Shown here in pieces: positions 1 through 64,000 of a stretch of DNA of 64,000 nt (position 1 is its first letter; every line of letters starts with the position of its first letter). The notes under the pieces were generated by a model, which searched no databases, was not told the origin of the DNA, and was given only the letters and a program-made list of their open reading frames with translations. This DNA is from an uncultured Tateyamaria sp. (GTDB lineage Bacteria > Pseudomonadota > Alphaproteobacteria > Rhodobacterales > Rhodobacteraceae): contig NZ_CANNDO010000006.1 of NCBI RefSeq assembly GCF_947503385.1, positions 1-64,000 on the forward strand. The letters are read 5' to 3'. A program made the translations under genes and the position numbers.

Positions 1-75
1 GGTTGTAGCTCAGTTGGTTAGAGTACCGGCCTGTCACGCCGGGGGTCGCGGGTTCGAGCCCCGTCAACCGCGCCA
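1..75 (+). tRNA. tRNA-Asp (GTC), 5' end cut by window edge
   Basis: The 3' acceptor arm CAACCGC with discriminator G and encoded CCA (73-75) pairs with a 5' arm of which only GGTTG is present. Two bases of the 5' acceptor strand therefore lie outside the window. The anticodon loop carries GTC at 33-35, which reads Asp codons, and the T arm holds GGTTCGAG. A G discriminator is expected for tRNA-Asp. Confidence 0.93.
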
Positions 76-107
76 CTTTCCTCAGATGTCGTCAGAGTGT
101 CCGCGCC

Positions 108-857
108 CTAGTAGGCATATCCCAGCATCGCTTCCTGTTCTGCGTCCACCGACGCCTTGAGATGGGCAAGGTCGTCCGCGCTCCAGTCATCGGGCAGGGT
201 GGGGCGTGCGGGCACTGCGGCTTTGAACTTGGACCCCAACCGTTTGACGACGGGGCGAAAATCCGCGCCGGGTTCCGTGCCAAGCGCATCTGCGAGCCGC
301 GCCAGCGTCGCCTCGGGTGCGCTCTGCGCGTCCTCCATCCGCAGAACGACACATGTGCAGCCGCGCGCGGGCAGTGTCAGCAGATGCGCCAGCTTGGCGC
401 GCCGCAGGGCAAAGAGGTTGGCAAAGGCGCGTCCCGTGGCCGGATCACGGTCATGTTGCAATGGCGCGCCGATACTGCCATCGGGCACCAGCCCCTCGAA
501 ATAGCGGGGTCGGTCAATGACCGTATCCCACGGCGCGCGCAGAAATTCCGAAAATGCCATCTGCTGCATCGCGGGCGTCGTGTGCCAGGGTTTGTCGAAC
601 ATGGACCGCGCCCACGTGTCGGCCCGGCGCACCACGCAGATCACAGCCATGTCCGCTGGGATCGCCATCATATGCGGAAATCCGTGTTTCCACCCCAGCG
701 CCTCCGACGGTTTCAGGGGCGTGTTGCGGCCCAGCAGACGCTTGACAAAGTTCGTGCCCGATGACCGTTCGCCCAGCACCTGATAGCGCGTGATGGGCCT
801 GTCCCCGGCGCGCGTGGCGAAAAATCCGGTGTCGGCAAAGGCGGCGGGCAGGGTCAT
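108..857 (-). CDS. Sulfotransferase-like protein
   Basis: 249 residues. The N-terminal third has ERSSGTNF (about residues 30-37), which resembles the 5'-phosphosulfate loop of PAPS-dependent sulfotransferases. About 45 residues later comes VVRRADTWARSMF, like the 3'-phosphate-binding R..D....S element of that fold. The frame stays open upstream to 1190, but the ATG at 855-857 was chosen because a longer protein would run through the glycosyltransferase gene on the other strand. It is divergent from that gene across 78 bases. Such enzymes modify glycans or small molecules; the acceptor cannot be told here. Family-level call, moderately sure. Confidence 0.65.
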   Translation of the reverse strand: MTLPAAFADTGFFATRAGDRPITRYQVLGERSSGTNFVKRLLGRNTPLKPSEALGWKHGFPHMMAIPADMAVICVVRRADTWARSMFDKPWHTTPAMQQMAFSEFLRAPWDTVIDRPRYFEGLVPDGSIGAPLQHDRDPATGRAFANLFALRRAKLAHLLTLPARGCTCVVLRMEDAQSAPEATLARLADALGTEPGADFRPVVKRLGSKFKAAVPARPTLPDDWSADDLAHLKASVDAEQEAMLGYAY

Positions 858-935
858 AAGCGCTCTTTTGTCGTTCTCAGGGGGGACTTCATCGGCTAGT
901 GTGCCGCAAAACGATCCCGAGCAGGACCCTAGCAG

Positions 936-1808
936 ATGCAAACAGTGGCCGCCGTTACCATGGTGCGCGATGATGCGTTTTTCCTCAAAGCGTGGCTGCG
1001 CCACTACGGTGAGATGTTCGGGCGGGAAAACTGCTACATCGTCAATCACGGGCGCGGCGCAGAGGTGGCGGCGCTGGCCGAAGGGTGCAACATCTTTGGC
1101 ATTCCGGGCGACCCGCACAAGAATTTTGATGTCAAACGCTGGCAGTTGCTGAACAACCTCGTCGAGGGGCTGCGCAAATACTACAAACACATCGTCGTGG
1201 GTGACGTAGACGAGTTGGTGGTGTGGGACCCCGGCGTGGACGGATCATTGCCAGATTTTCTCAGGCAATCGCCCAAGGGCAAAGTGTTTACCCCGCTTGG
1301 GCTGGAGGTGATCCACCGCGTCGATCTGGAGGATGCGCCGATCGAGGATCGTATCCTCGGGCCGCGTCGCCATGTAAGGCCCGCGCCGCATTATTCGAAA
1401 CCGTGCATCGTGTCGGCCCCGGTCAAGATCGCGCGGGGCGGGCATTTTACGCAGTTTCCGAAACTGCTGACACCGGAACCTCTGTTCCTGTTTCATCTGA
1501 AATTCTGCGATTTCGGCATCTACTCGGGCGTGATGGATCAGCGCAACGCCGTGACGGATGCGCTGAATTCAACCATCAAGGATGCCGCTGTCGGGCGGCA
1601 CTGGTTTGCCGAAGCGCGCGGTGAGGACCGCGCTGTGTTCGAGGCATTCGAGACGCTGGAGATGCAGGACGCGTTCGACATGCGGCCCTTGCGGCGCAGA
1701 ATGCAGCGCAGCTTTAAACCCCGGGGCGAGACCGGGTTTTATCAATTCGACCGCCCTGAATATGACACGCAATACCTGTTGCCCGAGCGGTTTTACGGCG
1801 CGATCTGA
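936..1808 (+). CDS. Glycosyltransferase family 2-like protein
   Basis: 290 residues. It begins AAVTMVRDDAFFLKAW, typical of the family-2 glycosyltransferases that start 'MVRDEA.fL.eWl.hy' (Glyco_tranf_2_4 type). It carries GDVDE at 89-93 as the DxD-like metal and nucleotide-sugar site. A cytoplasmic enzyme transferring a sugar to a surface polysaccharide or protein is the usual role; donor and acceptor are unknown. Its 3' end overlaps the end of the convergent hydrolase gene by 16 bases. Together with the divergent sulfotransferase-like gene it may form a small surface-glycan module (inference). Confidence 0.7.
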   Translation: MQTVAAVTMVRDDAFFLKAWLRHYGEMFGRENCYIVNHGRGAEVAALAEGCNIFGIPGDPHKNFDVKRWQLLNNLVEGLRKYYKHIVVGDVDELVVWDPGVDGSLPDFLRQSPKGKVFTPLGLEVIHRVDLEDAPIEDRILGPRRHVRPAPHYSKPCIVSAPVKIARGGHFTQFPKLLTPEPLFLFHLKFCDFGIYSGVMDQRNAVTDALNSTIKDAAVGRHWFAEARGEDRAVFEAFETLEMQDAFDMRPLRRRMQRSFKPRGETGFYQFDRPEYDTQYLLPERFYGAI

Positions 1809-2692
1809 GCCTGTGCGCCAAGGAAATCAAGCAGCGCTTGGGTGGTCGCGCCGGGATGTGTGTCGGGAAAGAAATGGCCGCCGGGGATCGCCTGACTGTG
1901 CATATCGCGTAGATGCGGGGCCCATGTGCCGGGCACATCAAAATGCTGGGCCATGATACCATCGGCACCAAAAAGCACGAGGGACGGGATATCGACTGTG
2001 CGGTGCAGATCGGCGGTGTCCAGCGCCAGATCGACGTCAATGGCGGCGCGATAGTCATTACACATGCACCGCACCACGTCCGGGTTGCGCCACGCGGTGC
2101 GATACGCCTCCATCGCGCGGGGGTCGAATTGGGCACCGTCGCCGCCGATGCCGGTCAGGATGCCCTCGAAATACGCGACCGGGTCGCGGTTGATGAGCGT
2201 TTCGGGCAGGGGTTCGGGCTGCGCAAGGAACAACCAGTGATAGTAGGCCCGCGCGATCTCGTGGGTCATCCGGGTCAGCAGAAATTGCGTGGGCACGATG
2301 TCCATAACGGTCATGGACAATAGCGCATCGGGCGAATCGAGGGCCATGCGGTGCGCCGTGCGCCCGCCACGATCATGGCCCACAACGTGAAAGCGGTCGA
2401 ACCCGAGGCGGCGCATCAGCGCCACCTGATCGGCCGCCATGGCGCGAAAGCTCATCTCTTCCATGTCCGCGGGCCGGTGACTGTGCCCGTATCCGCGCAG
2501 ATCTGCGGTGACGACCGTGAACGCCTCAGCGATGCGGGGGGCGATGGCGTGCCACATCGCGCGCGTCTGCGGAAACCCGTGCAAGAGCAGCACAGGCGGA
2601 CCGCTGCCAATGACATCATGGGCGATATCTGCGACGTCGGAGTGGGGGCCAGCCCCCACACCCCCGTGGTATTTTGGGTCAGAAGAAGACAT
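1793..2692 (-). CDS. Alpha/beta hydrolase, fluoroacetate (haloacetate) dehalogenase-like
   Basis: 299 residues. HGFPQT (38-43) is the oxyanion-hole region. GHDRGGR (105-111) supplies a nucleophilic Asp107 plus Arg108 and Arg111. MDIVPT gives Asp131, YHWLFLAQP gives His152 and Trp153, NDYRAA gives Tyr214, and GGHFFP gives His273. This is the full set described for the fluoroacetate dehalogenase of Rhodopseudomonas palustris: Asp nucleophile, two Arg for the carboxylate, His/Trp/Tyr for the halide, and the Asp-His pair. The family hydrolyses haloacetates, including the C-F bond. The first 25 or so residues look unlike the family and are encoded by a G/C-run stretch holding a small inverted repeat, so the true start could be internal. 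Substrate remains inferred. Confidence 0.8.
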   Translation of the reverse strand: MSSSDPKYHGGVGAGPHSDVADIAHDVIGSGPPVLLLHGFPQTRAMWHAIAPRIAEAFTVVTADLRGYGHSHRPADMEEMSFRAMAADQVALMRRLGFDRFHVVGHDRGGRTAHRMALDSPDALLSMTVMDIVPTQFLLTRMTHEIARAYYHWLFLAQPEPLPETLINRDPVAYFEGILTGIGGDGAQFDPRAMEAYRTAWRNPDVVRCMCNDYRAAIDVDLALDTADLHRTVDIPSLVLFGADGIMAQHFDVPGTWAPHLRDMHSQAIPGGHFFPDTHPGATTQALLDFLGAQAQIAP

Positions 2693-2704
2693 GTCGGCCT
2701 AGGT

Positions 2705-2729
2705 CCGGGCGTTGCGCGCACGCGCCCGG
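2705..2729 (-). terminator. Possible terminator hairpin after the M20 peptidase gene
   Basis: CCGGGCG at 2705-2711 pairs perfectly with CGCCCGG at 2723-2729. It sits between the end of the minus-strand peptidase gene and the start of the hydrolase gene. There is no T tract, so it may equally be an mRNA-processing hairpin. Confidence 0.3.
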
Positions 2730-2818
2730 CTGCGGGGTGAGGGCGGGCCCGGAACGGCACGGGGGGCGCGTTTCAGGCCCAAACGGGGCGATTGCAAAGA
2801 TACGGGGCCGGGGCATTG

Positions 2819-4189
2819 TCATGTCAGCGCCGCCAACACGCGGGCCCAGCTGCGGATGCCTTTGTGAAAGCTCTCCATATCGTATTTTTCGTTGGGCGAA
2901 TGGATTTGATCGTCATCCTTGCCAAAGCCGATCAGCATGGGCGTTGTTCCGAGGATGTCCTGAAAATGACCCGCAATCGGGATCGACCCGCCGCAGCCCA
3001 CATAGGCCGCAGGCACACCCCATTCGTCACTGAGCGCGGTCCGCGCGGCCTCGAATGCGGGCGCGTCGGTTGGTGTGGACGAGGCGTGGCTGGCACCATG
3101 CCCGGTGAATTCAACCGTGCAGTCTGGCGGCAGCGTGTCCCGGACCATCTGGCGGAAGCTGTCGCGGATTTTGTGCGGGTCCTGATCGCCCACGAGGCGA
3201 AAGCTGACCTTTGCGGAGGCTTGCGACGGCAGGACCGTCTTGAACCCATCGCCGGTATAGCCGCCCCAGATGCCGTTGACGTCACAGGTCGGGCGGGACC
3301 AGATCATCTCGACCGGGGTGCGGTCCTGTTCGCCTGCGGGCTCGGACAGGCCTACGTCGCCAAGAAACGTCTTGTGATCAAATGCCAGCCCTTGCCATTG
3401 GCTGCGGATCGCGTCGGGCAGTTCAGGCACGCCGTCGTAAAACCCCGGCACGGTCACGCGGCCTTGATCATCATGCAGCCCGGCAAGGACGCGGCTGAGC
3501 ACGCGGATCGGATTCATCGCCACGCCGCCATACATCCCGGAATGCAGGTCCTTGTCGGGGGCGGTGATTGTGATCTCTTCGGCCAGCAGGCCGCGCAGCA
3601 TCGTGACAATTGCGGGCACGCGCGATTCAAAGAGGCCCGTGTCACAGATCAGCGCGAGATCGGCGCGCAGTTCATCCGCGTTGGCTTGCATGAACGGCAC
3701 AAGGGAGGGCGAACCCGATTCTTCCTCTCCTTCGAAAAAGAAGGTGATCTTGCAGGGCAGGGTGCCGTGTTCGGCCTGCCACGCGCGGCACGCCTCGACA
3801 AAAGTCATCAGTTGGCCCTTGTCATCAGACGCGCCGCGGGCGCGGATCACGCGGCCTTTGGGCGTGTCCTGTACCTCTGGATCGAACGGGTCGCGGTCCC
3901 ACAGGTCGAGCGGGTCGACGGGCTGCACGTCGTAGTGGCCGTAAAACAGCAGGTGCGGGCCGTCGCCGTCCACGTGCCCAACCACCATCGGGTGGCCCGG
4001 CGTGTCCCGCTTGTCCGCCTTGACCCCGATGCTGGCGAGATCCGCCACCAGCCAGTCCGCCGCCGTCTGGCAGTGTTCGGCAAAGGCCGGGTCGGTCGAG
4101 ATCGACGGGATGCGCAACAGCTCCATCAGCCGTTCGGTCGCGTGGGGCAGGTCGGCGTCAATGCGGGAAAGGACGGCGTCGAGGGTCAT
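2819..4189 (-). CDS. M20 family metallopeptidase (dipeptidase-type)
   Basis: 456 residues. The M20 zinc-site motifs appear in order: YGHYDVQP, then RGASDDKGQ with the bridging Asp, then EGEEESGSP with the catalytic Glu pair. DLHSGMYGG lies in the lid/dimerisation domain and GGSIPIAGHF near the C-terminus holds the last zinc His. This order matches the ArgE/DapE/ACY1/CPG2 group, most like the dipeptidases of about 460 residues. The start ATG at 4187-4189 was chosen because AGGAG lies seven to eight bases upstream; the open frame continues to 4387 without such a site. It is divergent from hemA. The exact peptide substrate is unknown. Confidence 0.88.
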   Translation of the reverse strand: MTLDAVLSRIDADLPHATERLMELLRIPSISTDPAFAEHCQTAADWLVADLASIGVKADKRDTPGHPMVVGHVDGDGPHLLFYGHYDVQPVDPLDLWDRDPFDPEVQDTPKGRVIRARGASDDKGQLMTFVEACRAWQAEHGTLPCKITFFFEGEEESGSPSLVPFMQANADELRADLALICDTGLFESRVPAIVTMLRGLLAEEITITAPDKDLHSGMYGGVAMNPIRVLSRVLAGLHDDQGRVTVPGFYDGVPELPDAIRSQWQGLAFDHKTFLGDVGLSEPAGEQDRTPVEMIWSRPTCDVNGIWGGYTGDGFKTVLPSQASAKVSFRLVGDQDPHKIRDSFRQMVRDTLPPDCTVEFTGHGASHASSTPTDAPAFEAARTALSDEWGVPAAYVGCGGSIPIAGHFQDILGTTPMLIGFGKDDDQIHSPNEKYDMESFHKGIRSWARVLAALT

Positions 4190-4256
4190 GGTCGCTCCTG
4201 AATATCTGTCGCGGCGCACAGTGCGCAGAGCCAAACGGACTGTCCAGAGGCTGCGG

Positions 4257-4270
4257 TTGATCCAGATCAA
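4257..4270. promoter_or_regulatory. FNR/FnrL-type binding site upstream of hemA
   Basis: The 14 bases TTGATCCAGATCAA match the FNR-family consensus TTGAT-N4-ATCAA at every defined position. The site lies in the 260-base gap between the divergent peptidase gene and hemA, about 180 bases before the hemA start. FnrL control of hemA under low oxygen is established in Rhodobacter sphaeroides, so the context fits. Which of the two genes it serves is inferred. Confidence 0.7.
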
Positions 4271-4449
4271 CGCGGTCGCGCCGGTCGGACGCCAAGTATC
4301 GGAAATATCGGACGCATATCGGCACGTCGGAACCGCCAACCTGCGACATGACGCGCATGTCATTTGCATTGAACGGCGCTCTGGCAATCTATATTCGTTC
4401 TAAATAGTCCGGCGGCGGTGCCGCGGGCAGAGACGAAGGGGACCTTTCG

Positions 4450-5673
4450 GTGGATTACGACGGCCAACTGGATCACGCGTTGCAACGGCTGCACGACGAA
4501 GGGCGCTACCGCACCTTTATCGATATTGAGCGGCAAAAGGGCCAGTTCCCTCATGCAAGCTGGACGCAGCCGGATGGCACTCAAAAGCCGATCACTGTCT
4601 GGTGCGGCAACGACTATCTGGGCATGGGCCAGAACCCGATCGTGTTGAAGGCCATGCACGAGGCGATTGACGCCACTGGGGCCGGTTCGGGCGGCACGCG
4701 CAACATCTCGGGCACAACTGTCTATCACAAACGGCTCGAGGCGGAACTGGCTGATCTGCACCGCAAGGAAGCTGCGCTGCTGTTTACCAGCGCTTACATC
4801 GCCAATGACGCCACATTAAGTACGCTGCCCAAGCTGTTTCCAGGCCTCATTATTTATTCTGACGCGCTCAACCACGCCTCGATGATCGAAGGGGTGCGCC
4901 GCAATGGCGGTGCCAAGCGCATCTTCCGTCACAATGATCTCGATCACCTGCGCGAGCTGTTGGCGGCGGACGACGCGGATGCGCCCAAGGTCATCGCCTT
5001 TGAATCGATCTATTCGATGGACGGAGATTTTGGCCCGATCGAGGCGATTTGCGATCTGGCGGACGAGTTTGGTGCGCTGACCTATATCGACGAGGTGCAC
5101 GCGGTGGGCATGTACGGCCCGCGCGGTGCTGGTGTGGCCGAACGCGATGGGCTGATGGGGCGTATCGACATCATCAATGGTACGCTGGCCAAGGCGTATG
5201 GGGTGATGGGCGGCTATATCGCGGCATCGGAAAAAATGTGTGACGCCATAAGGTCTTATGCGCCGGGCTTTATCTTTACCACGTCATTGCCGCCCGCCGT
5301 TGCTGCGGGGGCTGCGGCCTCTGTCGCCTTTCTGAAGACGGCGGAAAATCTGCGCGCGGACCATCAGGCGCAGGCCAAAGCGCTCAAGCTGCGGCTCAAG
5401 GGATTGGGTCTGCCGATCATTGACCATGGGAGCCACATTGTGCCTGTCATGGTGGGCAATCCGGTGCACACCAAGATGCTGAGCGATATGCTGTTGCAGG
5501 ATCACGGCATCTACGTGCAGCCAATCAACTTTCCCACAGTGCCGCGCGGCACAGAGAGGTTGCGGTTCACACCGTCGCCCGTCCATGGTCCGGGGGAAAT
5601 TGATGCATTGGTTAATGCGATGGATCAACTTTGGTCGCATTGCGCGCTAAACCGCGCAGAAAGTGCCGGATAA
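4450..5673 (+). CDS. hemA: 5-aminolevulinate synthase
   Basis: 407 residues, the usual length for the alphaproteobacterial enzyme. It condenses glycine with succinyl-CoA to give 5-aminolevulinate, the first step of C4-pathway tetrapyrrole synthesis, using PLP. Seen are [12 protein letters not shown] (77-88), [12 protein letters not shown] with the PLP-binding Asp, and NGTLAKAYG with the Schiff-base lysine at 248. The start is GTG at 4450, with a GAAGGGGA ribosome-binding site about nine bases before it. An FNR-type box lies upstream, pointing to oxygen control of haem (and possibly bacteriochlorophyll) supply. No photosynthesis genes are in the window. Confidence 0.97.
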
Positions 5674-5787
5674 TCAGCTAAAATGTGCAAACGGCCTTGC
5701 GGTGTGTTAACCTGTGCCTAACAAACACGGTGAAGCGAATCGCAACCTGTGCGATAGCTGACACTAGGGACATTTGGGGCAGCGGGA

Positions 5788-6993
5788 ATGATCGGGCGCA
5801 GAGCCGATAAATCCGACACAAATGAAGTCGCAAAGCCAAAGGGCTTTGACGACTTTGAGCTGCGTTTGGGCGATGTCATGCGCGGCGAACGCGCGACGCT
5901 CGGCAAATCCCTTTTGGACGTTCAGCGTGAATTGCGCATCAAGGCAAGTTATATCGCCGCCATCGAGGCCTGCGATCCCAGCGCTTTTGATACGCCAGGC
6001 TTTATCGCTGGTTACGTGCGGTCCTATGCGCGCTACCTGAACATGGACCCGGACCACGCCTTTTCCATTTTTTGTCAGGAAAGCGGGTTCGAAGTGGCGC
6101 ATGGCATGTCTGCCGAAGCCTCTGTTATCAAAAAGCCGTCCCGCGAGGATCGTTTGGGCAAAGGTCCGGGCGCAGATATCTTTTCCGCCCCCGCGACACC
6201 GTTTGTCCCGGCGGCAGAGGCCATCTGGTCGCATATCGAGCCGCGCGCCATTGGGTCTTCGCTGGTCTTGCTGGCGCTGATCGGTGGCATCGGCTGGGGT
6301 GGCTTTGCCGTCCTGCAAGAAGTGCAGCGCGTGCAGGTGGCCCCGGTGGAACAGACGCCTGTTGTGCTGTCGGATCTGGACCCGCTTGACGCTGTGGCAC
6401 CGGCCGCGACGCCTGCTGGCCCATCCATTGAAACGCCGCGTGCAGATGCGCTGGACCGACTGTATCGCCCGCAGGCGCTTGACGTGCCGGTGCTTGTTGC
6501 GCGTGACGCACCGATTGCGACGCTGAACCCCCGCGACCTTGGCACGTTCGCGACCCCCGGCGCGGCGCCTGAAACCGTCGCTGGCGTGGACCGCGCTCTG
6601 CAAGAGGCGCTGGATGCGCCATCGGTGCCACGCGTTGTCGAAGACGTGACACCGGGACTGACCATGGTCGCCGTTCGCCCAAGCTGGGTGCGTGTGCGTG
6701 CTGCGGACGGCACTGTGATCTTTGAGGCGACAATGCAGGCGGGTGACACGTGGAACGCCCCTCTGACAGAAGAGGCGCCGACCCTGCGCACAGGCGAAAG
6801 CGGTGCGATCTATTTTGCGATGAATGATAAATTCTATGGCCCTGTGGGTGACACCGGTCAGGTGACGTCGAACCTGCCGCTTGAAATTGCGGGCCTCAAG
6901 GAAACGTATCTGCCCGTGGACGTGTCCACCGATGAGGGGCTGGTGCGCTATGCCGAGGCGCGGGCCGCAGCCATCACCCAAGACACGGAATAA
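5788..6993 (+). CDS. RodZ-like helix-turn-helix membrane protein
   Basis: 401 residues. Residues about 20-90 form a RodZ-type HTH (HTH_25), with RELRIKASYIAAIE and the signature F.PGFIAGYVRSYARYL. One transmembrane segment lies near 150-170 (SSLVLLALIGGIGWGGF). A Pro/Ala-rich linker follows, then a C-terminal DUF4115-like domain with WVRVRAADGTVIFEATM. Proteins of this build link the cytoskeleton or cell-shape machinery to the envelope, or act as membrane-bound regulators. It stands directly upstream of ispG. The role in cell shape is inferred from architecture only. Confidence 0.78.
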   Translation: MIGRRADKSDTNEVAKPKGFDDFELRLGDVMRGERATLGKSLLDVQRELRIKASYIAAIEACDPSAFDTPGFIAGYVRSYARYLNMDPDHAFSIFCQESGFEVAHGMSAEASVIKKPSREDRLGKGPGADIFSAPATPFVPAAEAIWSHIEPRAIGSSLVLLALIGGIGWGGFAVLQEVQRVQVAPVEQTPVVLSDLDPLDAVAPAATPAGPSIETPRADALDRLYRPQALDVPVLVARDAPIATLNPRDLGTFATPGAAPETVAGVDRALQEALDAPSVPRVVEDVTPGLTMVAVRPSWVRVRAADGTVIFEATMQAGDTWNAPLTEEAPTLRTGESGAIYFAMNDKFYGPVGDTGQVTSNLPLEIAGLKETYLPVDVSTDEGLVRYAEARAAAITQDTE

Positions 6994-7072
6994 GCGCCGC
7001 ACCCCATTGCCGCTTTGCACCGCACTGTCTATTTTGTCTGACAACTGCTGATCGGCTTTTGACGGGGTCCCC

Positions 7073-8200
7073 ATGTCGCTGAACCACATCCGCCCGTGGC
7101 GCAATATCTACCGCCGTGAAAGCCGCCAGATCATGGTGGGCAATGTGCCGGTGGGCGGCGATGCGCCGATCACGGTGCAGACCATGACAAACACGCTGAC
7201 CACCGATGTGGCGGCCACCATCGCACAGGTGCAGGCGGCGGCCGAGGCGGGGGCGGACATTGTGCGCATCTCTGTCCCGGATGAGGCGTCGTCGGCTGCC
7301 TTGAAAGAGATCGTGCCGGAATGCCCTGTGCCGATCGTGGCCGATATCCATTTCCACTACAAACGCGGGATCGAGGCGGCAGAGGCGGGGGCCGCTTGCC
7401 TGCGCATCAACCCGGGCAATATCGGGTCCGAGGACCGGGTCAAGGAGGTCATCAAGGCCGCCCGCGACCACAATTGCTCGATCCGCATCGGAGTGAATGC
7501 GGGAAGTCTTGAAAAGCACCTGCTGGAAAAATATGGCGAGCCGACCCCGGACGCGATGGTGGAATCCGGCCTCGACCACATCAAGATCCTGCAGGACAAC
7601 GACTTTCACGAATTCAAGATCAGCTGCAAGGCGTCGGATGTGTTCATGGCCGCCGCCGCTTACCAGCAATTGGCTGAGGCGACGGATGCGCCGATCCACC
7701 TTGGCATCACCGAGGCGGGCGGGCTGACGTCGGGCACGATCAAGTCGGCCATTGGGCTGGGCAATCTGTTGTGGATGGGCATCGGTGACACGATCCGCGT
7801 GTCGCTTTCGGCGGATCCGGTCGAAGAGGTCAAGGTCGGCTATGAGATCCTCAAATCCCTGGGGCTGCGCCACCGCGGCGTGAACATCATCTCGTGCCCG
7901 TCCTGCGCGCGACAAGGCTTTGACGTGATCAAGACGGTCGAGACGCTGGAAGAGCGGCTGGCGCATATCAAGACGCCGATGAGCCTGAGCATCATCGGCT
8001 GCGTTGTGAACGGGCCGGGCGAGGCGCTGATGACGGATGTGGGCTGGACCGGCGGCGGATCGGGGCGCGGCATGGTCTATCTGGGCGGGGCCAAGAGCCA
8101 CGCGATGGACAACGATCAGATGGTCGAACACATCGTCGAACAGGTCGAGAAGAAGGCCGCAGAATTGGACGCGGCAGAAGCGGCGCAAGCGGCTGAGTAG
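7073..8200 (+). CDS. ispG: 4-hydroxy-3-methylbut-2-en-1-yl diphosphate synthase (IspG/GcpE)
   Basis: 375 residues. It carries out the penultimate step of the MEP isoprenoid pathway, reducing the cyclic diphosphate MEcPP to HMBPP with a [4Fe-4S] cluster. The cluster ligands are visible: Cys275 and Cys278 in CPSCARQ, Cys310 in [11 protein letters not shown], and Glu317 as the fourth ligand. The N-terminal TIM-barrel half holds VQTMTNT and INPGNIG. This is the short two-domain bacterial form. It follows the RodZ-like gene by 79 bases on the same strand. Confidence 0.97.
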
Positions 8201-8210
8201 ACGGATGTAC

Positions 8211-8239
8211 GGCGCTGTTTGGCTGAAGCCAAAGGCGCC
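8211..8239. terminator. Hairpin between convergent ispG and PEP mutase-family genes
   Basis: TTTGGCT (8218-8224) pairs with AGCCAAA (8227-8233). GGCGC (8211-8215) pairs with GCGCC (8235-8239) outside it. It lies 10 bases after the ispG stop and 36 bases before the end of the convergent gene, so it could serve both. There is no T tract. Confidence 0.45.
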
Positions 8240-8275
8240 CCGCCCACCGTCCCATCGTCGCGTCACCAGAGAGTG

Positions 8276-9079
8276 TCAGGATTTTGGGCTGAGCAGGGCC
8301 TCGATCTCGGCAAAGCTGGCGGTGCTTTGGGGATAGTCGAAACGACCGTCTGACAGGGCTGCGCGGATCACCGACAGGGCACCGCCATAGGCTGCGCGGG
8401 CCAGACCGGAGCCGACGCTGATCCGTGCCACGCCAAGGTTTGCAAGATTTTGCACCGTCAATGCGGTGTTGGCTGCGCCGACCAACACGCTGACAGGCGT
8501 GTCGCCCGCCGCTTTGACCACCGCGCGTACATCATCCGAGGATGCAAGCGCCGGGGCAAAAACCACATCCGCGCCCGCGCTGGCAAAGGCCGTCATCCGG
8601 TCGCAAACCTGTTCAAGCGTGAGTGTGCCGGTTAGCAAGCCTTCGGATCGGGCCGTGAGGACAATGCCGTGCGCGCGGGCCGCGTCGACGGCCGCCTCCA
8701 CACGGGCCAGTGCCAGATCGAACGGATAGATTGGATCGCCTGCAATCTGCCCAAGGTCCTCGATGGAGACGCCCGCAAGCCCCGCTTGCGCTGCCAATGC
8801 CACTGCCGCAGCCGCCGCATCAGGGCTTTGGCCCCCACCGTTTTCAAGATCGGCAGAGACAGGCACATCCGTTGCACCGTTTATCGCAACCGCCGCAGCG
8901 ATCATTTCGTCCAGCGAAAGGTCGCCGTCCTGTTTGCCCTGCGCGAACGCCGCCCCGGCAGAGGTCGACGCCAATGCGTGCGCGCCCAAGGCCTGCAACA
9001 TCACCGCGCTGCCCACGTCCCACGGGTTTGGCATCACCAGCGGCGTACCGGGCACGTGCAGATCAAGAAAGCGGCTCAT
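8276..9079 (-). CDS. Isocitrate lyase/PEP mutase family protein
   Basis: 267 residues, a TIM-barrel of the isocitrate lyase/PEP mutase superfamily. Seen are MPNPWDVGSA near the N-terminus, ASTSAGAAFAQG, the metal-site strand VSADLENGGG, GVSIEDL, and LTARSEG for phosphate or carboxylate binding. The classical KKCGH catalytic loop of isocitrate lyases is absent. That fits the smaller carboxyvinyl-phosphonate mutase or oxaloacetate decarboxylase-like members. Its start overlaps the end of the DsbA-like gene by four bases, so the two are co-transcribed. The reaction cannot be fixed from sequence alone. Confidence 0.82.
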   Translation of the reverse strand: MSRFLDLHVPGTPLVMPNPWDVGSAVMLQALGAHALASTSAGAAFAQGKQDGDLSLDEMIAAAVAINGATDVPVSADLENGGGQSPDAAAAAVALAAQAGLAGVSIEDLGQIAGDPIYPFDLALARVEAAVDAARAHGIVLTARSEGLLTGTLTLEQVCDRMTAFASAGADVVFAPALASSDDVRAVVKAAGDTPVSVLVGAANTALTVQNLANLGVARISVGSGLARAAYGGALSVIRAALSDGRFDYPQSTASFAEIEALLSPKS

Positions 9080-9825
9080 CCCCGCTTGTCGTTGACCAGC
9101 GCCTGCATCTCGTCATAGGGCAGGTAGCCGCGCAGCAGTTCATCTTCCAGCACGAAGGTCGGCGTTCCGGTAATTTGCAACCGCTGCGCCAGCGCGCGGG
9201 TGCGGCGGATTTCGTCGGTGACTTCGGCGCTGTCCATCTGCGCCTCGATCGCGTCCGCATCAAGGCCAAAGGTCGCGGCCATGCGGCGCAGCGCACGCAT
9301 GTTGACGTCACCGTTCATCGCCATCAGCGCATCATTCACACCCTTGTAGGCGTCATCGCCCGCAATCTGCTTGGTCGCCACGGCAAAGCGCGATGCCAGC
9401 AGGGACTGTTCGCCCAAGATCGGGAATTCCTTGACGATCAGGCGGATATTGCCGTCGGTTTCCAGCAGCTTGGCCACTTCTGTGTGGGCGCGCTTGCAGA
9501 ACCCGCAGCGGTAGTCGAGGAATTCGACCAGTGTGATGTCGCCCTCCGGGTTGCCGCCCACCCAGCTGAACCCGTCGTCAAAGATGTCGGCGGCGTTGTC
9601 TGACACCAGGCTTTGATCGGCTTGCGCCTGTGCGGCGGCTTCGCGTTCTTCGAGAACGGCGACGGCTTCCATGATCACCTGCGGATTGTCGAGCAGGTAG
9701 GCGCGGACCTCTTCGCGGAAGATCGCGCGTTCCTCGTCGGTCATCTGGGTGAGGTCCAGAGCGCTTGCGGGCAGGGCCATACACAGGGCCAAGGCAGGGG
9801 CAGCAAAGAGGGTACGCAACATCAT
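9076..9825 (-). CDS. DsbA-family periplasmic thiol-disulfide oxidoreductase
   Basis: 249 residues. An N-terminal signal peptide ends near ALPASA. A helical segment (about 25-75) typical of Com1/ScsC/BdbD-like proteins follows, then a thioredoxin fold. The fold has redox motif CGFC in FLDYRCGFCKRAH and the cis-proline region TGTPTFV. Such proteins oxidise or isomerise disulfides in the periplasm. It overlaps the PEP mutase-family gene by four bases downstream and follows the M48 protease gene by three bases, so the three form one minus-strand operon. A DsbB is encoded far away at 51617-52084. Confidence 0.9.
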   Translation of the reverse strand: MMLRTLFAAPALALCMALPASALDLTQMTDEERAIFREEVRAYLLDNPQVIMEAVAVLEEREAAAQAQADQSLVSDNAADIFDDGFSWVGGNPEGDITLVEFLDYRCGFCKRAHTEVAKLLETDGNIRLIVKEFPILGEQSLLASRFAVATKQIAGDDAYKGVNDALMAMNGDVNMRALRRMAATFGLDADAIEAQMDSAEVTDEIRRTRALAQRLQITGTPTFVLEDELLRGYLPYDEMQALVNDKRG

Positions 9826-9828
9826 CGA

Positions 9829-11166
9829 CTATCTCCGTTTCTTGGCGGCACGTTCAGAGGCAAGGAGCACATCCTGTGCACGTTGCCAAGGGCCGGACCC
9901 TTCGGGCAAGAGCCCGGAGGCCCGTTTCGCGTGAATTCCCGCGTCCTCAAGCCGACCGCGCAGAGCGTAGCGTTCGGCGGTGACAAGGGAGGCCATGCCG
10001 CGTTGTCCATTGCGGGCATAGGCAACGCTGAGGTCGCGCAGCATGGAACTGTCGCGGAAATCGACGCGGCGGGCACGTTCGAGCGCTTGGAGCGCTGCGC
10101 GGTCATTGCCGGTCGCCAGCAGTGCCCGGCCATAGCCCGCCTGCAAAAGCCCGTCGCGTGGCCGCAGCTTTACCGCTTGGGCATGGGCGTTGACGGCGGC
10201 GTTGAACTGGCGCGATTCCATCAGGATCTGGCCCTTGAGGTCGTAATAGAACGGGTCCTGCGGGCGCAGCGCGATGGCTTTGTTGATCGCCGCCACTGCG
10301 CGTTTGGTGTCGGAATTGCGATGTCGGGCGATCGCTTCGCGCATCAGAGCGATGTCTTGCGCGCCGCTGTCATCCAGCCGCCGCAACGTCCAGCTGCCGC
10401 GCCGCTGGAACGCGGTCAGCTTGCCTTTGGCGCGCAGGAACCAGTAATCCGCTGGCGTGGCCCCACCGGTTTCGGCACGGGCCGCGGCGGCGGCGAACGC
10501 CTCAATCGCGCGCAGACGGTCGCGGCTGAGCGGGTGGGAGCGCACATAGGGGTCCTGACGACCTGCCGACAGGGCCTCTTGCCCGCGAAAGAGTTGCATC
10601 ACGTCCAGCATTCCCGACACCGGCACACCCGCACTGCGCATGTAGCGCAGGCCCGATTGGTCGGCAGAGCTTTCCTCGGCGCGTGTGTGGGCAAGAAACT
10701 GGCGCTGTGCCGCGCTTTGCGCGCCGATGGCAAGGCCGGTCGCCGCCTTGCCGCTGCCGGACGCGGCACCCGCAAGGATGGCAAGTGCCGTGCCGAGGGC
10801 CGCGGCATTGCGGGCCGCCCCCAGATTGGTCAGCCGCCGGGTGATGTGTCCGTTGGCGATATGGGCAGCCTCATGCGCGATCACCGCTTGCAGCATCGCG
10901 GCCCTGTCCATCCGCGAGATCAGGCCCGAATGGATGTAAATCGCGTCATTGCCGATCACAAATGCGTTCAGAGACCCGTCATCCACGACAAGGATTTTTG
11001 TCCCCGATGCGCTCAGCCCGGCTGCCCGCAGGATCGGGTCGGCCACTTGCGCCAAGGCATATTCCATGTCCGCATCACGCAACAGGGTGACAGCGCGGGC
11101 GGGCAGGGCCAGCGCGCACAGCAAAAGCAGGATTGACGCCTGCCACAGAAGCCGATGAAAGGTCAT
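9829..11166 (-). CDS. M48 family metalloprotease with TPR repeats (BepA-like)
   Basis: 445 residues. A signal peptide (LLLLCALALPARA) is followed by an M48 catalytic domain with HEAAH at 98-102 and a later E.SAD zinc/Glu element in AEESSADQSG. The C-terminal half is helical with TPR-like units (ALRPQDPFYYDLKGQ; LRPRDGLLQAGYGRALL). This layout matches BepA/YfgC, a periplasmic protease and chaperone that controls outer-membrane protein assembly. It is the first gene of a three-gene minus-strand operon and is divergent from the aminotransferase gene, with 21 bases between the starts. Confidence 0.88.
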   Translation of the reverse strand: MTFHRLLWQASILLLLCALALPARAVTLLRDADMEYALAQVADPILRAAGLSASGTKILVVDDGSLNAFVIGNDAIYIHSGLISRMDRAAMLQAVIAHEAAHIANGHITRRLTNLGAARNAAALGTALAILAGAASGSGKAATGLAIGAQSAAQRQFLAHTRAEESSADQSGLRYMRSAGVPVSGMLDVMQLFRGQEALSAGRQDPYVRSHPLSRDRLRAIEAFAAAAARAETGGATPADYWFLRAKGKLTAFQRRGSWTLRRLDDSGAQDIALMREAIARHRNSDTKRAVAAINKAIALRPQDPFYYDLKGQILMESRQFNAAVNAHAQAVKLRPRDGLLQAGYGRALLATGNDRAALQALERARRVDFRDSSMLRDLSVAYARNGQRGMASLVTAERYALRGRLEDAGIHAKRASGLLPEGSGPWQRAQDVLLASERAAKKRR

Positions 11167-11187
11167 GCAAGGATCATAGGAGACGCC

Positions 11188-12330
11188 ATGCGAACCTCAA
11201 GCCGAAGCGACATCGATCCCTTCATCGTGATGGACGTCATGGAAGCCGCGCGGGCCGCCGAGGCCGCAGGACGCCACATCATCCATATGGAAGTGGGCCA
11301 GCCCGGCACCGGCGCACCGCAGGCGGCGATCCGCGCATTGACCGATGCGATGGCGGCCGGACCGCTGGGTTACACCGTGGCGTTGGGGCTGCCAGAGCTT
11401 CGGGCGCGCATCGCGCAGCTTTATGGCGAGTGGTATAGCATCGACCTTGATCCCGCGCGCGTCGTGATCACCTCCGGCGCGTCAGGCGGGTTCCTGCTGG
11501 CATTCAATGCGCTTTTTGACAGCGGCGACCGGGTAGGGATCGGTGCGCCCGGCTATCCAAGCTACCGGCAAATCCTGCGCGCACTGGGCCTTGTGCCCGT
11601 CGATCTGCAAACCGCCCCCGAACACCGTTTGCAACCGGTTGCAGCCGACCTTGCGGGGCAAGATCTGGCGGGTTTGTTGGTGGCGTCGCCCGCGAACCCC
11701 TCGGGTACGATGCTGGCCCGCGATGCGATGGGGACGCTTGTTCACGCAGCGCAAGGGGCGGGTGCCGCGTTCATCAGCGACGAGATTTACCACGGCATCG
11801 AGTACGAGGCCAAAGCGGTCTCTGCGCTTGAGATCAGTGACGATGTCTATGTGATCAATTCGTTTTCCAAGTATTTCTCCATGACCGGATGGCGGGTAGG
11901 CTGGATGGTGGTGCCGGCGGACCATGTGCGGGTGGTCGAACGGCTGGCACAAAACATGTTCATCTGCGCGCCCCATGCGAGCCAAGTGGCGGCCCTTGCC
12001 GCGATGGACGCACCAGAGGAGCTTGAGGCAAATCTGGCCGTTTACCGGGCGAATCGCGCGCTGATGCTCGACGGACTGCCAATGGCCGGTTTTACCAACA
12101 TCGCACCACCCGACGGGGCGTTCTATGTTTATGCGGATGTGTCGGACCTGACCGATGACAGCCGCGCCTTTGCGGCCGAAATTCTGGACCGGGCGGGGGT
12201 CGCGGTGACACCCGGCCTCGACTTTGACCCGGTGCGGGGACATCAGACGCTGCGCTTTTCCTATGCGCGCAGCACGCAAGACATCGCCGAGGGTTTGCAG
12301 CGCTTGCGCGATTTCATGGCGCGGCGGTGA
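11188..12330 (+). CDS. Aminotransferase class I/II (PLP-dependent)
   Basis: 380 residues. A fold type I aminotransferase with MEVGQPGTGAP, the PLP-ring stretch ASPANPSG, ISDEIYHGIEY with the pyridine-nitrogen Asp, and the Schiff-base lysine in NSFSKYFSMTGWRVGW. LRFSYA near the end supplies the carboxylate-binding Arg. The start ATG at 11188 was taken because AGGAG lies seven bases before it; the frame is open back to 11155, where it would overlap the divergent protease gene. The amino-acid substrate is unknown; Asp/aromatic-type subgroups are possible. Confidence 0.88.
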   Translation: MRTSSRSDIDPFIVMDVMEAARAAEAAGRHIIHMEVGQPGTGAPQAAIRALTDAMAAGPLGYTVALGLPELRARIAQLYGEWYSIDLDPARVVITSGASGGFLLAFNALFDSGDRVGIGAPGYPSYRQILRALGLVPVDLQTAPEHRLQPVAADLAGQDLAGLLVASPANPSGTMLARDAMGTLVHAAQGAGAAFISDEIYHGIEYEAKAVSALEISDDVYVINSFSKYFSMTGWRVGWMVVPADHVRVVERLAQNMFICAPHASQVAALAAMDAPEELEANLAVYRANRALMLDGLPMAGFTNIAPPDGAFYVYADVSDLTDDSRAFAAEILDRAGVAVTPGLDFDPVRGHQTLRFSYARSTQDIAEGLQRLRDFMARR

Positions 12331-12391
12331 CAGGGGGCATTTCCGTACCGGGCCGCTTGGCCTATGGTGGTGGCAAAACAAGCGGGCACCG

Positions 12392-13600
12392 ATGCGGGCA
12401 CTTTTCTCGGCAATTCTGATCTGGCTGGCGGCCTCTGCGGCGCAAGCGCAGGACCTCAGCGGTCTTGCGCGGATTGATCCTGCGGCCAGCGGGATCGAGG
12501 ACGGCTGGTTTGGTCGGACCACCCTGACCTTGTCGCTTAGTCAGGGCGTGCCGTTCCGCGTCTTTACCCTCGACAATCCGGCGCGGCTTGTGGCGGATTT
12601 CCGGGAGGTCGATTTCGAAGGCATCGTGCGCAGCGACTTGCTGGCGGAGGCAGGCCGCGTCGCGGACGTGCGCTTTGGTGTGTTCAAGCCCGGCTGGTCG
12701 CGGCTGGTGCTGGATCTGAATGCGCCGATGCTGCCCACGTCCATCGGGATGCCGGTGGACCAGAGCAATGGGCGCGCCACGTTGAACATAACGCTCAAAG
12801 CCGTTGATGCGGATGCATTTTCTGCCAAGGCGCGCGCGCCGGACGATGCGGGATGGGGCGTGCAGGCTGCGGCGGCACCGGCTCCGGCTGCGCCGGACAG
12901 CTTTGTCGTGGTGATTGATCCCGGCCACGGTGGCATCGACCCCGGTGCGGTGCGGGAAAGCACCAGTGAAAAGGAGTTGATGCTGAGCATTGGCCGCGAT
13001 TTGCGAGATGCATTGCGCCGGGCAGGTGGGGTTGAGGTTGTGATGACGCGGGACGAAGATGTGTTTGTGTCGTTGCCGGGTCGCGTGGCGCTGGCCCATC
13101 AGGTTGGCGCGGATGCGTTCGTATCCTTGCACGCTGACGCGCTCAGTCAGGGGCAGGCGCGGGGGGCCACCGTCTACACCCTGTCCGACGAGGCAAGCGA
13201 TGCGGCCTCTGCCCAACTGGCCGCACAGCATGACCGGTCTGACATTCTGGCGGGCATTGATCTAAGCGGTGCAGATGATGAGGTGGCCACCGTCCTGATG
13301 GAGATTGCGCGCACCGAGACGATGCCGCGCACTGACACGCTGGCCACAGCCCTGATCAACGCGATGCGCGCCGCCGGTGGCCCGATGAACAAGCGCCCGC
13401 GCCGCGAAGCCGGGTTTTCCGTGTTGAAAAGCGCCGATATCCCGTCCGTTCTGGTTGAGGTCGGGTTTTTGTCCGACGCCCGCGATCTGGCCAATTTGCG
13501 CGATCCGGTGTGGCGCGCGGTGATGGTGGAGGCGCTGGCGGGTGGCATCCTCGCATGGCGCGACACGGACGCGGCCACGCGGCCCCTGATCCGCCAGTAA
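12392..13600 (+). CDS. N-acetylmuramoyl-L-alanine amidase (AmiC type)
   Basis: 402 residues. A signal peptide ends at AAQAQ (about residue 20). An AMIN domain (about 25-140) follows for septal or cell-wall targeting, then an Amidase_3 zinc domain. In the latter VIDPGHGGIDPGA gives the first zinc His, SLHADA another, and VEVGFLSD the catalytic Glu near the end. The enzyme splits peptide stems from muramic acid during cell separation. The ATG at 12392 was chosen because it opens a proper signal peptide; the frame is open further up but would overlap the aminotransferase gene. PBP1a follows 99 bases downstream. Confidence 0.93.
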   Translation: MRALFSAILIWLAASAAQAQDLSGLARIDPAASGIEDGWFGRTTLTLSLSQGVPFRVFTLDNPARLVADFREVDFEGIVRSDLLAEAGRVADVRFGVFKPGWSRLVLDLNAPMLPTSIGMPVDQSNGRATLNITLKAVDADAFSAKARAPDDAGWGVQAAAAPAPAAPDSFVVVIDPGHGGIDPGAVRESTSEKELMLSIGRDLRDALRRAGGVEVVMTRDEDVFVSLPGRVALAHQVGADAFVSLHADALSQGQARGATVYTLSDEASDAASAQLAAQHDRSDILAGIDLSGADDEVATVLMEIARTETMPRTDTLATALINAMRAAGGPMNKRPRREAGFSVLKSADIPSVLVEVGFLSDARDLANLRDPVWRAVMVEALAGGILAWRDTDAATRPLIRQ

Positions 13601-13699
13601 CATCGGCGGCATCTTGCATGGGCAACCTTTTGACGATGCCTGCGCAAAGGCGTATGTTGAAGCCCAATAAAAACGCAGTTCATGCACAGGCGGGCGGCC

Positions 13700-16207
13700 A
13701 TGTTCCGGTTCATTCTTTCCTTCTTTGGCGGGATATTCACCACGATCACGATGGGGGCCATGATGGTCGCCCTGTCGATTGGTGCCGTGTTCTGGATGTA
13801 TGGGCGCGACCTGCCCAGCCATGAGAGCCTTGCGCAGTACCAACCCGCAACCATCAGCCGCATCTATTCCGGCGAAGGTCAGATCATTGACGAGTTTGCG
13901 CAGGAGCGTCGCCTGTTTGCGCCCGCCGACACGATCCCCGATCTGGTCAAACAGGCATTCATCAGCGCCGAGGACAAGAATTTCTACACCCACGAAGGCT
14001 ACGATCTGCGGGGCATCGGCTCTGCCGCCTATGACGCGATCCGGTCGCGAGGGCAGGACGTACGCGGCGCCTCGACCATCACGCAACAGGTGATGAAGAA
14101 CTTTCTGCTGTCGGGCGACCGGCAGGCCGAACGCAAGATCAAGGAAATCATCCTCGCCGCCCGTGTCGAAGAGGCGTTGAGCAAGGAAAAGATCCTCGAA
14201 CTGTACATGAACGAGATTTTCCTTGGGCAGAACTCCTATGGCGTTGCGGCAGCCTCGCAGACCTATTTCAACAAGAAGCTGAGTGATCTGGCCCCGCATG
14301 AGGCGGCATTCCTTGCGTCCCTGCCCAAAGCGCCGTCCGATTTCCACCCCGTGCGGCGCAAGGACCGGCTGATGGCGCGCCGGAACTTCGTGCTCAAGGA
14401 GATGTATGAAAACGGGTATATCACGCGCGCGGAATATGAGAGCGAGCGGGCGATGCCGCTGAAATCTGTGCAGAACGGTGATTTCGAGAGCTTCAAGGCG
14501 GAACTGCCGCCGCGTGATTATTTCACCGACGAAATCCGTCGCCAGCTGAGTGAGGATTTTGGCGAAGGCGAATTCTTTACCGGCGGCTACACCGTGCGCG
14601 CGACCATTGACGCGGAGATGCAGCCCTTTGCGGCGCGTGCCCTGCGCCGCAAGCTCGAGGATTATGATCGCAATCAGGGCGAATGGCGTGGCACCGGCAA
14701 GAAGCTGGAAGGGGCGGATCTGGAAAACTGGGCCGTGACGCTGCCTGCGCTGACCGTGGCGCGCGACATCGACCTGAATGGGGTGTGGCGCCCGGCAGTG
14801 GTGCTGGCGGTCGAGGACCAACAGCTCCGCGTCGGCATCGAAGGCTGGACCGAGGAGGAGCCGGCACCTGTGGTGCCGCGCGAGGACATCAAATGGCTCA
14901 AGGGCAACTTCGTTGACAATTTCGAGGTTGGGGACGTGGTGCATGTGCGCGCCATGACCGCCGACGGTGACGGGTCGTTCCTTCGTTGGAGCCTGCGGCA
15001 GGTGCCCAAGGTGCAGGGCGGGTTTGTGGCGATGGACGTCAACACGGGCCGCGTGATCGCCATGCAGGGCGGGTTCAGCTACCAGCATTCGGTGTTCAAC
15101 CGCGCCACGCAGGCAAAACGTCAGCCCGGTTCCAGCTTCAAACCCTTTGTCTATGCCGCAGCACTGGACAGTGGCTACACGCCAGCCACCATCGTGGTCG
15201 ATGCGCCCATCGAGGTGAACACGCCGCAGGGTTTGTGGCGGCCCAAGAACTCGTCCAACAAGTTTTACGGGCCCACGCCGTTGCGCACGGGCATCGAACA
15301 GTCAAGAAACCTGATGACCATCCGTCTGGCCGAGGAGGTCGGGATGGAAGTGGTGGCAAGCTATGCCGAAGAATTTGGGGTCTATGACCGGATGCGGCCC
15401 TTCCTTGCCAATTCGCTGGGGGCCGAAGAGACGACGCTGTACCAGATGGTGTCGGCCTATGCGATGTTTGCCAACGGTGGCGAACGGGTGCGGCCGACGC
15501 TGGTGGACCGCGTGCAGGACCGGTTTGGCCGCACGGTCTATCGCCACGACCAGCGCGATTGCGAGGAATGCACCCGACTGGCGAGCCTCGACCCCGGGTT
15601 CAGCCCCAAGATTGTGTCGAACCGGGAACGGGTCATGGACCCGGTCACGGCCTATCAGCTGACGTCGATGATGAAGGGCGTGGTGGATCGTGGCACCGCC
15701 CGGTCGATCAAGCTGCCGGTGCCGATCGCAGGCAAGACGGGCACAACCAACGACACCAAGGACGTGTGGTTCGTGGGCTTTTCCAGCAATATCGTGGCGG
15801 GCTGCTATATCGGTTATGACCAGCCTCAGCCCTTGGGCGGATCGGTGTCGAGCGGACGCACCTGTGGCGGCGTGTTTGCGGATTTTATGGGGGAGGCCAT
15901 CAAGAAATACGGTGGCGGGGCCTTTGAAGTGCCGGAGCAATGTGAATTCAAAAAGATCGACCGGTTCACCGGTTCGCGGCTGAGTGCCGAGGCGTCGGGC
16001 GACAATGTCGTGGCCGAATGTTTCCGCGAGGGCGAAGAGCCGATCTTTGGCATCACCTTTGACGGTGGGTTTGCCATGGGTGCGGACCTGCCGCTGTTCG
16101 AAGAGGCGGGCGGCGGGGGCCGGCAGGTCACAACGTCGACCGGGAAAAAGGCCGTGGTGGGCAACAAGGCCAATTTTGGCACGCTCAGCTCGGGTGGTCT
16201 GTATTGA
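13700..16207 (+). CDS. mrcA: Penicillin-binding protein 1A (bifunctional transglycosylase/transpeptidase)
   Basis: 835 residues from the chosen start. One N-terminal membrane anchor (about 8-33) comes first. The GT51 glycosyltransferase domain has EDKNFYTHEGYD (catalytic Glu91), then TITQQ and EIFLGQNSYG. An OB-like insert follows, then the transpeptidase with SSFK in QPGSSFKPFVY, SRN in EQSRNLM and KTGTTN. It polymerises and cross-links peptidoglycan. An ATG at 13682 is also in frame; 13700 is preferred because AGGCGGG lies upstream and the MFRFILSFFGGIF start looks typical of related proteins (from memory). Confidence 0.95.
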   Translation: MFRFILSFFGGIFTTITMGAMMVALSIGAVFWMYGRDLPSHESLAQYQPATISRIYSGEGQIIDEFAQERRLFAPADTIPDLVKQAFISAEDKNFYTHEGYDLRGIGSAAYDAIRSRGQDVRGASTITQQVMKNFLLSGDRQAERKIKEIILAARVEEALSKEKILELYMNEIFLGQNSYGVAAASQTYFNKKLSDLAPHEAAFLASLPKAPSDFHPVRRKDRLMARRNFVLKEMYENGYITRAEYESERAMPLKSVQNGDFESFKAELPPRDYFTDEIRRQLSEDFGEGEFFTGGYTVRATIDAEMQPFAARALRRKLEDYDRNQGEWRGTGKKLEGADLENWAVTLPALTVARDIDLNGVWRPAVVLAVEDQQLRVGIEGWTEEEPAPVVPREDIKWLKGNFVDNFEVGDVVHVRAMTADGDGSFLRWSLRQVPKVQGGFVAMDVNTGRVIAMQGGFSYQHSVFNRATQAKRQPGSSFKPFVYAAALDSGYTPATIVVDAPIEVNTPQGLWRPKNSSNKFYGPTPLRTGIEQSRNLMTIRLAEEVGMEVVASYAEEFGVYDRMRPFLANSLGAEETTLYQMVSAYAMFANGGERVRPTLVDRVQDRFGRTVYRHDQRDCEECTRLASLDPGFSPKIVSNRERVMDPVTAYQLTSMMKGVVDRGTARSIKLPVPIAGKTGTTNDTKDVWFVGFSSNIVAGCYIGYDQPQPLGGSVSSGRTCGGVFADFMGEAIKKYGGGAFEVPEQCEFKKIDRFTGSRLSAEASGDNVVAECFREGEEPIFGITFDGGFAMGADLPLFEEAGGGGRQVTTSTGKKAVVGNKANFGTLSSGGLY

Positions 16208-16341
16208 GGATGGCATGTGACGCGCGTGTCCGGGCCTGCGCCCGGCCACGACGCCCCACCCGCCATCCCTTTTGGCGTTGCTCTGGCTTGTGACCGCCCG
16301 GACCATCCGCTATTCGAAGGCTCTGTAAGAGGAAGGGTCTC

Positions 16342-17466
16342 ATGCGCGCCGAAGTTCAGAACACCGTGGAAGAGATTGAAAAATCGCTTGATCTGCTGGC
16401 GCAGCGTCTGGACGTGGACACCGCTCAGCATCGGCTTGAGGAATTCAACGCACGTGTTGAGGACCCAAACCTGTGGGACAATCCGGACGCTGCGCAAAAA
16501 CTGATGCGCGAGCGGCAGATGCTGGTCGACGCGATGGACACGCACGCGCAGATCAAGCAAGACCTTGCCGACAACATCGAGTTGATCGCGTTGGGCGAGA
16601 TGGAAGAAGACGCAGAGGTGGTGGGGGACGCCGAGGCCGCTCTGAAGTCGCTGGCCGTTTTGGCGGCGCAAAAGGAGTTGGAGGCGCTGCTGGACGGGGA
16701 GGCCGACGGCAACGACACCTTTCTTGAGATTAACGCGGGCGCAGGTGGTACCGAAAGCTGCGACTGGGCATCAATGCTGGCGCGGATGTATGTCCGCTGG
16801 GCGGAGAAGAAGGGCTATAACGTCGAGTTGCAGGCCGAACAGGGCGGCGACGAGGCGGGGATCAAATCCGCAACCTACAAGATCACCGGCCAAAATGCCT
16901 ATGGCTGGCTGAAATCGGAAAGCGGCGTGCATCGGCTGGTGCGCATTTCGCCCTACGATTCGGCGGCTAAGCGGCATACCTCGTTCAGTTCGGTCTGGGT
17001 CTATCCGGTTGTGGACGACAACATTGAGGTGGAGGTGAACCCCGCCGACATCCGCATCGACACCTACCGGTCTTCGGGCGCGGGTGGCCAGCACGTCAAC
17101 ACCACCGACTCGGCAGTGCGGATCACGCACCATCCCACGGGTATCGTGGTGACCTCGTCCGAGAAATCGCAGCACCAAAACCGGGACATCGCGATGAAGG
17201 CACTGAAGAGCCGCCTTTATCAGTTGGAACTGGAGCGCCGCACCGCCGACATCAACGCGGCCCACGAAGCCAAGGGAGATGCAGGCTGGGGCAACCAGAT
17301 CCGGTCTTACGTGCTGCAACCCTACCAGATGGTGAAGGACCTGCGCACCAATCACGAGACGTCCGATACCAAAGGTGTGCTGGATGGTGATCTTGACGGG
17401 TTCATGGCCGCCACGCTGGCCATGGATGTCAGTGGCAAGACCCGGGCCGAGGCGCAGGGTGACTAG
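16342..17466 (+). CDS. prfB: Peptide chain release factor 2
   Basis: 374 residues. It terminates translation at UGA and UAA. The GGQ motif is in [13 protein letters not shown]. The codon-recognition tripeptide region reads [17 protein letters not shown] in place of the SPF of Escherichia coli. The N-terminus runs uninterrupted from [16 protein letters not shown], so the programmed +1 frameshift found in many bacterial prfB genes is absent. Upstream is PBP1a (134 bases away); the next gene begins inside the last codons of prfB. Confidence 0.96.
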
Positions 17467-18274
17467 GGCGCTTGCCCTGATTGTTTCCATTGCCATGCAG
17501 GGCGGTGCGGCGTTTGGGCAGGTAGCACATGACCAGCCCGTCTTATCGACATACCTTGGCCAGCAAGGCTGCGTGATTGGCCCCGCAACTGCGGCGCAGG
17601 CCAAAGCGGAAGGATTTGACGCGGGCCAGATCGCGGCGCTGTCATCGCGCGGGCAACCGCTGGCGGGCGGCCACGTGTTGCTGGCTGCGGACATCTGTAC
17701 CATCACATTTCCCACAGTGACAGGCGCACCCGCTTTGACCGATCCGGACGTGCTGCGCGCCTTTGTTTCATATGATGACGGATCGGGTGCGGTGGACCCG
17801 GGCTGTGTGCTGGACCGCGCGACGTTCGATGACTGGATGCCGCTGGCCAAGGGATGGACCGAAGAGGAAACGGCCCTGGCCTATGGGCGCATGGTCGCGG
17901 CAGGGCTGATATCGGGCGATCTGCGATTTTACAGTGACGACATTCTGGTCACGCCGCCGGGCTTGCAACTGACCAGCGGGCGATGTGCGGGGCTGGCCTC
18001 TGCGGCCAATTTGCGGGCGACGCATGATGAGCTTGTGGTATGGTTCGACCCATTTGTGCGTGCTGTGGGTCCACGGACGCCGTGCCGGAATGGGGTCACA
18101 TTTCTGGATGGGGATGGGTTTGGCGTGCCCAACGATCTGACCGGGGGCACCCATAAAAACGCGTGGCTTGCGTTCGAGATATGGCTGATCGCCCATGGGG
18201 GCGGCTGGTACAGTTTTGACGGGGCGACGGATCGCGGCACGCCACGTCCGCCTGCCTGTGGATCAATACCGTGA
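17459..18274 (+). CDS. Exported cysteine-containing protein of unknown function
   Basis: 271 residues from a GTG at 17459. It overlaps the prfB end by eight bases and is chosen because it opens a good signal peptide ([19 protein letters not shown], cleavage near residue 20). Six cysteines follow in the mature part, an even number that fits disulfide bonding in the periplasm. I do not recognise the family. The stop overlaps the GTG start of the amidase gene by four bases, so prfB, this gene and the amidase are probably co-transcribed. Confidence 0.7.
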
Positions 18275-19686
18275 CCTTGGGACCCGGCAGCAGCGCGTTG
18301 GCGCTGTCACAAGCGTTGGCTGCGGGTGATCTGCGTGCGGTGGACCTGATGCAGGCCACGCTGGCGCGCATTGATGCGGTGAACGGCGACGTCAACGCCA
18401 TTGTCGCGCTCAAGGATCCGGACGCGCTGATGGCCGACGCGCGCGCGGCAGATGGCAGTGACCGCAGCGGATGGCTGCACGGCATCCCCATTGCAATCAA
18501 GGATCTGGCCAACGCCGCCGGGTTCCCGACATCCATGGGATCGACGATTTTTGCCGGGCAGATGGCCGCGCAGGATGACATCATGGTAGCCCGGCTTCGC
18601 GCCGCTGGCGCGATTGTCATCGGCAAGACCAATACGCCGCAATTTGGTCTCGGCTCGCACAGCACGAACCCGGTCTTTGGCGCGACGCGCAACCCATACG
18701 ACACGGCGCGCAGCGCGGGCGGGTCATCGGGCGGGGCAGGGGTGGCACTGGCCTGTGCAATGCTGAGCGTGGCGGACGGGTCCGATATGATGGGCTCCCT
18801 GCGCAACCCGGCGGGTTGGAACAACGTCTATGGGATGCGGCCCACTTGGGGGCTGGTGCCGTCGGAGCCGCAGGGCGACGCATTCCTGCACCAACTGGCG
18901 ACAAATGGTCCGATGGCGCGCTGTCCGCGCAATCTGGCGGCGCTTCTGGACACGATGGCGGGCGCGGATCCGCGCCAGCCGCACGGGCTGAGTGCCGCGC
19001 CGACATTGCCGCAGATTGACGGGCATCTGGCTGGCCCGCGCATCGGGTGGCTGGGCGACTGGGGTGGCGCACTTGCTATGGAGGCCGGCGTGTTGGAGCT
19101 GTGCGCAGATGCGTTGGCGCAATTCGGCGATCTGGGTTGCGTGGTCGAGGCGATGGATGCGCCGTTCGGGCGCGACGCGCTTTGGCAGTCCTGGACCACG
19201 TTGCGGAGCTTTGCGGTCGCGGGCGGCCTTGCGCCTCTCTACCACAACGAGCGCCAGCGGGCGCACCTGAACACGCAAGCGCAATGGGAGGTGTCCCGTG
19301 GCTTGGCGCTGTCGGCCACGGAGGTGCACGCCGCCAGCGTGATCCGCACCGACTGGTTCAAGACGGCGGTGACGCTTTTCCAGTCCTATGACGCTCTGGC
19401 GCTGCCAACGGCGCAGATGTGGCCCTTCGACGTGACGCTTGATTGGCCCCGTGAGATCGCAGGCACGACAATGGACACCTATCACCGCTGGATGGAGGTT
19501 GTTGTGCCTGCGAGCCTGATCGGTCTGCCTGTCGTGTCCGTGCCCGCAGGATTTGGCGGCCCGGACAACCTGCCTATGGGGCTGCAACTGATCGGTCCAA
19601 GGGGCAGCGATGCGCGGCTCTTGCAACTGGCCGAAGCGTGGCATCAGGCCACCGATTGGCCCACCCGGCGCCCACCCCCGCGCTGA
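18271..19686 (+). CDS. Amidase signature family enzyme
   Basis: 471 residues, GTG start in a GTGA overlap with the preceding stop. Amidase-signature triad elements are IAIKDLA (Lys), the Gly/Ser-rich SAGGSSGGAGVA with the cis-Ser, and SDMMGSLRNPAGW with the nucleophile Ser. In most family members this last element reads DGGGSIR.PA; here it is GSDMMGSLRNPA, still with the Ser in place. These enzymes hydrolyse amides, including peptides, indoleacetamide and Glu-tRNA amidation partners. No gatB or gatC is nearby, so a metabolic amidase is more likely. It abuts the convergent small gene with no gap. Confidence 0.88.
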   Translation: MTLGPGSSALALSQALAAGDLRAVDLMQATLARIDAVNGDVNAIVALKDPDALMADARAADGSDRSGWLHGIPIAIKDLANAAGFPTSMGSTIFAGQMAAQDDIMVARLRAAGAIVIGKTNTPQFGLGSHSTNPVFGATRNPYDTARSAGGSSGGAGVALACAMLSVADGSDMMGSLRNPAGWNNVYGMRPTWGLVPSEPQGDAFLHQLATNGPMARCPRNLAALLDTMAGADPRQPHGLSAAPTLPQIDGHLAGPRIGWLGDWGGALAMEAGVLELCADALAQFGDLGCVVEAMDAPFGRDALWQSWTTLRSFAVAGGLAPLYHNERQRAHLNTQAQWEVSRGLALSATEVHAASVIRTDWFKTAVTLFQSYDALALPTAQMWPFDVTLDWPREIAGTTMDTYHRWMEVVVPASLIGLPVVSVPAGFGGPDNLPMGLQLIGPRGSDARLLQLAEAWHQATDWPTRRPPPR

Positions 19687-19902
19687 TCAGCCCGGCGCCT
19701 CGCGCCCCATCGCCACCAAGCTGGCGCGCAGCGCGGCGCAATCAGGGTGCCCGGTTTCCAGCGCGAACACATAGGCTTGGGTCAAGAAAAACCCGCGCGC
19801 GTCGTCCTGCGCACCCTCTGCTGCCTGCTGGTAAAGCGCCACCAGCGCGGTCCGGTCATCCCGTGCATGTGCGTCCAGCAAGGCCGTGTTCAGCGCATTC
19901 AT
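19687..19902 (-). CDS. Small conserved-type protein, helical
   Basis: 71 residues, mostly helix-forming (TALVALYQQAAEG, GFFLTQAYVFALETGH), resembling one or two TPR-like helical pairs. It overlaps the Rieske oxygenase gene end by four bases and so is translated from the same message. Its stop codon directly follows the stop of the convergent amidase gene. I do not recognise a family; a small partner of the oxygenase is possible but unsupported. Confidence 0.6.
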   Translation of the reverse strand: MNALNTALLDAHARDDRTALVALYQQAAEGAQDDARGFFLTQAYVFALETGHPDCAALRASLVAMGREAPG

Positions 19903-21053
19903 TCGGCGGCGTGTGCCTGTGCTCTGTGCTGCTGGACGCGAGCGGCGACCCAGGTGTGGAACATATGCGTTGGCCCATCCATGGCAGGGGAAAACCGTCC
20001 GCCGTCAAAGGCTGGCGCATGGCGGCCCCGCTGCATCCCCTCGACGACAAAGATGTCTTCTTCGAACACCGCCTTCCATTGTGCGGTGTTGCGCGCGCGC
20101 AGGTCGGCATCGGTGTCCGCTTGGGGGTAGAACAGATGGATGTGCTCCTGCGTGTGACCCGGACCCTTGGGCGTCAGCACAATGGCAAAGGCGTGGTCGC
20201 GATGGACCCCCAGCAGCACGTTGGGATAAGCCGCGATATATTCGGCGGCGGTGTCCCATTTCGAGGTCAGCCCGTCGAAATCCCGGAATGTCTGACCCTC
20301 TGGTCCGGCGAGTTGGCGGTACACATGCGTGCCTTGACCCGAATACCTGTCTGCGGCCTCGATATGGTAATGATCCTCAAGCCGGGAATAGCTGTTGAGA
20401 CCGGGATGCACCCACGGCAGGTGATAGCTTTCGCAGTAGTTTTCCACCGCCAGCTTCCAGTTGCACGCCACATCAAGGGCAAAGCTGCTGTCGGCACCGC
20501 CGTGAAACAGCGGGCGGTCGAATTCACTCCAACGGGTCAGCAGGTCGGCGTGGTGTTCTTCGAACGGCGCGGCGTCACCGCTCAGGTTGATCCAGACAAC
20601 CCCCATCCAGATGTGGCTGCGCACTTCCATAAGACCGAGACTGTCGCGCTCGATCCCTTGGGCCGTGTTCTGGCCCGGTCCACCGACATGCGGCGTGGAC
20701 ACCAGCCGACCATCGGTGCTGTAGCACCAGCTGTGATAGGGGCAGCGCAGCGCCCCTTCGATCTTGCGCGGCGCATCCACAAGGATCATGCCCCGGTGGC
20801 GGCAGATGTTGTGAAACACGCGCACCGCACCTGCCTTGTCGCGCAAAAGCAGCAGCGGCATACCAAGAAAGTCCAAGGGGCGCGCATCGCCGGGTTCGGG
20901 CACATCCGCAACAACGCCAAGCCCGGCCCACTCTGCCGCCAACAGCGCGTCGCGTTCTTCGTCAAAAACGGACTGATCGGTGTAATGCGCGTTTGGCAAT
21001 CCGTGCGCCGACGCAATGGGACGGCGAACGGTATCTAGATCGGATTGGGTCAT
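19899..21053 (-). CDS. Rieske [2Fe-2S] ring-hydroxylating oxygenase, alpha subunit type
   Basis: 384 residues. The Rieske cluster ligands are CRH in NICRHRGM and CPYH in CPYHSW. The catalytic domain carries ENYCESYHLPWVHPGL, whose two His are mononuclear-iron ligands, with the Asp/Glu bridge expected around the same helix. The group covers aromatic-ring dioxygenases and the choline, betaine and carnitine oxygenases. The short spacing and NWKLAVENYCE style recall the quaternary-amine side, but the substrate is not determined. No reductase gene is adjacent; only the 71-residue protein follows. Confidence 0.88.
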   Translation of the reverse strand: MTQSDLDTVRRPIASAHGLPNAHYTDQSVFDEERDALLAAEWAGLGVVADVPEPGDARPLDFLGMPLLLLRDKAGAVRVFHNICRHRGMILVDAPRKIEGALRCPYHSWCYSTDGRLVSTPHVGGPGQNTAQGIERDSLGLMEVRSHIWMGVVWINLSGDAAPFEEHHADLLTRWSEFDRPLFHGGADSSFALDVACNWKLAVENYCESYHLPWVHPGLNSYSRLEDHYHIEAADRYSGQGTHVYRQLAGPEGQTFRDFDGLTSKWDTAAEYIAAYPNVLLGVHRDHAFAIVLTPKGPGHTQEHIHLFYPQADTDADLRARNTAQWKAVFEEDIFVVEGMQRGRHAPAFDGGRFSPAMDGPTHMFHTWVAARVQQHRAQAHAAE

Positions 21054-21081
21054 GTCAGCCTCGCAAAGTTGTAACGAGGCT

Positions 21082-21101
21082 AGGGGCCGGTTAGGGCCCC
21101 T
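21082..21101 (-). terminator. Hairpin after the 21148-21507 gene
   Basis: AGGGGCC (21082-21088) pairs with GGCCCCT (21095-21101) across a six-base loop. It stands between the end of the minus-strand unknown gene and the start of the Rieske gene. It has no T run, so termination is only likely, not certain. Confidence 0.35.
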
Positions 21102-21147
21102 GCATGTTCAATTTCGACCGGTCTTTCCCAATGCCGACAAAATCGGC

Positions 21148-21507
21148 CTAGCCTTGACGCTGAACTTTTGGGGTCGACTGCGCGGCACGGCGCACCGGGG
21201 CATCCAGCCGAAACGGGATCACCTCTGCGGTTTGGTGCAGATGCGCGGCAGGCACCGCGGACTGCGTCGTGCGCAACTCCTCCACCAGAGGGGCCGCACG
21301 GGCTTCGGACAGGATTTTCACGTTTTCGACCTGACGGGTGCTGCGCTTGGTGCGCAGGTCAAATTCGACAACGTCGCCGACGTCGACAAAGGCGTCGGGC
21401 AGCTCAATCGCATCGGGCCGGGACAAGAACGCGAGATCGCCGTGGTCTTCACACCAGATCACGGCTTTTTTCTCGGTAGGATCACTCCAAAGGATTACAC
21501 CAATCAT
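21148..21507 (-). CDS. Unknown protein, possibly RNA- or regulator-associated
   Basis: 119 residues from the chosen ATG at 21505-21507. AAGG lies eight to eleven bases upstream, and the start sequence MIGVILWSDPTEKKAVIWCEDHGDLAF looks like a small beta-rich domain (given here only to mark the start). The frame is open to 21591 with two other ATGs. The first 60 residues form a compact domain and the last 50 are charged and low in structure. I do not recognise the family. It is divergent from the XRE regulator gene, 223 bases away. Confidence 0.55.
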   Translation of the reverse strand: MIGVILWSDPTEKKAVIWCEDHGDLAFLSRPDAIELPDAFVDVGDVVEFDLRTKRSTRQVENVKILSEARAAPLVEELRTTQSAVPAAHLHQTAEVIPFRLDAPVRRAAQSTPKVQRQG

Positions 21508-21617
21508 TCTTCTACCTTGAGTTGGGGTGCCCCTATGAAACTCAATTTGTGGCATTGAATACATGGTAAAGTGGGCAACGTACGCTTGCATTTTGTGTCC
21601 GTGCGCTTATCGTGCGG

Positions 21618-21646
21618 TTGCATTTTCACGTCAGGTCTGATGCTAT
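21618..21646 (+). promoter_or_regulatory. Possible sigma-70 type promoter for the XRE regulator
   Basis: TTGCAT (21618-21623) and TGCTAT (21641-21646) are 17 bases apart. The second element is 84 bases upstream of the regulator start. The match is fair only, and the gap is shared with the divergent unknown gene. Confidence 0.3.
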
Positions 21647-21730
21647 ATGGCGTCACTCAGGGGTGAGACAGTGTCCAAATGTGGGTTCCGCGCGGTGTTC
21701 GTGCAAACAAGTTGACGAAAAGAGACCCCT

Positions 21731-22528
21731 ATGTCGGATATGCGCCGATCACCGGCAGAATTGCGCAGCATGTTTGGAGCGAACCTGCGCCAGTTGGCGC
21801 GTGCGTACCCGTCAATTTCCGAATTGTCGCGTCAGCTGGGCATCAACAGGACCCAGTTCAACCGCTATTTGTCGGGCGAAAGTTTCCCGCGCCCCGACGT
21901 TCTGGCGCGAATCTGCGACTTTTTCGAAGTGGACGCGCGCGTATTGCTGGAACCCGTCGCCAGCATCGTGGACGGTGAAGACCCGCTGAACAGCGCATTC
22001 CTGCGCCCTTTCCTAGGCCAAGACGTCAGCTTTGTGCCCGAAGACATGTTTCCGTCAGGCTTTTATCGCTTTACCCGCCGCAGCTTTCTGGACCAGTCCC
22101 GCTATGTGATCGGTCTGGTCTGGGTGTTCCGCGAAAAGACGACGACGTTTGTGCGCGGCTACGAGGCGCGCGCCGCGATGGAGGCGCAGGGCCTGCCGAT
22201 CAACCGGGCCGCGCGTGAGTTTCGTGGCATCCTGTTCCGGCAGGAGGATGGCGTGGCCTCCATGATCTCGCGTCAAAACGCGCGCACGGCGTCGTTCAAT
22301 TTTTTGACGCGGGTGTCGTCATTCGAACAGAATTACTGGGTGGGGTACGTGGCCCGCACCGTCCGGGAAAGCCCGGATGGCGAACGGGTGGTGCGTATGG
22401 TCTATGAACACCTCGGCACGTCCCACGCCAGCGCCAAAGCGGCGGGCAAAGCGGGCGGGTACTGCGGCGTTGACGCCTTGCTGCCGTTTCACAAACGACT
22501 GTTGCAGCCCGACACGCCGTTCCGCTAG
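21731..22528 (+). CDS. XRE-family transcriptional regulator
   Basis: 265 residues. An N-terminal XRE helix-turn-helix spans about 10-75 (LRQLARAYPSISELSRQLGINRTQFNRYL, read as two helices; SGESFPRPDVLARICDFF after it). A C-terminal domain of about 170 residues follows. It holds PSGFYRFTRRS, FLDQSRYVIGLVWVF and FEQNYWVGYVAR, and probably senses a ligand or mediates dimerisation. I do not recognise the C-terminal family. The gene ends nine bases before the convergent ilvN. Targets are unknown; the divergent unknown gene is the nearest candidate. Confidence 0.8.
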   Translation: MSDMRRSPAELRSMFGANLRQLARAYPSISELSRQLGINRTQFNRYLSGESFPRPDVLARICDFFEVDARVLLEPVASIVDGEDPLNSAFLRPFLGQDVSFVPEDMFPSGFYRFTRRSFLDQSRYVIGLVWVFREKTTTFVRGYEARAAMEAQGLPINRAAREFRGILFRQEDGVASMISRQNARTASFNFLTRVSSFEQNYWVGYVARTVRESPDGERVVRMVYEHLGTSHASAKAAGKAGGYCGVDALLPFHKRLLQPDTPFR

Positions 22529-22537
22529 GCGTCGGGG

Positions 22538-23098
22538 TCAGTCGCCGCGAGGCAGGGCGGCGACGCCTGTTCGCGCCACTTCGACCAGACCCAATGGGCG
22601 CATGAGATCGGCAAAGGCGTCGATCTTTTCCGGTGCGCCTGTGATTTCGAAGATGAAACTTTCCAGAGTGCTGTCCACCACATTGGCCCGGAAGATATCC
22701 GCCAGCCGCAGCGCCTCGACACGCTTTTCGCCCTGTCCGGCCACCTTGAACATTGCCAGTTCCCGCTCGACGCTGGCACCTTCGACGGTGAGGTCGTGTA
22801 CCTCGTGGACGGGTACGATCCGGCCCAGCTGTGTCTTGATCTGTTCGATGACCTGCGGCGTGCCGGTGGTGACGATGGTAATGCGGCTGAGGTGTCCCTG
22901 ATGGTCCACCTCGGCCACGGTCAGGCTTTCGATGTTGTAGCCCCGACCTGAAAACAGGCCAATGACCCGCGCCAGCACGCCGGGTTCGTTTTCGACAAGG
23001 ACCGCCAGCGTGTGCTTTTCCACCACGTCGCTGAACGTGGGCCGCAGGTTATAGGCGGAATGGCTGGTGGAGCCTTTTTTGATTTTTAGAGCGGACAT
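22538..23098 (-). CDS. ilvN: Acetolactate synthase small (regulatory) subunit
   Basis: 186 residues. An N-terminal ACT domain (LAVLVENEPGVLARVIGLFSGRG, about 29-51) binds valine for feedback inhibition of the IlvI catalytic subunit. A second ACT-like half follows with VERELAMFKV and ADIFRANVVD. The length fits the longer IlvH/IlvN type. The frame is open to 23215, but ATG 23098 gives the normal N-terminus. It follows ilvI after 82 bases with competing hairpins between them. Confidence 0.95.
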   Translation of the reverse strand: MSALKIKKGSTSHSAYNLRPTFSDVVEKHTLAVLVENEPGVLARVIGLFSGRGYNIESLTVAEVDHQGHLSRITIVTTGTPQVIEQIKTQLGRIVPVHEVHDLTVEGASVERELAMFKVAGQGEKRVEALRLADIFRANVVDSTLESFIFEITGAPEKIDAFADLMRPLGLVEVARTGVAALPRGD

Positions 23099-23132
23099 TT
23101 TTTTCGGCTTTCTTATTTTGGGCAGAGGTGGC

Positions 23133-23170
23133 GGAAACCGACACGGTTTCCGGTCCATTTTCCGTGTCGG
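23133..23170 (-). promoter_or_regulatory. Two mutually exclusive hairpins between ilvI and ilvN
   Basis: GGAAACC (23133-23139) can pair with GGTTTCC (23145-23151). Alternatively CCGACACGG (23138-23146) can pair with CCGTGTCGG (23162-23170). The two share bases 23138-23146, so only one forms at a time. They lie in the ilvI-ilvN spacer and could set the ratio of the two subunits by processing or partial termination; function inferred. Confidence 0.4.
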
Positions 23171-23180
23171 AAAACGGCGG

Positions 23181-24932
23181 TCACACCAGAACCGACCCCT
23201 TCGCATCAATAACACCCTGCGTTTCGGCCTCGCCGAGCAGCATCTCGTTGTGAGCTTTGCCTGACGGGATCATGGGAAAGCAGTTTTCGTGCTTTTCCAC
23301 CAGACAGTCGAACAGGACAGGGCCGTCATGGTTGAGCATCTCCATGATTGCATCGTCGAGGTCGGCAGGGTCATCACACAGGATACCCTTGGCCCCGAAC
23401 GCCTCGGCCAGCTTTACGAAATCTGGCAGGCTTTCGGACCAGCTGTGCGAATAGCGTTCGCCATGCAGCAGCTCCTGCCACTGGCGCACCATACCCAGCC
23501 GTTCGTTGTTCAGAATGAACTGTTTCACAGGCAGGTTGAACTGCATCGCTGTCCCCAGCTCCTGCATGTTCATCAGCCATGACGCTTCGCCTGCCACGTT
23601 GATCACCAGCGCGTCCGGGTGACCCATCTGCACGCCGATGGATGCGGGAAAGCCGTAACCCATGGTGCCCAGACCCCCCGACGTCATCCAGCGGTTGGGG
23701 TCCTCGAACCCCAGATACTGCGCCGCCCACATCTGGTGCTGGCCCACTTCGGTGCAGATGTAACGGTCGTGATCCTTGGTCAGCGCCTCAAGCCGTTCGA
23801 GCGCATATTGCGGCTTGATCGTCTTGCCTTCCTGCTTGAACTTGAGGCAGTCCACCGCCTTCCACTCGTCAATCTTGGTCCACCACTGCGCGACCGCGCT
23901 TGCGTTGGTCTTGCGGCCGCGGGATTTCCAGACCTTCAGGATGTCTTCGAGCACGTGGCCGACGTCACCGACAATGGGGATGTCCGTCTTGATCACCTTG
24001 TTGATCGAGGAGGGGTCGATGTCGATATGGGCCTTTTTCGATTTTGGGCTGAACGCGTCGATGCGGCCCGTGATCCGGTCGTCAAACCGCGCGCCGATGT
24101 TGATCATCAGGTCACAGTCGTGCATCGCCATGTTCGCCTCATAAAGACCATGCATTCCCAGCATCCCAACCCAGTGCTTGCCACTGGCGGGGTAGGCACC
24201 AAGGCCCATCAGGGTCGAGGTGATGGGAAAGCCGGTCGCCTCAACCAGTTCGCGCAAAAGCTGGCTTGCGCCGGGGCCCGAGTTGATCACGCCGCCGCCG
24301 GTGTAAAAGATCGGGCGTTTGGCCGTTTCGATGGCGGCGACCAGTTCGGTGATCTCTTCCATGTCGCCCTTGACGCGGGGCTGGTAGTGCGAGGCGGACG
24401 GTTTCGGCCCGGAATAGGTGCCGGTGGCAAATTGCACGTCCTTGGGGATGTCCACGAGGACGGGGCCGGGGCGACCGCTTGTGGCCACGTGGAACGCTTC
24501 GTGCAGAGTGCCGGACAGGGCGTCGGTTTCCTTGACCAGCCAGTTGTGTTTGGTGCAGGGGCGCGTGATGCCGACGGTGTCGGCCTCCTGAAAGGCGTCC
24601 GAGCCGATCATAAACGTGGGCACCTGACCGGTGAGCACTATGATCGGGATGCTATCCATCAACGCGTCCGTCAGCCCGGTAACGGCATTTGTCGCTCCGG
24701 GGCCGGACGTCACAAGGCACACACCCGGCTTGCCTGTGGCACGCGCGTAGCCTTCGGCGGCGTGCACCGCACCTTGTTCGTGGCGCACAAGGATGTGCTT
24801 GATCGAGTTCTGTTGAAAGACCTCGTCGTAAATCGGTAGCACAGCACCTCCGGGATATCCGAATACCGTGTCCACACCCTGATCGATCAGGGATTGGACA
24901 ACCATTTTCGCTCCGGTCATTTGACGTGTCAT
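23181..24932 (-). CDS. ilvI: Acetolactate synthase large (catalytic) subunit
   Basis: 583 residues. A TPP enzyme making acetolactate and acetohydroxybutyrate for valine, leucine and isoleucine. FGYPGGAVLPIYDE holds the start of the PYR domain. RHEQGAVHAAEGYARATG supplies the catalytic Glu. CLVTSGPGATN is typical of the family. The TPP/Mg site lies in the C-terminal domain (GEASWLMNMQELGTA). The ATG at 24930-24932 was chosen; the frame is open a further 72 bases, but those run into the attenuator. Expression should be set by the leader-peptide attenuator just upstream. Confidence 0.97.
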   Translation of the reverse strand: MTRQMTGAKMVVQSLIDQGVDTVFGYPGGAVLPIYDEVFQQNSIKHILVRHEQGAVHAAEGYARATGKPGVCLVTSGPGATNAVTGLTDALMDSIPIIVLTGQVPTFMIGSDAFQEADTVGITRPCTKHNWLVKETDALSGTLHEAFHVATSGRPGPVLVDIPKDVQFATGTYSGPKPSASHYQPRVKGDMEEITELVAAIETAKRPIFYTGGGVINSGPGASQLLRELVEATGFPITSTLMGLGAYPASGKHWVGMLGMHGLYEANMAMHDCDLMINIGARFDDRITGRIDAFSPKSKKAHIDIDPSSINKVIKTDIPIVGDVGHVLEDILKVWKSRGRKTNASAVAQWWTKIDEWKAVDCLKFKQEGKTIKPQYALERLEALTKDHDRYICTEVGQHQMWAAQYLGFEDPNRWMTSGGLGTMGYGFPASIGVQMGHPDALVINVAGEASWLMNMQELGTAMQFNLPVKQFILNNERLGMVRQWQELLHGERYSHSWSESLPDFVKLAEAFGAKGILCDDPADLDDAIMEMLNHDGPVLFDCLVEKHENCFPMIPSGKAHNEMLLGEAETQGVIDAKGSVLV

Positions 24933-24972
24933 ATCCGCGTGCTCCGATTGCGGTTTCGTTTTTCTTTTGCGC

Positions 24973-25000
24973 AAAAAAAAGGCCCCCGGGTTTCGGGGGC
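24973..25000 (-). terminator. Attenuator terminator of the ilv leader
   Basis: On the minus strand, GCCCCCG (25000-24994) and CGGGGGC (24988-24982) form a seven-base-pair stem with a five-base loop. One C and an unbroken run of eight T (24980-24973) follow. It is a standard intrinsic terminator placed 40 bases before the ilvI start and 26 bases after the leader-peptide stop. Confidence 0.9.
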
Positions 25001-25078
25001 GCATGGGTGTCGGTTTGGATTTCCGTTACCGGCCCATGCGCTTTCGTACCAGGATGTCTACCAGAACGGTCATGGACC
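24999..25078 (-). promoter_or_regulatory. ilv attenuator: alternative leader RNA structures
   Basis: Segment 1 (25071-25078, over the leader start codon) can pair with segment 2 (25031-25038) over eight positions with one G-U. Segment 2 extended (25033-25041, GCGCATGGG in the RNA) can instead pair with segment 3 (24999-25007, CCCATGCGC) over nine perfect pairs. That overlaps the terminator's 5' arm by two bases. Stalling on the Val/Leu/Ile codons would favour 2:3 and read-through; free translation would favour 1:2 and termination. The pairings are read directly; the mechanism is the classical one for amino-acid operons. Confidence 0.82.
25026..25073 (-). CDS. ilvL: ilv operon leader peptide
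   Basis: A 15-residue open frame, MTVLVDILVRKRMGR, with six of residues 3-9 being Val, Leu or Ile. AAGAGG lies ten bases before the ATG. It ends 93 bases before the ilvI start, and the control codons sit over segment 1 and 2 of the attenuator. This is the expected design of a branched-chain amino-acid leader peptide. Its translation rate, not the peptide, is the signal. Confidence 0.88.
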   Translation of the reverse strand: MTVLVDILVRKRMGR

Positions 25079-25142
25079 GAAGACCTCTTTGCTTGCGTGA
25101 CGCGGACGTTATGCATGTCTGCGACCAGCGTCAACAGGCAAA

Positions 25143-25164
25143 CCCACGACAAATGTGTCGTGGG
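25143..25164 (-). terminator. Hairpin between the chemotaxis-like gene and the ilv leader
   Basis: CCCACGACA (25143-25151) pairs perfectly with TGTCGTGGG (25156-25164) across a four-base loop. On the minus strand only TTTG follows. It probably ends the upstream minus-strand gene; it may also lie close to the ilv promoter. Confidence 0.5.
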
Positions 25165-25236
25165 GCTGGAAAAAATCGGAATATTGTTGCTGAGACAGCG
25201 TCAGGTGCGACAGATCAGCAATTTTGAGGGCGGGAT

Positions 25237-25998
25237 TTAGCCTGCACCCTTGGTCATACCGTTGATATTGTCACGTGCCGAGGCGGCCAGATGCTGGATT
25301 TCCTCGGCGAGGGATTTGAATTCGACGGCAATCACGCCCAGACCGCGCCCCGCGTCGCCCACGCGCGCAGCCTCTACCGAGGCGTTCAGGGATACAAGGC
25401 GCACGTGTTTGCCGATCCGTTCCAGACGCCCCAAGATGTCGTCGATGGCCGCACCATTTTCGCGGGCTTGCTGCATGTCCTGATCGCGCTGCTGATCCAA
25501 TTGGGACCAAAGCCCATCGCAAATCTCGGTCACCGCCTGATAGAACTGGCCACGGCCAAACACGAAATGCGCCTTTAGCGCGGTGTCGAGTTCGGCGTCA
25601 CTGCACGACAGCGCGTCGCGCAGGGCTTTGGTCAGTTCAAGCATCCTGTGCAGGACGTCCAACTGCTTTGGCCAGAGTTTGACGGATTGCGTGATTCACG
25701 CGCAGATCTCCGGCGGCAATGCGCCGGTGGGGTCGCGCCCCTCAAGCAGGCTGTAGGCGCGCAGAATGTCCACATGCTGTTCTTCGAACTTGGCGCGCCA
25801 CATTGCGCGCGTCTCCTCATCTTCCGGTGTGATCGGATGCGGGCGCAGCAGATAGGTGCCAAAGAGCGCACAGCGCACCATCCGGGCACGCAGGGTCGCG
25901 ATCAGATCGATCGCCGCACGCCGATGCGCGAAATGGGACATTTCGGCGCTTTGATGCGCCTGCGGTTCGGGGGCGGTGTGCAACGCTGCGGGTGTCAT
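25237..25998 (-). pseudogene. Methyl-accepting chemotaxis-like soluble protein, split by an in-frame TGA
   Basis: One reading frame runs from ATG 25996-25998 (or GTG 26029-26031) to 25237, broken by a single TGA at 25696-25698. The upstream part (about 100 residues) is helical, with HFAHRRAAIDLIATLRARMV. The downstream part (about 150 residues) ends in a methyl-accepting signalling hairpin: LVSLNASVEAARVGDAGRGLGVIAVE is typical of the tip, then FKSLAEEIQHLA. Coding character continues through the stop (ITQSVKLWPKQLDVLHRM), and the only restart is a TTG with no clear ribosome-binding site. CGA-to-TGA is one base change. It may be a pseudogene, a two-gene arrangement, or a sequencing error. Confidence 0.65.
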
Positions 25999-26046
25999 GC
26001 AGTCAGTTAGCAGGACATTGGTAAATCTCACGTTACCGCGAAATGG

Positions 26047-26688
26047 CTACAGCGCATTCCCCGTGCCCTGTAGCACCCCATGTTCCAGCGCATAACGCGT
26101 CAGACCGGCTGTGGAGGAAATGCCCAGCTTGCGCCTGATGTTCTTGCGGTGTGTCTCGACCGTGCGCACGGAAATGTCGAGCGCACCGGCCACGTCCTTG
26201 TTCGACATCCCTTGGGCCAGTTGCAGCAAGATCGTCTGTTCGCGCCCCGTCAGCGCATCGCCTGCGCCGTTGGATTTGGGCGCAATTGCCCCTTCGGCCC
26301 CGGTACAGAGATAGCGACCGCCCTGCATCACCGTGTCGATGGCAATCTTGATCTCATCTGTCGGCACGTCCTTCAGGACGTAACCCATCGCGCCGTGGCT
26401 GAGGGCAGAGGTGATGTATTCCGGACTGTCATGCATCGACAGGATCAGCACCCGCGTGCCGGGGCGCTTTTCCAGCACCAGTTCCGTGGCTGTGAGCCCG
26501 CCCATCTCGGGCATGTTCAAATCCATCAGGATCACGTCCGGGTTTAGCGTGTCGAGCGCATCCAAGGCCGCGCGCCCGTTGCCCAAGGTGGCGATCACGG
26601 TGATGTCGTCATGCTCTTCGAGCACGGATTGAATGCCTTGGGCGACCATGGGGTGGTCGTCGACGATCATAATGCGGATCGGGGTCAT
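26047..26688 (-). CDS. NarL/LuxR-family response regulator
   Basis: 213 residues. The receiver domain has VDDH (9-12), phosphoacceptor Asp56 in ILMDLNMPEMGG and the Lys in VLKDVPTDE. The C-terminal LuxR helix-turn-helix reads LTGREQTILLQLAQGMSNKDVA then ISVRTVETHRKNIRRKLG. Its start overlaps the histidine kinase stop by four bases, so both form one operon. The divergent TRAP operon is the likely target (inference from position). Confidence 0.93.
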   Translation of the reverse strand: MTPIRIMIVDDHPMVAQGIQSVLEEHDDITVIATLGNGRAALDALDTLNPDVILMDLNMPEMGGLTATELVLEKRPGTRVLILSMHDSPEYITSALSHGAMGYVLKDVPTDEIKIAIDTVMQGGRYLCTGAEGAIAPKSNGAGDALTGREQTILLQLAQGMSNKDVAGALDISVRTVETHRKNIRRKLGISSTAGLTRYALEHGVLQGTGNAL

Positions 26689-28115
26689 GCGCGGGCGCGG
26701 TCCTTTGTTGCGGCGGTCTCTTCGGGGGGCAGGAGGTGGGTCAGCGGTACGGTGACCTCGACCACGGTGCCGGTGCTTTTGCCAGCGGAGGCGAGGATAC
26801 GGAACTGACCGTCCAGTTGTTCCACCCGTTCCTGCATGTTGCGCAGGCCCAGACCGCTTGCCCCTTGGCGTACCCGTGCGGGTAGGCCCACACCGTTGTC
26901 ACTGATCCGCAGGGTGGCACCGCGCCGGTGGCCGCGCAGATCGACCGACACGCGGGTGGCGCTGGCGTGCCGTTCGATATTGGTCAGCGCCTCCTGCGCA
27001 ATGCGGTAGAGCGCGATCTTGGCGTCCTGATCCAAACGATTGTGGAACACGACCGTGTTGAAATCCACCTCAATTTCCGTGCGCACGGCAAAATCCTCCA
27101 CCAGCGCCTTGAGCGCAGGGCCAAGCCCGAGATCGTCGAGAACGCCGGGCCGCAGGTCGCGGCTGATCCGGCGGACCTCGGCAATGGCGGTTCCCAGATC
27201 GTCGATGCCACGTTCAAGCGGTTCATTGGCGGTGTTGGGGCTGCGCAGCAGACGGCGACGGGCACTGTCCAGCGCATAGCGGACGCCGACCAGCATCTGG
27301 CTGATCCCGTCATGCAATTCGCGCGCCACGCGGCCACGTTCTTCTTCTTGGGCGTCAAACACGCGCTGCGTGAGTTTTTTCAGTTTGGCGTCGGCCAGCC
27401 GACGTTCGCGGATGTTCAATGCCATGCCCGAGCCAAACACCAGCAGCAGCGCCGCCAGCGTGATGCCCAGAATATAGTAGAAGGTCCGTTCGACCCGCGC
27501 CTCCACATCGGCCCGCGCCGCGGCAACAGAATTCAGGACGTCGTCGATAAACACGCCCGTACCCACCGCCCAACGCCACGACGGAAAGGAGGTGACATAG
27601 GTGATCATCTCGGCCTCTTGCCCGTTTGACGGTTTGGGCCACAGATGTGTGAGATACCCGTCGCCCTGCCGCGCGATCTCGATCAGGTCCGCGACGACGG
27701 GGGTTCCGGTGCTGTCGGTCAGGTCCAGATGATTGCGGTTGATCATGTCGGTTTGGCGCGGGCTGACCAGATTGGTGCCGTCATAGTCGTAGACAAAGAA
27801 AAACCCTTCGTCCCCGTAGATCATCGCGGACAGGATTTGCGCCACCTGATCCTTGGCCTCCTGATCGTCGGGGGCTGCGGAGCCGTAGATAAAGTAGAAC
27901 CCGTTGCGCGCTTGGGTCACGTAATTCCGCAATTCGCGCTTTTTCGCTTCGATCAACTGCGCCTCAAGCGTCTGGATCTCGCGTTCGGCCAGCGCGCGGG
28001 ACTGGTTGGCCACCAGCACGGCAATCGCCGCCACCGCGAGGATCAGCGGAACGGCTGCCACCAATGACAGCTTTTGCGCATAAGACAGGCGCAGGACGGG
28101 CAGGGCACGCAGCAT
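26685..28115 (-). CDS. Cache-domain sensor histidine kinase (HisKA_3 type)
   Basis: 476 residues from ATG 28115; a TTG at 28151 is in frame but weaker. One membrane segment near residues 17-38 (LVAAVPLILAVAAIAVLVA) comes first. A periplasmic single Cache domain follows (EGFFFVYDYDGTNL; SFPSWRWAVGTGVFIDDV), then a second membrane segment (YYILGITLAALLLVFGSGMA). The cytoplasmic part has the phospho-accepting His in ARELHDGISQML and ATP-binding boxes DNGVGL and GLGLRNM. Cache domains of this kind bind small organic acids or amines. It is paired with the NarL-type regulator and divergent from a TRAP operon, so it probably senses the TRAP substrate. Confidence 0.92.
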   Translation of the reverse strand: MLRALPVLRLSYAQKLSLVAAVPLILAVAAIAVLVANQSRALAEREIQTLEAQLIEAKKRELRNYVTQARNGFYFIYGSAAPDDQEAKDQVAQILSAMIYGDEGFFFVYDYDGTNLVSPRQTDMINRNHLDLTDSTGTPVVADLIEIARQGDGYLTHLWPKPSNGQEAEMITYVTSFPSWRWAVGTGVFIDDVLNSVAAARADVEARVERTFYYILGITLAALLLVFGSGMALNIRERRLADAKLKKLTQRVFDAQEEERGRVARELHDGISQMLVGVRYALDSARRRLLRSPNTANEPLERGIDDLGTAIAEVRRISRDLRPGVLDDLGLGPALKALVEDFAVRTEIEVDFNTVVFHNRLDQDAKIALYRIAQEALTNIERHASATRVSVDLRGHRRGATLRISDNGVGLPARVRQGASGLGLRNMQERVEQLDGQFRILASAGKSTGTVVEVTVPLTHLLPPEETAATKDRARA

Positions 28116-28169
28116 AAGATGATTCGATACGACGATTACGCGCCGAATCAAAGTGCGGTTGGTTCAAGT

Positions 28170-28182
28170 TGTAGCGCTAACA
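28170..28182. promoter_or_regulatory. Possible LacI-family-like operator
   Basis: TGTAGCGCTAACA contains the perfect eight-base palindrome TAGCGCTA (28172-28179). It is close to the TGTTAGCGCTAACA consensus of LacI/GalR-type operators, with one base missing in the left arm. It lies just upstream of the kinase start, in the gap shared with the TRAP operon. No LacI-family gene is in the window. Confidence 0.3.
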
Positions 28183-28283
28183 GCGCGACACACCTGCGAA
28201 TCCCTGTCTGTTTTCACGGAACAAACGCGCAAAAACCGTCGAACTGGAAGCGGGACTACGCAGTACTAGGTATTTCCTTTGCG

Positions 28284-28303
28284 CACCTCATACGTATGGT
28301 GTG
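28284..28303. promoter_or_regulatory. Palindromic candidate operator upstream of the TRAP operon
   Basis: Two ten-base arms centred between 28293 and 28294 match at eight of ten positions, with the perfect core CATACGTATG. It is 67 bases before the substrate-binding protein start and lies between the two-component system and the TRAP genes. It is therefore a candidate site for the NarL-type regulator. Confidence 0.4.
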
Positions 28304-28370
28304 CCACACTCGAAACGATCCGCCCGTCCATTCGACAGGGCAGGGCATCATATCTGGGAGGATTACTTTC

Positions 28371-29456
28371 ATGGATCGTCGCTCTTTTCTGAAAACTTCT
28401 GCGCTTGGTGGTACAGCCGCCGCCGCAACCACGCTGGCCGCACCGGCCTATGCCCAAGGCAAGCGCACCCTGACCATGGTCACATCGTGGCCCCGCGGCT
28501 TTGCCGTGCTGGACGACGCTGCAAGCTATCTTGAGCAGTTCGTGGGCGCGATGTCCGACGGTCAGCTGACCATCGACAAGAAAGCCCCTGGTGAACTGGT
28601 TGGCGCGTTCGAAGTGTTTGACGCCGTGTCGTCGGGCCAGGCGGACATGTATCACTCGGCTGACTACTACTTTATCGGTCAGCACCCGGCTTACGCTTAC
28701 TACACCGCCGTTCCTTTTGGCGGCACAGCGCAGGAAGTCACCAACTGGTACGAGCATGGCGGCGGTCAGGAACTGCACGACGAGCTGGGCCAGATCTTCA
28801 ACCTCAAAGGTCTGCTGGCCGGGAACTCCGGTTCGCAGTCCGGTGGCTGGTTCCGCAACGAGATCAACTCGGCGGCCGACTTCAACGGTCTGAAGTTCCG
28901 TATGCCCGGTCTGGGCGGCAAGGTGCTGGGCAAACTGGGCGCCTCCGTTCAGAACATCCCCGGCGGTGAACTGTATCAGGCGCTGTCTTCGGGCGCGCTG
29001 GACGGTCTGGAGTGGGTTGGCCCGATGGCTGACGAACGCGCCGGTTTCCAAGAGGTGGCCAAGGTGTACTACACCGCTGGTTTCCACGAGCCGGGTTCGG
29101 CTCTGGCCGCCAATGTCAACCTTGACGTGTGGAACGACCTGACGCCGCAGCATCAGGCGATCCTGCAGAACGCAAGCCGCGCCACCACCTATTTCCAGCT
29201 GTCCGAGACGCTGGCAAACAACGGTGCGGCACTGGCCCGTCTGCAACAGCAAGGCGTGAAAACCCTGCAGTTCTCCGACGACGTCTGGGATGCGTTTGGC
29301 GCGGCGTCGGCCGAAGTCATGGACGAAAACATGGGCGACGAGCTGTTTGCGAAAACACGCAAATCGTTCGAGGAAAGCCTCGCCACATCGGCCAGCTGGA
29401 TCAACAAATCCGACGGCTACTATGTGGCACAGCGCGTGCGCGTGCTGGGCGGCTAA
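28371..29456 (+). CDS. TRAP transporter solute-binding protein (DctP family, TakP-like)
   Basis: 361 residues. A twin-arginine type leader MDRRSFLKTS runs to a cleavage site near AYAQG, then the periplasmic DctP fold. GGWFRNEI, FRMPGLGGKV and LDGLEWVGP resemble the ligand and cation site of TakP-like proteins that bind 2-oxo acids. The start is supported by GGGAGG ten bases upstream. It is the first gene of the operon with DctQ- and DctM-type permeases. A strong hairpin after it should stabilise its message and raise its level. The 2-oxo acid ligand is inferred from resemblance. Confidence 0.92.
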   Translation: MDRRSFLKTSALGGTAAAATTLAAPAYAQGKRTLTMVTSWPRGFAVLDDAASYLEQFVGAMSDGQLTIDKKAPGELVGAFEVFDAVSSGQADMYHSADYYFIGQHPAYAYYTAVPFGGTAQEVTNWYEHGGGQELHDELGQIFNLKGLLAGNSGSQSGGWFRNEINSAADFNGLKFRMPGLGGKVLGKLGASVQNIPGGELYQALSSGALDGLEWVGPMADERAGFQEVAKVYYTAGFHEPGSALAANVNLDVWNDLTPQHQAILQNASRATTYFQLSETLANNGAALARLQQQGVKTLQFSDDVWDAFGAASAEVMDENMGDELFAKTRKSFEESLATSASWINKSDGYYVAQRVRVLGG

Positions 29457-29475
29457 GCCAAGATCTGACAGTCTG

Positions 29476-29510
29476 CCCAAGGGCTCCGGGGTTTCCCCGG
29501 GGCCCTTGGG
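29476..29510 (+). terminator. Intercistronic hairpin after the TRAP binding-protein gene
   Basis: A 16-position stem (29476-29491 with 29495-29510, one T-G pair) with a three-base loop lies between the binding protein and DctQ genes. No T run follows. It fits a partial terminator or 3' mRNA stabiliser giving more binding protein than permease. Confidence 0.7.
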
Positions 29511-29564
29511 TCTGCACACAACAGGCAGAACCCGCTGAGAACCGGCGGACAAGGGGGGCACATC

Positions 29565-30515
29565 ATGGGCGATGAGACCGAAGGCAGAGGCGTCTTTCTG
29601 ACGCTACTGGACGGGATTATCTGGTTTTTTCAAAACCTTGCAGCCGGGTTTTATGACCTCTTGTGGGCGATCCTGCATCCGGCCTACTGGCTGGACTGGA
29701 TCACGTGGAACAACACGCCCGAAGACAAGCTGTCCCTGATGCACGTCGTCTACTACGGCGGTTCGGTCGAGTTTTTCTTTGCAATTCTTGCCCTCATACT
29801 CGTGTTGACGGGTGTGGGCCTTTGGCGCAACGAGTTCATGTGGGGCTGTGTCCGCCTGTTCGAAGGCATTGCCAACACGGTTGGCCGATTTGCCGCGTGG
29901 GCGGGGCTTTTGATGGTGATCCAACAGATCGTCATTGTCTTTATGCAGCGCATCTTTACCCGGCCCGACATTTCCATCGGATTCGGTATTCCGCTGCAAT
30001 TCGACATTTCGTGGTTTGCCGAAGAACTGAAACTTTACAACGCGTTGGTCGTCTGTCTTTGCGTGACCTACACGTTTGTGCAGGGCGGGCATGTGCGCGT
30101 CGACCTGATCTATTCCGCCGTATCGCACCGGACCAAACGCATCATCGACATGGTGGGTTCTCTGATCTTTATGGCGCCGTCGGCCATTCTCATCTGGATG
30201 TATGGCTGGTACTTCCTGTGGCGCCACCTCGTGACGCCGAAACCGGCGGCCAGCTGGACAATTGAACGCGCCGAACGCTCGGCTGCGGCGGTCCGCTGGA
30301 ATGTGGAAACCATCGGCTTTAGCCCCAACGGGTTCAACGGGTATTTCCTGTTCAAAATCCTGCTGGTTGCCTTTGCCGGGCTCGTCTTTTTGCACGCAAT
30401 CGCCTTCTTCTACCGCTCGTATCTTGAGTGGAAAGAGGGCGAAGCGTCCGAAGGCAAATATCTCGACCGCGACACCTTGGGCGAAGGTGAAGAAGCCTAT
30501 GAGGGGACGCACTGA
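29565..30515 (+). CDS. TRAP transporter small permease (DctQ type)
   Basis: 316 residues, larger than the common DctQ size of about 160-220. Hydrophobic segments are seen near FFFAILALILVLTGVGLW, FAAWAGLLMVIQQIVIVFM, LYNALVVCLCVTYTFVQGGHVRVDLIY and IFMAPSAILIWMYGWYFLW, plus one near the C-terminus. QGGHVRVDLIY is the family's hallmark loop. AAGGGGG precedes the start. The stop overlaps the start of the large permease as TGATG, showing translational coupling. Confidence 0.88.
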   Translation: MGDETEGRGVFLTLLDGIIWFFQNLAAGFYDLLWAILHPAYWLDWITWNNTPEDKLSLMHVVYYGGSVEFFFAILALILVLTGVGLWRNEFMWGCVRLFEGIANTVGRFAAWAGLLMVIQQIVIVFMQRIFTRPDISIGFGIPLQFDISWFAEELKLYNALVVCLCVTYTFVQGGHVRVDLIYSAVSHRTKRIIDMVGSLIFMAPSAILIWMYGWYFLWRHLVTPKPAASWTIERAERSAAAVRWNVETIGFSPNGFNGYFLFKILLVAFAGLVFLHAIAFFYRSYLEWKEGEASEGKYLDRDTLGEGEEAYEGTH

Positions 30516-32869
30516 TGCTGTTTGGTCTTGATGGGGTCGAAATCGGCCTGATTATCGTGTTTGTCTGCCTGTTCGGCGGCATCCTTTCGGGATTTCCGGT
30601 GGCCTTTGCCATTGCGGGCGCCGGGGTCATCTCCTTTGCGATTATCGCGGCGCTGGACAGCGCGGGTCTGCTGATCCATCAGGCCATCGACGAAAGCGCG
30701 CAAGCCTATCGCGATCTGGTCAACTCCGGGGTCAAACCCGATACGATATCCCTGTTCCGATACCCGGACTTGCCGCGCATTGGTGAGCCTGTGTTCCCGC
30801 GCGGCTGGGAAGTGGCGCTGGACCGGAACGTATCCTTTGTCGTGAACCGGATGAACGAACGGGTCCTCGCGGGTCAGTCGATCGAGACGCTGCTGGCGGT
30901 GCTGATGTTCGTTCTGATGGGGATCACGCTGGAACGCTCCAAGATCGCCAATGATCTGCTGACCACCATGGCGCGCGTCTTTGGTCCGCTGCCGGGCGGT
31001 CTGGCTGTGTCCATCGTTGTGGTGGGCGCGTTCCTTGCGGCCTCCACCGGGATTGTGGGGGCGACCGTGGTGACCATGGGCCTTTTGGCCCTGCCCACGA
31101 TGCTGCGCAACAACTATTCACCCGAGATTGCCACCGGGGTGATCGCGGCCTCCGGCACGCTGGGGCAGATCATTCCGCCCTCCATCGTGATCGTGCTGCT
31201 GGGCACGCTGGCGGGTGATTTGTATTCGGCCGCGCAGGAAAGCCGGGCGCAGGTCGCGGGCTGTACCGACGCGCTGACCTATCTGGGTGAGCCTGCGGTG
31301 CTGTCCGTGGGCACATTGTTTCAGGCGGCGCTGTTGCCGGGGATCATGCTGGCGCTGCTCTATGCGCTTTATGCCTTTGGGTATGCGCTGCTGAACCCGG
31401 AAAAGGCGCCCGCGGTGGAAATGGGGGCAACCAATGCCGAACCAATCACCCGTAACGAAGCCTTCACATGGTTCCTTGGCGCACCAGTCCTGATCATCGT
31501 GGGCACCATCTTGCTGGGTAACCTGAACGTGGTGGGCAGCCAGTCGACGACGGTCTCGTCCTTCTCGGATGTGGGCGCGTCGGCCAGCCTGCGTACGAAC
31601 GTGGGGGATGAGTGCAAGGCGTCCATGATCGAACTGCACGGGCAAGAGGCTTGGGACGCGGCACTGACCCAACAGGCCGAGATTGACGCGGCAGGTGTGT
31701 CCACACAAAGCGAGGCGCTGACCGAAGAAGAGATCGCCGCCGCCATCCAGACCAAGGTGGATGAAGCCGCACCGATCGGCACAGGCACCGCCATCCTGCT
31801 GATCCTGCTGGGCCTGATCCTGACCACAGCCAAGGGCATCGCGCCCAGCCGCGAAAGCCAGCCGCTGATCGTCGGGGGCATTGGCGTGGTTCTGGCACTG
31901 CTTGCCGATATCGTGCTGATCGGCCCACTCAACAGTGCGGGCTACTACGTGTTTGTGATGTTCATCCCATTTGCGCTGATCCTGTATGGCGTGGTCGAGG
32001 GCGTGAAGCGCTGTGCACAGAACGAACTGGTGCGGGTTGTCTTCCCGCCGCTGGTGCTGATCGTGGCTGTGTTGGGGTCGATCCTGGGCGGTATCACCAA
32101 TCCGACGCCTGCGGCCGCGCTTGGCGCGGGTGGTGCGATCATGCTGGCGGCCTACCGCAAGCTGACCGACATGGACCGCAGTCCCAAGGTGATCATCTGG
32201 TCCACACTGGCCATCGTGGTCTGTATCCTTGTGGGCATCAACTTTGACCTGCGGATCAACCAGGACGACGTATCGGCGCAAAGCTGGTTCGGGTTTGTGG
32301 TGGCCTATGGCGCGTATCTCTATGCGCTCTTTGGCTTGCTGTTCTCGTGCTATATCCTGTGGACAAGCGGCGTGCTGGCGCCAGTGGTGCGCGAAACGGC
32401 CAAGGTCACGTCGATGGTGTTCACCATTCTGATCGGCTCGCAGCTCCTGAACCTTGTGGTCATCTCGTTCGGTGGGGAACACTACATCCAGCAGTTCCTC
32501 AAGTCGTTCGACAATGAGTTCACGGTGTTCCTGATTGTGATGCTGGTGCTGTTTGTGCTGGGCTTTGTGCTCGACTTCCTCGAGATCATCTACATCGTAA
32601 TCCCGATTGTGGGGCCGGTCATTTACGGTGGGACGTTCGACCCGAAATGGGTGACCATCATGATCGCCGTGAACCTGCAAACCTCGTTCCTGACGCCGCC
32701 CTTTGGCTTTGCGCTCTTCTATCTGCGCGGGGTGGCACCGAAGGAGGTTACGACCGGTCATATCTATCGCGGGATCATACCGTTTGTGTTGATCCAGGTG
32801 GCGGGGCTGGCGTTGTTGTGGTCGTTCCCGGGGATCGTGACGCTGATCCCGGATTTGATCCCGAACTGA
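30515..32869 (+). CDS. TRAP transporter large permease (DctM type), extended form
   Basis: 784 residues, against about 430 for a standard DctM. The transport core is present: GGILSGFPVAFAIAGAG, VGATVVTMGLLALPTML, SGTLGQIIPPSIVIVLLG and, near the end, FGFALFYLRGVAP. Two soluble insertions interrupt it: about 60-110 and about 335-425 (acidic, with a Cys). A block of extra membrane segments (about 430-620) follows. Such large forms occur with the TakP/TakQ-like class. It works with the two preceding genes to import an organic acid using an ion gradient. Confidence 0.9.
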   Translation: MLFGLDGVEIGLIIVFVCLFGGILSGFPVAFAIAGAGVISFAIIAALDSAGLLIHQAIDESAQAYRDLVNSGVKPDTISLFRYPDLPRIGEPVFPRGWEVALDRNVSFVVNRMNERVLAGQSIETLLAVLMFVLMGITLERSKIANDLLTTMARVFGPLPGGLAVSIVVVGAFLAASTGIVGATVVTMGLLALPTMLRNNYSPEIATGVIAASGTLGQIIPPSIVIVLLGTLAGDLYSAAQESRAQVAGCTDALTYLGEPAVLSVGTLFQAALLPGIMLALLYALYAFGYALLNPEKAPAVEMGATNAEPITRNEAFTWFLGAPVLIIVGTILLGNLNVVGSQSTTVSSFSDVGASASLRTNVGDECKASMIELHGQEAWDAALTQQAEIDAAGVSTQSEALTEEEIAAAIQTKVDEAAPIGTGTAILLILLGLILTTAKGIAPSRESQPLIVGGIGVVLALLADIVLIGPLNSAGYYVFVMFIPFALILYGVVEGVKRCAQNELVRVVFPPLVLIVAVLGSILGGITNPTPAAALGAGGAIMLAAYRKLTDMDRSPKVIIWSTLAIVVCILVGINFDLRINQDDVSAQSWFGFVVAYGAYLYALFGLLFSCYILWTSGVLAPVVRETAKVTSMVFTILIGSQLLNLVVISFGGEHYIQQFLKSFDNEFTVFLIVMLVLFVLGFVLDFLEIIYIVIPIVGPVIYGGTFDPKWVTIMIAVNLQTSFLTPPFGFALFYLRGVAPKEVTTGHIYRGIIPFVLIQVAGLALLWSFPGIVTLIPDLIPN

Positions 32870-32902
32870 TCCGATCCGCCGTTCGCGGCGTGATCCAAAG
32901 GA

Positions 32903-32927
32903 AAGGGCGGCCCGGTGGGCCGCCCTT
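32903..32927. terminator. Perfect hairpin after the TRAP operon
   Basis: An 11-base-pair perfect stem (32903-32913 with 32917-32927) has a three-base loop, 34 bases after the permease stop. It lies between convergent genes, so it may act in both directions. The T content after it is weak. Confidence 0.6.
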
Positions 32928-32960
32928 ACGCCTATTTATGGATAAAGGCGCTGCGCGCGT

Positions 32961-33001
32961 AGGGGGCTTTGCCCCCGCCTTCGGCTCCCCCAGGATTTTT
33001 T
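32961..33001 (+). terminator. Second terminator with T run, repeat-like
   Basis: GGGGGC-TTT-GCCCCC (32962-32976) is followed by a short GCC-TTC-GGC turn, CTCCCCC and TTTTTT (32996-33001). G/C-run hairpins with this layout are, from memory, a common intergenic repeat in Rhodobacterales. Here it backs up the hairpin before it. Confidence 0.55.
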
Positions 33002-33040
33002 GGGACAGAGACGGGGGCGCGTTGGAGCGTTGGACCGGAG

Positions 33041-33859
33041 TTAGCGTGTGGGGCGCGTGTCGGGCAGGGAGATATTGGCCACCTGTTCCGCAATCGGGTC
33101 AGTGGACAGGGGATGGGTGTCCGGGCTGAAGCTGTCGGGGTCCGACATCTTTTGCCAGCGCCCGCCCAGATAAACTTCGAGGCCGGAAAACTTGGACTTG
33201 TACCCCATCTTCTGGCTGCCGGGGACCCAATAACCGAGATACACATAAGGCAGGCCCGCTTCGCGCGCGATCTCGACGTGATCGAGGATCATATAGGTCC
33301 CCATGGAGCGCCGTTCGTGACCGGGGGCGTAGAAGCTGTAAACCATGCTTAGCCCGTCGGTCAGAACGTCCGTGAGGCTGACCCCCATCAGCGTCTTGCC
33401 TCGGTCCGTTGTGTATTCAACCACCCGGCTGCGGATCGGGGTTTCTTCGATCATGGCGGCAAATTCGAACACGTCCATGTCGGCCATGCCACCATCGGCG
33501 TGCCGGCTGTCCAGGTAGTCGCGAAAGAGTGCGTATTGATCTTCGGTGGCCCAAGGAGATGTGGCCCTCCGGTCCAGATCAGTGTTGCGTTTGGAGGTGC
33601 GCCGCTGGCTTTTGGTCGGGGCAAAGGCGCTGACGTCGATCCGGGCCGACAGGCAGGCCGAGCAATCGGCGCAGGACGGACGGTAGAGCACGTTTTGCGA
33701 CCGGCGAAAGCCCTGTTGGCTGAGGCTGTCGTTCAGTTTTTCCGCGTTCTCGCCCTGCAAGGCCGTGAACAGCTTACGCTCCATACGGCCCTCAAGATAA
33801 GGGCACGGCTGGGGCGCAGTTACGTAAAACTGCGGAGCAAGGGGAAGCGTGTGGCGCAT
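33041..33859 (-). CDS. bpt: Aspartate/glutamate leucyltransferase (Bpt)
   Basis: 272 residues. It transfers leucine from Leu-tRNA to proteins with N-terminal Asp or Glu, marking them for ClpS/ClpAP (N-degron pathway). The N-terminal domain has [13 protein letters not shown] and the cysteine cluster in [15 protein letters not shown]. The C-terminal GNAT-like half contains [17 protein letters not shown] and [18 protein letters not shown], diagnostic of the ATE/Bpt family. Length fits the bacterial form. It is convergent with the TRAP operon. Confidence 0.93.
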
Positions 33860-33937
33860 GGACGACCTGATTGGGTTGCGCGTGATGATAGCAAGACGCC
33901 CCGGTCACGCAACCCTGCATTCTGTCCGGTCACCCGG

Positions 33938-34366
33938 TTATGCGCGTCGGTTCAGTGCCGCGGTGCCCAAGAGCATGTCCGTCAGCCCCTGTCCCCGGCC
34001 AGAGGTCGCCATGAGAACGATCGAGATGAGTTGCAGCGGGGCGACGGCCCAGCTGACCGTGTAGCCGACCGTGTGCAGGAACGCGGTGCCCAGATCAAAG
34101 CGGGCACCGTGCCGATCCCGAAATTCGATGGCAAAGAGGCGCATACCCAAGGTGGCAGAACCACCTGCGAGGGTCAGCACCCGGTAGACAAAACTGACAA
34201 CCGCCATCAGCCCGAGAAAAAAGAACAGCGCGATGAACGCGGTGAACGGCAGGATAAGCAGGCAGATCAGAGTGATCAAAACGGTGTCAACGATCCAGGC
34301 GAGCAGACGCTTGCCCGCGACGTCGCGGTAGAATTGAGGTTGGGTAACAGGATCGGCGAGGTGCAT
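33938..34366 (-). CDS. RDD family membrane protein
   Basis: 142 residues. RDVAGKRLLAWIVDTVLI carries the Arg-Asp-Asp type signature (R...D) in the first membrane helix. More helices follow (LILPFTAFIALFFFLGLMAVVSFVYR; FLHTVGYTVSWAVAPLQLISIVLM). QGLTDMLLGT near the end is the family's usual close. The function of RDD proteins is mostly unknown; some act in ion exchange. Confidence 0.85.
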   Translation of the reverse strand: MHLADPVTQPQFYRDVAGKRLLAWIVDTVLITLICLLILPFTAFIALFFFLGLMAVVSFVYRVLTLAGGSATLGMRLFAIEFRDRHGARFDLGTAFLHTVGYTVSWAVAPLQLISIVLMATSGRGQGLTDMLLGTAALNRRA

Positions 34367-34387
34367 CGAGGTCTCCGGAACGGGACG

Positions 34388-34408
34388 GGCCCCGGTTGTG
34401 CCGGGGCC
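34388..34408 (-). terminator. Hairpin after the DUF2852 gene
   Basis: GGCCCCGG (34388-34395) pairs with CCGGGGCC (34401-34408) around a five-base loop. It is between the minus-strand DUF2852 and RDD genes. There is no T run, so partial termination is likely at best. Confidence 0.45.
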
Positions 34409-34422
34409 TGTCGGTTTGTGTG

Positions 34423-34830
34423 TTACTCTTCGGACTTCGCGGCGGTTGCGCGTTCTTCCATGAATTGGTCGAATTCCGACTTGTCCTTGGCTTCGCGCAG
34501 ACGCTCGAGGAAGGCCTCGAAATTGTGCTGCTCTTCTTCGAGACGGCGCAGGGTGTCGGCCTTGTATGCGTCAAAGGCCGAATTGCCGGTCGAGCGCATT
34601 GTGGTCATGGTGCGCCCCATGCGGCGGGTCGTGCAGGACTTGGAAAACATGCGTTTGCTCCAGATCATATAGGCCAGAAGGGCAAGGCCCACAGGCCAGA
34701 AGAGGATGAACCCGAGGACCATGGCAGCGATCCAGGCGCCCTTGCCACGGTCGTCAAGCCACCGCTCTGTGCGGGTAAACCAGCCCTCCGAGCTGCGCGG
34801 GGCGGGTGCGGAGGTGGACATGGACGTCAT
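34423..34830 (-). CDS. DUF2852 domain protein
   Basis: 135 residues. One membrane helix near 35-55 (AMVLGFILFWPVGLALLAYMIW) is followed by a charged helical tail with RLEEEQHNFEAFLERLREAKDKSEFDQFM-type heptads (about 95-125). The arrangement and the FWPVGLALLAYMIWSKRM stretch match the DUF2852 family found in alphaproteobacteria. Function is unknown. It stands alone between hairpins, 56 bases before the RDD gene. Confidence 0.85.
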   Translation of the reverse strand: MTSMSTSAPAPRSSEGWFTRTERWLDDRGKGAWIAAMVLGFILFWPVGLALLAYMIWSKRMFSKSCTTRRMGRTMTTMRSTGNSAFDAYKADTLRRLEEEQHNFEAFLERLREAKDKSEFDQFMEERATAAKSEE

Positions 34831-34957
34831 TTCGTTACCTTTCTTAAGGGGGCGTGGCCCGTTGGGGTGTGTATGTGAATGTCTTTCACATCAAATAAAT
34901 GGGCACCCGGGGCCGCATTGCAAGAGAAAATGTGAACGTTTTTTACATATGGGCGTT

Positions 34958-35425
34958 TTACTGCGTAAAATCAGTAAGTTCCGCGCCCGAAATTTGAATA
35001 AGATCAGCCGGGCTGGCGCGAAAAACATGATGGGGTGTGCCTGCGGCGGCCCAAATCACATTGAAATCGGAAAGCCGCCTGTCGGCAAAGGCGCGGATCG
35101 GGTTCACATGTCCGACAGGTGCCACACCGCCAATGGCAAACCCGGTTTGAGCACGCACCAGCGCCGCATCGGCCTTGTCCAGCGGCTCACCCGCGAGGGC
35201 GGCGGCGCGATCCGGGTCCACCCGATTGCCGCCCGCGGTCAGGAACAGAATTGCCTCACCACTGTGCGCGCCGCGAAAGATGATGGATTTGGCGATCTGG
35301 TCGATCTCGCAACCGATGGCGCTGGCCGCATCGGCGGCGGTGCGCGCAAGCGGCGTTTCCATGATTTCCGTTTCGATACCAGCAGCTTCGATGGCCGCGC
35401 GGACACGTTTCAGGCTCTTGCTCAT
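34958..35425 (-). CDS. YbaK/EbsC-type aminoacyl-tRNA deacylase
   Basis: 155 residues from ATG 35423-35425. Family features are an N-terminal helix SLKRVRAAIE, then AKSIIFRG with the conserved Lys, LTAGGNRVD, and GFAIGGVAPVGH, the glycine-rich loop of the editing site. Such proteins remove wrongly attached amino acids from tRNA (Cys- or Ala-tRNAPro) in trans. The frame is open upstream to 35962 but only antisense to glnE. It is divergent from glnE, 76 bases between starts. Confidence 0.9.
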   Translation of the reverse strand: MSKSLKRVRAAIEAAGIETEIMETPLARTAADAASAIGCEIDQIAKSIIFRGAHSGEAILFLTAGGNRVDPDRAAALAGEPLDKADAALVRAQTGFAIGGVAPVGHVNPIRAFADRRLSDFNVIWAAAGTPHHVFRASPADLIQISGAELTDFTQ

Positions 35426-35501
35426 TCGTGGCAGCCTAGCGCGCGCGGCAGGGGGCACAAGGGGCATTGACGCGCGCCGACCTGCGCGAAAGGGTGCGGA
35501 T

Positions 35502-38252
35502 ATGTCACTGATGTCTGCACTCACATCCATGCCGCGTCCGTTCCAACCTGACCGGGGGCAGGAGGTGGCCGATGCGGTTGGTGTCACGGACCCGGTGGCG
35601 CGGGATCTGTTGGCTGGCACGGCAGGGTGCAGCCCGTATCTCGCCGCATTGATCGAGAAAGAGGCCGATTGGGTGCCCGGCGCGCTGGACGCGCCCGACA
35701 TGGCACTGGCCGATGCCTTGCGCCCGCCGGGGCCCGAGGTGGATGTGAAATCCGCCTTGCGGCAGTCCAAACGGCGTGTGGCATTGCTGACGGCCTTGGC
35801 GGACCTTGGCGGTGCATGGCCGTTGGAAAAGGTGACGGGCGCGCTGACCGATCTGGCGGACATGGCCTGTGACGTTGCACTGACCGCCGCCTTGGAGGTG
35901 CAGCGCAAGCGGGGAAAGCTGCCCGCAGGTGACGTGGGTCTGTTCGTGCTGGCCATGGGCAAAATGGGTGCGGGCGAGTTGAACTACTCTTCCGATGTGG
36001 ACCTGATCTGCCTCTTTGACGAGACGCGCCACGTGCCCGAAGACTATCCGACCATCCGCAGTGCCTGCATCAAGGCGGTGCAACAGATGTGCGCCACGCT
36101 GAGCGATCTGACCGATGCCGGCTATGTGTTTCGGACCGATCTGCGGCTGCGGCCCGATCCGGCTGTCACGCCGGTGGTGCTGTCTGCGGGGGCGGCAGAG
36201 CGATATTACGAAAGCCTTGGGCGCACTTGGGAGCGTGCGGCCTATATCAAGGCGCGTCCGTGCGCGGGGGACATCGCGGCGGGGCAAGCTTTTCTTGACG
36301 ATCTGCGCCCCTTTGTCTGGCGGCGACATCTCGATTTTGCAGCGGTGCAGGATGCCCATGACATGCGCCTTGCCATCCGCGCGCATAAGGGGACGGGCGG
36401 GCCGATCACCTTGCCTGGACACAACATGAAACTCGGGCGCGGTGGTATTCGCGAGATCGAATTTTTCACCCAGACACGCCAATTGATTGCCGGTGGGCGC
36501 GATGCCGATCTGCGCGTGCGGGGCACGGTCGATGCGTTGGCGCGGCTTGCGGACAAGGGCTGGATCACCTCCGGACAGGCGACGCGGCTGACCGATCATT
36601 ACCGCTTTGCCCGCACCATCGAACATCGGGTCCAGATGGTGCAGGATGCCCAGACCCATAATTTGCCGCGCAATGACGAAGGGTTCGACCGGCTGGCCGC
36701 GATGATGGACATGGAGGTGGGCGCGCTCAAGGATACGCTGCGGTCACGTCTGTCAGAGGTGCACGGCGAGACCGAAGGGTTTTTTGCCCCCGATCCAAAC
36801 GCGGCGGCCACGCCTGAACCGATTGACGCGGCCGTGCAAGCGCGCTGGCGCAACTATCCTGCGCTGCGGTCTGAACGAGGTGCCGCGCTCTTCGACCGTA
36901 TCGAGCCCATGTTGCTGGCGCGTCTGGGCGAGGCTGCGCGCCCGCACGAGGCACTGCTGGCCTTTGACGGGTTCCTTGCCGGGTTGCCCGCAGGCGTCCA
37001 GCTGTTTTCGCTGTTCGAAGCGAACCCGTCGCTGGTCGATCTGTTGGTGGATATCGTCAGCACGTCGCCTGCGCTTGCGCAGTACCTTGCCCGCAACGCG
37101 CAGGTATTGGACGCGGTTCTGGGGGGCGGCTTCTTTGCGCCGTGGCCGGGGTTTGATGCGTTGCGTGCGGACGCAGCGACGCAGTTGGCGGCCACCACGG
37201 ATTACGAGGCCAAGCTGGACGCCATCCGCGTGTGGGCCAAGGAATGGCACTTTCGCATCGGTGTCCACATGCTGCGGTCGCTCGTCACCGCCGAGGAAGC
37301 GGGACAGCATTACGCCGATCTGGCTGCGGCCTGCGTCGCAGCGCTTTGGCCCGAAGTGGTGGCGCAGTTTGCCAAACGGCACGGCGACCCGCCGGGTCGC
37401 GGGGCGGTGGTGCTGGGCATGGGGTCACTGGGGGCAGGGCGGTTGACGCCGCAATCGGACCTCGACCTGATTGTCATCTACGATGCAGAAGGGGTCGAGG
37501 CGTCAGACGGCCCCCGACCGCTGCCGTCGCGCACCTACTATGCCCGCCTGACCCAAGCCATGATCACAGCCGTGACCGCGCAGACAGCGCAGGGGCGGCT
37601 GTACGAGGCGGATATGCGTTTGCGTCCCTCTGGCAATCAGGGGCCAGTTGCGACCAGTTGGTCCGCGTTCCACAGCTATCAGCGCAGCGACGCGTGGTTC
37701 TGGGAGCACCTCGCCCTGACCCGAGCACGGCCCATCGCGGGGCCGGACACGCTGGCCGAGGATATCGAGGTGTTCCGCTGCGATACTCTGGCCACCCCGC
37801 GCGACGCCCCCGCATTGCTGCGCGACCTGTCCGAGATGCGCACCCGGATCGCGACGGCCAAGGCGGCGGGATCGCTCTGGGACGTCAAGGTCGGGCCGGG
37901 CCGGTTGCAGGATATCGAACTTTTATCGCAAACGGGCGCGCTGTTGCAGGGCACTGCGTCGCGCGACATTGCGGATGGCTTGCGTGCCTGCGCCGCCGCA
38001 GGTGTCCTGCGTGCGGCAGAGGCCGACAGGCTGGCCGAGGCGCACCAACTGATGAGCCGGGTGCAGATGGCGACACGGCTGCTCAGCGCCGGTGCGTTTG
38101 CCGTCGAAGACATTGGTGCGGGCGGCCAATCCATTCTGTTGCGTGTCACCGAAACCGAGCGCATAGAGGCAAGCGAGGCCAAGCTGGCCGAACTCTATGA
38201 CAACAGCGCTGGGATCATCGACGCAGCGCTAGAGAGAGGACAGGCGACATGA
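35502..38252 (+). CDS. glnE: Bifunctional glutamine synthetase adenylyltransferase/deadenylase
   Basis: 916 residues. Two nucleotidyltransferase domains are visible. The N-terminal one, with GAGELNYSSDVDL, removes AMP from glutamine synthetase by phosphorolysis. The C-terminal one, with GSLGAGRLTPQSDLDL, adds AMP. It responds to the PII protein and glutamine, tuning nitrogen assimilation. AAGGG is 8-12 bases before the ATG at 35502. The last codons overlap the next small gene as ATGA. Slightly shorter than the 946-residue Escherichia coli enzyme. Confidence 0.96.
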   Translation: MSLMSALTSMPRPFQPDRGQEVADAVGVTDPVARDLLAGTAGCSPYLAALIEKEADWVPGALDAPDMALADALRPPGPEVDVKSALRQSKRRVALLTALADLGGAWPLEKVTGALTDLADMACDVALTAALEVQRKRGKLPAGDVGLFVLAMGKMGAGELNYSSDVDLICLFDETRHVPEDYPTIRSACIKAVQQMCATLSDLTDAGYVFRTDLRLRPDPAVTPVVLSAGAAERYYESLGRTWERAAYIKARPCAGDIAAGQAFLDDLRPFVWRRHLDFAAVQDAHDMRLAIRAHKGTGGPITLPGHNMKLGRGGIREIEFFTQTRQLIAGGRDADLRVRGTVDALARLADKGWITSGQATRLTDHYRFARTIEHRVQMVQDAQTHNLPRNDEGFDRLAAMMDMEVGALKDTLRSRLSEVHGETEGFFAPDPNAAATPEPIDAAVQARWRNYPALRSERGAALFDRIEPMLLARLGEAARPHEALLAFDGFLAGLPAGVQLFSLFEANPSLVDLLVDIVSTSPALAQYLARNAQVLDAVLGGGFFAPWPGFDALRADAATQLAATTDYEAKLDAIRVWAKEWHFRIGVHMLRSLVTAEEAGQHYADLAAACVAALWPEVVAQFAKRHGDPPGRGAVVLGMGSLGAGRLTPQSDLDLIVIYDAEGVEASDGPRPLPSRTYYARLTQAMITAVTAQTAQGRLYEADMRLRPSGNQGPVATSWSAFHSYQRSDAWFWEHLALTRARPIAGPDTLAEDIEVFRCDTLATPRDAPALLRDLSEMRTRIATAKAAGSLWDVKVGPGRLQDIELLSQTGALLQGTASRDIADGLRACAAAGVLRAAEADRLAEAHQLMSRVQMATRLLSAGAFAVEDIGAGGQSILLRVTETERIEASEAKLAELYDNSAGIIDAALERGQAT

Positions 38253-38533
38253 GCAAGTCAGGCGACGCCAATGACCCCAAGGGTCTGATCTATGAGGCGT
38301 ACCGGATCGAGGGCATCACCAAACCGGATTGCCGCACGATCTTTCTTGACTGGGCACTGAGCCTGCCGGTGGACCGGGCGCAGGATCAGGCGTTGGCCGC
38401 GTTGCTGGACACCTACGGTGCCGCACATACCGATCACCCGATGACCGAAGTGCTGCGCGAAGGCCGTCAGGGCATTGCCACGCCGCGTCGTCGGGGGGGC
38501 TGGCGTGCGCGCAACGGGCGTGCGTCTTCCTGA
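38249..38533 (+). CDS. Small unknown protein downstream of glnE
   Basis: 94 residues, translationally coupled to glnE by a four-base ATGA overlap. The sequence has GLIYEAYRIEGITKPDCRTIFLDW and an Arg-rich C-terminus (TPRRRGGWRARNGRA), which could bind nucleic acid. I do not recognise a named family. The tight link to glnE suggests a conserved pair, possibly in nitrogen control; that is inference. Confidence 0.72.
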   Translation: MSKSGDANDPKGLIYEAYRIEGITKPDCRTIFLDWALSLPVDRAQDQALAALLDTYGAAHTDHPMTEVLREGRQGIATPRRRGGWRARNGRASS

Positions 38534-38655
38534 TCGCGCCGCGAAACAATCGCGCAATTCGCCCAAATTTGTCCCAAATTCGCCGCAATTCGCGCGCATG
38601 ATCCTGTCCATAACGAGAGGTGGCATGAGACCACCGCACCGATTGGAGAGTGGAT

Positions 38656-39342
38656 ATGAAACGCATCAAGATCACCTTGCTGCTGATGATGGGGGGCCTA
38701 GTGTCGGCCTGTGGCGCACCGATTGTGCCCACAAACACGGCCCCGTTTGAGGCAACTCCTTTGTCATCGGCCAATGCGCCGGTCGAAGCTGCAGCGCAGG
38801 CAATTCCAGCCGCTGCGCCGCTGACGGACGTGCAGGTCAAAGCCATCACCATCACCGTGCCCCGCAGCCTGACTGTGTCCGAGGCGAACCGGTATTTGCC
38901 CAAAGGTGACATCGTGTGGCGGGGCGACCCCATCGGTGATCGCCACCAACAGGTCGCTGACATTTTTGACACGGCGATGACCCGCGGTGCGCAATCGGTC
39001 AACGGCACATTGCCTGTGTCGCTGGATATCACCGTCAAACGCTTTCACGCTCTGACGGAAAAGGCCCGCTACAGCGTGGGCGGCGTGCACAACATCACCT
39101 TTGAACTGACATTGCGTGATCCCGAAACCGGTGCCGCATTGGCCGAAACGCGCGAGGTCCATGCCGATCTTGACGGGTTTGGCGGTCAGCAGGCAATCAA
39201 TGCGGACGCGCAGGGACAAACGCAAAAGGTGCGCATCACCGATCATCTCGCCGAGGTGATCCGGCAAGAGTTGACCCGCGCCGAAGGGTTCCAGAATCCA
39301 CGGCTTGGGTTTGTTCAGGCGATGAACCACCAGCAAAAGTGA
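38656..39342 (+). CDS. Lipoprotein of unknown function (DUF6778-like)
   Basis: 228 residues from ATG 38656, with GGAGAG five bases upstream; a GTG two codons earlier is also in frame. The lipobox LVSAC places the lipid on Cys at about residue 19. After a Pro/Ala-rich linker comes a compact domain with DVQVKAITITVPRSLTVSEANRYLPKGDIVWRG-type order (about 60-95) and VGGVHNITFELTLRDPETG. From memory it resembles DUF6778 proteins of Rhodobacterales. Likely anchored in an envelope membrane facing the periplasm. Confidence 0.75.
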   Translation: MKRIKITLLLMMGGLVSACGAPIVPTNTAPFEATPLSSANAPVEAAAQAIPAAAPLTDVQVKAITITVPRSLTVSEANRYLPKGDIVWRGDPIGDRHQQVADIFDTAMTRGAQSVNGTLPVSLDITVKRFHALTEKARYSVGGVHNITFELTLRDPETGAALAETREVHADLDGFGGQQAINADAQGQTQKVRITDHLAEVIRQELTRAEGFQNPRLGFVQAMNHQQK

Positions 39343-39372
39343 TCTTTCGCATCTGATCGCAAAGACGTAGAG

Positions 39373-39400
39373 GAGGGCGCTATGACAGCGCCCTCTTTTT
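39373..39400 (+). terminator. Intrinsic terminator whose loop holds the next gene's start codon
   Basis: GAGGGCGCT (39373-39381) pairs perfectly with AGCGCCCTC (39387-39395), followed by TTTTT (39396-39400). The five-base loop ATGAC contains the ATG of the methyltransferase gene, and its ribosome-binding site AGGAGGG lies in the 5' arm. It should end the lipoprotein message, and when transcribed through would hide the downstream start. Confidence 0.75.
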
Positions 39401-40593
39401 CCGCCTCCGACCGTCCGCGCGTGCGCCTGCGCCCCAAGGTCGACGCCCGCCGCATCCGCCATGGCCATCCATGGGCCTATGCCAATGAGGTCGTAACCGA
39501 CCGGCGGACCAAGGCGCTGACCCCCGGCACGTTGGCCGTTCTTGAGGATGACGCGCGCAGCCCGATGGGGCTGGTTGCGGTCAATCCGGCCTCGCGCATC
39601 TTTGCCCGTATGCTGGACCGTGACCCCGCAGCGCAGATTGATGCGGCGTGGCTTGAGGCGCGATTGTCGCGGGCGTTGGATCTGCGCACTCGGCTCTACG
39701 ATGCGCCGTTCTACCGCCTGATCCATGCCGAGGCGGACGGGTTGCCCGGTGTGATCATTGACCGGTTTGGCGATACGCTGGTGGTGCAACCAAATGCAGC
39801 ATGGGCCGAAGTCTTGCTGGATGTGCTGGTGGATGCTGCCATGGCAGTGACCGGCGCGCAGGTGGTGATCAAAAACGCCTCGGGCCGGACGCGCACGCTC
39901 GAAGGGCTGGATGACAGTTCGGGCGTGGTGCGGGGACAGGCGCCGGACGCCCCTTTGCCGGTGCCGATGAACGGCGCCACCTATCTGGCGGATGTCATGG
40001 GCGGACAAAAGACGGGGTTGTTCTTTGATCAGCGGCCCAATCATACTTTTGCCCAACGTTTGGCGCAGGGAGCGAAGGTGCTTGATGTGTTTTCCCATGT
40101 GGGCGGTTTTGGCTTGGCCGCGCTTGCGGGCGGTGCGGCGCACGTAACCTGTGTTGACGGTGCGGCACCCGCGCTGCGCCTCGCGGCAGAGGGGGCCGCA
40201 CTTATGCAGGCAGACGCACGTTTTGCCACGCGGCAGAGCGATGCGTTTGACGTGCTGGCGGCGCTGGCAGAGGACGGTGCTCTATTCGATATGGTCATCT
40301 GCGACCCGCCCGCCTTTGCCCCGTCAAAACAGGCGTTGGAGGCGGGATTGCGCGCCTATGAACGCATTGCACGGCTGGGTGCGGCCCGTGTGGCCGACGG
40401 TGGCGTGTTGGGGCTGTGCAGTTGTTCGCACGCGGCGGACCTTGGCAAATTTTATGCCGCGTCCGCACGTGGGATCGGGCGGGCAGGGCGGCAGGCTGCG
40501 TTGATCCACACCGGCTTTGCCGGGCCGGACCATCCGCAATTGCCGCAACTGGCCGAAACCGGCTATCTCAAGGCGCTGTTTTTCCGGCTATGA
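39382..40593 (+). CDS. RlmI-like class I SAM-dependent rRNA methyltransferase
   Basis: 403 residues. An N-terminal PUA-like domain (VRLRPKVDARRIRHGHPWAYANEV, about 12-35 onward) precedes a Rossmann methyltransferase domain. The latter has DVFSHVGGFGLAALAGGA as the SAM loop and CDPPAFAPSK as the catalytic DPP motif, with a Cys in LCSCSHA. The family methylates a cytosine in 23S rRNA (RlmI, m5C1962). The ATG is in a terminator loop, so a downstream start cannot be excluded. The stop overlaps the PIN gene start as ATGA. Confidence 0.87.
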   Translation: MTAPSFSASDRPRVRLRPKVDARRIRHGHPWAYANEVVTDRRTKALTPGTLAVLEDDARSPMGLVAVNPASRIFARMLDRDPAAQIDAAWLEARLSRALDLRTRLYDAPFYRLIHAEADGLPGVIIDRFGDTLVVQPNAAWAEVLLDVLVDAAMAVTGAQVVIKNASGRTRTLEGLDDSSGVVRGQAPDAPLPVPMNGATYLADVMGGQKTGLFFDQRPNHTFAQRLAQGAKVLDVFSHVGGFGLAALAGGAAHVTCVDGAAPALRLAAEGAALMQADARFATRQSDAFDVLAALAEDGALFDMVICDPPAFAPSKQALEAGLRAYERIARLGAARVADGGVLGLCSCSHAADLGKFYAASARGIGRAGRQAALIHTGFAGPDHPQLPQLAETGYLKALFFRL

Positions 40594-41150
40594 AAATCCT
40601 GATCGACGCCAACGTGCTCTTTCCGACGGTCATGCGTGAGGTGGTGTTGGGCGTTGCGCGCCAAGGTCTGTTCACGCCGCAATGGTCGCCGCGCATTCTG
40701 GAGGAATGGGCCCGCGCGGCGGCGCGTCTGGGGCCTGTGGCCGAGGCGCAGGCAAGGGGTGAGATCGCGCAACTGGCTGTGGCGTGGCCCAAGGCTGTGA
40801 TCCGCCACCCGCCCGAGTTGGAGGCGCGGCTGTGGTTGCCGGATCCCGGTGACATTCATGTGCTGGCAGCCGCCATTCAGGGGTCATCCGACATCATTAT
40901 GACCATGAACGCCAAGGATTTCCCGCGCAACATTCTGGCCGAAGAAGGATTGTCCCGCGTCGATCCGGACGGATATTTGCAACGCTGTGCACAAACGCAG
41001 CCGGGGCCGGTGGCAGAGGTTGCGCACTCCGTGCTGGATCAGGCCCGGCATCTGTCGGGCGAAGACTGGACGCTGCGCGCGCTGATGAAAAAGGCGCGTC
41101 TGCCGCGTCTGGGCAAAACGCTTGCGGCGGCACAGGCGCCGGACCGCTAA
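40590..41150 (+). CDS. PIN domain protein
   Basis: 186 residues. PIN-type acidic residues are seen in ILIDANVLFP (first Asp), in the conserved LPDPGDIHVLAAAI and in MTMNAKDFP. From memory, it resembles the Rhodobacterales RSP_2648-type PIN family rather than a VapC toxin of about 130 residues. No antitoxin gene precedes it; it is instead coupled to the rRNA methyltransferase. PIN domains cleave RNA, so a role in RNA processing is possible. Confidence 0.8.
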   Translation: MKILIDANVLFPTVMREVVLGVARQGLFTPQWSPRILEEWARAAARLGPVAEAQARGEIAQLAVAWPKAVIRHPPELEARLWLPDPGDIHVLAAAIQGSSDIIMTMNAKDFPRNILAEEGLSRVDPDGYLQRCAQTQPGPVAEVAHSVLDQARHLSGEDWTLRALMKKARLPRLGKTLAAAQAPDR

Positions 41151-41995
41151 CCGATATATCCGTCCACCGCCTGATCCAGTTGCTTGAGTACGGATTTGTT
41201 GAGCTTCAGCATCTTTTGCACCGTCAGCGCATCCGGCATAGTATCGGACTGCACTGCCACGATTGTGGGGCGCATCTTGCTCCAGAAGAGATGCGCGGTG
41301 CGCAGGTTCCGCGACACGCGGGCGCTGGGGGGCGGCGCAATGTCGGTGCCGCCTTCACTGAGCAGCGCGAAACTCTGATCGATATCACTGAGCGTTTCCA
41401 ACAAGCGGCTGCGCATCGGCGCGCCGCCCAGATCGAACAGCACAAAACACATCTCGCCCAAGGCGCGTTGGGTCAGCATCCTGTAATGCGCGGCCAATTG
41501 CGCCGCCTGCCGGATATGCGGGCCTGATGCTGGCATGTCCAGCGTGTCAAAGAAATGTCCGGAAAGGCGCGTGGCGCTGTCCACAGTTGGGTCCGCGTCG
41601 CGCATGATCTGGCGCATGACAACGCTGTGCAGATCGCCGGCGATAATCTGATCGACCGCAGGACGGAAGTCACGCCAGACCGTTTCAGCAGTGGCAACGG
41701 CAGCCACGTCGTCCGCATTTCGGGCGGGCGACAGGCCCAGCCAATCGTGCCCATCGCGCAGGGCCGCAAGCGTTGTGCCGTAGCTGTCCGCGTGTTCCAG
41801 CGCTAGCGCGCCCTGCCGGTCCTGATCAATGCCGCCCATGGCAAAACATGTGGATGCGCGCATACTTTGCACCAGTGTCGCCTGCCGCAGCGCAAGGGTC
41901 AGGCGCGTGCTTGTGTCCGGCTCATCCGCACGCGCCGCGGATACCAGCGGCAGGCACAGCAAAAGCGTAAACACAAAGGCCCCTAACGATTTCAC
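41147..41995 (-). CDS. Exported protein with PilJ-type N-terminal (nitrate-sensor-like) domains
   Basis: 282 residues. A signal peptide ends near ARADE. Two similar helical units follow: LTLALRQATLVQSMRASTCF (about 32-51) and a second with AAHYRMLTQRALGEMCF (about 167-183). This is the 'RQRMLSQRMAK' pattern of the type IV pili methyl-accepting chemotaxis transducer N-terminal domain (PilJ-N). No signalling domain follows, so it is a free periplasmic protein. It overlaps the convergent PIN gene by four bases. Function unknown. Confidence 0.78.
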   Translation of the reverse strand: MKSLGAFVFTLLLCLPLVSAARADEPDTSTRLTLALRQATLVQSMRASTCFAMGGIDQDRQGALALEHADSYGTTLAALRDGHDWLGLSPARNADDVAAVATAETVWRDFRPAVDQIIAGDLHSVVMRQIMRDADPTVDSATRLSGHFFDTLDMPASGPHIRQAAQLAAHYRMLTQRALGEMCFVLFDLGGAPMRSRLLETLSDIDQSFALLSEGGTDIAPPPSARVSRNLRTAHLFWSKMRPTIVAVQSDTMPDALTVQKMLKLNKSVLKQLDQAVDGYIG

Positions 41996-42058
41996 AGCGC
42001 GTCCACCAAGTCTGCCAATCTGAGAGTGGAGCTATACCTGCCGAGGGTTACCGGAGTG

Positions 42059-42763
42059 CTAAGATGGTTCGCTGATCTGCCAGCGGCTTTCCAGTTTGCG
42101 CAGGGCCGCGATGCGGTCGTCCGTTTTGGGATGGCTCATCAACCATGCGGGTGCGGCACCCTTGCGCGCCTGTGTCAGGCTTTCGAGCTTCTCAAACAGG
42201 GTGATCTGCGGCGTCACGCCAATCCCCGCCTTGGTCAGCAACGCAGCGGCATAGGCGTCCGCTTCGTATTCGTCATTGCGCGACAGTCGCGCCGCCAACA
42301 GTCTGGTGAGCACATTGGCGATCCAGACCCCCACACCGGGAATGAAACGTGACAGCACCAATGCCAGCGCGGTGCGCAGCGCGTTCTGGCCGGAAAAGTC
42401 GATCATCCGGCGGCGGCTGTGCCCCAACGCCACATGCCCCAGTTCATGCGCAATCACACTGGCCATTTCGTCAGCGGAAACAGCACCTTGGCGAAACTTG
42501 TTGTAGAACCCACGGGTGATAAAGATGCGCCCGTCAGGGGCAGCCAGCCCGTTGATCGGGTCGATCTCGTAGATATGCACCTTGATGCGCGGCAGATCGA
42601 GCGCTGCGGCCATTTGGTCGCACATCTGGCGCAGCATCGGATCGGCCAGTTCGGTCGATTGCGCATCCAGCTCGCGCGAGGTGCGCCAGACTGAAAAGCG
42701 GTACATGACAAGGCCATAGAGCAGTGCCAGCAGGATCGGGGTCAGCTTGAGCATAGATAGCAT
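42059..42763 (-). CDS. M48 family metalloprotease, membrane-anchored
   Basis: 234 residues. An N-terminal membrane helix (LKLTPILLALLYGLVMYRF) comes first. The zinc motif HELGH lies in SVIAHELGHVALGHSRRR, and EYEADAYAA holds the third ligand Glu. A hydrophobic segment (ALRTALALVLSRFIPGVGVWI) lies between them. SHPKTDDRIAAL near the end is typical of HtpX-like and Ste24-type M48 proteins. It probably degrades damaged membrane proteins. A second M48 protein of a different type is at 9829-11166. Confidence 0.88.
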   Translation of the reverse strand: MLSMLKLTPILLALLYGLVMYRFSVWRTSRELDAQSTELADPMLRQMCDQMAAALDLPRIKVHIYEIDPINGLAAPDGRIFITRGFYNKFRQGAVSADEMASVIAHELGHVALGHSRRRMIDFSGQNALRTALALVLSRFIPGVGVWIANVLTRLLAARLSRNDEYEADAYAAALLTKAGIGVTPQITLFEKLESLTQARKGAAPAWLMSHPKTDDRIAALRKLESRWQISEPS

Positions 42764-42793
42764 ATGGGGCGCGGGACGGGCGCAGGCAAGCGC

Positions 42794-43957
42794 TCAGACA
42801 TCCCAAGCCACCGGCAGTTGCACAGGTCCGCGAAACGCCCAACCGGCAAACGGAACATCCCCCGCAATCCGCAGTCCGGGCAAAGCGTCAAAAAGGGCGG
42901 GAAGCGCGTGATCCGCGATCAACGCTCGCGAGGCCGCAGCACCGGCACAAAAATGTGGCCCGGCACCGAAAGGGATCGCGGGGCGCGTGTTACGGCGGAT
43001 GTCAAAGCGGTCCGGATCGTCGAAATGTGCCGGGTCGCGGCACGCTGCACCAAACATGAAAAAGATGAGCTCGTTTTCCTCGAACGCCACGCCGCAGGCG
43101 CTGTCATTGTGCGCGACCCGTCGTGGCGACATCCCGATGGGGGCGACAAGTCGTACGTATTCGTCAAACGCGTCCCCCCACGTGGCCGCGCCTTGCCGGA
43201 TCTGGGCGTGCTGGTCGGGATGGCGCAGCAGCGCCCAGACTGTGCCGGCAATGGCGTCCCGCGGCTCGTTCTGGCCGCCGCCGATGATGACGCGCACATT
43301 GCCTGCAATCGCGTCAAGCGACAGTCCGGCCTGATCCAGTACCGAAATAATCGACAGATCGGGCGCGGCGCGCAATTCGGGCAGGCGTGCCTTGATCAGC
43401 GCCAGCACCTGTTCGGCTGCGGCATAGCCTTTGTGATCAACATCCGGGTCGCGCTGGTAGTTTGCCGCGGCATCCAGCATCGCCTGACTGGCCGCGTCCA
43501 TGTCGGCGGCGGCCATATTGGTGAGGCCGGTCATAACCCGCAGCGCGTCGGCGGCCACGGGCATGGCATAGTCCGTCACCAGATCGCAGGATCCTCGCGG
43601 CGTGATCCGCTTCAACTGACGGGCGACGATGTCGGCGAATTGTGGTGCCAGCACGTCGCGCACCGTGCGCGGGCTGAGCGCCGGAAACAGCGCGCGCCGT
43701 TCAGCCATATGCGCCTCGCCGTCCTTGCGCATCATGTTGGCCCCCATGACCTTTGTCAGCAGCCCCTCCGGTTGGTGGCTGGAGAACAGCGCAATGCGCT
43801 TTTCCTCACGAAAGATGTCATCGCGACGGGTGAACAGGCTCGCGCCCAATTCGGGCACGTAGCAGACAGGACTGTGCGCGCGCATTGCGGCAAGATCGGG
43901 GTAGGGGTCGGCGTGAAAGGCCGTCGGATCAATGTGGTAGACAGGGGCGTTCGACAT
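42794..43957 (-). CDS. Cytochrome P450
   Basis: 387 residues. The haem-binding loop is FGAGPHFCAGAAASR with the ligand Cys337, and the K-helix pair is in DEYVRLV. The I-helix reads IIGGGQNEPRDA (225-235), where most P450s have AGx(D/E)T. The oxygen-activating Thr is missing and Asn-Glu-Pro is there. This changes how protons reach the bound oxygen, or marks a subfamily with another mechanism. Soluble bacterial class needing a ferredoxin; none is adjacent. Substrate unknown. Confidence 0.9.
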   Translation of the reverse strand: MSNAPVYHIDPTAFHADPYPDLAAMRAHSPVCYVPELGASLFTRRDDIFREEKRIALFSSHQPEGLLTKVMGANMMRKDGEAHMAERRALFPALSPRTVRDVLAPQFADIVARQLKRITPRGSCDLVTDYAMPVAADALRVMTGLTNMAAADMDAASQAMLDAAANYQRDPDVDHKGYAAAEQVLALIKARLPELRAAPDLSIISVLDQAGLSLDAIAGNVRVIIGGGQNEPRDAIAGTVWALLRHPDQHAQIRQGAATWGDAFDEYVRLVAPIGMSPRRVAHNDSACGVAFEENELIFFMFGAACRDPAHFDDPDRFDIRRNTRPAIPFGAGPHFCAGAAASRALIADHALPALFDALPGLRIAGDVPFAGWAFRGPVQLPVAWDV

Positions 43958-43996
43958 GGAGCGCAGCCTAGGTCAGACGCTCGCCCGCGCAAAGTG

Positions 43997-45184
43997 TTAA
44001 CGCGTGAGCGCGCGCATCCCCCGGCTCAACCCTTCGAGGGTCATGGGCACCATGGTATCCGCACCAAAAATCTCCTGCACCATGGCGATGGATTGGGTGT
44101 AGGGCCAGTATTTCTCGGGCACCGGGTTAATCCACAGGTTCGACGCCCATTGGTCCCGCGCCCGTTGCAGCCAGACCTGACCCGCCTCAGCGTTCCAGTG
44201 TTCGTTGGCCCCACCGGGATAGGCGATCTCGTAGGGAGACATGCTGGCATCGCCCACAAAGATGCATTTGTAGTCCGGACCATAGGTGCGCAGCACCTCG
44301 TGGGTCAACGTTTGTGCGTCCCAACGGCGGCGGTTGTCACGCCACACCCCCTCGTAGAGACAATTGTGAAAGTAGAAGTGTTCGAGGTGTTTGAACTCGG
44401 ACTTTGCCGCCGAGAACAACTCTTCCACGATTTTGATATGGGGGTCCATGCTGCCGCCTACATCGAGGAACAGCAGCACCTTGACCGCGTTGCGCCGTTC
44501 GGGCCGGGTCTGCACATCCAGATACCCGTGTTCGGCGGTGGCGCGGATCGTGCCGTTCAGGTCCAGTTCTTCTGCCGCGCCATCCCGCGCCCAGCGGCGC
44601 AGGCGTTTGAGCGCCACTTTGATGTTACGCGTGCCCAATTCGACCGAGTCGTCGAGGTTCCTGAATTCGCGCTTGTCCCAGACCTTGACCGCGCGCTGGT
44701 GGCGGCTGTCCTTCTGGCCCACACGCACACCTTCGGGGTTGTAGCCATAGGCACCAAAGGGCGACGTACCTGCCGTGCCGATCCACTTGTTGCCGCCCTG
44801 ATGCCGTCCCTTTTGCTCTTTAAGGCGTTTCTTGAGCGTTTCCATTAGCTTGTCGAAACCACCTAATGCTTCGATTTCGGCGCGTTCTTCTGCGCTCAGG
44901 TGCTTTTCGGCCATCTTTTCGAGCCAGTCGGCGGGAATGTCGACGGCCTCAAGCACCTCTTCGATGCTGATGCCTTCCAACCCTTCGAATGCGGCGGCAA
45001 AGGCGCGGTCGAACTTGTCTATATTGCGTTCGTCTTTGACCAGACTGATGCGCGCGAGATAATAGAACGCCTTGATGTCATATGTGGCAAGACCGGCTTT
45101 CAACCCTTTGAGAAAGCTCAGAAATTCGCGCAATGAGACGGGGATACCCGCGCGCCTCAAATGCTCGAAGAATGGCAGGAACAT
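43997..45184 (-). CDS. VWA domain protein (CoxE-like)
   Basis: 395 residues. The N-terminal half (LPFFEHLRRAGIPVSLREFLSFL) and an acidic/basic middle lead to a von Willebrand A fold. Its metal-site strand is VLLFLDVGGSMDPH, in place of the usual DxSxS (here D-V-G-G-S), and CIFVGDASMSPYEI carries the later residues. Such proteins pair with MoxR-type AAA ATPases to insert metals or remodel complexes. The MoxR gene at 47479-48318 is the likely partner, separated by three genes. Its start shares one base with the stop of the small membrane protein. Confidence 0.85.
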   Translation of the reverse strand: MFLPFFEHLRRAGIPVSLREFLSFLKGLKAGLATYDIKAFYYLARISLVKDERNIDKFDRAFAAAFEGLEGISIEEVLEAVDIPADWLEKMAEKHLSAEERAEIEALGGFDKLMETLKKRLKEQKGRHQGGNKWIGTAGTSPFGAYGYNPEGVRVGQKDSRHQRAVKVWDKREFRNLDDSVELGTRNIKVALKRLRRWARDGAAEELDLNGTIRATAEHGYLDVQTRPERRNAVKVLLFLDVGGSMDPHIKIVEELFSAAKSEFKHLEHFYFHNCLYEGVWRDNRRRWDAQTLTHEVLRTYGPDYKCIFVGDASMSPYEIAYPGGANEHWNAEAGQVWLQRARDQWASNLWINPVPEKYWPYTQSIAMVQEIFGADTMVPMTLEGLSRGMRALTR

Positions 45185-45357
45185 CAGCCAAACACACCGT
45201 TGCGGTCGAGAATGATTGTCACGATCAAACCCAGCAGAGCAAAGGCGATGCCGTAAACGGCGGCGTATTGCGCAATGTCCAGACCCTTGCCACCGCGCCG
45301 TTTGGCGTTCAGGCCGCCGATCACGGCGCCGATCAGTGCTGCAGGTAGATAGATCAT
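45184..45357 (-). CDS. Small membrane protein (57 residues)
   Basis: An open frame with start ATG 45355-45357 and stop TGA 45184-45186. It starts MIYLPAALIGAVIGG and ends in a second hydrophobic stretch YGIAFALLGLIVTIIL, so two membrane helices with a basic loop (NAKRRGGKG) between them. The TGATG junction with the VWA gene supports translation. I do not recognise a family; glycine-rich helices suggest packing in a membrane complex. Confidence 0.7.
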   Translation of the reverse strand: MIYLPAALIGAVIGGLNAKRRGGKGLDIAQYAAVYGIAFALLGLIVTIILDRNGVFG

Positions 45358-45400
45358 ATCGCGCCTTTCGTGTTCCCTGTCAGGGACTTAGCGGCGCGAC

Positions 45401-46759
45401 TTAACCTTTCAACGGACTCAGAGAAGAGATTTCCCGCAGCTTGGCCCGCACCGCCCAATCCGAGCCAAAGCCGTAGCGCGCCCAGCCAAGGCTGTCCAGC
45501 CTGACGGTACGTGCCTCGGCGGTGCGTCCCTGAAGGTCGAGCGCCTCGGCGCGCAACAGCAGGAGCGTGGACAAAAGGGCTGCATTTTCGTTCTGCGCGG
45601 CCTCGTCAATATGGCGCGACAGGATGAGCATTGCGGCATCGCCGTCACCGCGGGTGATCGCATAGGCGGCCAGCTGTGTCGCGACATAGGCGCGGTGCAG
45701 CGTGGCACCGGGGGTCGCGGCGTAATACTGGTCGGCGGCGCGGAAATGGGTCTGTGCGGCCTTGGGATCGGAGGACAGCAGCAGACGGCCATTGGCGTAA
45801 TGCGCAAAGGCGCGGCGGTGATCCTGCCATCCCATGGCTTGCGAAATTTCCAGCGCGCGGGCGGCGGCGGCACGGCGCTGGTTGGCGTTGGCCCCGGGGC
45901 CAAGCGCCGTTTGGACCGCATCGCTCCAGGCGCGGGGGGTGCGGGTTGCGAATTTGGCGGGCAACGCCTCACCACGCGGATTGATGCGGCCAAAGATCTT
46001 GGGCAGCATCAGTGCCACCTGTCCGCGCGTCATGCCAGAGCGCAGTTCGGGTGCGTAATACGCCTTGAGCATCAGCATGTCGAAACCGGTCAGCACCGTG
46101 TGCACGTTGTCGTCGTTGAACACGCTGTCAGGCAGGCGATAAAGATCGTTGAGCGGGCCGATGGCCTGCGCCAGTTCCTCGTGCAAACAGTCGCGCACCT
46201 CTTGGGGGCTTGCGTCATTGGGCAGGAAGATCGCCAACTTTTCCCGCTTGCGCAGGGCCGACCAACTGGTGCGGGTGCTGCGGCGGTTGGGCTTGTATTC
46301 GCGGATGGTTGTGATGTTGGGCACCACGAAACAGGCGGCATGGGGCAGGGCGCGGCGGATCTCGGCGCGGCTGACGGCCTCGATCGTGATGTTGGCGCTG
46401 TTGCCCGGCGCTGCCTCGTAGATGTCGATGCCTGCTTCGGTGCGCAGACGGTGCATCAGGCGGCGCAGATCACCACCCAGCGAGGCGGGTGGCGCGCCGG
46501 TGACGCGGACCGAGATAGGTCCTTCGAACCGGGTAAAGACGGGCAGGTCACGGCCCGATTCCAGTTGGAAGCTCAACTCGATAAAGTCGAGCGCCAGATC
46601 ATTGTTGGATTTGACCGGTGCCTCGGGGCGCGGCGCGCCAAAGGTCTTCATCGGCGGCAGGTCGGAGGTTTGCGGCAGCGCACGCGACGGCGTATCGCCG
46701 GGGGTCACGGGCACACAGGCATTGAGCAACAGCACGAAGGGGAGAACAAAGCGGCGCAT
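45401..46759 (-). CDS. DUF2927 lipoprotein
   Basis: 452 residues. The lipobox LLLNACV makes Cys15 the lipid-bearing residue. A DUF2927 region (about 50-245) holds FEGPISVRVTGAP, CFVVPNI and a metalloprotease-like C-terminal segment DCLHEELAQAIGPLND. The HEELAQ stretch is reminiscent of an HE..Q zinc motif. TPR-like helices follow (ALEISQAMGWQDHRRAFAHYANGRLLL). The protein likely sits on the periplasmic face of an envelope membrane. Enzymatic activity is not established. Confidence 0.82.
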   Translation of the reverse strand: MRRFVLPFVLLLNACVPVTPGDTPSRALPQTSDLPPMKTFGAPRPEAPVKSNNDLALDFIELSFQLESGRDLPVFTRFEGPISVRVTGAPPASLGGDLRRLMHRLRTEAGIDIYEAAPGNSANITIEAVSRAEIRRALPHAACFVVPNITTIREYKPNRRSTRTSWSALRKREKLAIFLPNDASPQEVRDCLHEELAQAIGPLNDLYRLPDSVFNDDNVHTVLTGFDMLMLKAYYAPELRSGMTRGQVALMLPKIFGRINPRGEALPAKFATRTPRAWSDAVQTALGPGANANQRRAAAARALEISQAMGWQDHRRAFAHYANGRLLLSSDPKAAQTHFRAADQYYAATPGATLHRAYVATQLAAYAITRGDGDAAMLILSRHIDEAAQNENAALLSTLLLLRAEALDLQGRTAEARTVRLDSLGWARYGFGSDWAVRAKLREISSLSPLKG

Positions 46760-46764
46760 GGTGA

Positions 46765-47220
46765 TTATCCCCGATCGTATTTGATGAAAGGGGACAGGGC
46801 GCCGACGCGGTCATAGAGCTTGCGCGCTTGCGCGTTGGTATCCTGCGTCAGCCAGTAGACCGACGGATTTCCTGCGGCGTCGGCGGCGGCATATACCGCC
46901 TCGATCAGGCGCCGCCCGATGCCCTGACCACGCACCGACGGATCCGCATAGAGATCCTGAAGGTAGCAGACATTTTCGACGCGCCAGCAGTGGCGGTGAA
47001 ACAGGAAATGAACCAGCCCGACCAGCTTGCCGGCCTGTTCGGCGACCAGCGCAGAAAAATCCTGCGGGTCGGTGCCAATCAGGCGTTGGAAGGTCGTGTC
47101 AAAGACTTCCTTGGGGCGGGACGTGCCATAGAATTCAAGATAGGCCGCCCACAGACCGTCCCATTGCGGGCGATCCGACAAAGTCAGAGGGCGCACGTTG
47201 AGTGCGTCGTTCGGGGTCAT
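46765..47220 (-). CDS. GNAT family N-acetyltransferase
   Basis: 151 residues. The acetyl-CoA loop is in VRGQGIGRRLIEAVYAAAD (Q/R-x-x-G-x-G/A form), preceded by YLQDLYADPSV, the typical beta4 strand. The C-terminal end QDTNAQARKLYDRVGA is also characteristic. It acetylates an unknown amine or amino group. It lies five bases upstream of the DUF2927 gene on the same strand, so probably in one transcript. Confidence 0.87.
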   Translation of the reverse strand: MTPNDALNVRPLTLSDRPQWDGLWAAYLEFYGTSRPKEVFDTTFQRLIGTDPQDFSALVAEQAGKLVGLVHFLFHRHCWRVENVCYLQDLYADPSVRGQGIGRRLIEAVYAAADAAGNPSVYWLTQDTNAQARKLYDRVGALSPFIKYDRG

Positions 47221-47478
47221 TTATACTGCCTGCCTGCTTTTTAGCATATTGGATGCGGGCGTTTTCGCCTCTCATCACGGTCAAGATATGGAGCATTTCA
47301 GGCAAAAGAAAGACATTTTATCCACAGGCCCTGCGGCAAGAGGGCTCAGCGCTCCGTTGTGGCCCAAAAGACTCGCTTGGTGCGATGAAATTTTGGCAAT
47401 TCAGGCAGATGCGTGCAGGCGCGCAGCGCGGAGGGCGCGCGCGATCCTTTGGAGTTGGGTACCAGAGGGGGCGTGCGG
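47221..47478. other. 258-base spacer without a supported gene
   Basis: Between the start of the GNAT gene and the end of the MoxR gene. Short frames on both strands lack ribosome-binding sites and family motifs. It likely holds the GNAT promoter; no clear -35/-10 pair stands out. Confidence 0.5.
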
Positions 47479-48318
47479 CTATCGCTGTCCACGCGCCATA
47501 AAGGCCAGCCGTTCGAACAGGTGCACATCCTGTTCGTTTTTCAGCAATGCGCCGTGCAGCTTGGGCAGGGCACTTGCACCGTCGGCCTTGAGGTCTTCGG
47601 CGTCCATGTCTTCGGCCAAGAGCAGCTTGAGCCAGTCGAGCACCTCGGATGTTGACGGTTTTTTCTTCAGCCCCTGCTGGTCGCGGATTTCGAAAAACTG
47701 GGTCAGCGCCGTGGTCAGCAGGTTTTGCTTAATTCCGGGATGGTGCACTTCGACGATGGCTTTGAGCGTCTCCATGTCCGGAAACTGGATGTAGTGAAAG
47801 AAACAGCGGCGCAAAAACGCGTCGGGCAGTTCTTTTTCATTGTTCGAGGTGATGATGACAACGGGACGCTGACGGGCCTGAATCGTCTCGCCGGTCTCGT
47901 ACACAAAGAACTCCATTTTATCGAGTTCTTGCAGCAGATCGTTCGGAAATTCGATATCCGCCTTGTCTATTTCGTCGATCAACAGAACGACTTTCTCGTC
48001 CGCCTCAAAGGCTTCCCAGAGCTTGCCCTTTTTGATGTAATTGGACACGTCATGCACGCGGTCCTCACCCAGTTGGCTGTCGCGCAGGCGGCTGACGGCG
48101 TCATATTCGTAAAGGCCCTGCTGCGCGCGGGTAGTGGATTTGACGTTCCATTCGATCAGGCGCAGGCCCAGGCTGCGCGACACCTGTTTGGCCAGCTCTG
48201 TCTTGCCAGTGCCGGGCTCGCCCTTGACCAGCAGGGGGCGTTCCAGCGTGACGGCGGCATTGACGGCAATCGTCAGGTCGTCAGTGGCGATATAGGCGTC
48301 GGTGCCTTGAAATTTCAT
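47479..48318 (-). CDS. MoxR family AAA+ ATPase
   Basis: 279 residues. Walker A GEPGTGKTE (33-41), Walker B VLLIDEIDKAD, sensor-1 region VIITSNNEKELPDAFLRRC with the Arg finger. The C-terminal lid has TSEVLDWLKLL. MoxR proteins act as chaperones with VWA partners to activate enzymes; the VWA protein at 43997-45184 is the candidate. ATPase and lid are complete. It is divergent from dksA. Confidence 0.93.
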   Translation of the reverse strand: MKFQGTDAYIATDDLTIAVNAAVTLERPLLVKGEPGTGKTELAKQVSRSLGLRLIEWNVKSTTRAQQGLYEYDAVSRLRDSQLGEDRVHDVSNYIKKGKLWEAFEADEKVVLLIDEIDKADIEFPNDLLQELDKMEFFVYETGETIQARQRPVVIITSNNEKELPDAFLRRCFFHYIQFPDMETLKAIVEVHHPGIKQNLLTTALTQFFEIRDQQGLKKKPSTSEVLDWLKLLLAEDMDAEDLKADGASALPKLHGALLKNEQDVHLFERLAFMARGQR

Positions 48319-48500
48319 GTGGGATCACCTTGTTGCGGGCCTCAGTTCATGGAGAGGCTTTTAGCCAATGTGGCGCATGATTGTGTAGTGACAATCCCAT
48401 ATACGTCCGGTAGACGCTGCGGCAGGGAGCCGGTGGGGGCGATGCACGAGGAGCCAACAGACCGTTCATGGCCAACGCAAGTCGTATTGAGGGGAAGCAA

Positions 48501-48923
48501 ATGAAGCAGGAAATGTTCTTGCCGGACGATTATCGCCCGGCCGAAGACGAGCCGTTCATGAACGATCGGCAGATCGAGTACTTTCGCCGGAAGTTGCTGA
48601 CGTGGAAGGGCGAGTTGATGGCGGGCAGCCGCGACACCATTGAGGGGTTGCAGGACGGCACACGCAATATTCCTGACGTGGCAGACCGCGCCTCCGAAGA
48701 GACCGACCGCGCGTTGGAACTGCGCACCCGGGATCGTCAGCGCAAACTGGTCGCCAAGATCGACGCAGCGCTGCGCCGGATCGACGAAGGTGAATACGGT
48801 TATTGCATCGTGACGGGCGAACCGATTTCGCTGAAACGGCTGGATGCGCGTCCCATCGCGACCATGAGCCTTGAGGCGCAGGAGCGTCACGAGCGGCGTG
48901 AGAAGGTTCATCGCGACGACTGA
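48501..48923 (+). CDS. dksA: RNA polymerase-binding transcription factor DksA, mostly cysteine-less finger
   Basis: 140 residues. A coiled coil carries the tip acidic pair Asp59 and Asp62 (IPDVADRASEE), which enters the polymerase secondary channel and works with ppGpp. In the finger only Cys102 (YGYCIVTGEP) remains of the four zinc cysteines in Escherichia coli DksA; the other three positions read Thr105, Ser123 and Ala126. Such degenerate fingers are known in Rhodobacter-type DksA. The ATG 48501 has AGGGGAA upstream; the frame is open 33 bases further up. Confidence 0.92.
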   Translation: MKQEMFLPDDYRPAEDEPFMNDRQIEYFRRKLLTWKGELMAGSRDTIEGLQDGTRNIPDVADRASEETDRALELRTRDRQRKLVAKIDAALRRIDEGEYGYCIVTGEPISLKRLDARPIATMSLEAQERHERREKVHRDD

Positions 48924-49001
48924 ATGCGCCAGCACATTGGCTCCGCGGATCAGGCCGCATTGAAAATGCGGTTTGGTGCAGGGGTGGATGCAGTGTTTGG
49001 G

Positions 49002-49035
49002 AAGGCGTGCCATTGGCGCGCCTTTTTCTTTTTTG
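49002..49035 (+). terminator. Intrinsic terminator of dksA
   Basis: AAGGCGTGCC (49002-49011) pairs with GGCGCGCCTT (49015-49024), one G-U, loop ATT. A T-rich tract broken by a single C follows. It is 78 bases after the dksA stop. Confidence 0.9.
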
Positions 49036-49089
49036 TTGGTGGGGTGGTCTGTTTGCTGCGCAAAGGCGCCCACCCACCAACCCAGCATA

Positions 49090-49110
49090 GGGTGCGCCGA
49101 GGGCGCACCC
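49090..49110 (-). terminator. Hairpin after the ornithine cyclodeaminase gene
   Basis: GGGTGCGCC (49090-49098) pairs perfectly with GGCGCACCC (49102-49110) around three bases, ten bases after the minus-strand gene end. There is no T run. Confidence 0.5.
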
Positions 49111-49119
49111 ACGATGGGA

Positions 49120-50163
49120 TCAGGTTTGAGCGCGGGTGAGCATTCCGTAGAGGTCGCGCGGATCGTCGGGATCGGCGAGCAGGTCGAGCGGATGGTAAAA
49201 GGGCGTGCCAGCAATCCGGTCACGCACAAAGCGCAAGGCGGAAAAGTCTTCGATGGCAAAACCCACACTGTCAAAGATCGTGATCTGCTTGTCGGATGTC
49301 CGGCCTGGTTTGCGACCCTTGAGAACCTCCCAGATTTCGGTGACGGGGTGGTCTGGGTCGAGTTGTTGGATGTCGCCTTCGATCCGGGTTTGGGGCGGGT
49401 ATTCCACAAATATTTCGCCGCGTTCGAGGATCGCGGGTGCGATTTCGGTCTTGCCGGGGCAATCGCCGCCGATGGCGTTGATGTGCACACCCGCGCCGAC
49501 CATGTTGTCTGTCAGGATCGTCGCATAGGCTTTGTCGGCGGTGCAGGTGGTCAGGATTTGCGCATCGATCATTGCGTCTTCGGCGCTCGTGCAGGTGGTC
49601 ACGTGCAGCCCCGATCCTTGGAGATTGGCCGCGCATTTCGCGGTTGCATCAGGGTCGATGTCAAAGAGCCGCACATGGGTGATGCCTGCAATGGCCTGCA
49701 TGGCACGGCTTTGGAATTCCGATTGCGCGCCGTTGCCGATCATCGCCATGGTGGTCGCACCTTTGGGCGCGAGGGTGCGGGCCACCAACGCCGAAGTGGC
49801 GGCAGTGCGCAAGGCGGTGAGCAGGGTCATCTCTGTCAGCAGCACCGGGTAACCGGTGTCCACATCGGCGAGCAGGCCAAAGGCGGTGACGGTTTGCAGG
49901 CCCTGACCCATGTTCTTGGGGTGGCCATTCACATATTTGAAGCCGTAGCTGATTCCGTCCGACGTGGGCATCAGTTCGATCACACCCTCGGGCGAGTGGG
50001 CGGCAACGCGCGGCGTCTTGTCGAATTGTTCCCACCGGCTGAAGTCGTCGGCGATATAATCGGCGAGACCGCACAGCATGTTGTCCAGTCCCACATAATG
50101 GATGAGATGCATCATGTGTTCGACAGACACGAACGGCACGAGGGCTTTGTCAGACGGCTCCAT
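49120..50163 (-). CDS. Ornithine cyclodeaminase
   Basis: 347 residues from ATG 50161-50163, with AAAGGAT upstream. It converts ornithine to proline and ammonia, with NAD as an internal cofactor. The NAD loop is MAMIGNGAQSEFQSRA. Also seen are the ornithine-binding stretch ELMPTSDGISYGFKYVNGHP (up to about residue 80) and VHINAIGGDCPGKTE with the catalytic Asp. It follows arginase by 11 bases on the minus strand, completing arginine to ornithine to proline. The mu-crystallin family also holds alanine dehydrogenases, but the arginase neighbour supports this call. Confidence 0.93.
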   Translation of the reverse strand: MEPSDKALVPFVSVEHMMHLIHYVGLDNMLCGLADYIADDFSRWEQFDKTPRVAAHSPEGVIELMPTSDGISYGFKYVNGHPKNMGQGLQTVTAFGLLADVDTGYPVLLTEMTLLTALRTAATSALVARTLAPKGATTMAMIGNGAQSEFQSRAMQAIAGITHVRLFDIDPDATAKCAANLQGSGLHVTTCTSAEDAMIDAQILTTCTADKAYATILTDNMVGAGVHINAIGGDCPGKTEIAPAILERGEIFVEYPPQTRIEGDIQQLDPDHPVTEIWEVLKGRKPGRTSDKQITIFDSVGFAIEDFSALRFVRDRIAGTPFYHPLDLLADPDDPRDLYGMLTRAQT

Positions 50164-50174
50164 TCCGGATCCTT

Positions 50175-51095
50175 TCAATAGGCGCGTGTGGGGCGGTCGA
50201 AAACGCGGCGGCCAAAAGCCGAGGCCACGAGATCAACCATGACCTGCGCCGTGCGGCCGCGTTCGTCGAGAAACGGGTTTAGTTCCACAAGGTCAAGCGA
50301 GGTGAGGCGACCGCTGTCGCAGATCATTTCCATCACCAGATGCGCTTCACGCAGGGTTGCGCCACCGGGGACCGTCGTGCCCACGGCAGGCGCGATGCTG
50401 GGATCGAGAAAATCGACGTCAAGCGAGACGTGCAACATTCCGTCCGCGGCCTGAACCCGGTCGAGGAAAGCCGCCAGCGGTTTGGCTATGCCGTGCTCAT
50501 CAATGTGACGCATGTCGATGTAAGTCACATCCGTGGCCTGCACTGCGGCGCGTTCGGGCGCGTCCACAGACCGCAGGCCCAGCATCGCGATGCGGTCATG
50601 GGGCACCGGGTGGACAACAGCGGGAAAACCATCAAATCCGTCGCGTCCCGTGGCATAGCCCATCGGCGTGCCGTGCAGATTGCCCGACGCGGTGGTGGCG
50701 GGGGTGTGATAATCGGTGTGCGCATCAAGCCATAGGACAAACAGCGCGCGATCAACCGATGCGGCATGGGCCGCAACGCCGTGCACTGTGCCAAGGGCCA
50801 GCGCGTGATCGCCGCCCATGAAAATGGGCAGGCCGGTTGCCGCAGCCTTTGCCGCTGTGCGGGACAGCGCAGTGGTCCAGGCGACGGTCTCGTCGCGGGC
50901 GTGCAAGTGGGCATCGGGTGTTTCGGAATAGGGATCGGGTGCGACATTGCCGCGATCGTCGACGCTGTGGCCCAGATCTGCGAGTGCCGCTTGCAGACCG
51001 GCTGTGCGGTAGGCATCAGGGCCCATCAGGCACCCTTGGCGGCGCTTGCCGCAATCCATCGGCACGCCGATCAGGTGTATGGGAGGGACGGACAT
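50175..51095 (-). CDS. Arginase
   Basis: 306 residues. It hydrolyses arginine to ornithine and urea with a two-manganese centre. The metal ligands are GGDHAL (His), WLDAHTDYHTP (Asp-His-Asp), and SLDVDFLDP (two Asp). SGNLHGTPMG holds the substrate loop. Lacking rocF-style neighbours other than ornithine cyclodeaminase, it forms a two-gene catabolic unit with a divergent Lrp-type regulator. GGAG precedes the ATG 51095; the open frame further up is not coding. Confidence 0.95.
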   Translation of the reverse strand: MSVPPIHLIGVPMDCGKRRQGCLMGPDAYRTAGLQAALADLGHSVDDRGNVAPDPYSETPDAHLHARDETVAWTTALSRTAAKAAATGLPIFMGGDHALALGTVHGVAAHAASVDRALFVLWLDAHTDYHTPATTASGNLHGTPMGYATGRDGFDGFPAVVHPVPHDRIAMLGLRSVDAPERAAVQATDVTYIDMRHIDEHGIAKPLAAFLDRVQAADGMLHVSLDVDFLDPSIAPAVGTTVPGGATLREAHLVMEMICDSGRLTSLDLVELNPFLDERGRTAQVMVDLVASAFGRRVFDRPTRAY

Positions 51096-51185
51096 GGTTG
51101 GATTCTCCGGCGGGTGACGTTGTGGGAGACATGCGTGCGTTTTGTGGCATCGACAAGCGTGTGGATCGACGGTATTGCACGATGA

Positions 51186-51193
51186 TTGTACAA
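51186..51193. promoter_or_regulatory. Palindrome in the arginase-lrp intergenic region
   Basis: TTGTACAA is a perfect eight-base palindrome 14 bases before the regulator start, in a 112-base divergent promoter region. Three TGGACA repeats follow it at 51196, 51209 and 51218. It may be part of an Lrp-type operator; AT-rich imperfect palindromes are usual for that family. Confidence 0.4.
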
Positions 51194-51207
51194 ATTGGAC
51201 AGTATGA

Positions 51208-51633
51208 ATGGACAAAGTGGACAATCAATTGCTGGCGGCCTTGCGCGCGGATGCGCGGGCGTCGCATTCGACCCTTGCCGCAACGCTGGGCCTGTCGCGG
51301 GCAACGGTGCGGGCGCGGATCGACAAGATGGTGGCGCGCGGTGACATCGTCGGCTTTTCCGTCGTCACGCAGGCGGATGTGCAGCGCGATCCGGTCCGCG
51401 GCTTAATGATGATCGGGATCGAGGGGCGGGGCACTGAAAAGATCATGCGCAGCCTGCAAGGGATGCCGGAGATGCGTGCCGTGCATTCGACCAATGGGCG
51501 CTGGGATGTGATTGTGGAGATCGGCACTGAAACGCTGGATGCGTTTGACGCGGTTCTGTTTCGTATCCGGCGGCTCGACGGTGTGGTCGCGAGCGAGACG
51601 TCGCTGTTGCTGTCGACTAGGCTGTCAGTTTGA
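51208..51633 (+). CDS. Lrp/AsnC family transcriptional regulator
   Basis: 141 residues. N-terminal helix-turn-helix with LLAALRADARASHSTLAATLGLSRATVRARIDKM (about 8-41, two helices) and the family's RGDIVGFSV linker. The C-terminal ligand-binding RAM domain contains LMMIGIEGRG and WDVIVEIGTE. It is divergent from arginase and ornithine cyclodeaminase, so it probably activates them with arginine or ornithine as effector, as in other bacteria. Its end overlaps the convergent dsbB by 17 bases. Confidence 0.92.
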   Translation: MDKVDNQLLAALRADARASHSTLAATLGLSRATVRARIDKMVARGDIVGFSVVTQADVQRDPVRGLMMIGIEGRGTEKIMRSLQGMPEMRAVHSTNGRWDVIVEIGTETLDAFDAVLFRIRRLDGVVASETSLLLSTRLSV

Positions 51634-52084
51634 TCCGCAGGGCCGCGATCCAAAGGGCGGCCAGACCAAGTGAGATCACCATATTCCAGCCTGCCATACT
51701 CAGCCCCGCGAATTGCCATGCGATGTCATCGCATCGCACAATCGGCGCGGCCATGATCTGATCAAAAAGCGCCCCGGCGTCTACGCCACTGACACCTTGC
51801 GCGGAGCAGGATGTCGGGCCTTCCCACCACCCCTGTTCGACACCCACGTGATAACCGCCGACCCCTGCGGTTGCGAGCGCCGCAAGCGCGCCAGCCGCCA
51901 AAAGGATCGGGGCAGGGATCAAAACGGCGACCGCACCCAGCACAATCGCGACCGCGTGCGGGTAGCGTTGCCAGATGCACAATTTGCATGGCGGCAGGCC
52001 ACCCAGATGTTGAAAGGCAAATGCGCCCAGCAACAGCGCAAGCGAGCCACCCGCGGCCAGCGCAGTCAGTCCGCGTCGCGTCAT
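51617..52084 (-). CDS. dsbB: Disulfide bond formation protein B (DsbB)
   Basis: 155 residues. Four membrane helices. The quinone-linked cysteine pair is CKLC in LPPCKLCIWQRYPH. The second periplasmic loop has Cys in PTSCSAQGV and VRCDD for electron take-up from DsbA. ALFDQIMAAP lies between. It reoxidises DsbA-family proteins; the DsbA-like protein at 9076-9825 could be a substrate. The start overlaps the end of the YqaA-type gene by four bases. Confidence 0.92.
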   Translation of the reverse strand: MTRRGLTALAAGGSLALLLGAFAFQHLGGLPPCKLCIWQRYPHAVAIVLGAVAVLIPAPILLAAGALAALATAGVGGYHVGVEQGWWEGPTSCSAQGVSGVDAGALFDQIMAAPIVRCDDIAWQFAGLSMAGWNMVISLGLAALWIAALRIKLTA

Positions 52085-52659
52085 AGCACGGTCACCGCAT
52101 AAAACCCGCCCACCAGAATGACGATGAACAGCGTGAACATCAGGCCCAAACGGCGTTCGATAAAGTCCCGGATCGGGTGGCCGAATTTCCACAACAGCCC
52201 CGCGACGATGAAAAAGCGCAGGCCGCGGGCAAGGATGGATGTGGCGATAAATGTGGCCAGCGGCATTCCGGTCCAACCCGACATGATGGTGATGACCTTA
52301 TAGGGAAAGGGCGTGATCCCTGCCGTCAGCACGGCCCAGAACCCGAAATCGTTGAACCGCGTGTTGAACGCCTCCATCGTGTCGCCCTTGCCAAGCGCTT
52401 CGAGGATGGGCTGACCGATGGTCTCGAACGCGAACGCCCCGATGGCATATCCCAACGCGCCGCCCAGCACCGACGCCACAAGGCAGACCCCCGCGATCAG
52501 CCACGCCCTGTGCGGGGCGGCAAGGATCATCGGGATCATCAGGACATCCGGGGGAATCGGAAAGACCGAGCTTTCGATGAAGGCGACAAAAGCCAGAACC
52601 CACAAAGCGCGAGGATGGTCGGCCCAACCCATCGTCCAGTCATACAGTCTGCGTATCAT
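52081..52659 (-). CDS. YqaA/DedA-family membrane protein
   Basis: 192 residues from ATG 52657-52659. Membrane segments run along most of the length, with the re-entrant loop features FIESSVFPIPPDVLMIPM (E..xFPxPP) and FNDFGFWAVLTAGITPFPYKVITIMSG (G..PFPyK). These are the hallmarks of VTT/DedA proteins, which move or flip phospholipids. It is upstream of dsbB in a coupled pair. Confidence 0.87.
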   Translation of the reverse strand: MIRRLYDWTMGWADHPRALWVLAFVAFIESSVFPIPPDVLMIPMILAAPHRAWLIAGVCLVASVLGGALGYAIGAFAFETIGQPILEALGKGDTMEAFNTRFNDFGFWAVLTAGITPFPYKVITIMSGWTGMPLATFIATSILARGLRFFIVAGLLWKFGHPIRDFIERRLGLMFTLFIVILVGGFYAVTVL

Positions 52660-52746
52660 GGGGCGGGGCAGACCATGCAGGTGGCGCGCCGTCAAGACGG
52701 ATTGCGCTTGCCCCGCCGCATCCGCTTCGCTAATTCAGGGCGCGAA

Positions 52747-52832
52747 GCCGATGTGGCGGAATGGTAGACGCAGGGGATTCAAAATCCCCCGCCTTCACGG
52801 GCGTGCCGGTTCGAGTCCGGCCATCGGTACCA
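52747..52832 (+). tRNA. tRNA-Leu (CAA)
   Basis: 86 bases with an encoded CCA at the end. The acceptor GCCGATG pairs with CATCGGT (first pair G-U). The seven-base anticodon loop holds CAA at 52780-52782, reading UUG. A long variable arm (CGCCTTCACGGGCG-like) is the class II feature of Leu tRNAs. GGTTCGAG is the T loop. Confidence 0.95.
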
Positions 52833-52880
52833 AGGCTTCCGACTTTTTCCCTTTCGTGCGGCGCATGGCCGCTTTTGGTG

Positions 52881-53492
52881 TCACGTTTCGACGAACGTGC
52901 CGTTTTGATAGGCGATGTCCTTGCTCGTCTGCGATCCCATGCTGACCGTCAGTGCAGGGCCGAACATCTGCTGTGGCACTGCGCCGGGCAGCACATTCGA
53001 CGCAATGACAAGCCTCACTGTGTTGTCCGGCCGAAAGCTTGCTTGGGCGTTGAACATGACAGATTCGGCGCAGAACGGGTTGGCCGTGTTCTGGCCGTTG
53101 AAGGTGTAGGCTTGGGCCAGACCGGTTGTGATCATCATGGAGCCGCGCACATTTGTATTAGAATCATCATTGGTGACCTGAATTTGGCCCGGCGCGCCCC
53201 GGCCAGCATTTGTCAAAAGGCCCGAGGATTGCGCACTGTAAACCTCGCCTGTCTGAGCGGGCGTTTCTGACGTGGGGGTGATGACCGCACCAACCTGCAC
53301 CGGGGTGTTGGAGGTGTAGACAAGAAGGTTGTCGGTCCAGGTCAGCGTGTTTTGCTGTTGCGGGGTGCCCTCAACCCAAACCAGATCGGTGCCGCCGCTG
53401 CCGGGTTTAAGCACGACAATGTCGAGGGCCTGTTGGCGAAGCTGCATGAGATCCGAGGAATCAATGGAAATGTTCAGGGAAAATGTTGTCAT
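52881..53492 (-). CDS. Unknown protein next to tRNA-Leu
   Basis: 203 residues, no signal peptide or membrane segment, one Cys. The composition is rich in Thr, Ser, Gln and Asn with alternating beta-type runs (LLVYTSNTPVQVGAVITP; TVRLVIASNVLPG), suggesting an all-beta fold. I do not recognise it. It stands alone between a tRNA and a gene-poor stretch, on the opposite strand from the RTX genes. An accessory, horizontally gained gene is possible. Confidence 0.6.
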   Translation of the reverse strand: MTTFSLNISIDSSDLMQLRQQALDIVVLKPGSGGTDLVWVEGTPQQQNTLTWTDNLLVYTSNTPVQVGAVITPTSETPAQTGEVYSAQSSGLLTNAGRGAPGQIQVTNDDSNTNVRGSMMITTGLAQAYTFNGQNTANPFCAESVMFNAQASFRPDNTVRLVIASNVLPGAVPQQMFGPALTVSMGSQTSKDIAYQNGTFVET

Positions 53493-54294
53493 AAACGGTA
53501 CTTTCTAAGGTTCGGTGCCTGCTGCGCGGTTGCGCGGTTGGTATACAGTCGGTTCAATCGAAGCGCTTTGGAAATGGCCGCATCGAGGCTTACCCGGCAC
53601 AAGCAGCGTTCCGCTGACCGAAATAAGGCAAACGATTCGTTAAATGTGGCGCCTCACAGCACCAATCTGAACCAATTTCGCGCTTGCGGTACAATTGATT
53701 ACAAAATGTGAACGCAGTGCAGCGCCGTTTGTGGCGCACGGTTCTCCAAACGGCGGGGTCAGACTGTTTCCAAATTGGAAACCAGAAGTTGAAGGCGCGT
53801 GTCGGTCAAATCCCGCCGAAACCCCTTTTTCATAAGGCCATGAGCGCTTTTCCGCCGATCGCTTCGCAAGTCCGACAGCGCGGAAATCGCTACCCTCGGT
53901 TGCGTATTGTTCACAAACTGTCCCGTTTGGTGAAACATGGTTACCAAAATGCTGCCGTTTTTCGGACATTTTTCCCTTTGTTTGCCTCAAACCGGGCCGT
54001 ACAACCACCTTGCCCAACTGGGGGGCTTTGTCTGTGGTCATGGGGGCGACCGCACATTTTGCGTCATTGCAGACGCAGGAGGTGTGCCGTCGCGTCGGTT
54101 GTTTCGTGCAACCATGTGATCTGCATGTGGCACCGGCCTAAACCTGCCGGGCCGATGCGCATAATGCGCTCTCCTGTTTTGGTGACGTTCGATGGGGCGG
54201 TCGCGTGTGACGCGGACAAGCCTACGGGGTGTTTTTTTGGTGGTCGCGGTGGTGCGGCATGGCGTGCCGACGCCTGTGAATGGAGACGATTACA
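53493..54294. other. Gene-poor stretch of 802 bases before the giant RTX gene
   Basis: Base composition is less GC-rich than around it, and frames of up to 215 codons on either strand show no motif, ribosome-binding site or protein-like composition. It must contain the promoter of the giant RTX gene. It may hold decayed coding or repeat sequence. Nothing in it is called as a gene. Confidence 0.55.
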
Positions 54295-57200
54295 ATGGCT
54301 GATAACTTCAACGATCCCTTTGCGACGAACCTCATTGGCCTGTGGGACTTTTTGAACGGTAACGAAAACGGGGACACCGGAAACGCGGACGGTCTCACAC
54401 AGAATGGCACGCCCGAAAACGGCGCAAACATTTCGGGCGGACGCCTGCACCTCGATGGTCACAATGACCGCTTCGATGTCGAAGGTGACAACGGCGGACC
54501 CAACGAATCTGCATTTGACCTGAACGAAGGCACCATCTCGGTTCAGTTCACCCAAGAGGAACACATCGGCACGTCACACGATACGCTGGTCAACCGCGGC
54601 GAATACGCAGATCGCAGCAGCGAAGGCTGGTTTGGCATCCAAGTGAGCCAGGACGGCGAAGTCAAAGTCTTGCATTACGTCGATGGAGACGTAGCCGTGC
54701 TCAAGACCAGCACGAACTTCTTTGATCAGGGTGACAACGTCAAAGCGACCTATTCCTGGGACGCAAGCAGTGGACTGACCTTTACGGTCGAGAACCTGAC
54801 GACGGGCGAAACGCAGGTGGTCGAAAGCGACAAAACCGGTTTCTCCATGGATATCGGCGACAACGACGACGAAATTTTCACTTTTGGAGCGCGCGAAGCG
54901 GACGACGGCAGCTACGACCAGTTCTTCAAGGGGTCCATCGACTATGTCGCCGTCTATGACCGCGATATTCAGGCTGTCGAACCTGATGGCGTGGTGGACG
55001 GCGAAGCGTCAGGTGAGCTCATGGAGCTTGGCTATGACGATGCCAACGCACCAACCAATCAGGGTGGCGACCAGATCACCGAAGGCGACGATGTCATTTT
55101 TGGCAACGGTGGTGACGATACCATCGACGGTGCGGGCGGCGACGACACAATTTATGGCGACAGCGGCACGAGCGGTGTAACCCGCGAAGTGTTCCAGTGG
55201 GACGAACAGTCTGACTTTGCCAACAACGCGGCTGTGTCCGGCTTTACGCAGGACACCGGCACTGCAAACATCACATTCTCCATTGATGCGTTCACGGGCG
55301 ATCATAACGAATACGAGACAAACACCCAGAACATCACCGGTCTCGATGATCCGGAGGTCAGCGCCAGCTCGTCCTTTGAGAGCCTGCTCAATAATGCGGG
55401 TGACAGCGGCCGTTACAGCTGGGAATCCGACACGCCGTTGCAGAACGTGGAATTCCGCGTCAACGACATTGATGGTGACGGTGTCATCCGTGTGCGCGCC
55501 TTTGACGAGAACGACAACCCGATTGAGGTTATCCTGTCCGATGCCGGATCCGGTCTGACCCTGTCCGACAGCAACGGCGTACCGGGCAATGATACGGCCA
55601 CAAGCAACGACAGCGACTACACCTCCGACGACAGCGCCGAACATTCGGTTCTGGTGACCATCCCCGGTCCGGTCAGCCGTTGGGAAATCATCCACGAACA
55701 GGATGGTGGCAACGATTCCGGTATCAACGTCACGGATATCGCATTTGACGCCAATGCGCCCTTTGGTGAGGCCGGCGATGATGTGATCACCGGCGGTGCC
55801 GGGTCCGACCTGATGTTTGGCGAGGACGGCGACGATACCTTCATCGTGGACGATGTGGCTGATGCAGACGGCGACACCGTTGTGGGCGGCAATGGCCCCG
55901 ACGACACCAGCGACAATGATGTGCTCGACCTGCGTGGCACCGGTCAGGTGACCATTAACGCCACAACCGACGGCTCCGACAGCGGCGCCCAGTCGGGTAC
56001 GGTCACATTCGAAGACGGCTCGGTCCTGACGTTCAGCCAGATCGAAACGATCCTGACCGACCCGCAGAACGAAGCACCAACCGCGAATGATGATGACATC
56101 GAGGTGGACGAGGATGGCGAGGTCACTTTTGACCCAACCGCCAACGACTTGGACCCCGATGGCGATCCGCTCGAGGTCGACAGCTTTACCCAGCCTGACA
56201 ACGGCACTGTCACTCAGAACCCTGACGGCACGCTGACTTACACGCCGGACCCCGACTACAACGGTCCCGACAGCTTTGAGGTGACAATCACCGACCCAAG
56301 CGGTGAGACCAGCACTTCGACCGTCAATGTCAATGTGGCCCCCGTCAACGACGCGCCCGATGCGGTCAACGACGTGGCCGAAACGGACGAAGAAACGCCC
56401 GTCATCATCGACGTGCTTGCCAACGACACCGACGTGGACGGCGATGATCTGACGATCACAGCCGCCTCCGTGCCGACCGAACAGGGCACCGTCGACATCG
56501 TCGGCAACCAGCTGGTGTTCACGCCTGCCGAAGACTTCTTTGGCGAAGCGACGATCTCCTACTCGATCGAGGACGGCAATGGCGGCACCGACGTGGCCGA
56601 AGTCACCGTCACCGTGAACAATGTGAACGACGATCCCGTCGCCGTGGATGATATCGCGGAAACGGACGAAGACACGCCCGTCACCATCGACGTGCTCGAC
56701 AATGACGAGGATGCGGATGGCGATGACCTGACGATCCTCAACGCCACGGTCCCTGCGGACCAAGGCACGGTTGAGATTGTGAACAACGAATTGGTGTTCA
56801 CGCCTGCGGAGAACTTCAACGGTCCTGCGACCATCACCTACACGGTGGACGACGGCAATGGCGGCACGGATGAAGGCACCGCAACTGTTAACGTGAACCC
56901 GGTCAACGATGGTCCCACGGCCGTCGATGACAGCGCCGAAACGGACGAAGACACGCCGGTCACCATCGACGTTCTGGACAATGACACCGATCCGGACGGC
57001 GACAGCCTGACGATCACAGAAGCCAGCGTGCCCGCCGATCAGGGCACTGTGGATATCGTCAACAACGAGTTGGTGTTCACACCTGCGCCTGACTTCAACG
57101 GCGACGTGACGATCACCTACACGGTCAAAGATCCGTCGGGCGAGGAATCCACCGCCCAGGTGGCCGTCACGGTGAACCCGGTCGATGACGCGCCAGTCAC

Positions 57201-60200
57201 CGTGGACGACGTGGCCGAAACGGACGAGGACACGCCTGTCACCATCGACCCGCTGGCCAATGACAGCGATCCCGATGGCGATCCGCTGGAGATTTCCGGC
57301 ACACCCACGGCAGACAACGGCACCGTCACGGTCAACCCCGATGGCACGATCGAATACACGCCCGATCCCGATTTCAACGGCACGGACACGATCACCTACA
57401 TCGCGACCGATCCCAACGGGAACGAAACCGAAGGCACGATCACGGTCACCGTGGCCCCCGTCAACGACGCACCCGATGCGGTCGATGACAGCGACACGAC
57501 AGACGAAGATGTGGCAATCACTGTTGATCTGCTGGCCAATGACACGGACGTGGATGGCGACGATCTGACCGTGACCGAAGCGACGCTGGCCGATCCGTCG
57601 ACGGGTACGCTGGACGACAATGGCGACGGCACCGTCACCTTCACACCTGCGCCGAACTTCAACGGTCCTGTGGTGATCAACTACACGATCTCCGACGGCA
57701 ATGGCGGCACCGACAGCGCGATCCACACGATCAATGTGGCGCCGCAAGGTGACGCGCCGGTCACCGTGGACGACACGGCGGAAACCGATGAAGACACGCC
57801 TGTCACCATCGATCCGCTGGCCAACGACTCTGATCCTGATGGCGACCCGCTGGAAATTTCCGGCACGCCGGTGGCAGAGAATGGCACCGTCACGGTCAAC
57901 CCCGATGGCACGATCGAATACACGCCGGATCCCGATTTCAACGGCACCGACACGATCACCTACATCGCCGAGGACCCCGAAGGGAACCAGACCGAAGGCA
58001 CGATCACGGTCACGGTGGCCCCCGTCAACGACGCGCCCGATGCGGTCAACGACGTGGCCGAGACGGACGAAGAAACGCCCGTCACCATCGACGTGCTTGC
58101 CAACGACACCGACGTGGACGGCGACGATCTGACGATCACAGCCGCCTCCGTGCCGACCGAACAGGGCACCGTCGACATCGTCGGCAACCAGCTGGTGTTC
58201 ACGCCTGCCGAAGACTTCTTTGGCGAAGCGACGATCTCCTACTCGATCGAGGACGGCAATGGCGGCACCGACGTCGCCGAAGTCACCGTCACCGTGAACA
58301 ATGTGAACGACGATCCCGTCGCTGTGGATGACATCGCGGAAACGGACGAAGACACGCCCGTCACCATCGACGTGCTCGACAATGACGAGGATGCGGATGG
58401 CGATGACCTGACGATTCTCAACGCCACGGTCCCTGCGGACCAAGGCACGGTCGAGATTGTGAACAACGAATTGGTGTTCACGCCTGCGGAGAACTTCAAC
58501 GGTCCTGCGACCATCACCTACACGGTGGACGACGGCAATGGCGGCACGGATGAAGGTCAGGCGCTGGTCAATGTGGGTGCTGTGAACGATGGCCCGACGG
58601 CCAACGACGACACCGAGACCACGGATGAGGACACGCCTGTCACCATCGATGTGATTGGCAATGACGAAGACCCCGATGGCGATGATCTGACGATCACAGC
58701 CGCCTCCGTGCCTGCCGATCAGGGCACCGTGGATATCGTCAATAACGAGCTGGTGTTCACCCCCGCCGAGAACTTCAACGGCGAAGCAACGATCAGCTAC
58801 TCGATCACCGACGGCAATGGCGGCACAGACAGCGCTGAAGTGCTGGTTACTGTGAACCCGGTCAATGATGATCCGGTCGCCGTGGATGATATCGAAACCA
58901 CGGACGAAGACGTGGCCGTTGTCGTGGACCTGCTGGGCAATGACAGTGATGTGGATGGCGACGATCTGACCATCGCGTCGCTGAGTGTCGATCCAGCCGA
59001 GGGCACTGTTGTTGACAATGGTGACGGCACCGTCACCTTTACGCCGGCACTGAATTTCAACGGTCCGGCGACAATCACCTACACTGTGTCTGACGGCAAT
59101 GGTGGCACAGACGAAGGCGAAGCCGTTATCTCGGTGGGCGCGGTCAACGACAGCCCCGTCGCCGAAGACGACACCGCCGAGACGGATGAAGACACGCCAG
59201 TCACCATTTCCGTCCTCGACAACGATAGTGATCCCGATGGCGACCCGCTCAGCGTGGTCTCTGCCACTGTTCCGCCGGAGCAGGGCACGGTCGAGATTGT
59301 GAACGACGAACTGGTGTTCACCCCCGCTGACGATTTCAACGGCGAGGCGACGATCACCTACACCATCACCGATGGGAACGGGCTCAACGACACGGCGGAT
59401 GTGGTTGTCACGGTGAACCCGGTCAACGATGCACCTGTCACCGTGGACGACGTGGCCGAAACGGACGAGGACACACCTGTCACCATCGACCCGCTGGCCA
59501 ATGACAGCGATCCCGATGGCGATCCGCTGGAGATTTCCGGCACACCCACGGCCGATAACGGCACCGTGACGGTCAATCCGGACGGCACCATTGAATACAC
59601 GCCCGATGCCGATTTCAACGGCACGGACACGATCACCTATATCGCGACCGATCCCAACGGGAACGAAACCGAAGGCACGATCACGGTCACGGTGACCCCG
59701 GTCAACGACGCACCCGATGCGGTCGATGACAGCGACACCACCGACGAAGACACCCCCGTGATCGTTGACCTGCTGGCCAATGACACGGATGTGGATGGCG
59801 ACGACATCTCGGTGGTGGAGGCGACCGTGCCTGCCGATCAGGGCACGCTGGAGGAGAACCCCGACGGGACCTTTACCTTTACCCCAGCGCCCGATTTCAA
59901 CGGCACGGCCACGATCACCTACACGATCGAGGACGAGGAAGGCCTGCAAGATACGGCCATCCACACGGTCGAGGTGACACCGGTCGATGACGCGCCTGTG
60001 GCCGAGGATGATGTTGCGGAAACCGATGAAGACACGCCGGTGACCATTGACGTTCTTGCCAATGACGAAGACCCCGATGGCGACGATCTGACGGTCACCG
60101 AAGCGACGTCTCCGAACGGGACCGTGGACATCAATCCCGATGGCACGATCACCTTCACACCGGACGAGAACTTTAACGGCCCGACCACCATCACCTACAC

Positions 60201-62403
60201 CGTGCAGGACCCGGACGGGAACGAAGACACGGCGACGGTTGATGTGAATGTGGTGCCGGTGAATGACGCACCCGAAGCGGTCGATGACAGTGACACGACA
60301 CCCTTCAACACGCCGGTCACCGTTGCCGTTCTCGACAACGACTTCGACGTGGATGGCGACGACATCACCGTGGTCGACGCGACCTCGCCGGACGGGACTG
60401 TGGACGTCAACCCCGATGGCACGATCACCTTTACCCCCAATGACGGGTTCGAAGGTGTTGCGACAATCGCCTATACGATCGAGGATGAGGAAGGTCTGCA
60501 AGACACGGCCGAAGTTCTGATCACGGTCCAAGACGATCCGCGTGACGGCATCGTGTCGGGCACCGATGATGGTGAGCTGATCGACGAGGACTATGACGGC
60601 GATCCCGAGGGTGACTTTGTCGACAATGCCGACAACATCTTTGACCCGAACAACCCGCTGACCGAAGACGACGACATCATCGAAGCGGGTGGTGGCAACG
60701 ACACCATCCTTGCAGGCGAAGGCGCGGATTCGGTCAACGCAGGCGAGGGTGACGATCAGGTCCATGGTGGGCCCGGCAACGACACCATCAACGGCGAAGA
60801 GGGCAATGACACCATCGCAGGTGGTGCCGGAGATGATGTGGTCGACGGCGGTGCCGACGATGACGACATCCGAACCGGTGACGGCAGTGACACTGTCGAA
60901 GGTGGCACAGGCAATGATGTCATCGACACCAGCAACGGTGAATTTGCGCCTGACCTCGGCTTCCCGAATGACGATGGCACGCCGGCCCCCGGCTTCCCCT
61001 TCGGCTTTGCGGCAGATGACGCTCCGGACGACGATCGCGATTTTGTCGACGGTGGCGAAGGTGACGACACCATTTCCACCGGCGACGATGCCGACACCAT
61101 CATCGGTGGCGACGGCAATGACGTGATCGACGGTGGCATTGACGATGACATCATCGACGGTGACGACACGACCAACCCCGACGTTGGCGGCGATGACCGC
61201 ATTGTCGGCGGCGAGGGCAATGACCTCATCACTGGTGGCGTCGGTGACGACACTATCTATGCCGGCAATGACCCCGATCTGGGCCTTGACCAGCTGAACA
61301 TCGAGGATGACGGGACCAACCCGCTCTTCCCGGCGGATCCGGTGCCGAACAATGGCATGGACACGGTGTTTGGTGGCGAAGGCAACGACGTGATCTTTGG
61401 TGCCGACGATGACGATGAACTTTTTGGTGACGAAGGCAACGACACCATCGACGGCGGCATCGACGACGACCTTATCGGTGGCGGTGAAGACGAAGACTTG
61501 CTGATCGGCGGGCAGGGCGAAGACACCCTGATCGGCGGCACGGGCAACGATACGCTTGATGGCGGCGACGGCGACGATGACCTGCTTGGCGGCGATGACC
61601 GCGATCTGTTCATCAACGTCAATGCGGGTGATGTGGTTGACGGGAACGAGGGCGGCGACGACTTTGACACGCTCGACCTGACCGACTCCGCGCCTGAAAA
61701 CGGCTCGCTCCAGGTGGTGTTCGACCCGAGCAACGTTGAAAACGGTGTGGTCAATTACTTTGACGAGAACGGGGATCAGGTTGGTTCGCTGACCTTCTCC
61801 AACATCGAAAACGTCATTCCCTGCTTTACCCCCGGCACGCTGATTGCGACGCCGAAGGGTGAGCGCCGTGTGGAAGACCTGAAGGTCGGCGACCGGGTGA
61901 TCACCCGCGACAACGGCATTCAGGAAATCCGCTGGGTGGGTCAACGCGAGATGACCGGGGCCGATCTGGAGGCTGCGCCGAACTTCAAGCCGGTGTTGAT
62001 CCAACAAGGTGCCTTGGGCAAAGGTCTGCCTGAGCGTGACATGCTTGTGTCGCCGCAGCACCGCGTGCTGATGTCAGGCGAAAAGACAGAGCTGTATTTC
62101 GACGAAAGCGAAGTGCTTGTGGCGGCCAAACACCTGACCGGCATGGATGGCATCGACGTGGTGGACGTGTCGGGAACGACCTACATCCATGTGATGTTTG
62201 ACCAGCACGAAGTGATCCTGTCTGACGGCGCATGGACCGAAAGTTTCCAACCGGGTGATATGACACTTGGGGCGATGGGGGATGCGCAACGCGCGGAAAT
62301 CATCGCGCTCTTCCCCGAGCTGGAAACAGCCGATGGCGTCGAGGCCTACAGTGCCGCACGGCGCAGCCTGAAAAAGCACGAGGCACGCCTGCTGACCCAA
62401 TAA
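54295..62403 (+). CDS. Giant RTX surface protein: LamG-like head, 16 cadherin-like repeats, Hint domain
   Basis: 2702 residues from ATG 54295, GGAG eight bases upstream (an ATG five codons earlier is weaker). Order: LamG/concanavalin-like (about 10-230); short RTX block (about 255-295); a beta domain with a second RTX block (about 300-590); 16 tandem cadherin-like (Big_9/VCBS type) repeats of about 93 residues (593-2082), each starting with D.AP.AVDD and ending GTITV..VN; a large RTX block GGxGxD (about 2130-2440); and a Hint domain from Cys2510 (CFTPGTLIATPKG) with SPQHRVLM. No N-terminal signal peptide: secretion by a type I system through the C-terminal part is expected, but no such genes are here. 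Very acidic, binding calcium. Likely an adhesin or S-layer-like surface protein. Confidence 0.92.
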   Translation: MADNFNDPFATNLIGLWDFLNGNENGDTGNADGLTQNGTPENGANISGGRLHLDGHNDRFDVEGDNGGPNESAFDLNEGTISVQFTQEEHIGTSHDTLVNRGEYADRSSEGWFGIQVSQDGEVKVLHYVDGDVAVLKTSTNFFDQGDNVKATYSWDASSGLTFTVENLTTGETQVVESDKTGFSMDIGDNDDEIFTFGAREADDGSYDQFFKGSIDYVAVYDRDIQAVEPDGVVDGEASGELMELGYDDANAPTNQGGDQITEGDDVIFGNGGDDTIDGAGGDDTIYGDSGTSGVTREVFQWDEQSDFANNAAVSGFTQDTGTANITFSIDAFTGDHNEYETNTQNITGLDDPEVSASSSFESLLNNAGDSGRYSWESDTPLQNVEFRVNDIDGDGVIRVRAFDENDNPIEVILSDAGSGLTLSDSNGVPGNDTATSNDSDYTSDDSAEHSVLVTIPGPVSRWEIIHEQDGGNDSGINVTDIAFDANAPFGEAGDDVITGGAGSDLMFGEDGDDTFIVDDVADADGDTVVGGNGPDDTSDNDVLDLRGTGQVTINATTDGSDSGAQSGTVTFEDGSVLTFSQIETILTDPQNEAPTANDDDIEVDEDGEVTFDPTANDLDPDGDPLEVDSFTQPDNGTVTQNPDGTLTYTPDPDYNGPDSFEVTITDPSGETSTSTVNVNVAPVNDAPDAVNDVAETDEETPVIIDVLANDTDVDGDDLTITAASVPTEQGTVDIVGNQLVFTPAEDFFGEATISYSIEDGNGGTDVAEVTVTVNNVNDDPVAVDDIAETDEDTPVTIDVLDNDEDADGDDLTILNATVPADQGTVEIVNNELVFTPAENFNGPATITYTVDDGNGGTDEGTATVNVNPVNDGPTAVDDSAETDEDTPVTIDVLDNDTDPDGDSLTITEASVPADQGTVDIVNNELVFTPAPDFNGDVTITYTVKDPSGEESTAQVAVTVNPVDDAPVTVDDVAETDEDTPVTIDPLANDSDPDGDPLEISGTPTADNGTVTVNPDGTIEYTPDPDFNGTDTITYIATDPNGNETEGTITVTVAPVNDAPDAVDDSDTTDEDVAITVDLLANDTDVDGDDLTVTEATLADPSTGTLDDNGDGTVTFTPAPNFNGPVVINYTISDGNGGTDSAIHTINVAPQGDAPVTVDDTAETDEDTPVTIDPLANDSDPDGDPLEISGTPVAENGTVTVNPDGTIEYTPDPDFNGTDTITYIAEDPEGNQTEGTITVTVAPVNDAPDAVNDVAETDEETPVTIDVLANDTDVDGDDLTITAASVPTEQGTVDIVGNQLVFTPAEDFFGEATISYSIEDGNGGTDVAEVTVTVNNVNDDPVAVDDIAETDEDTPVTIDVLDNDEDADGDDLTILNATVPADQGTVEIVNNELVFTPAENFNGPATITYTVDDGNGGTDEGQALVNVGAVNDGPTANDDTETTDEDTPVTIDVIGNDEDPDGDDLTITAASVPADQGTVDIVNNELVFTPAENFNGEATISYSITDGNGGTDSAEVLVTVNPVNDDPVAVDDIETTDEDVAVVVDLLGNDSDVDGDDLTIASLSVDPAEGTVVDNGDGTVTFTPALNFNGPATITYTVSDGNGGTDEGEAVISVGAVNDSPVAEDDTAETDEDTPVTISVLDNDSDPDGDPLSVVSATVPPEQGTVEIVNDELVFTPADDFNGEATITYTITDGNGLNDTADVVVTVNPVNDAPVTVDDVAETDEDTPVTIDPLANDSDPDGDPLEISGTPTADNGTVTVNPDGTIEYTPDADFNGTDTITYIATDPNGNETEGTITVTVTPVNDAPDAVDDSDTTDEDTPVIVDLLANDTDVDGDDISVVEATVPADQGTLEENPDGTFTFTPAPDFNGTATITYTIEDEEGLQDTAIHTVEVTPVDDAPVAEDDVAETDEDTPVTIDVLANDEDPDGDDLTVTEATSPNGTVDINPDGTITFTPDENFNGPTTITYTVQDPDGNEDTATVDVNVVPVNDAPEAVDDSDTTPFNTPVTVAVLDNDFDVDGDDITVVDATSPDGTVDVNPDGTITFTPNDGFEGVATIAYTIEDEEGLQDTAEVLITVQDDPRDGIVSGTDDGELIDEDYDGDPEGDFVDNADNIFDPNNPLTEDDDIIEAGGGNDTILAGEGADSVNAGEGDDQVHGGPGNDTINGEEGNDTIAGGAGDDVVDGGADDDDIRTGDGSDTVEGGTGNDVIDTSNGEFAPDLGFPNDDGTPAPGFPFGFAADDAPDDDRDFVDGGEGDDTISTGDDADTIIGGDGNDVIDGGIDDDIIDGDDTTNPDVGGDDRIVGGEGNDLITGGVGDDTIYAGNDPDLGLDQLNIEDDGTNPLFPADPVPNNGMDTVFGGEGNDVIFGADDDDELFGDEGNDTIDGGIDDDLIGGGEDEDLLIGGQGEDTLIGGTGNDTLDGGDGDDDLLGGDDRDLFINVNAGDVVDGNEGGDDFDTLDLTDSAPENGSLQVVFDPSNVENGVVNYFDENGDQVGSLTFSNIENVIPCFTPGTLIATPKGERRVEDLKVGDRVITRDNGIQEIRWVGQREMTGADLEAAPNFKPVLIQQGALGKGLPERDMLVSPQHRVLMSGEKTELYFDESEVLVAAKHLTGMDGIDVVDVSGTTYIHVMFDQHEVILSDGAWTESFQPGDMTLGAMGDAQRAEIIALFPELETADGVEAYSAARRSLKKHEARLLTQ
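56341..56877 (+). repeat. Repeat units 2-3, near-identical copy A
   Basis: 537 bases matching 58021-58557 with eight mismatches by direct line-by-line comparison (about 98.5% identity). Sequence upstream and downstream diverges at once. Confidence 0.95.
58021..58557 (+). repeat. Repeat units 8-9, near-identical copy B
   Basis: The second copy lies exactly 1680 bases (six units) downstream of copy A and in the same frame. Most of the eight differences are silent third-base changes. Confidence 0.95.
60685..61608 (+). repeat. RTX calcium-binding nonapeptide repeats
   Basis: Codes for many GGxGxDxxx units, including GGGNDTILA, GGPGNDTIN, GGAGDDVVD, GGEGNDLIT and GGDGDDDLL. Such repeats fold into a calcium-filled beta-roll after secretion. 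Confidence 0.92.
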
Positions 62404-62436
62404 ACCGGGTCCATCCCGTTCACCTGATATGCAGCA

Positions 62437-62496
62437 CCCCGCGCGTGATTCGCGCGGGGCGCGAAAAACGGGGCGCGGGGGCGCACCCGTTTTTCG
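62437..62496 (+). terminator. Two stacked terminators after the giant RTX gene
   Basis: First hairpin: CCCCGCGCG (62437-62445) with CGCGCGGGG (62451-62459). Second: CGAAAAACGGG (62462-62472) with CCCGTTTTTCG (62486-62496), an 11-base-pair perfect stem holding a T run in its 3' arm. The remaining spacer to 62714 has no gene and likely holds the next promoter. Confidence 0.75.
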
Positions 62497-62714
62497 TGTT
62501 CAATCGGCGGGATTTCGCAGGATTGTTTCCGCTGTGACAGGGTGCGGGTCTGCGATGCGGCGCCAAAGCGCCTGAATTTTACGCGAGTCAACTATCACGG
62601 AAAGTTTCCCCCTGAATTCGAACCAACTTCGAATTAAATCTGAAGCAGACACGTTGTGTACGTGTCGGGCCCTGTCCGACACGCGCGATTGAGTATCAGA
62701 TGGGGGCTGCTGCC

Positions 62715-64000
62715 ATGCCGGTTATAAATGGAACGCCGAACGACGACACGATTCCGGGCACGAACGAAGACGATACGATCAACGCCGGAAACGGTCAGGA
62801 TTTGGTTTCCGGCGAAGGCGGCGATGACAGCATCCTTGGCGGCGACGGCAACGATACGCTGTTTGGGGACGTGGGCGAGGGGACGGCCCCCGGTCAGGAT
62901 GCATCACCGCTTGTCATCGACATCGGCAATCTGGTGACGGCGGACAATGCGGACAACAACGTAAGCGCCGGTGATTCAGCCGTCTATCGCAATGTCACGC
63001 AACTGGAGGACGGCACCCAGGTTTCGGCACGGATCGTTCTTGTTTCAAAATCGGATCCGAACCTGCGCGTTGATCTGTCGGGGGGCGACGGATCCGAAAT
63101 CCTGATGAACGGGAACGGCACCGGCGACACGGCGGCGTTCCGTATGGAGTTTTTCATTCCCAGTGCGGGCGATCCCACAACCGGCACACCGGTGGCGATC
63201 AACTCGGTCGCGACGATCAACGACCTTGACCGGAACAGCCCCGGCGACCGCGAGGCGGTGATCCTGAACGAAAGCAGCTTCACCGCTTTTGCGACGTCCA
63301 GTGATACGTCGCTGGATGTGACGCAAAGCGGCGGCACCGTCACGGCGGCGGGCACCGAGGGGAACAATCCTTCTGATCAGGATGCGTGGTTCAGTGCGTC
63401 CTTCGAGAACCGCGAATTCATCGAGTTTTCGCTGGAGGCACGAACGACAAATTCCGGGTTTTCCTTTTCGGGTGATCTGATTGACGATGCGGTTGTGACG
63501 CCCATTGACGCAGGCGATGACACAATCGACGGCGGCGGCGGTCAGGATCAGATTTTTGGGCAAGGTGGTGACGATAGCCTCACAGGGGGCAGCGGAAATG
63601 ACACATTAGATGGCGGCGAAGGCAGCGACATCCTCGACGGTGGCACGGGGCAGGATCTTGTCGAAGGGGGCGCGGGCGCAGACACGCTGACTGGCGGGCA
63701 GGGTGACGACACGCTGCGTGGCGGCGATGGCGAAGACGCAATCACACTGGGCCCCGACAACGATCTGGCCGAAGGTGGACAGGGGTCGGACCGGTTCACC
63801 TTTGACGGGCTGGGCAATCACAATATCATTGGCGGCGAAGACGCGGACGGGCTCGACGTCGATGTGCTGGACCTGACAGGCGTGCGCGCCAACGTCATCC
63901 CGGACGGGCCAGATTCCGAATCCGGTCTGGTCGAGTTGCTGGACGACAATGGCAATGTGGCCCGCCGCGTGACCTATTCCGAGATCGAACAGATTATCAT
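62715..64000 (+). CDS. RTX protein, 3' end beyond window
   Basis: 428 complete codons, open to the window end. The start ATG 62715 has GGGGG eight bases upstream; an ATG at 62700 is in frame but weaker. An RTX block starts at once (NGTPNDDTIPGTNEDDTINAG-like, GGDGNDTLFG), then a beta domain of about 200 residues (VIDIGNLVTADNADNN; FRMEFFIPSAG). A second RTX block (about 270-360; GGGGQDQIFG, GGSGNDTLDG, GGQGDDTLRG) follows. The last residues YSEIEQII align with SNIENVIP just before the Hint Cys of the giant protein, so a Hint domain should follow. Type I secretion is expected. Confidence 0.85.
   Translation, partial: MPVINGTPNDDTIPGTNEDDTINAGNGQDLVSGEGGDDSILGGDGNDTLFGDVGEGTAPGQDASPLVIDIGNLVTADNADNNVSAGDSAVYRNVTQLEDGTQVSARIVLVSKSDPNLRVDLSGGDGSEILMNGNGTGDTAAFRMEFFIPSAGDPTTGTPVAINSVATINDLDRNSPGDREAVILNESSFTAFATSSDTSLDVTQSGGTVTAAGTEGNNPSDQDAWFSASFENREFIEFSLEARTTNSGFSFSGDLIDDAVVTPIDAGDDTIDGGGGQDQIFGQGGDDSLTGGSGNDTLDGGEGSDILDGGTGQDLVEGGAGADTLTGGQGDDTLRGGDGEDAITLGPDNDLAEGGQGSDRFTFDGLGNHNIIGGEDADGLDVDVLDLTGVRANVIPDGPDSESGLVELLDDNGNVARRVTYSEIEQII

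Follow-up and report, generated by a model that had tools for sequence, protein, structure and literature searches.

A predicted ribosome-mediated attenuator before ilvI in a Tateyamaria genome and a mostly valine form of the same module before a Bcr/CflA-family transporter

The window analyzed here is a 64,000-nucleotide stretch of DNA from an uncultured Tateyamaria sp. of the Rhodobacteraceae (contig NZ_CANNDO010000006.1). Its minus strand carries ilvI (23181..24932, ATG at 24932), which encodes an acetolactate synthase large subunit of 583 residues, and an ilvN/ilvH small-subunit ORF (22538..23215), named from its sequence and position, with a true start that is probably near 23098. Matches to the window ilvI in genomes of the same family are 73-91% identical, and a same-family IlvI orthologue, L113, exceeds the NF006581 cut-off. 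Read along the minus strand, the two genes are preceded by a putative promoter, TTGACG (25134..25129) and TAACGT (25111..25106) with a 17-nt spacer (25106..25134 overall), a Shine-Dalgarno-like AAAGAGG (25084..25090) placed 10 nt 5' of an ATG, a leader ORF of 15 codons plus TAA (MTVLVDILVRKRMGR, 25026..25073), and a terminator with a run of eight T's. The leader contains the branched-chain codons Val3-Leu4-Val5 and Ile7-Leu8-Val9.

Four RNA segments can be recognized around this leader. Segment 1 (GGTCCATG, 25071..25078) can pair over eight positions, one of them G-U, with 25038..25031 (CATGGGCC). Segment 2 (GCGCATGGG, 25033..25041) forms nine perfect pairs with segment 3 (CCCATGCGC, 24999..25007). 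The terminator stem-loop, GCCCCCG-AAACC-CGGGGGC (24982..25000), has seven G-C pairs and a loop of 5, and its T8 run lies at 24973..24980; the terminator and segment 3 have positions 25000 and 24999 in common and nothing else. A further hairpin, CCG-GUAA-CGG (25023..25032), holds the leader UAA in its loop. The original prediction of a leader-peptide attenuator named the Val/Leu/Ile-rich 15-codon frame, the 1:2 pairing, the nine-pair 2:3 helix and the 3:4 terminator with its T-run, and every one of these can be read within 24973..25078.

The element was compared at ilvI genes of the same family. IlvI was found at an E value of 1e-200 or better in 79 of 80 genomes (one per genus), at 80 places, and upstream DNA could be read at 79 of these places, the exception (G021) lying at a contig edge. 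Of these leaders, 62 were aligned, chosen by having the segment 2 word CGCATGG in the right place, so that the invariance of those seven columns comes from row selection; L043 was dropped by hand because it has the word elsewhere. A covariance model built from the 62 aligned leaders, R1, matches 12 of the remaining 17 loci, ten of them at an E value of 1.1e-4 or better, and the element is present at 72-74 of the 79 loci read. In the genus of the window, R1 matches directly 5' of ilvI in every one of 20 genomes. An order-level draw consisted of genomes of the same family throughout; 38 of its 41 genomes have an R1 match, and in the 20 of these whose best match was examined as a locus, that match stands before ilvI. 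The promoter pattern TTGAC-N-(16-18)-[CT]A occurs in 47 of 60 family leaders (two of the 62 were left out as too short or containing N) and in none of 59 stretches taken 200 nt further upstream; a generic scan did not list the TTGACG-N17-TAACGT pair of the window. Many relatives have AAAGGAG or a similar sequence at the Shine-Dalgarno position. Judged by this comparison of sequences, the element is real, and its conservation at ilvI exceeds chance.

The leader peptide commonly takes the form MxxLVVIVGxxRMGR, followed directly by the stop. Counting back from the stop codon, 291 of the 310 codons at positions -12 to -8 specify Leu, Ile or Val (157 V, 80 L and 54 I; 62 leaders, sums taken from the six commonest residues per position). 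Synonymous codon choice is biased as well. GTA accounts for 90 of 163 Val codons in the leaders versus 69 of 1251 in 28 ilvI genes (odds 21 times), CTA for 25 of 82 Leu codons versus 18 of 1325 in the same 28 genes (odds 32 times), and GGA for 29 of 44 Gly codons versus 83 of 1605 in ilvI genes; these counts, like those of a conserved G given below, take related sequences as independent, which makes the codon p-values too small, and the codon contrast is large nonetheless. In one leader (L058, from G061), a TAG at codon -5 shortens the peptide while the RNA of segment 2 and of the hairpin is kept, which fits selection on the RNA and not on the C terminus of the peptide. A ribosome-mediated transcription attenuator is expected to have a short leader rich in the relevant codons and an intrinsic terminator between leader and gene; both are found here, with translation of the leader itself predicted. 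That the attenuator would serve all three branched-chain amino acids, as originally proposed, is well supported by the Leu/Ile/Val content of the leaders and by the GTA and CTA enrichment.

The pairings fared unequally in the same alignment. A 1:2 protector hairpin is usual in textbook attenuators and is not required if the ribosome masks segment 2. In the window the 1:2 pairing alone is worth -11.1 kcal/mol, and across the 62 leaders (window included) it is formed in 58.1% of cells versus 58.3% in shuffled columns. We therefore rejected 1:2 as a conserved part; the pairing that had been proposed is possible in the window and no better than shuffles among relatives. For the seven inner pairs of 2:3 the share of formed cells is 97.9%, in rows that were selected for CGCATGG, and this core is nearly invariant with little covariation, again partly by row selection. 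The terminator is paired in 99.5% of cells, and three of its seven pairs show changes on both sides. None of 500 shuffles of the family alignment reaches any of five measures, in a control that ignores relatedness.

The stop-codon hairpin on top of helix 2:3 covaries. Pair counts in the family alignment show both-side changes at its three pairs, and the consensus flanks occur in 70 of 113 leaders (62 from ilvI and 51 from the transporter loci described below). Among the 43 leaders that depart from the consensus, 31 have their stop codon spanned by a stem of 4 bp or more. When the 3' flanks were swapped among all sequences the mean was 15.1 and the maximum in 1000 trials 26; when they were swapped within the 43, the mean was 16.7 and the maximum 25.

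The original prediction further held that the three pairings are mutually exclusive, a point that also has to be revised. In the consensus fold, 2:3 and 3:4 lie end to end, both present, with zero nucleotides between them. Folding of the RNA does produce the terminator and the 2:3 helix; full mutual exclusion of the two is absent from the predicted folds, and at this level we rejected it both in the window and in the majority of relatives. The closing pair of the window terminator has a probability of 0.83 with segment 2 free versus 0.99 with segment 2 masked, and the corresponding medians for the 62 family leaders are 0.75 and 1.0. The second terminator pair falls to 0.5 or below in 17 of the 62 leaders with segment 2 free and in none of the 62 when it is masked. 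A fold combining the full 9-bp 2:3 helix with a 5-bp terminator lies just 1 kcal/mol above the fold with seven pairs in each, and the terminator alone goes from -15.9 to -9.6 kcal/mol when cut from seven pairs to five. Since the two hairpins form together in most predicted folds, exclusion between antiterminator and terminator can, in this modeling, rest only on two base pairs beside the U-tract, those of the 2-nt overlap.

One of these two pairs is conserved in a way that row selection does not explain. The first G of segment 2 (25041) is the wobble base of codon -5 and pairs with 24999, the second base of the terminator stem. The word that defined the rows does not include this base. It is G in 62 of 62 family leaders, in which codon -5 encodes Trp, Thr, Arg, Lys, Met, Ser, Ala, Leu or Gly and once is a stop codon; the third base of codon -5 is likewise G in 50 of the 51 transporter leaders, again with varied amino acids. 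That the G is kept across such varied residues points to selection on the overlap. The second overlap pair, 25040:25000, has its first base within the word that defined the rows, which makes the conservation of this pair less informative. By sequence, then, one overlap pair is independently evidenced as selected, and we infer that an overlap of two nucleotides may be sufficient for switching. An alternative is that the ribosome and the terminator alone regulate, with 2:3 acting as a pausing or stabilizing hairpin, which would make the trp-style model of alternative folds wrong in detail. Such an arrangement would agree with the coexistence of abutting 2:3 and terminator helices in the consensus and in most single folds, and with the separation of the two in the leaders of the Atu_C8 type described below, but the G at the wobble position of codon -5, by which 2:3 reaches into the base of the terminator, is kept throughout the family leaders and argues against it, and we consider this alternative unlikely.

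We note that (A/G)TGC or GCGC, a repeat of part of segment 3, often comes after the T-run (from 24972 downwards in the window, and in relatives). The motif (ATGC/GC) occurs after the T-run in 31 of 61 ilvI leaders and 31 of 52 transporter leaders versus 14 of 65 other terminators, a control set that is not clean; one of the 52, L232, is a weak match counted nowhere else.

The geometry of a translating ribosome fits this arrangement. A simple footprint model was used, in which the 3' edge of the ribosome lies about 16 nt downstream of where the P-site codon begins. With a footprint of this size and stalls counted by the A-site codon, a stall at any codon up to 7 leaves segment 2 free, one at codon 8 covers 3 nt of it, one at codon 9 covers 6 nt, and any position from codon 10 to the stop covers all nine. 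The conserved control codons -12 to -8 correspond to codons 4-8 in the window, at which segment 2 is free or nearly so; given the footprint size, a ribosome at the stall site would leave segment 2 free and one at the stop would cover it.

These features suggest the following mechanism. With an ample supply of Val, Leu and Ile, the ribosome would reach the stop codon, open the hairpin that contains it and mask segment 2; the terminator could then close down to the U-tract and transcription would end. When charged tRNA is scarce, the ribosome would stall 4-8 codons 5' of segment 2, with the rare GTA and CTA codons expected to make the leader sensitive to such a shortage. Segment 2, with the stop-codon hairpin, would then pair with segment 3 and take 25000 and 24999 from the closing pairs of the terminator, reducing the terminator hairpin from seven pairs to five, and RNA polymerase would enter ilvI more often. 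There is no conserved 1:2 protector, and the ribosome itself would take that role. We assign a probability of about 0.77 to the reading that the element is a ribosome-mediated transcription attenuator of ilvI-ilvN. On this reading, the leader and its hairpin-terminator switch probably turn on the genes for valine, leucine and isoleucine synthesis when those amino acids are scarce.

The trpL attenuators of E. coli and alphaproteobacteria consist of a leader ORF with control codons in which a ribosome at the stop codon covers segment 2. The window element has the first two of these features, and the third is predicted for it. It differs from the trp type in having no conserved 1:2 pairing, an overlap of only 2 nt between 2:3 and 3:4, and a stop codon in a hairpin of its own atop 2:3. 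Branched-chain attenuators were reportedly predicted for ilvIH in alphaproteobacteria by Vitreschak in 2004. Those predictions and the Caulobacter ilvBN attenuator (Tarleton 1994) were compared with the window element by description; the alphaproteobacterial ilvIH/ilvBN attenuators are alike in placing a branched-chain leader and an intrinsic terminator before acetolactate synthase genes. The Caulobacter ilvIH/ilvBN operon is stated to be controlled by transcription attenuation through a leader CDS (PMC4117421, citing Tarleton 1994), and an "ilvIH cis regulatory" element is listed for Sinorhizobium meliloti (PMC2573895, citing Vitreschak 2004). Attenuation of branched-chain operons is the subject of a review (PMC6123439), and an analogous cysS leader is reported from Rhodobacterales (PMC8632094). 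The ilvI element is thus a well-conserved case of a known kind, and what is particular to it is the 2-nt overlap, the stop-codon hairpin and the lack of a conserved 1:2 pairing.

Upstream DNA of ilvI was read at 69 places among 106 class genomes with IlvI, and at one additional locus, L143. R1 matched at none of the 69 loci outside the family, two of which (L122 and L168) have less than 150 nt of upstream DNA; the sole match, L113, belongs to a family member. Some of these loci have candidate leaders of other sequence, for example MNRTLVLIPWSLSEWS, MTTQLVLIRQPLSGRD and MSKILVPRAPFLGRT, each ending at a stop codon. Candidate ilvI leaders, several with LVLI or ILVP and then terminator-like stems, were seen at L124, L127, L137, L143 and L163 in other alphaproteobacterial families, and they differ in sequence from that of the window.

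A relative of the element is filed in Rfam as a Rhizobiales sRNA, Atu_C8 (RF02502). The window scores 29.1 bits against this family, below the gathering cut-off of 50, with E values of 0.0017 and 0.00046. No other Rfam family, riboswitch and T-box included, was found in 24500..25600, and Atu_C8 was the only one up to an E value of 1. The two are alike in the pair GCGCAUGGGC ... CACCCAUGCGC, in a V-V-G-x-R-M-G leader and in a stop codon placed in a hairpin. They differ in the terminator, which in Atu_C8 is separate and follows segment 3, while that of the window overlaps segment 3. A simple search of eight Atu_C8-type leaders put a gap between segment 3 and the terminator in all of them, 7-9 nt long in six leaders and 3 nt and 23 nt in the other two; with no overlap between segment 3 and terminator, a switch of two base pairs cannot hold there unchanged. 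Atu_C8 stands just before the same MFS transporter gene in 11 of 11 loci examined above the cut-off (Agrobacterium is not among them), of which five come from a scan of 15 named loci and six from genomes of another family. A scan of 190 class genomes gave one match above the cut-off, in one of those six genomes, and a weak match (32 bits) at L143 sits before ilvI.

The filing of Atu_C8 raises the question of whether the main product is the terminated leader RNA, acting in trans as an sRNA in the manner of Sinorhizobium rnTrpL, which is presented as a dual-function attenuator RNA (PMC10117765). The Rfam match of the window points this way, as does the conservation of the sequence of segments 2 and 3 beyond what pairing needs, which is partly row selection. 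However, the strong matches whose surroundings were checked all lie in cis, before ilvI or the transporter, and selection at the level of codons points to translation. We regard this possibility, which would be compatible with attenuation, as very improbable.

The transporter form of the module was examined with R1. A search of 385 class genomes, with strict filters that lose weak matches, gave matches in 29. Five of these are family members with their best match before ilvI, and 11 have a match directly before an MFS transporter gene. The remaining 13 appeared by eye to be plain chance terminators and were set aside. Two of the transporter proteins were scanned, and both score above the cut-off of TIGR00710, the Bcr/CflA family of efflux MFS proteins. 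A search with eleven aligned transporters returned 217 relatives, and among the best 80 of the 217, an R1 leader lies just 5' of the gene at 51 loci with an E value of 0.022 or better. A sensor of ribosome-targeting drugs, or an arrest peptide, stalling by peptide and drug and not by amino-acid supply, would suit this place before a gene of drug-efflux type, but we find it hard to credit, given that interchange of I, L and V and favored rare synonyms in the ilvI leaders are as expected of tRNA supply and that the C-terminal RMGR can follow from RNA pairing, with L058 stopping earlier and keeping the RNA.

As named in their records, hosts of the leader and transporter include Sneathiellales, Kiloniellaceae, Pelagibius, Minwuia, Devosia, Pelagibacterium, Paramesorhizobium, a Bradyrhizobium, Kordiimonadales, Rhodobacteraceae and two Paraburkholderia. 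The leaders are variable, and a common form is M...V-V-V-G-x-x-R-[M/L]-[D/V/G]-R before the stop. Among the branched-chain residues of positions -12 to -8 valine prevails (136 V, 26 I and 14 L), compared with the more even mixture of the ilvI leaders, and GTA is enriched, at 46 of 140 Val codons versus 71 of 1299 in sampled transporter genes. In the 38 best transporter leaders, 90.7% of cells are paired versus 90.0% after shuffling (47 of 500 shuffles reach the observed value), so that covariation of the whole structure beyond shuffles is not clear in this set, and the uppermost 2:3 pair is broken in 23 of the 38. A simple search found no terminator in three of the 51 leaders, and several low probabilities may reflect a wrong register.

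Ten full-length transporters, counting the G080 query, share at least 53% identity with that query, and six of the ten have the leader. In the genome of the window, the nearest transporter (45% identical) lacks a leader within 250 nt of upstream sequence, and R1 gives its second-best match an E value of 0.45. Two other genomes, G505 from the genus of the window and G482 from another genus of the family, have both the ilvI and the transporter forms. In G505, a second leader copy (L328) precedes a transporter whose frame ends after 129 residues. Neighbors that might name a substrate were sought, and besides the transporter no ORF cluster is common to more than ten of the 80 loci. At L286:3797-3913 (Mesorhizobium tianshanense), a TPP riboswitch stands directly before the same MFS transporter, with no leader found there; it is the only such case in 45 distinct loci at the Rfam gathering threshold. 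In two betaproteobacteria, Paraburkholderia phenazinium and P. fungorum (L264 and L268), leader and transporter occur together, which suggests that they were transferred horizontally as a unit.

As far as sampled, the R1-type module is by sequence widespread at the transporter and confined at ilvI to one family, and a move from the transporter to ilvI would be the simpler reading of this distribution. Among the top-ranked results of literature searches, no open-access paper was found, by title and opening abstract, on a leader attenuator before this transporter or on Atu_C8 as one, which is weak evidence. The apparently new finding is that the module, in a mostly valine version, stands immediately upstream of a Bcr/CflA-family MFS transporter.

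Taken together, the observations can be accommodated by one attenuator module reused in two roles. A mostly valine form would control a stand-alone Bcr/CflA-type MFS transporter across Alphaproteobacteria and would have traveled with that transporter into Paraburkholderia, with Atu_C8 as one of its branches. A form widened to Leu, Ile and Val would control ilvIH in the family of the window, some genomes carrying both. This would make the transporter a valine-linked carrier and not a general drug pump. Only the two lowest base pairs of the terminator would be contested by the module, and the stop codon in its hairpin would be the trigger. We hold this joint reading tentatively, placing its chance slightly below even.

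Attenuators of ilvI are already a known kind, and the shared module at the transporter is the part most worth following. If the joint reading holds, a family listed as an sRNA, Atu_C8, becomes a testable cis-regulator, and a little-understood group of transporters gains a predicted signal, valine. The compactness of an attenuator whose exclusion may depend on two base pairs would also make the minimal overlap needed for switching testable by point mutations.
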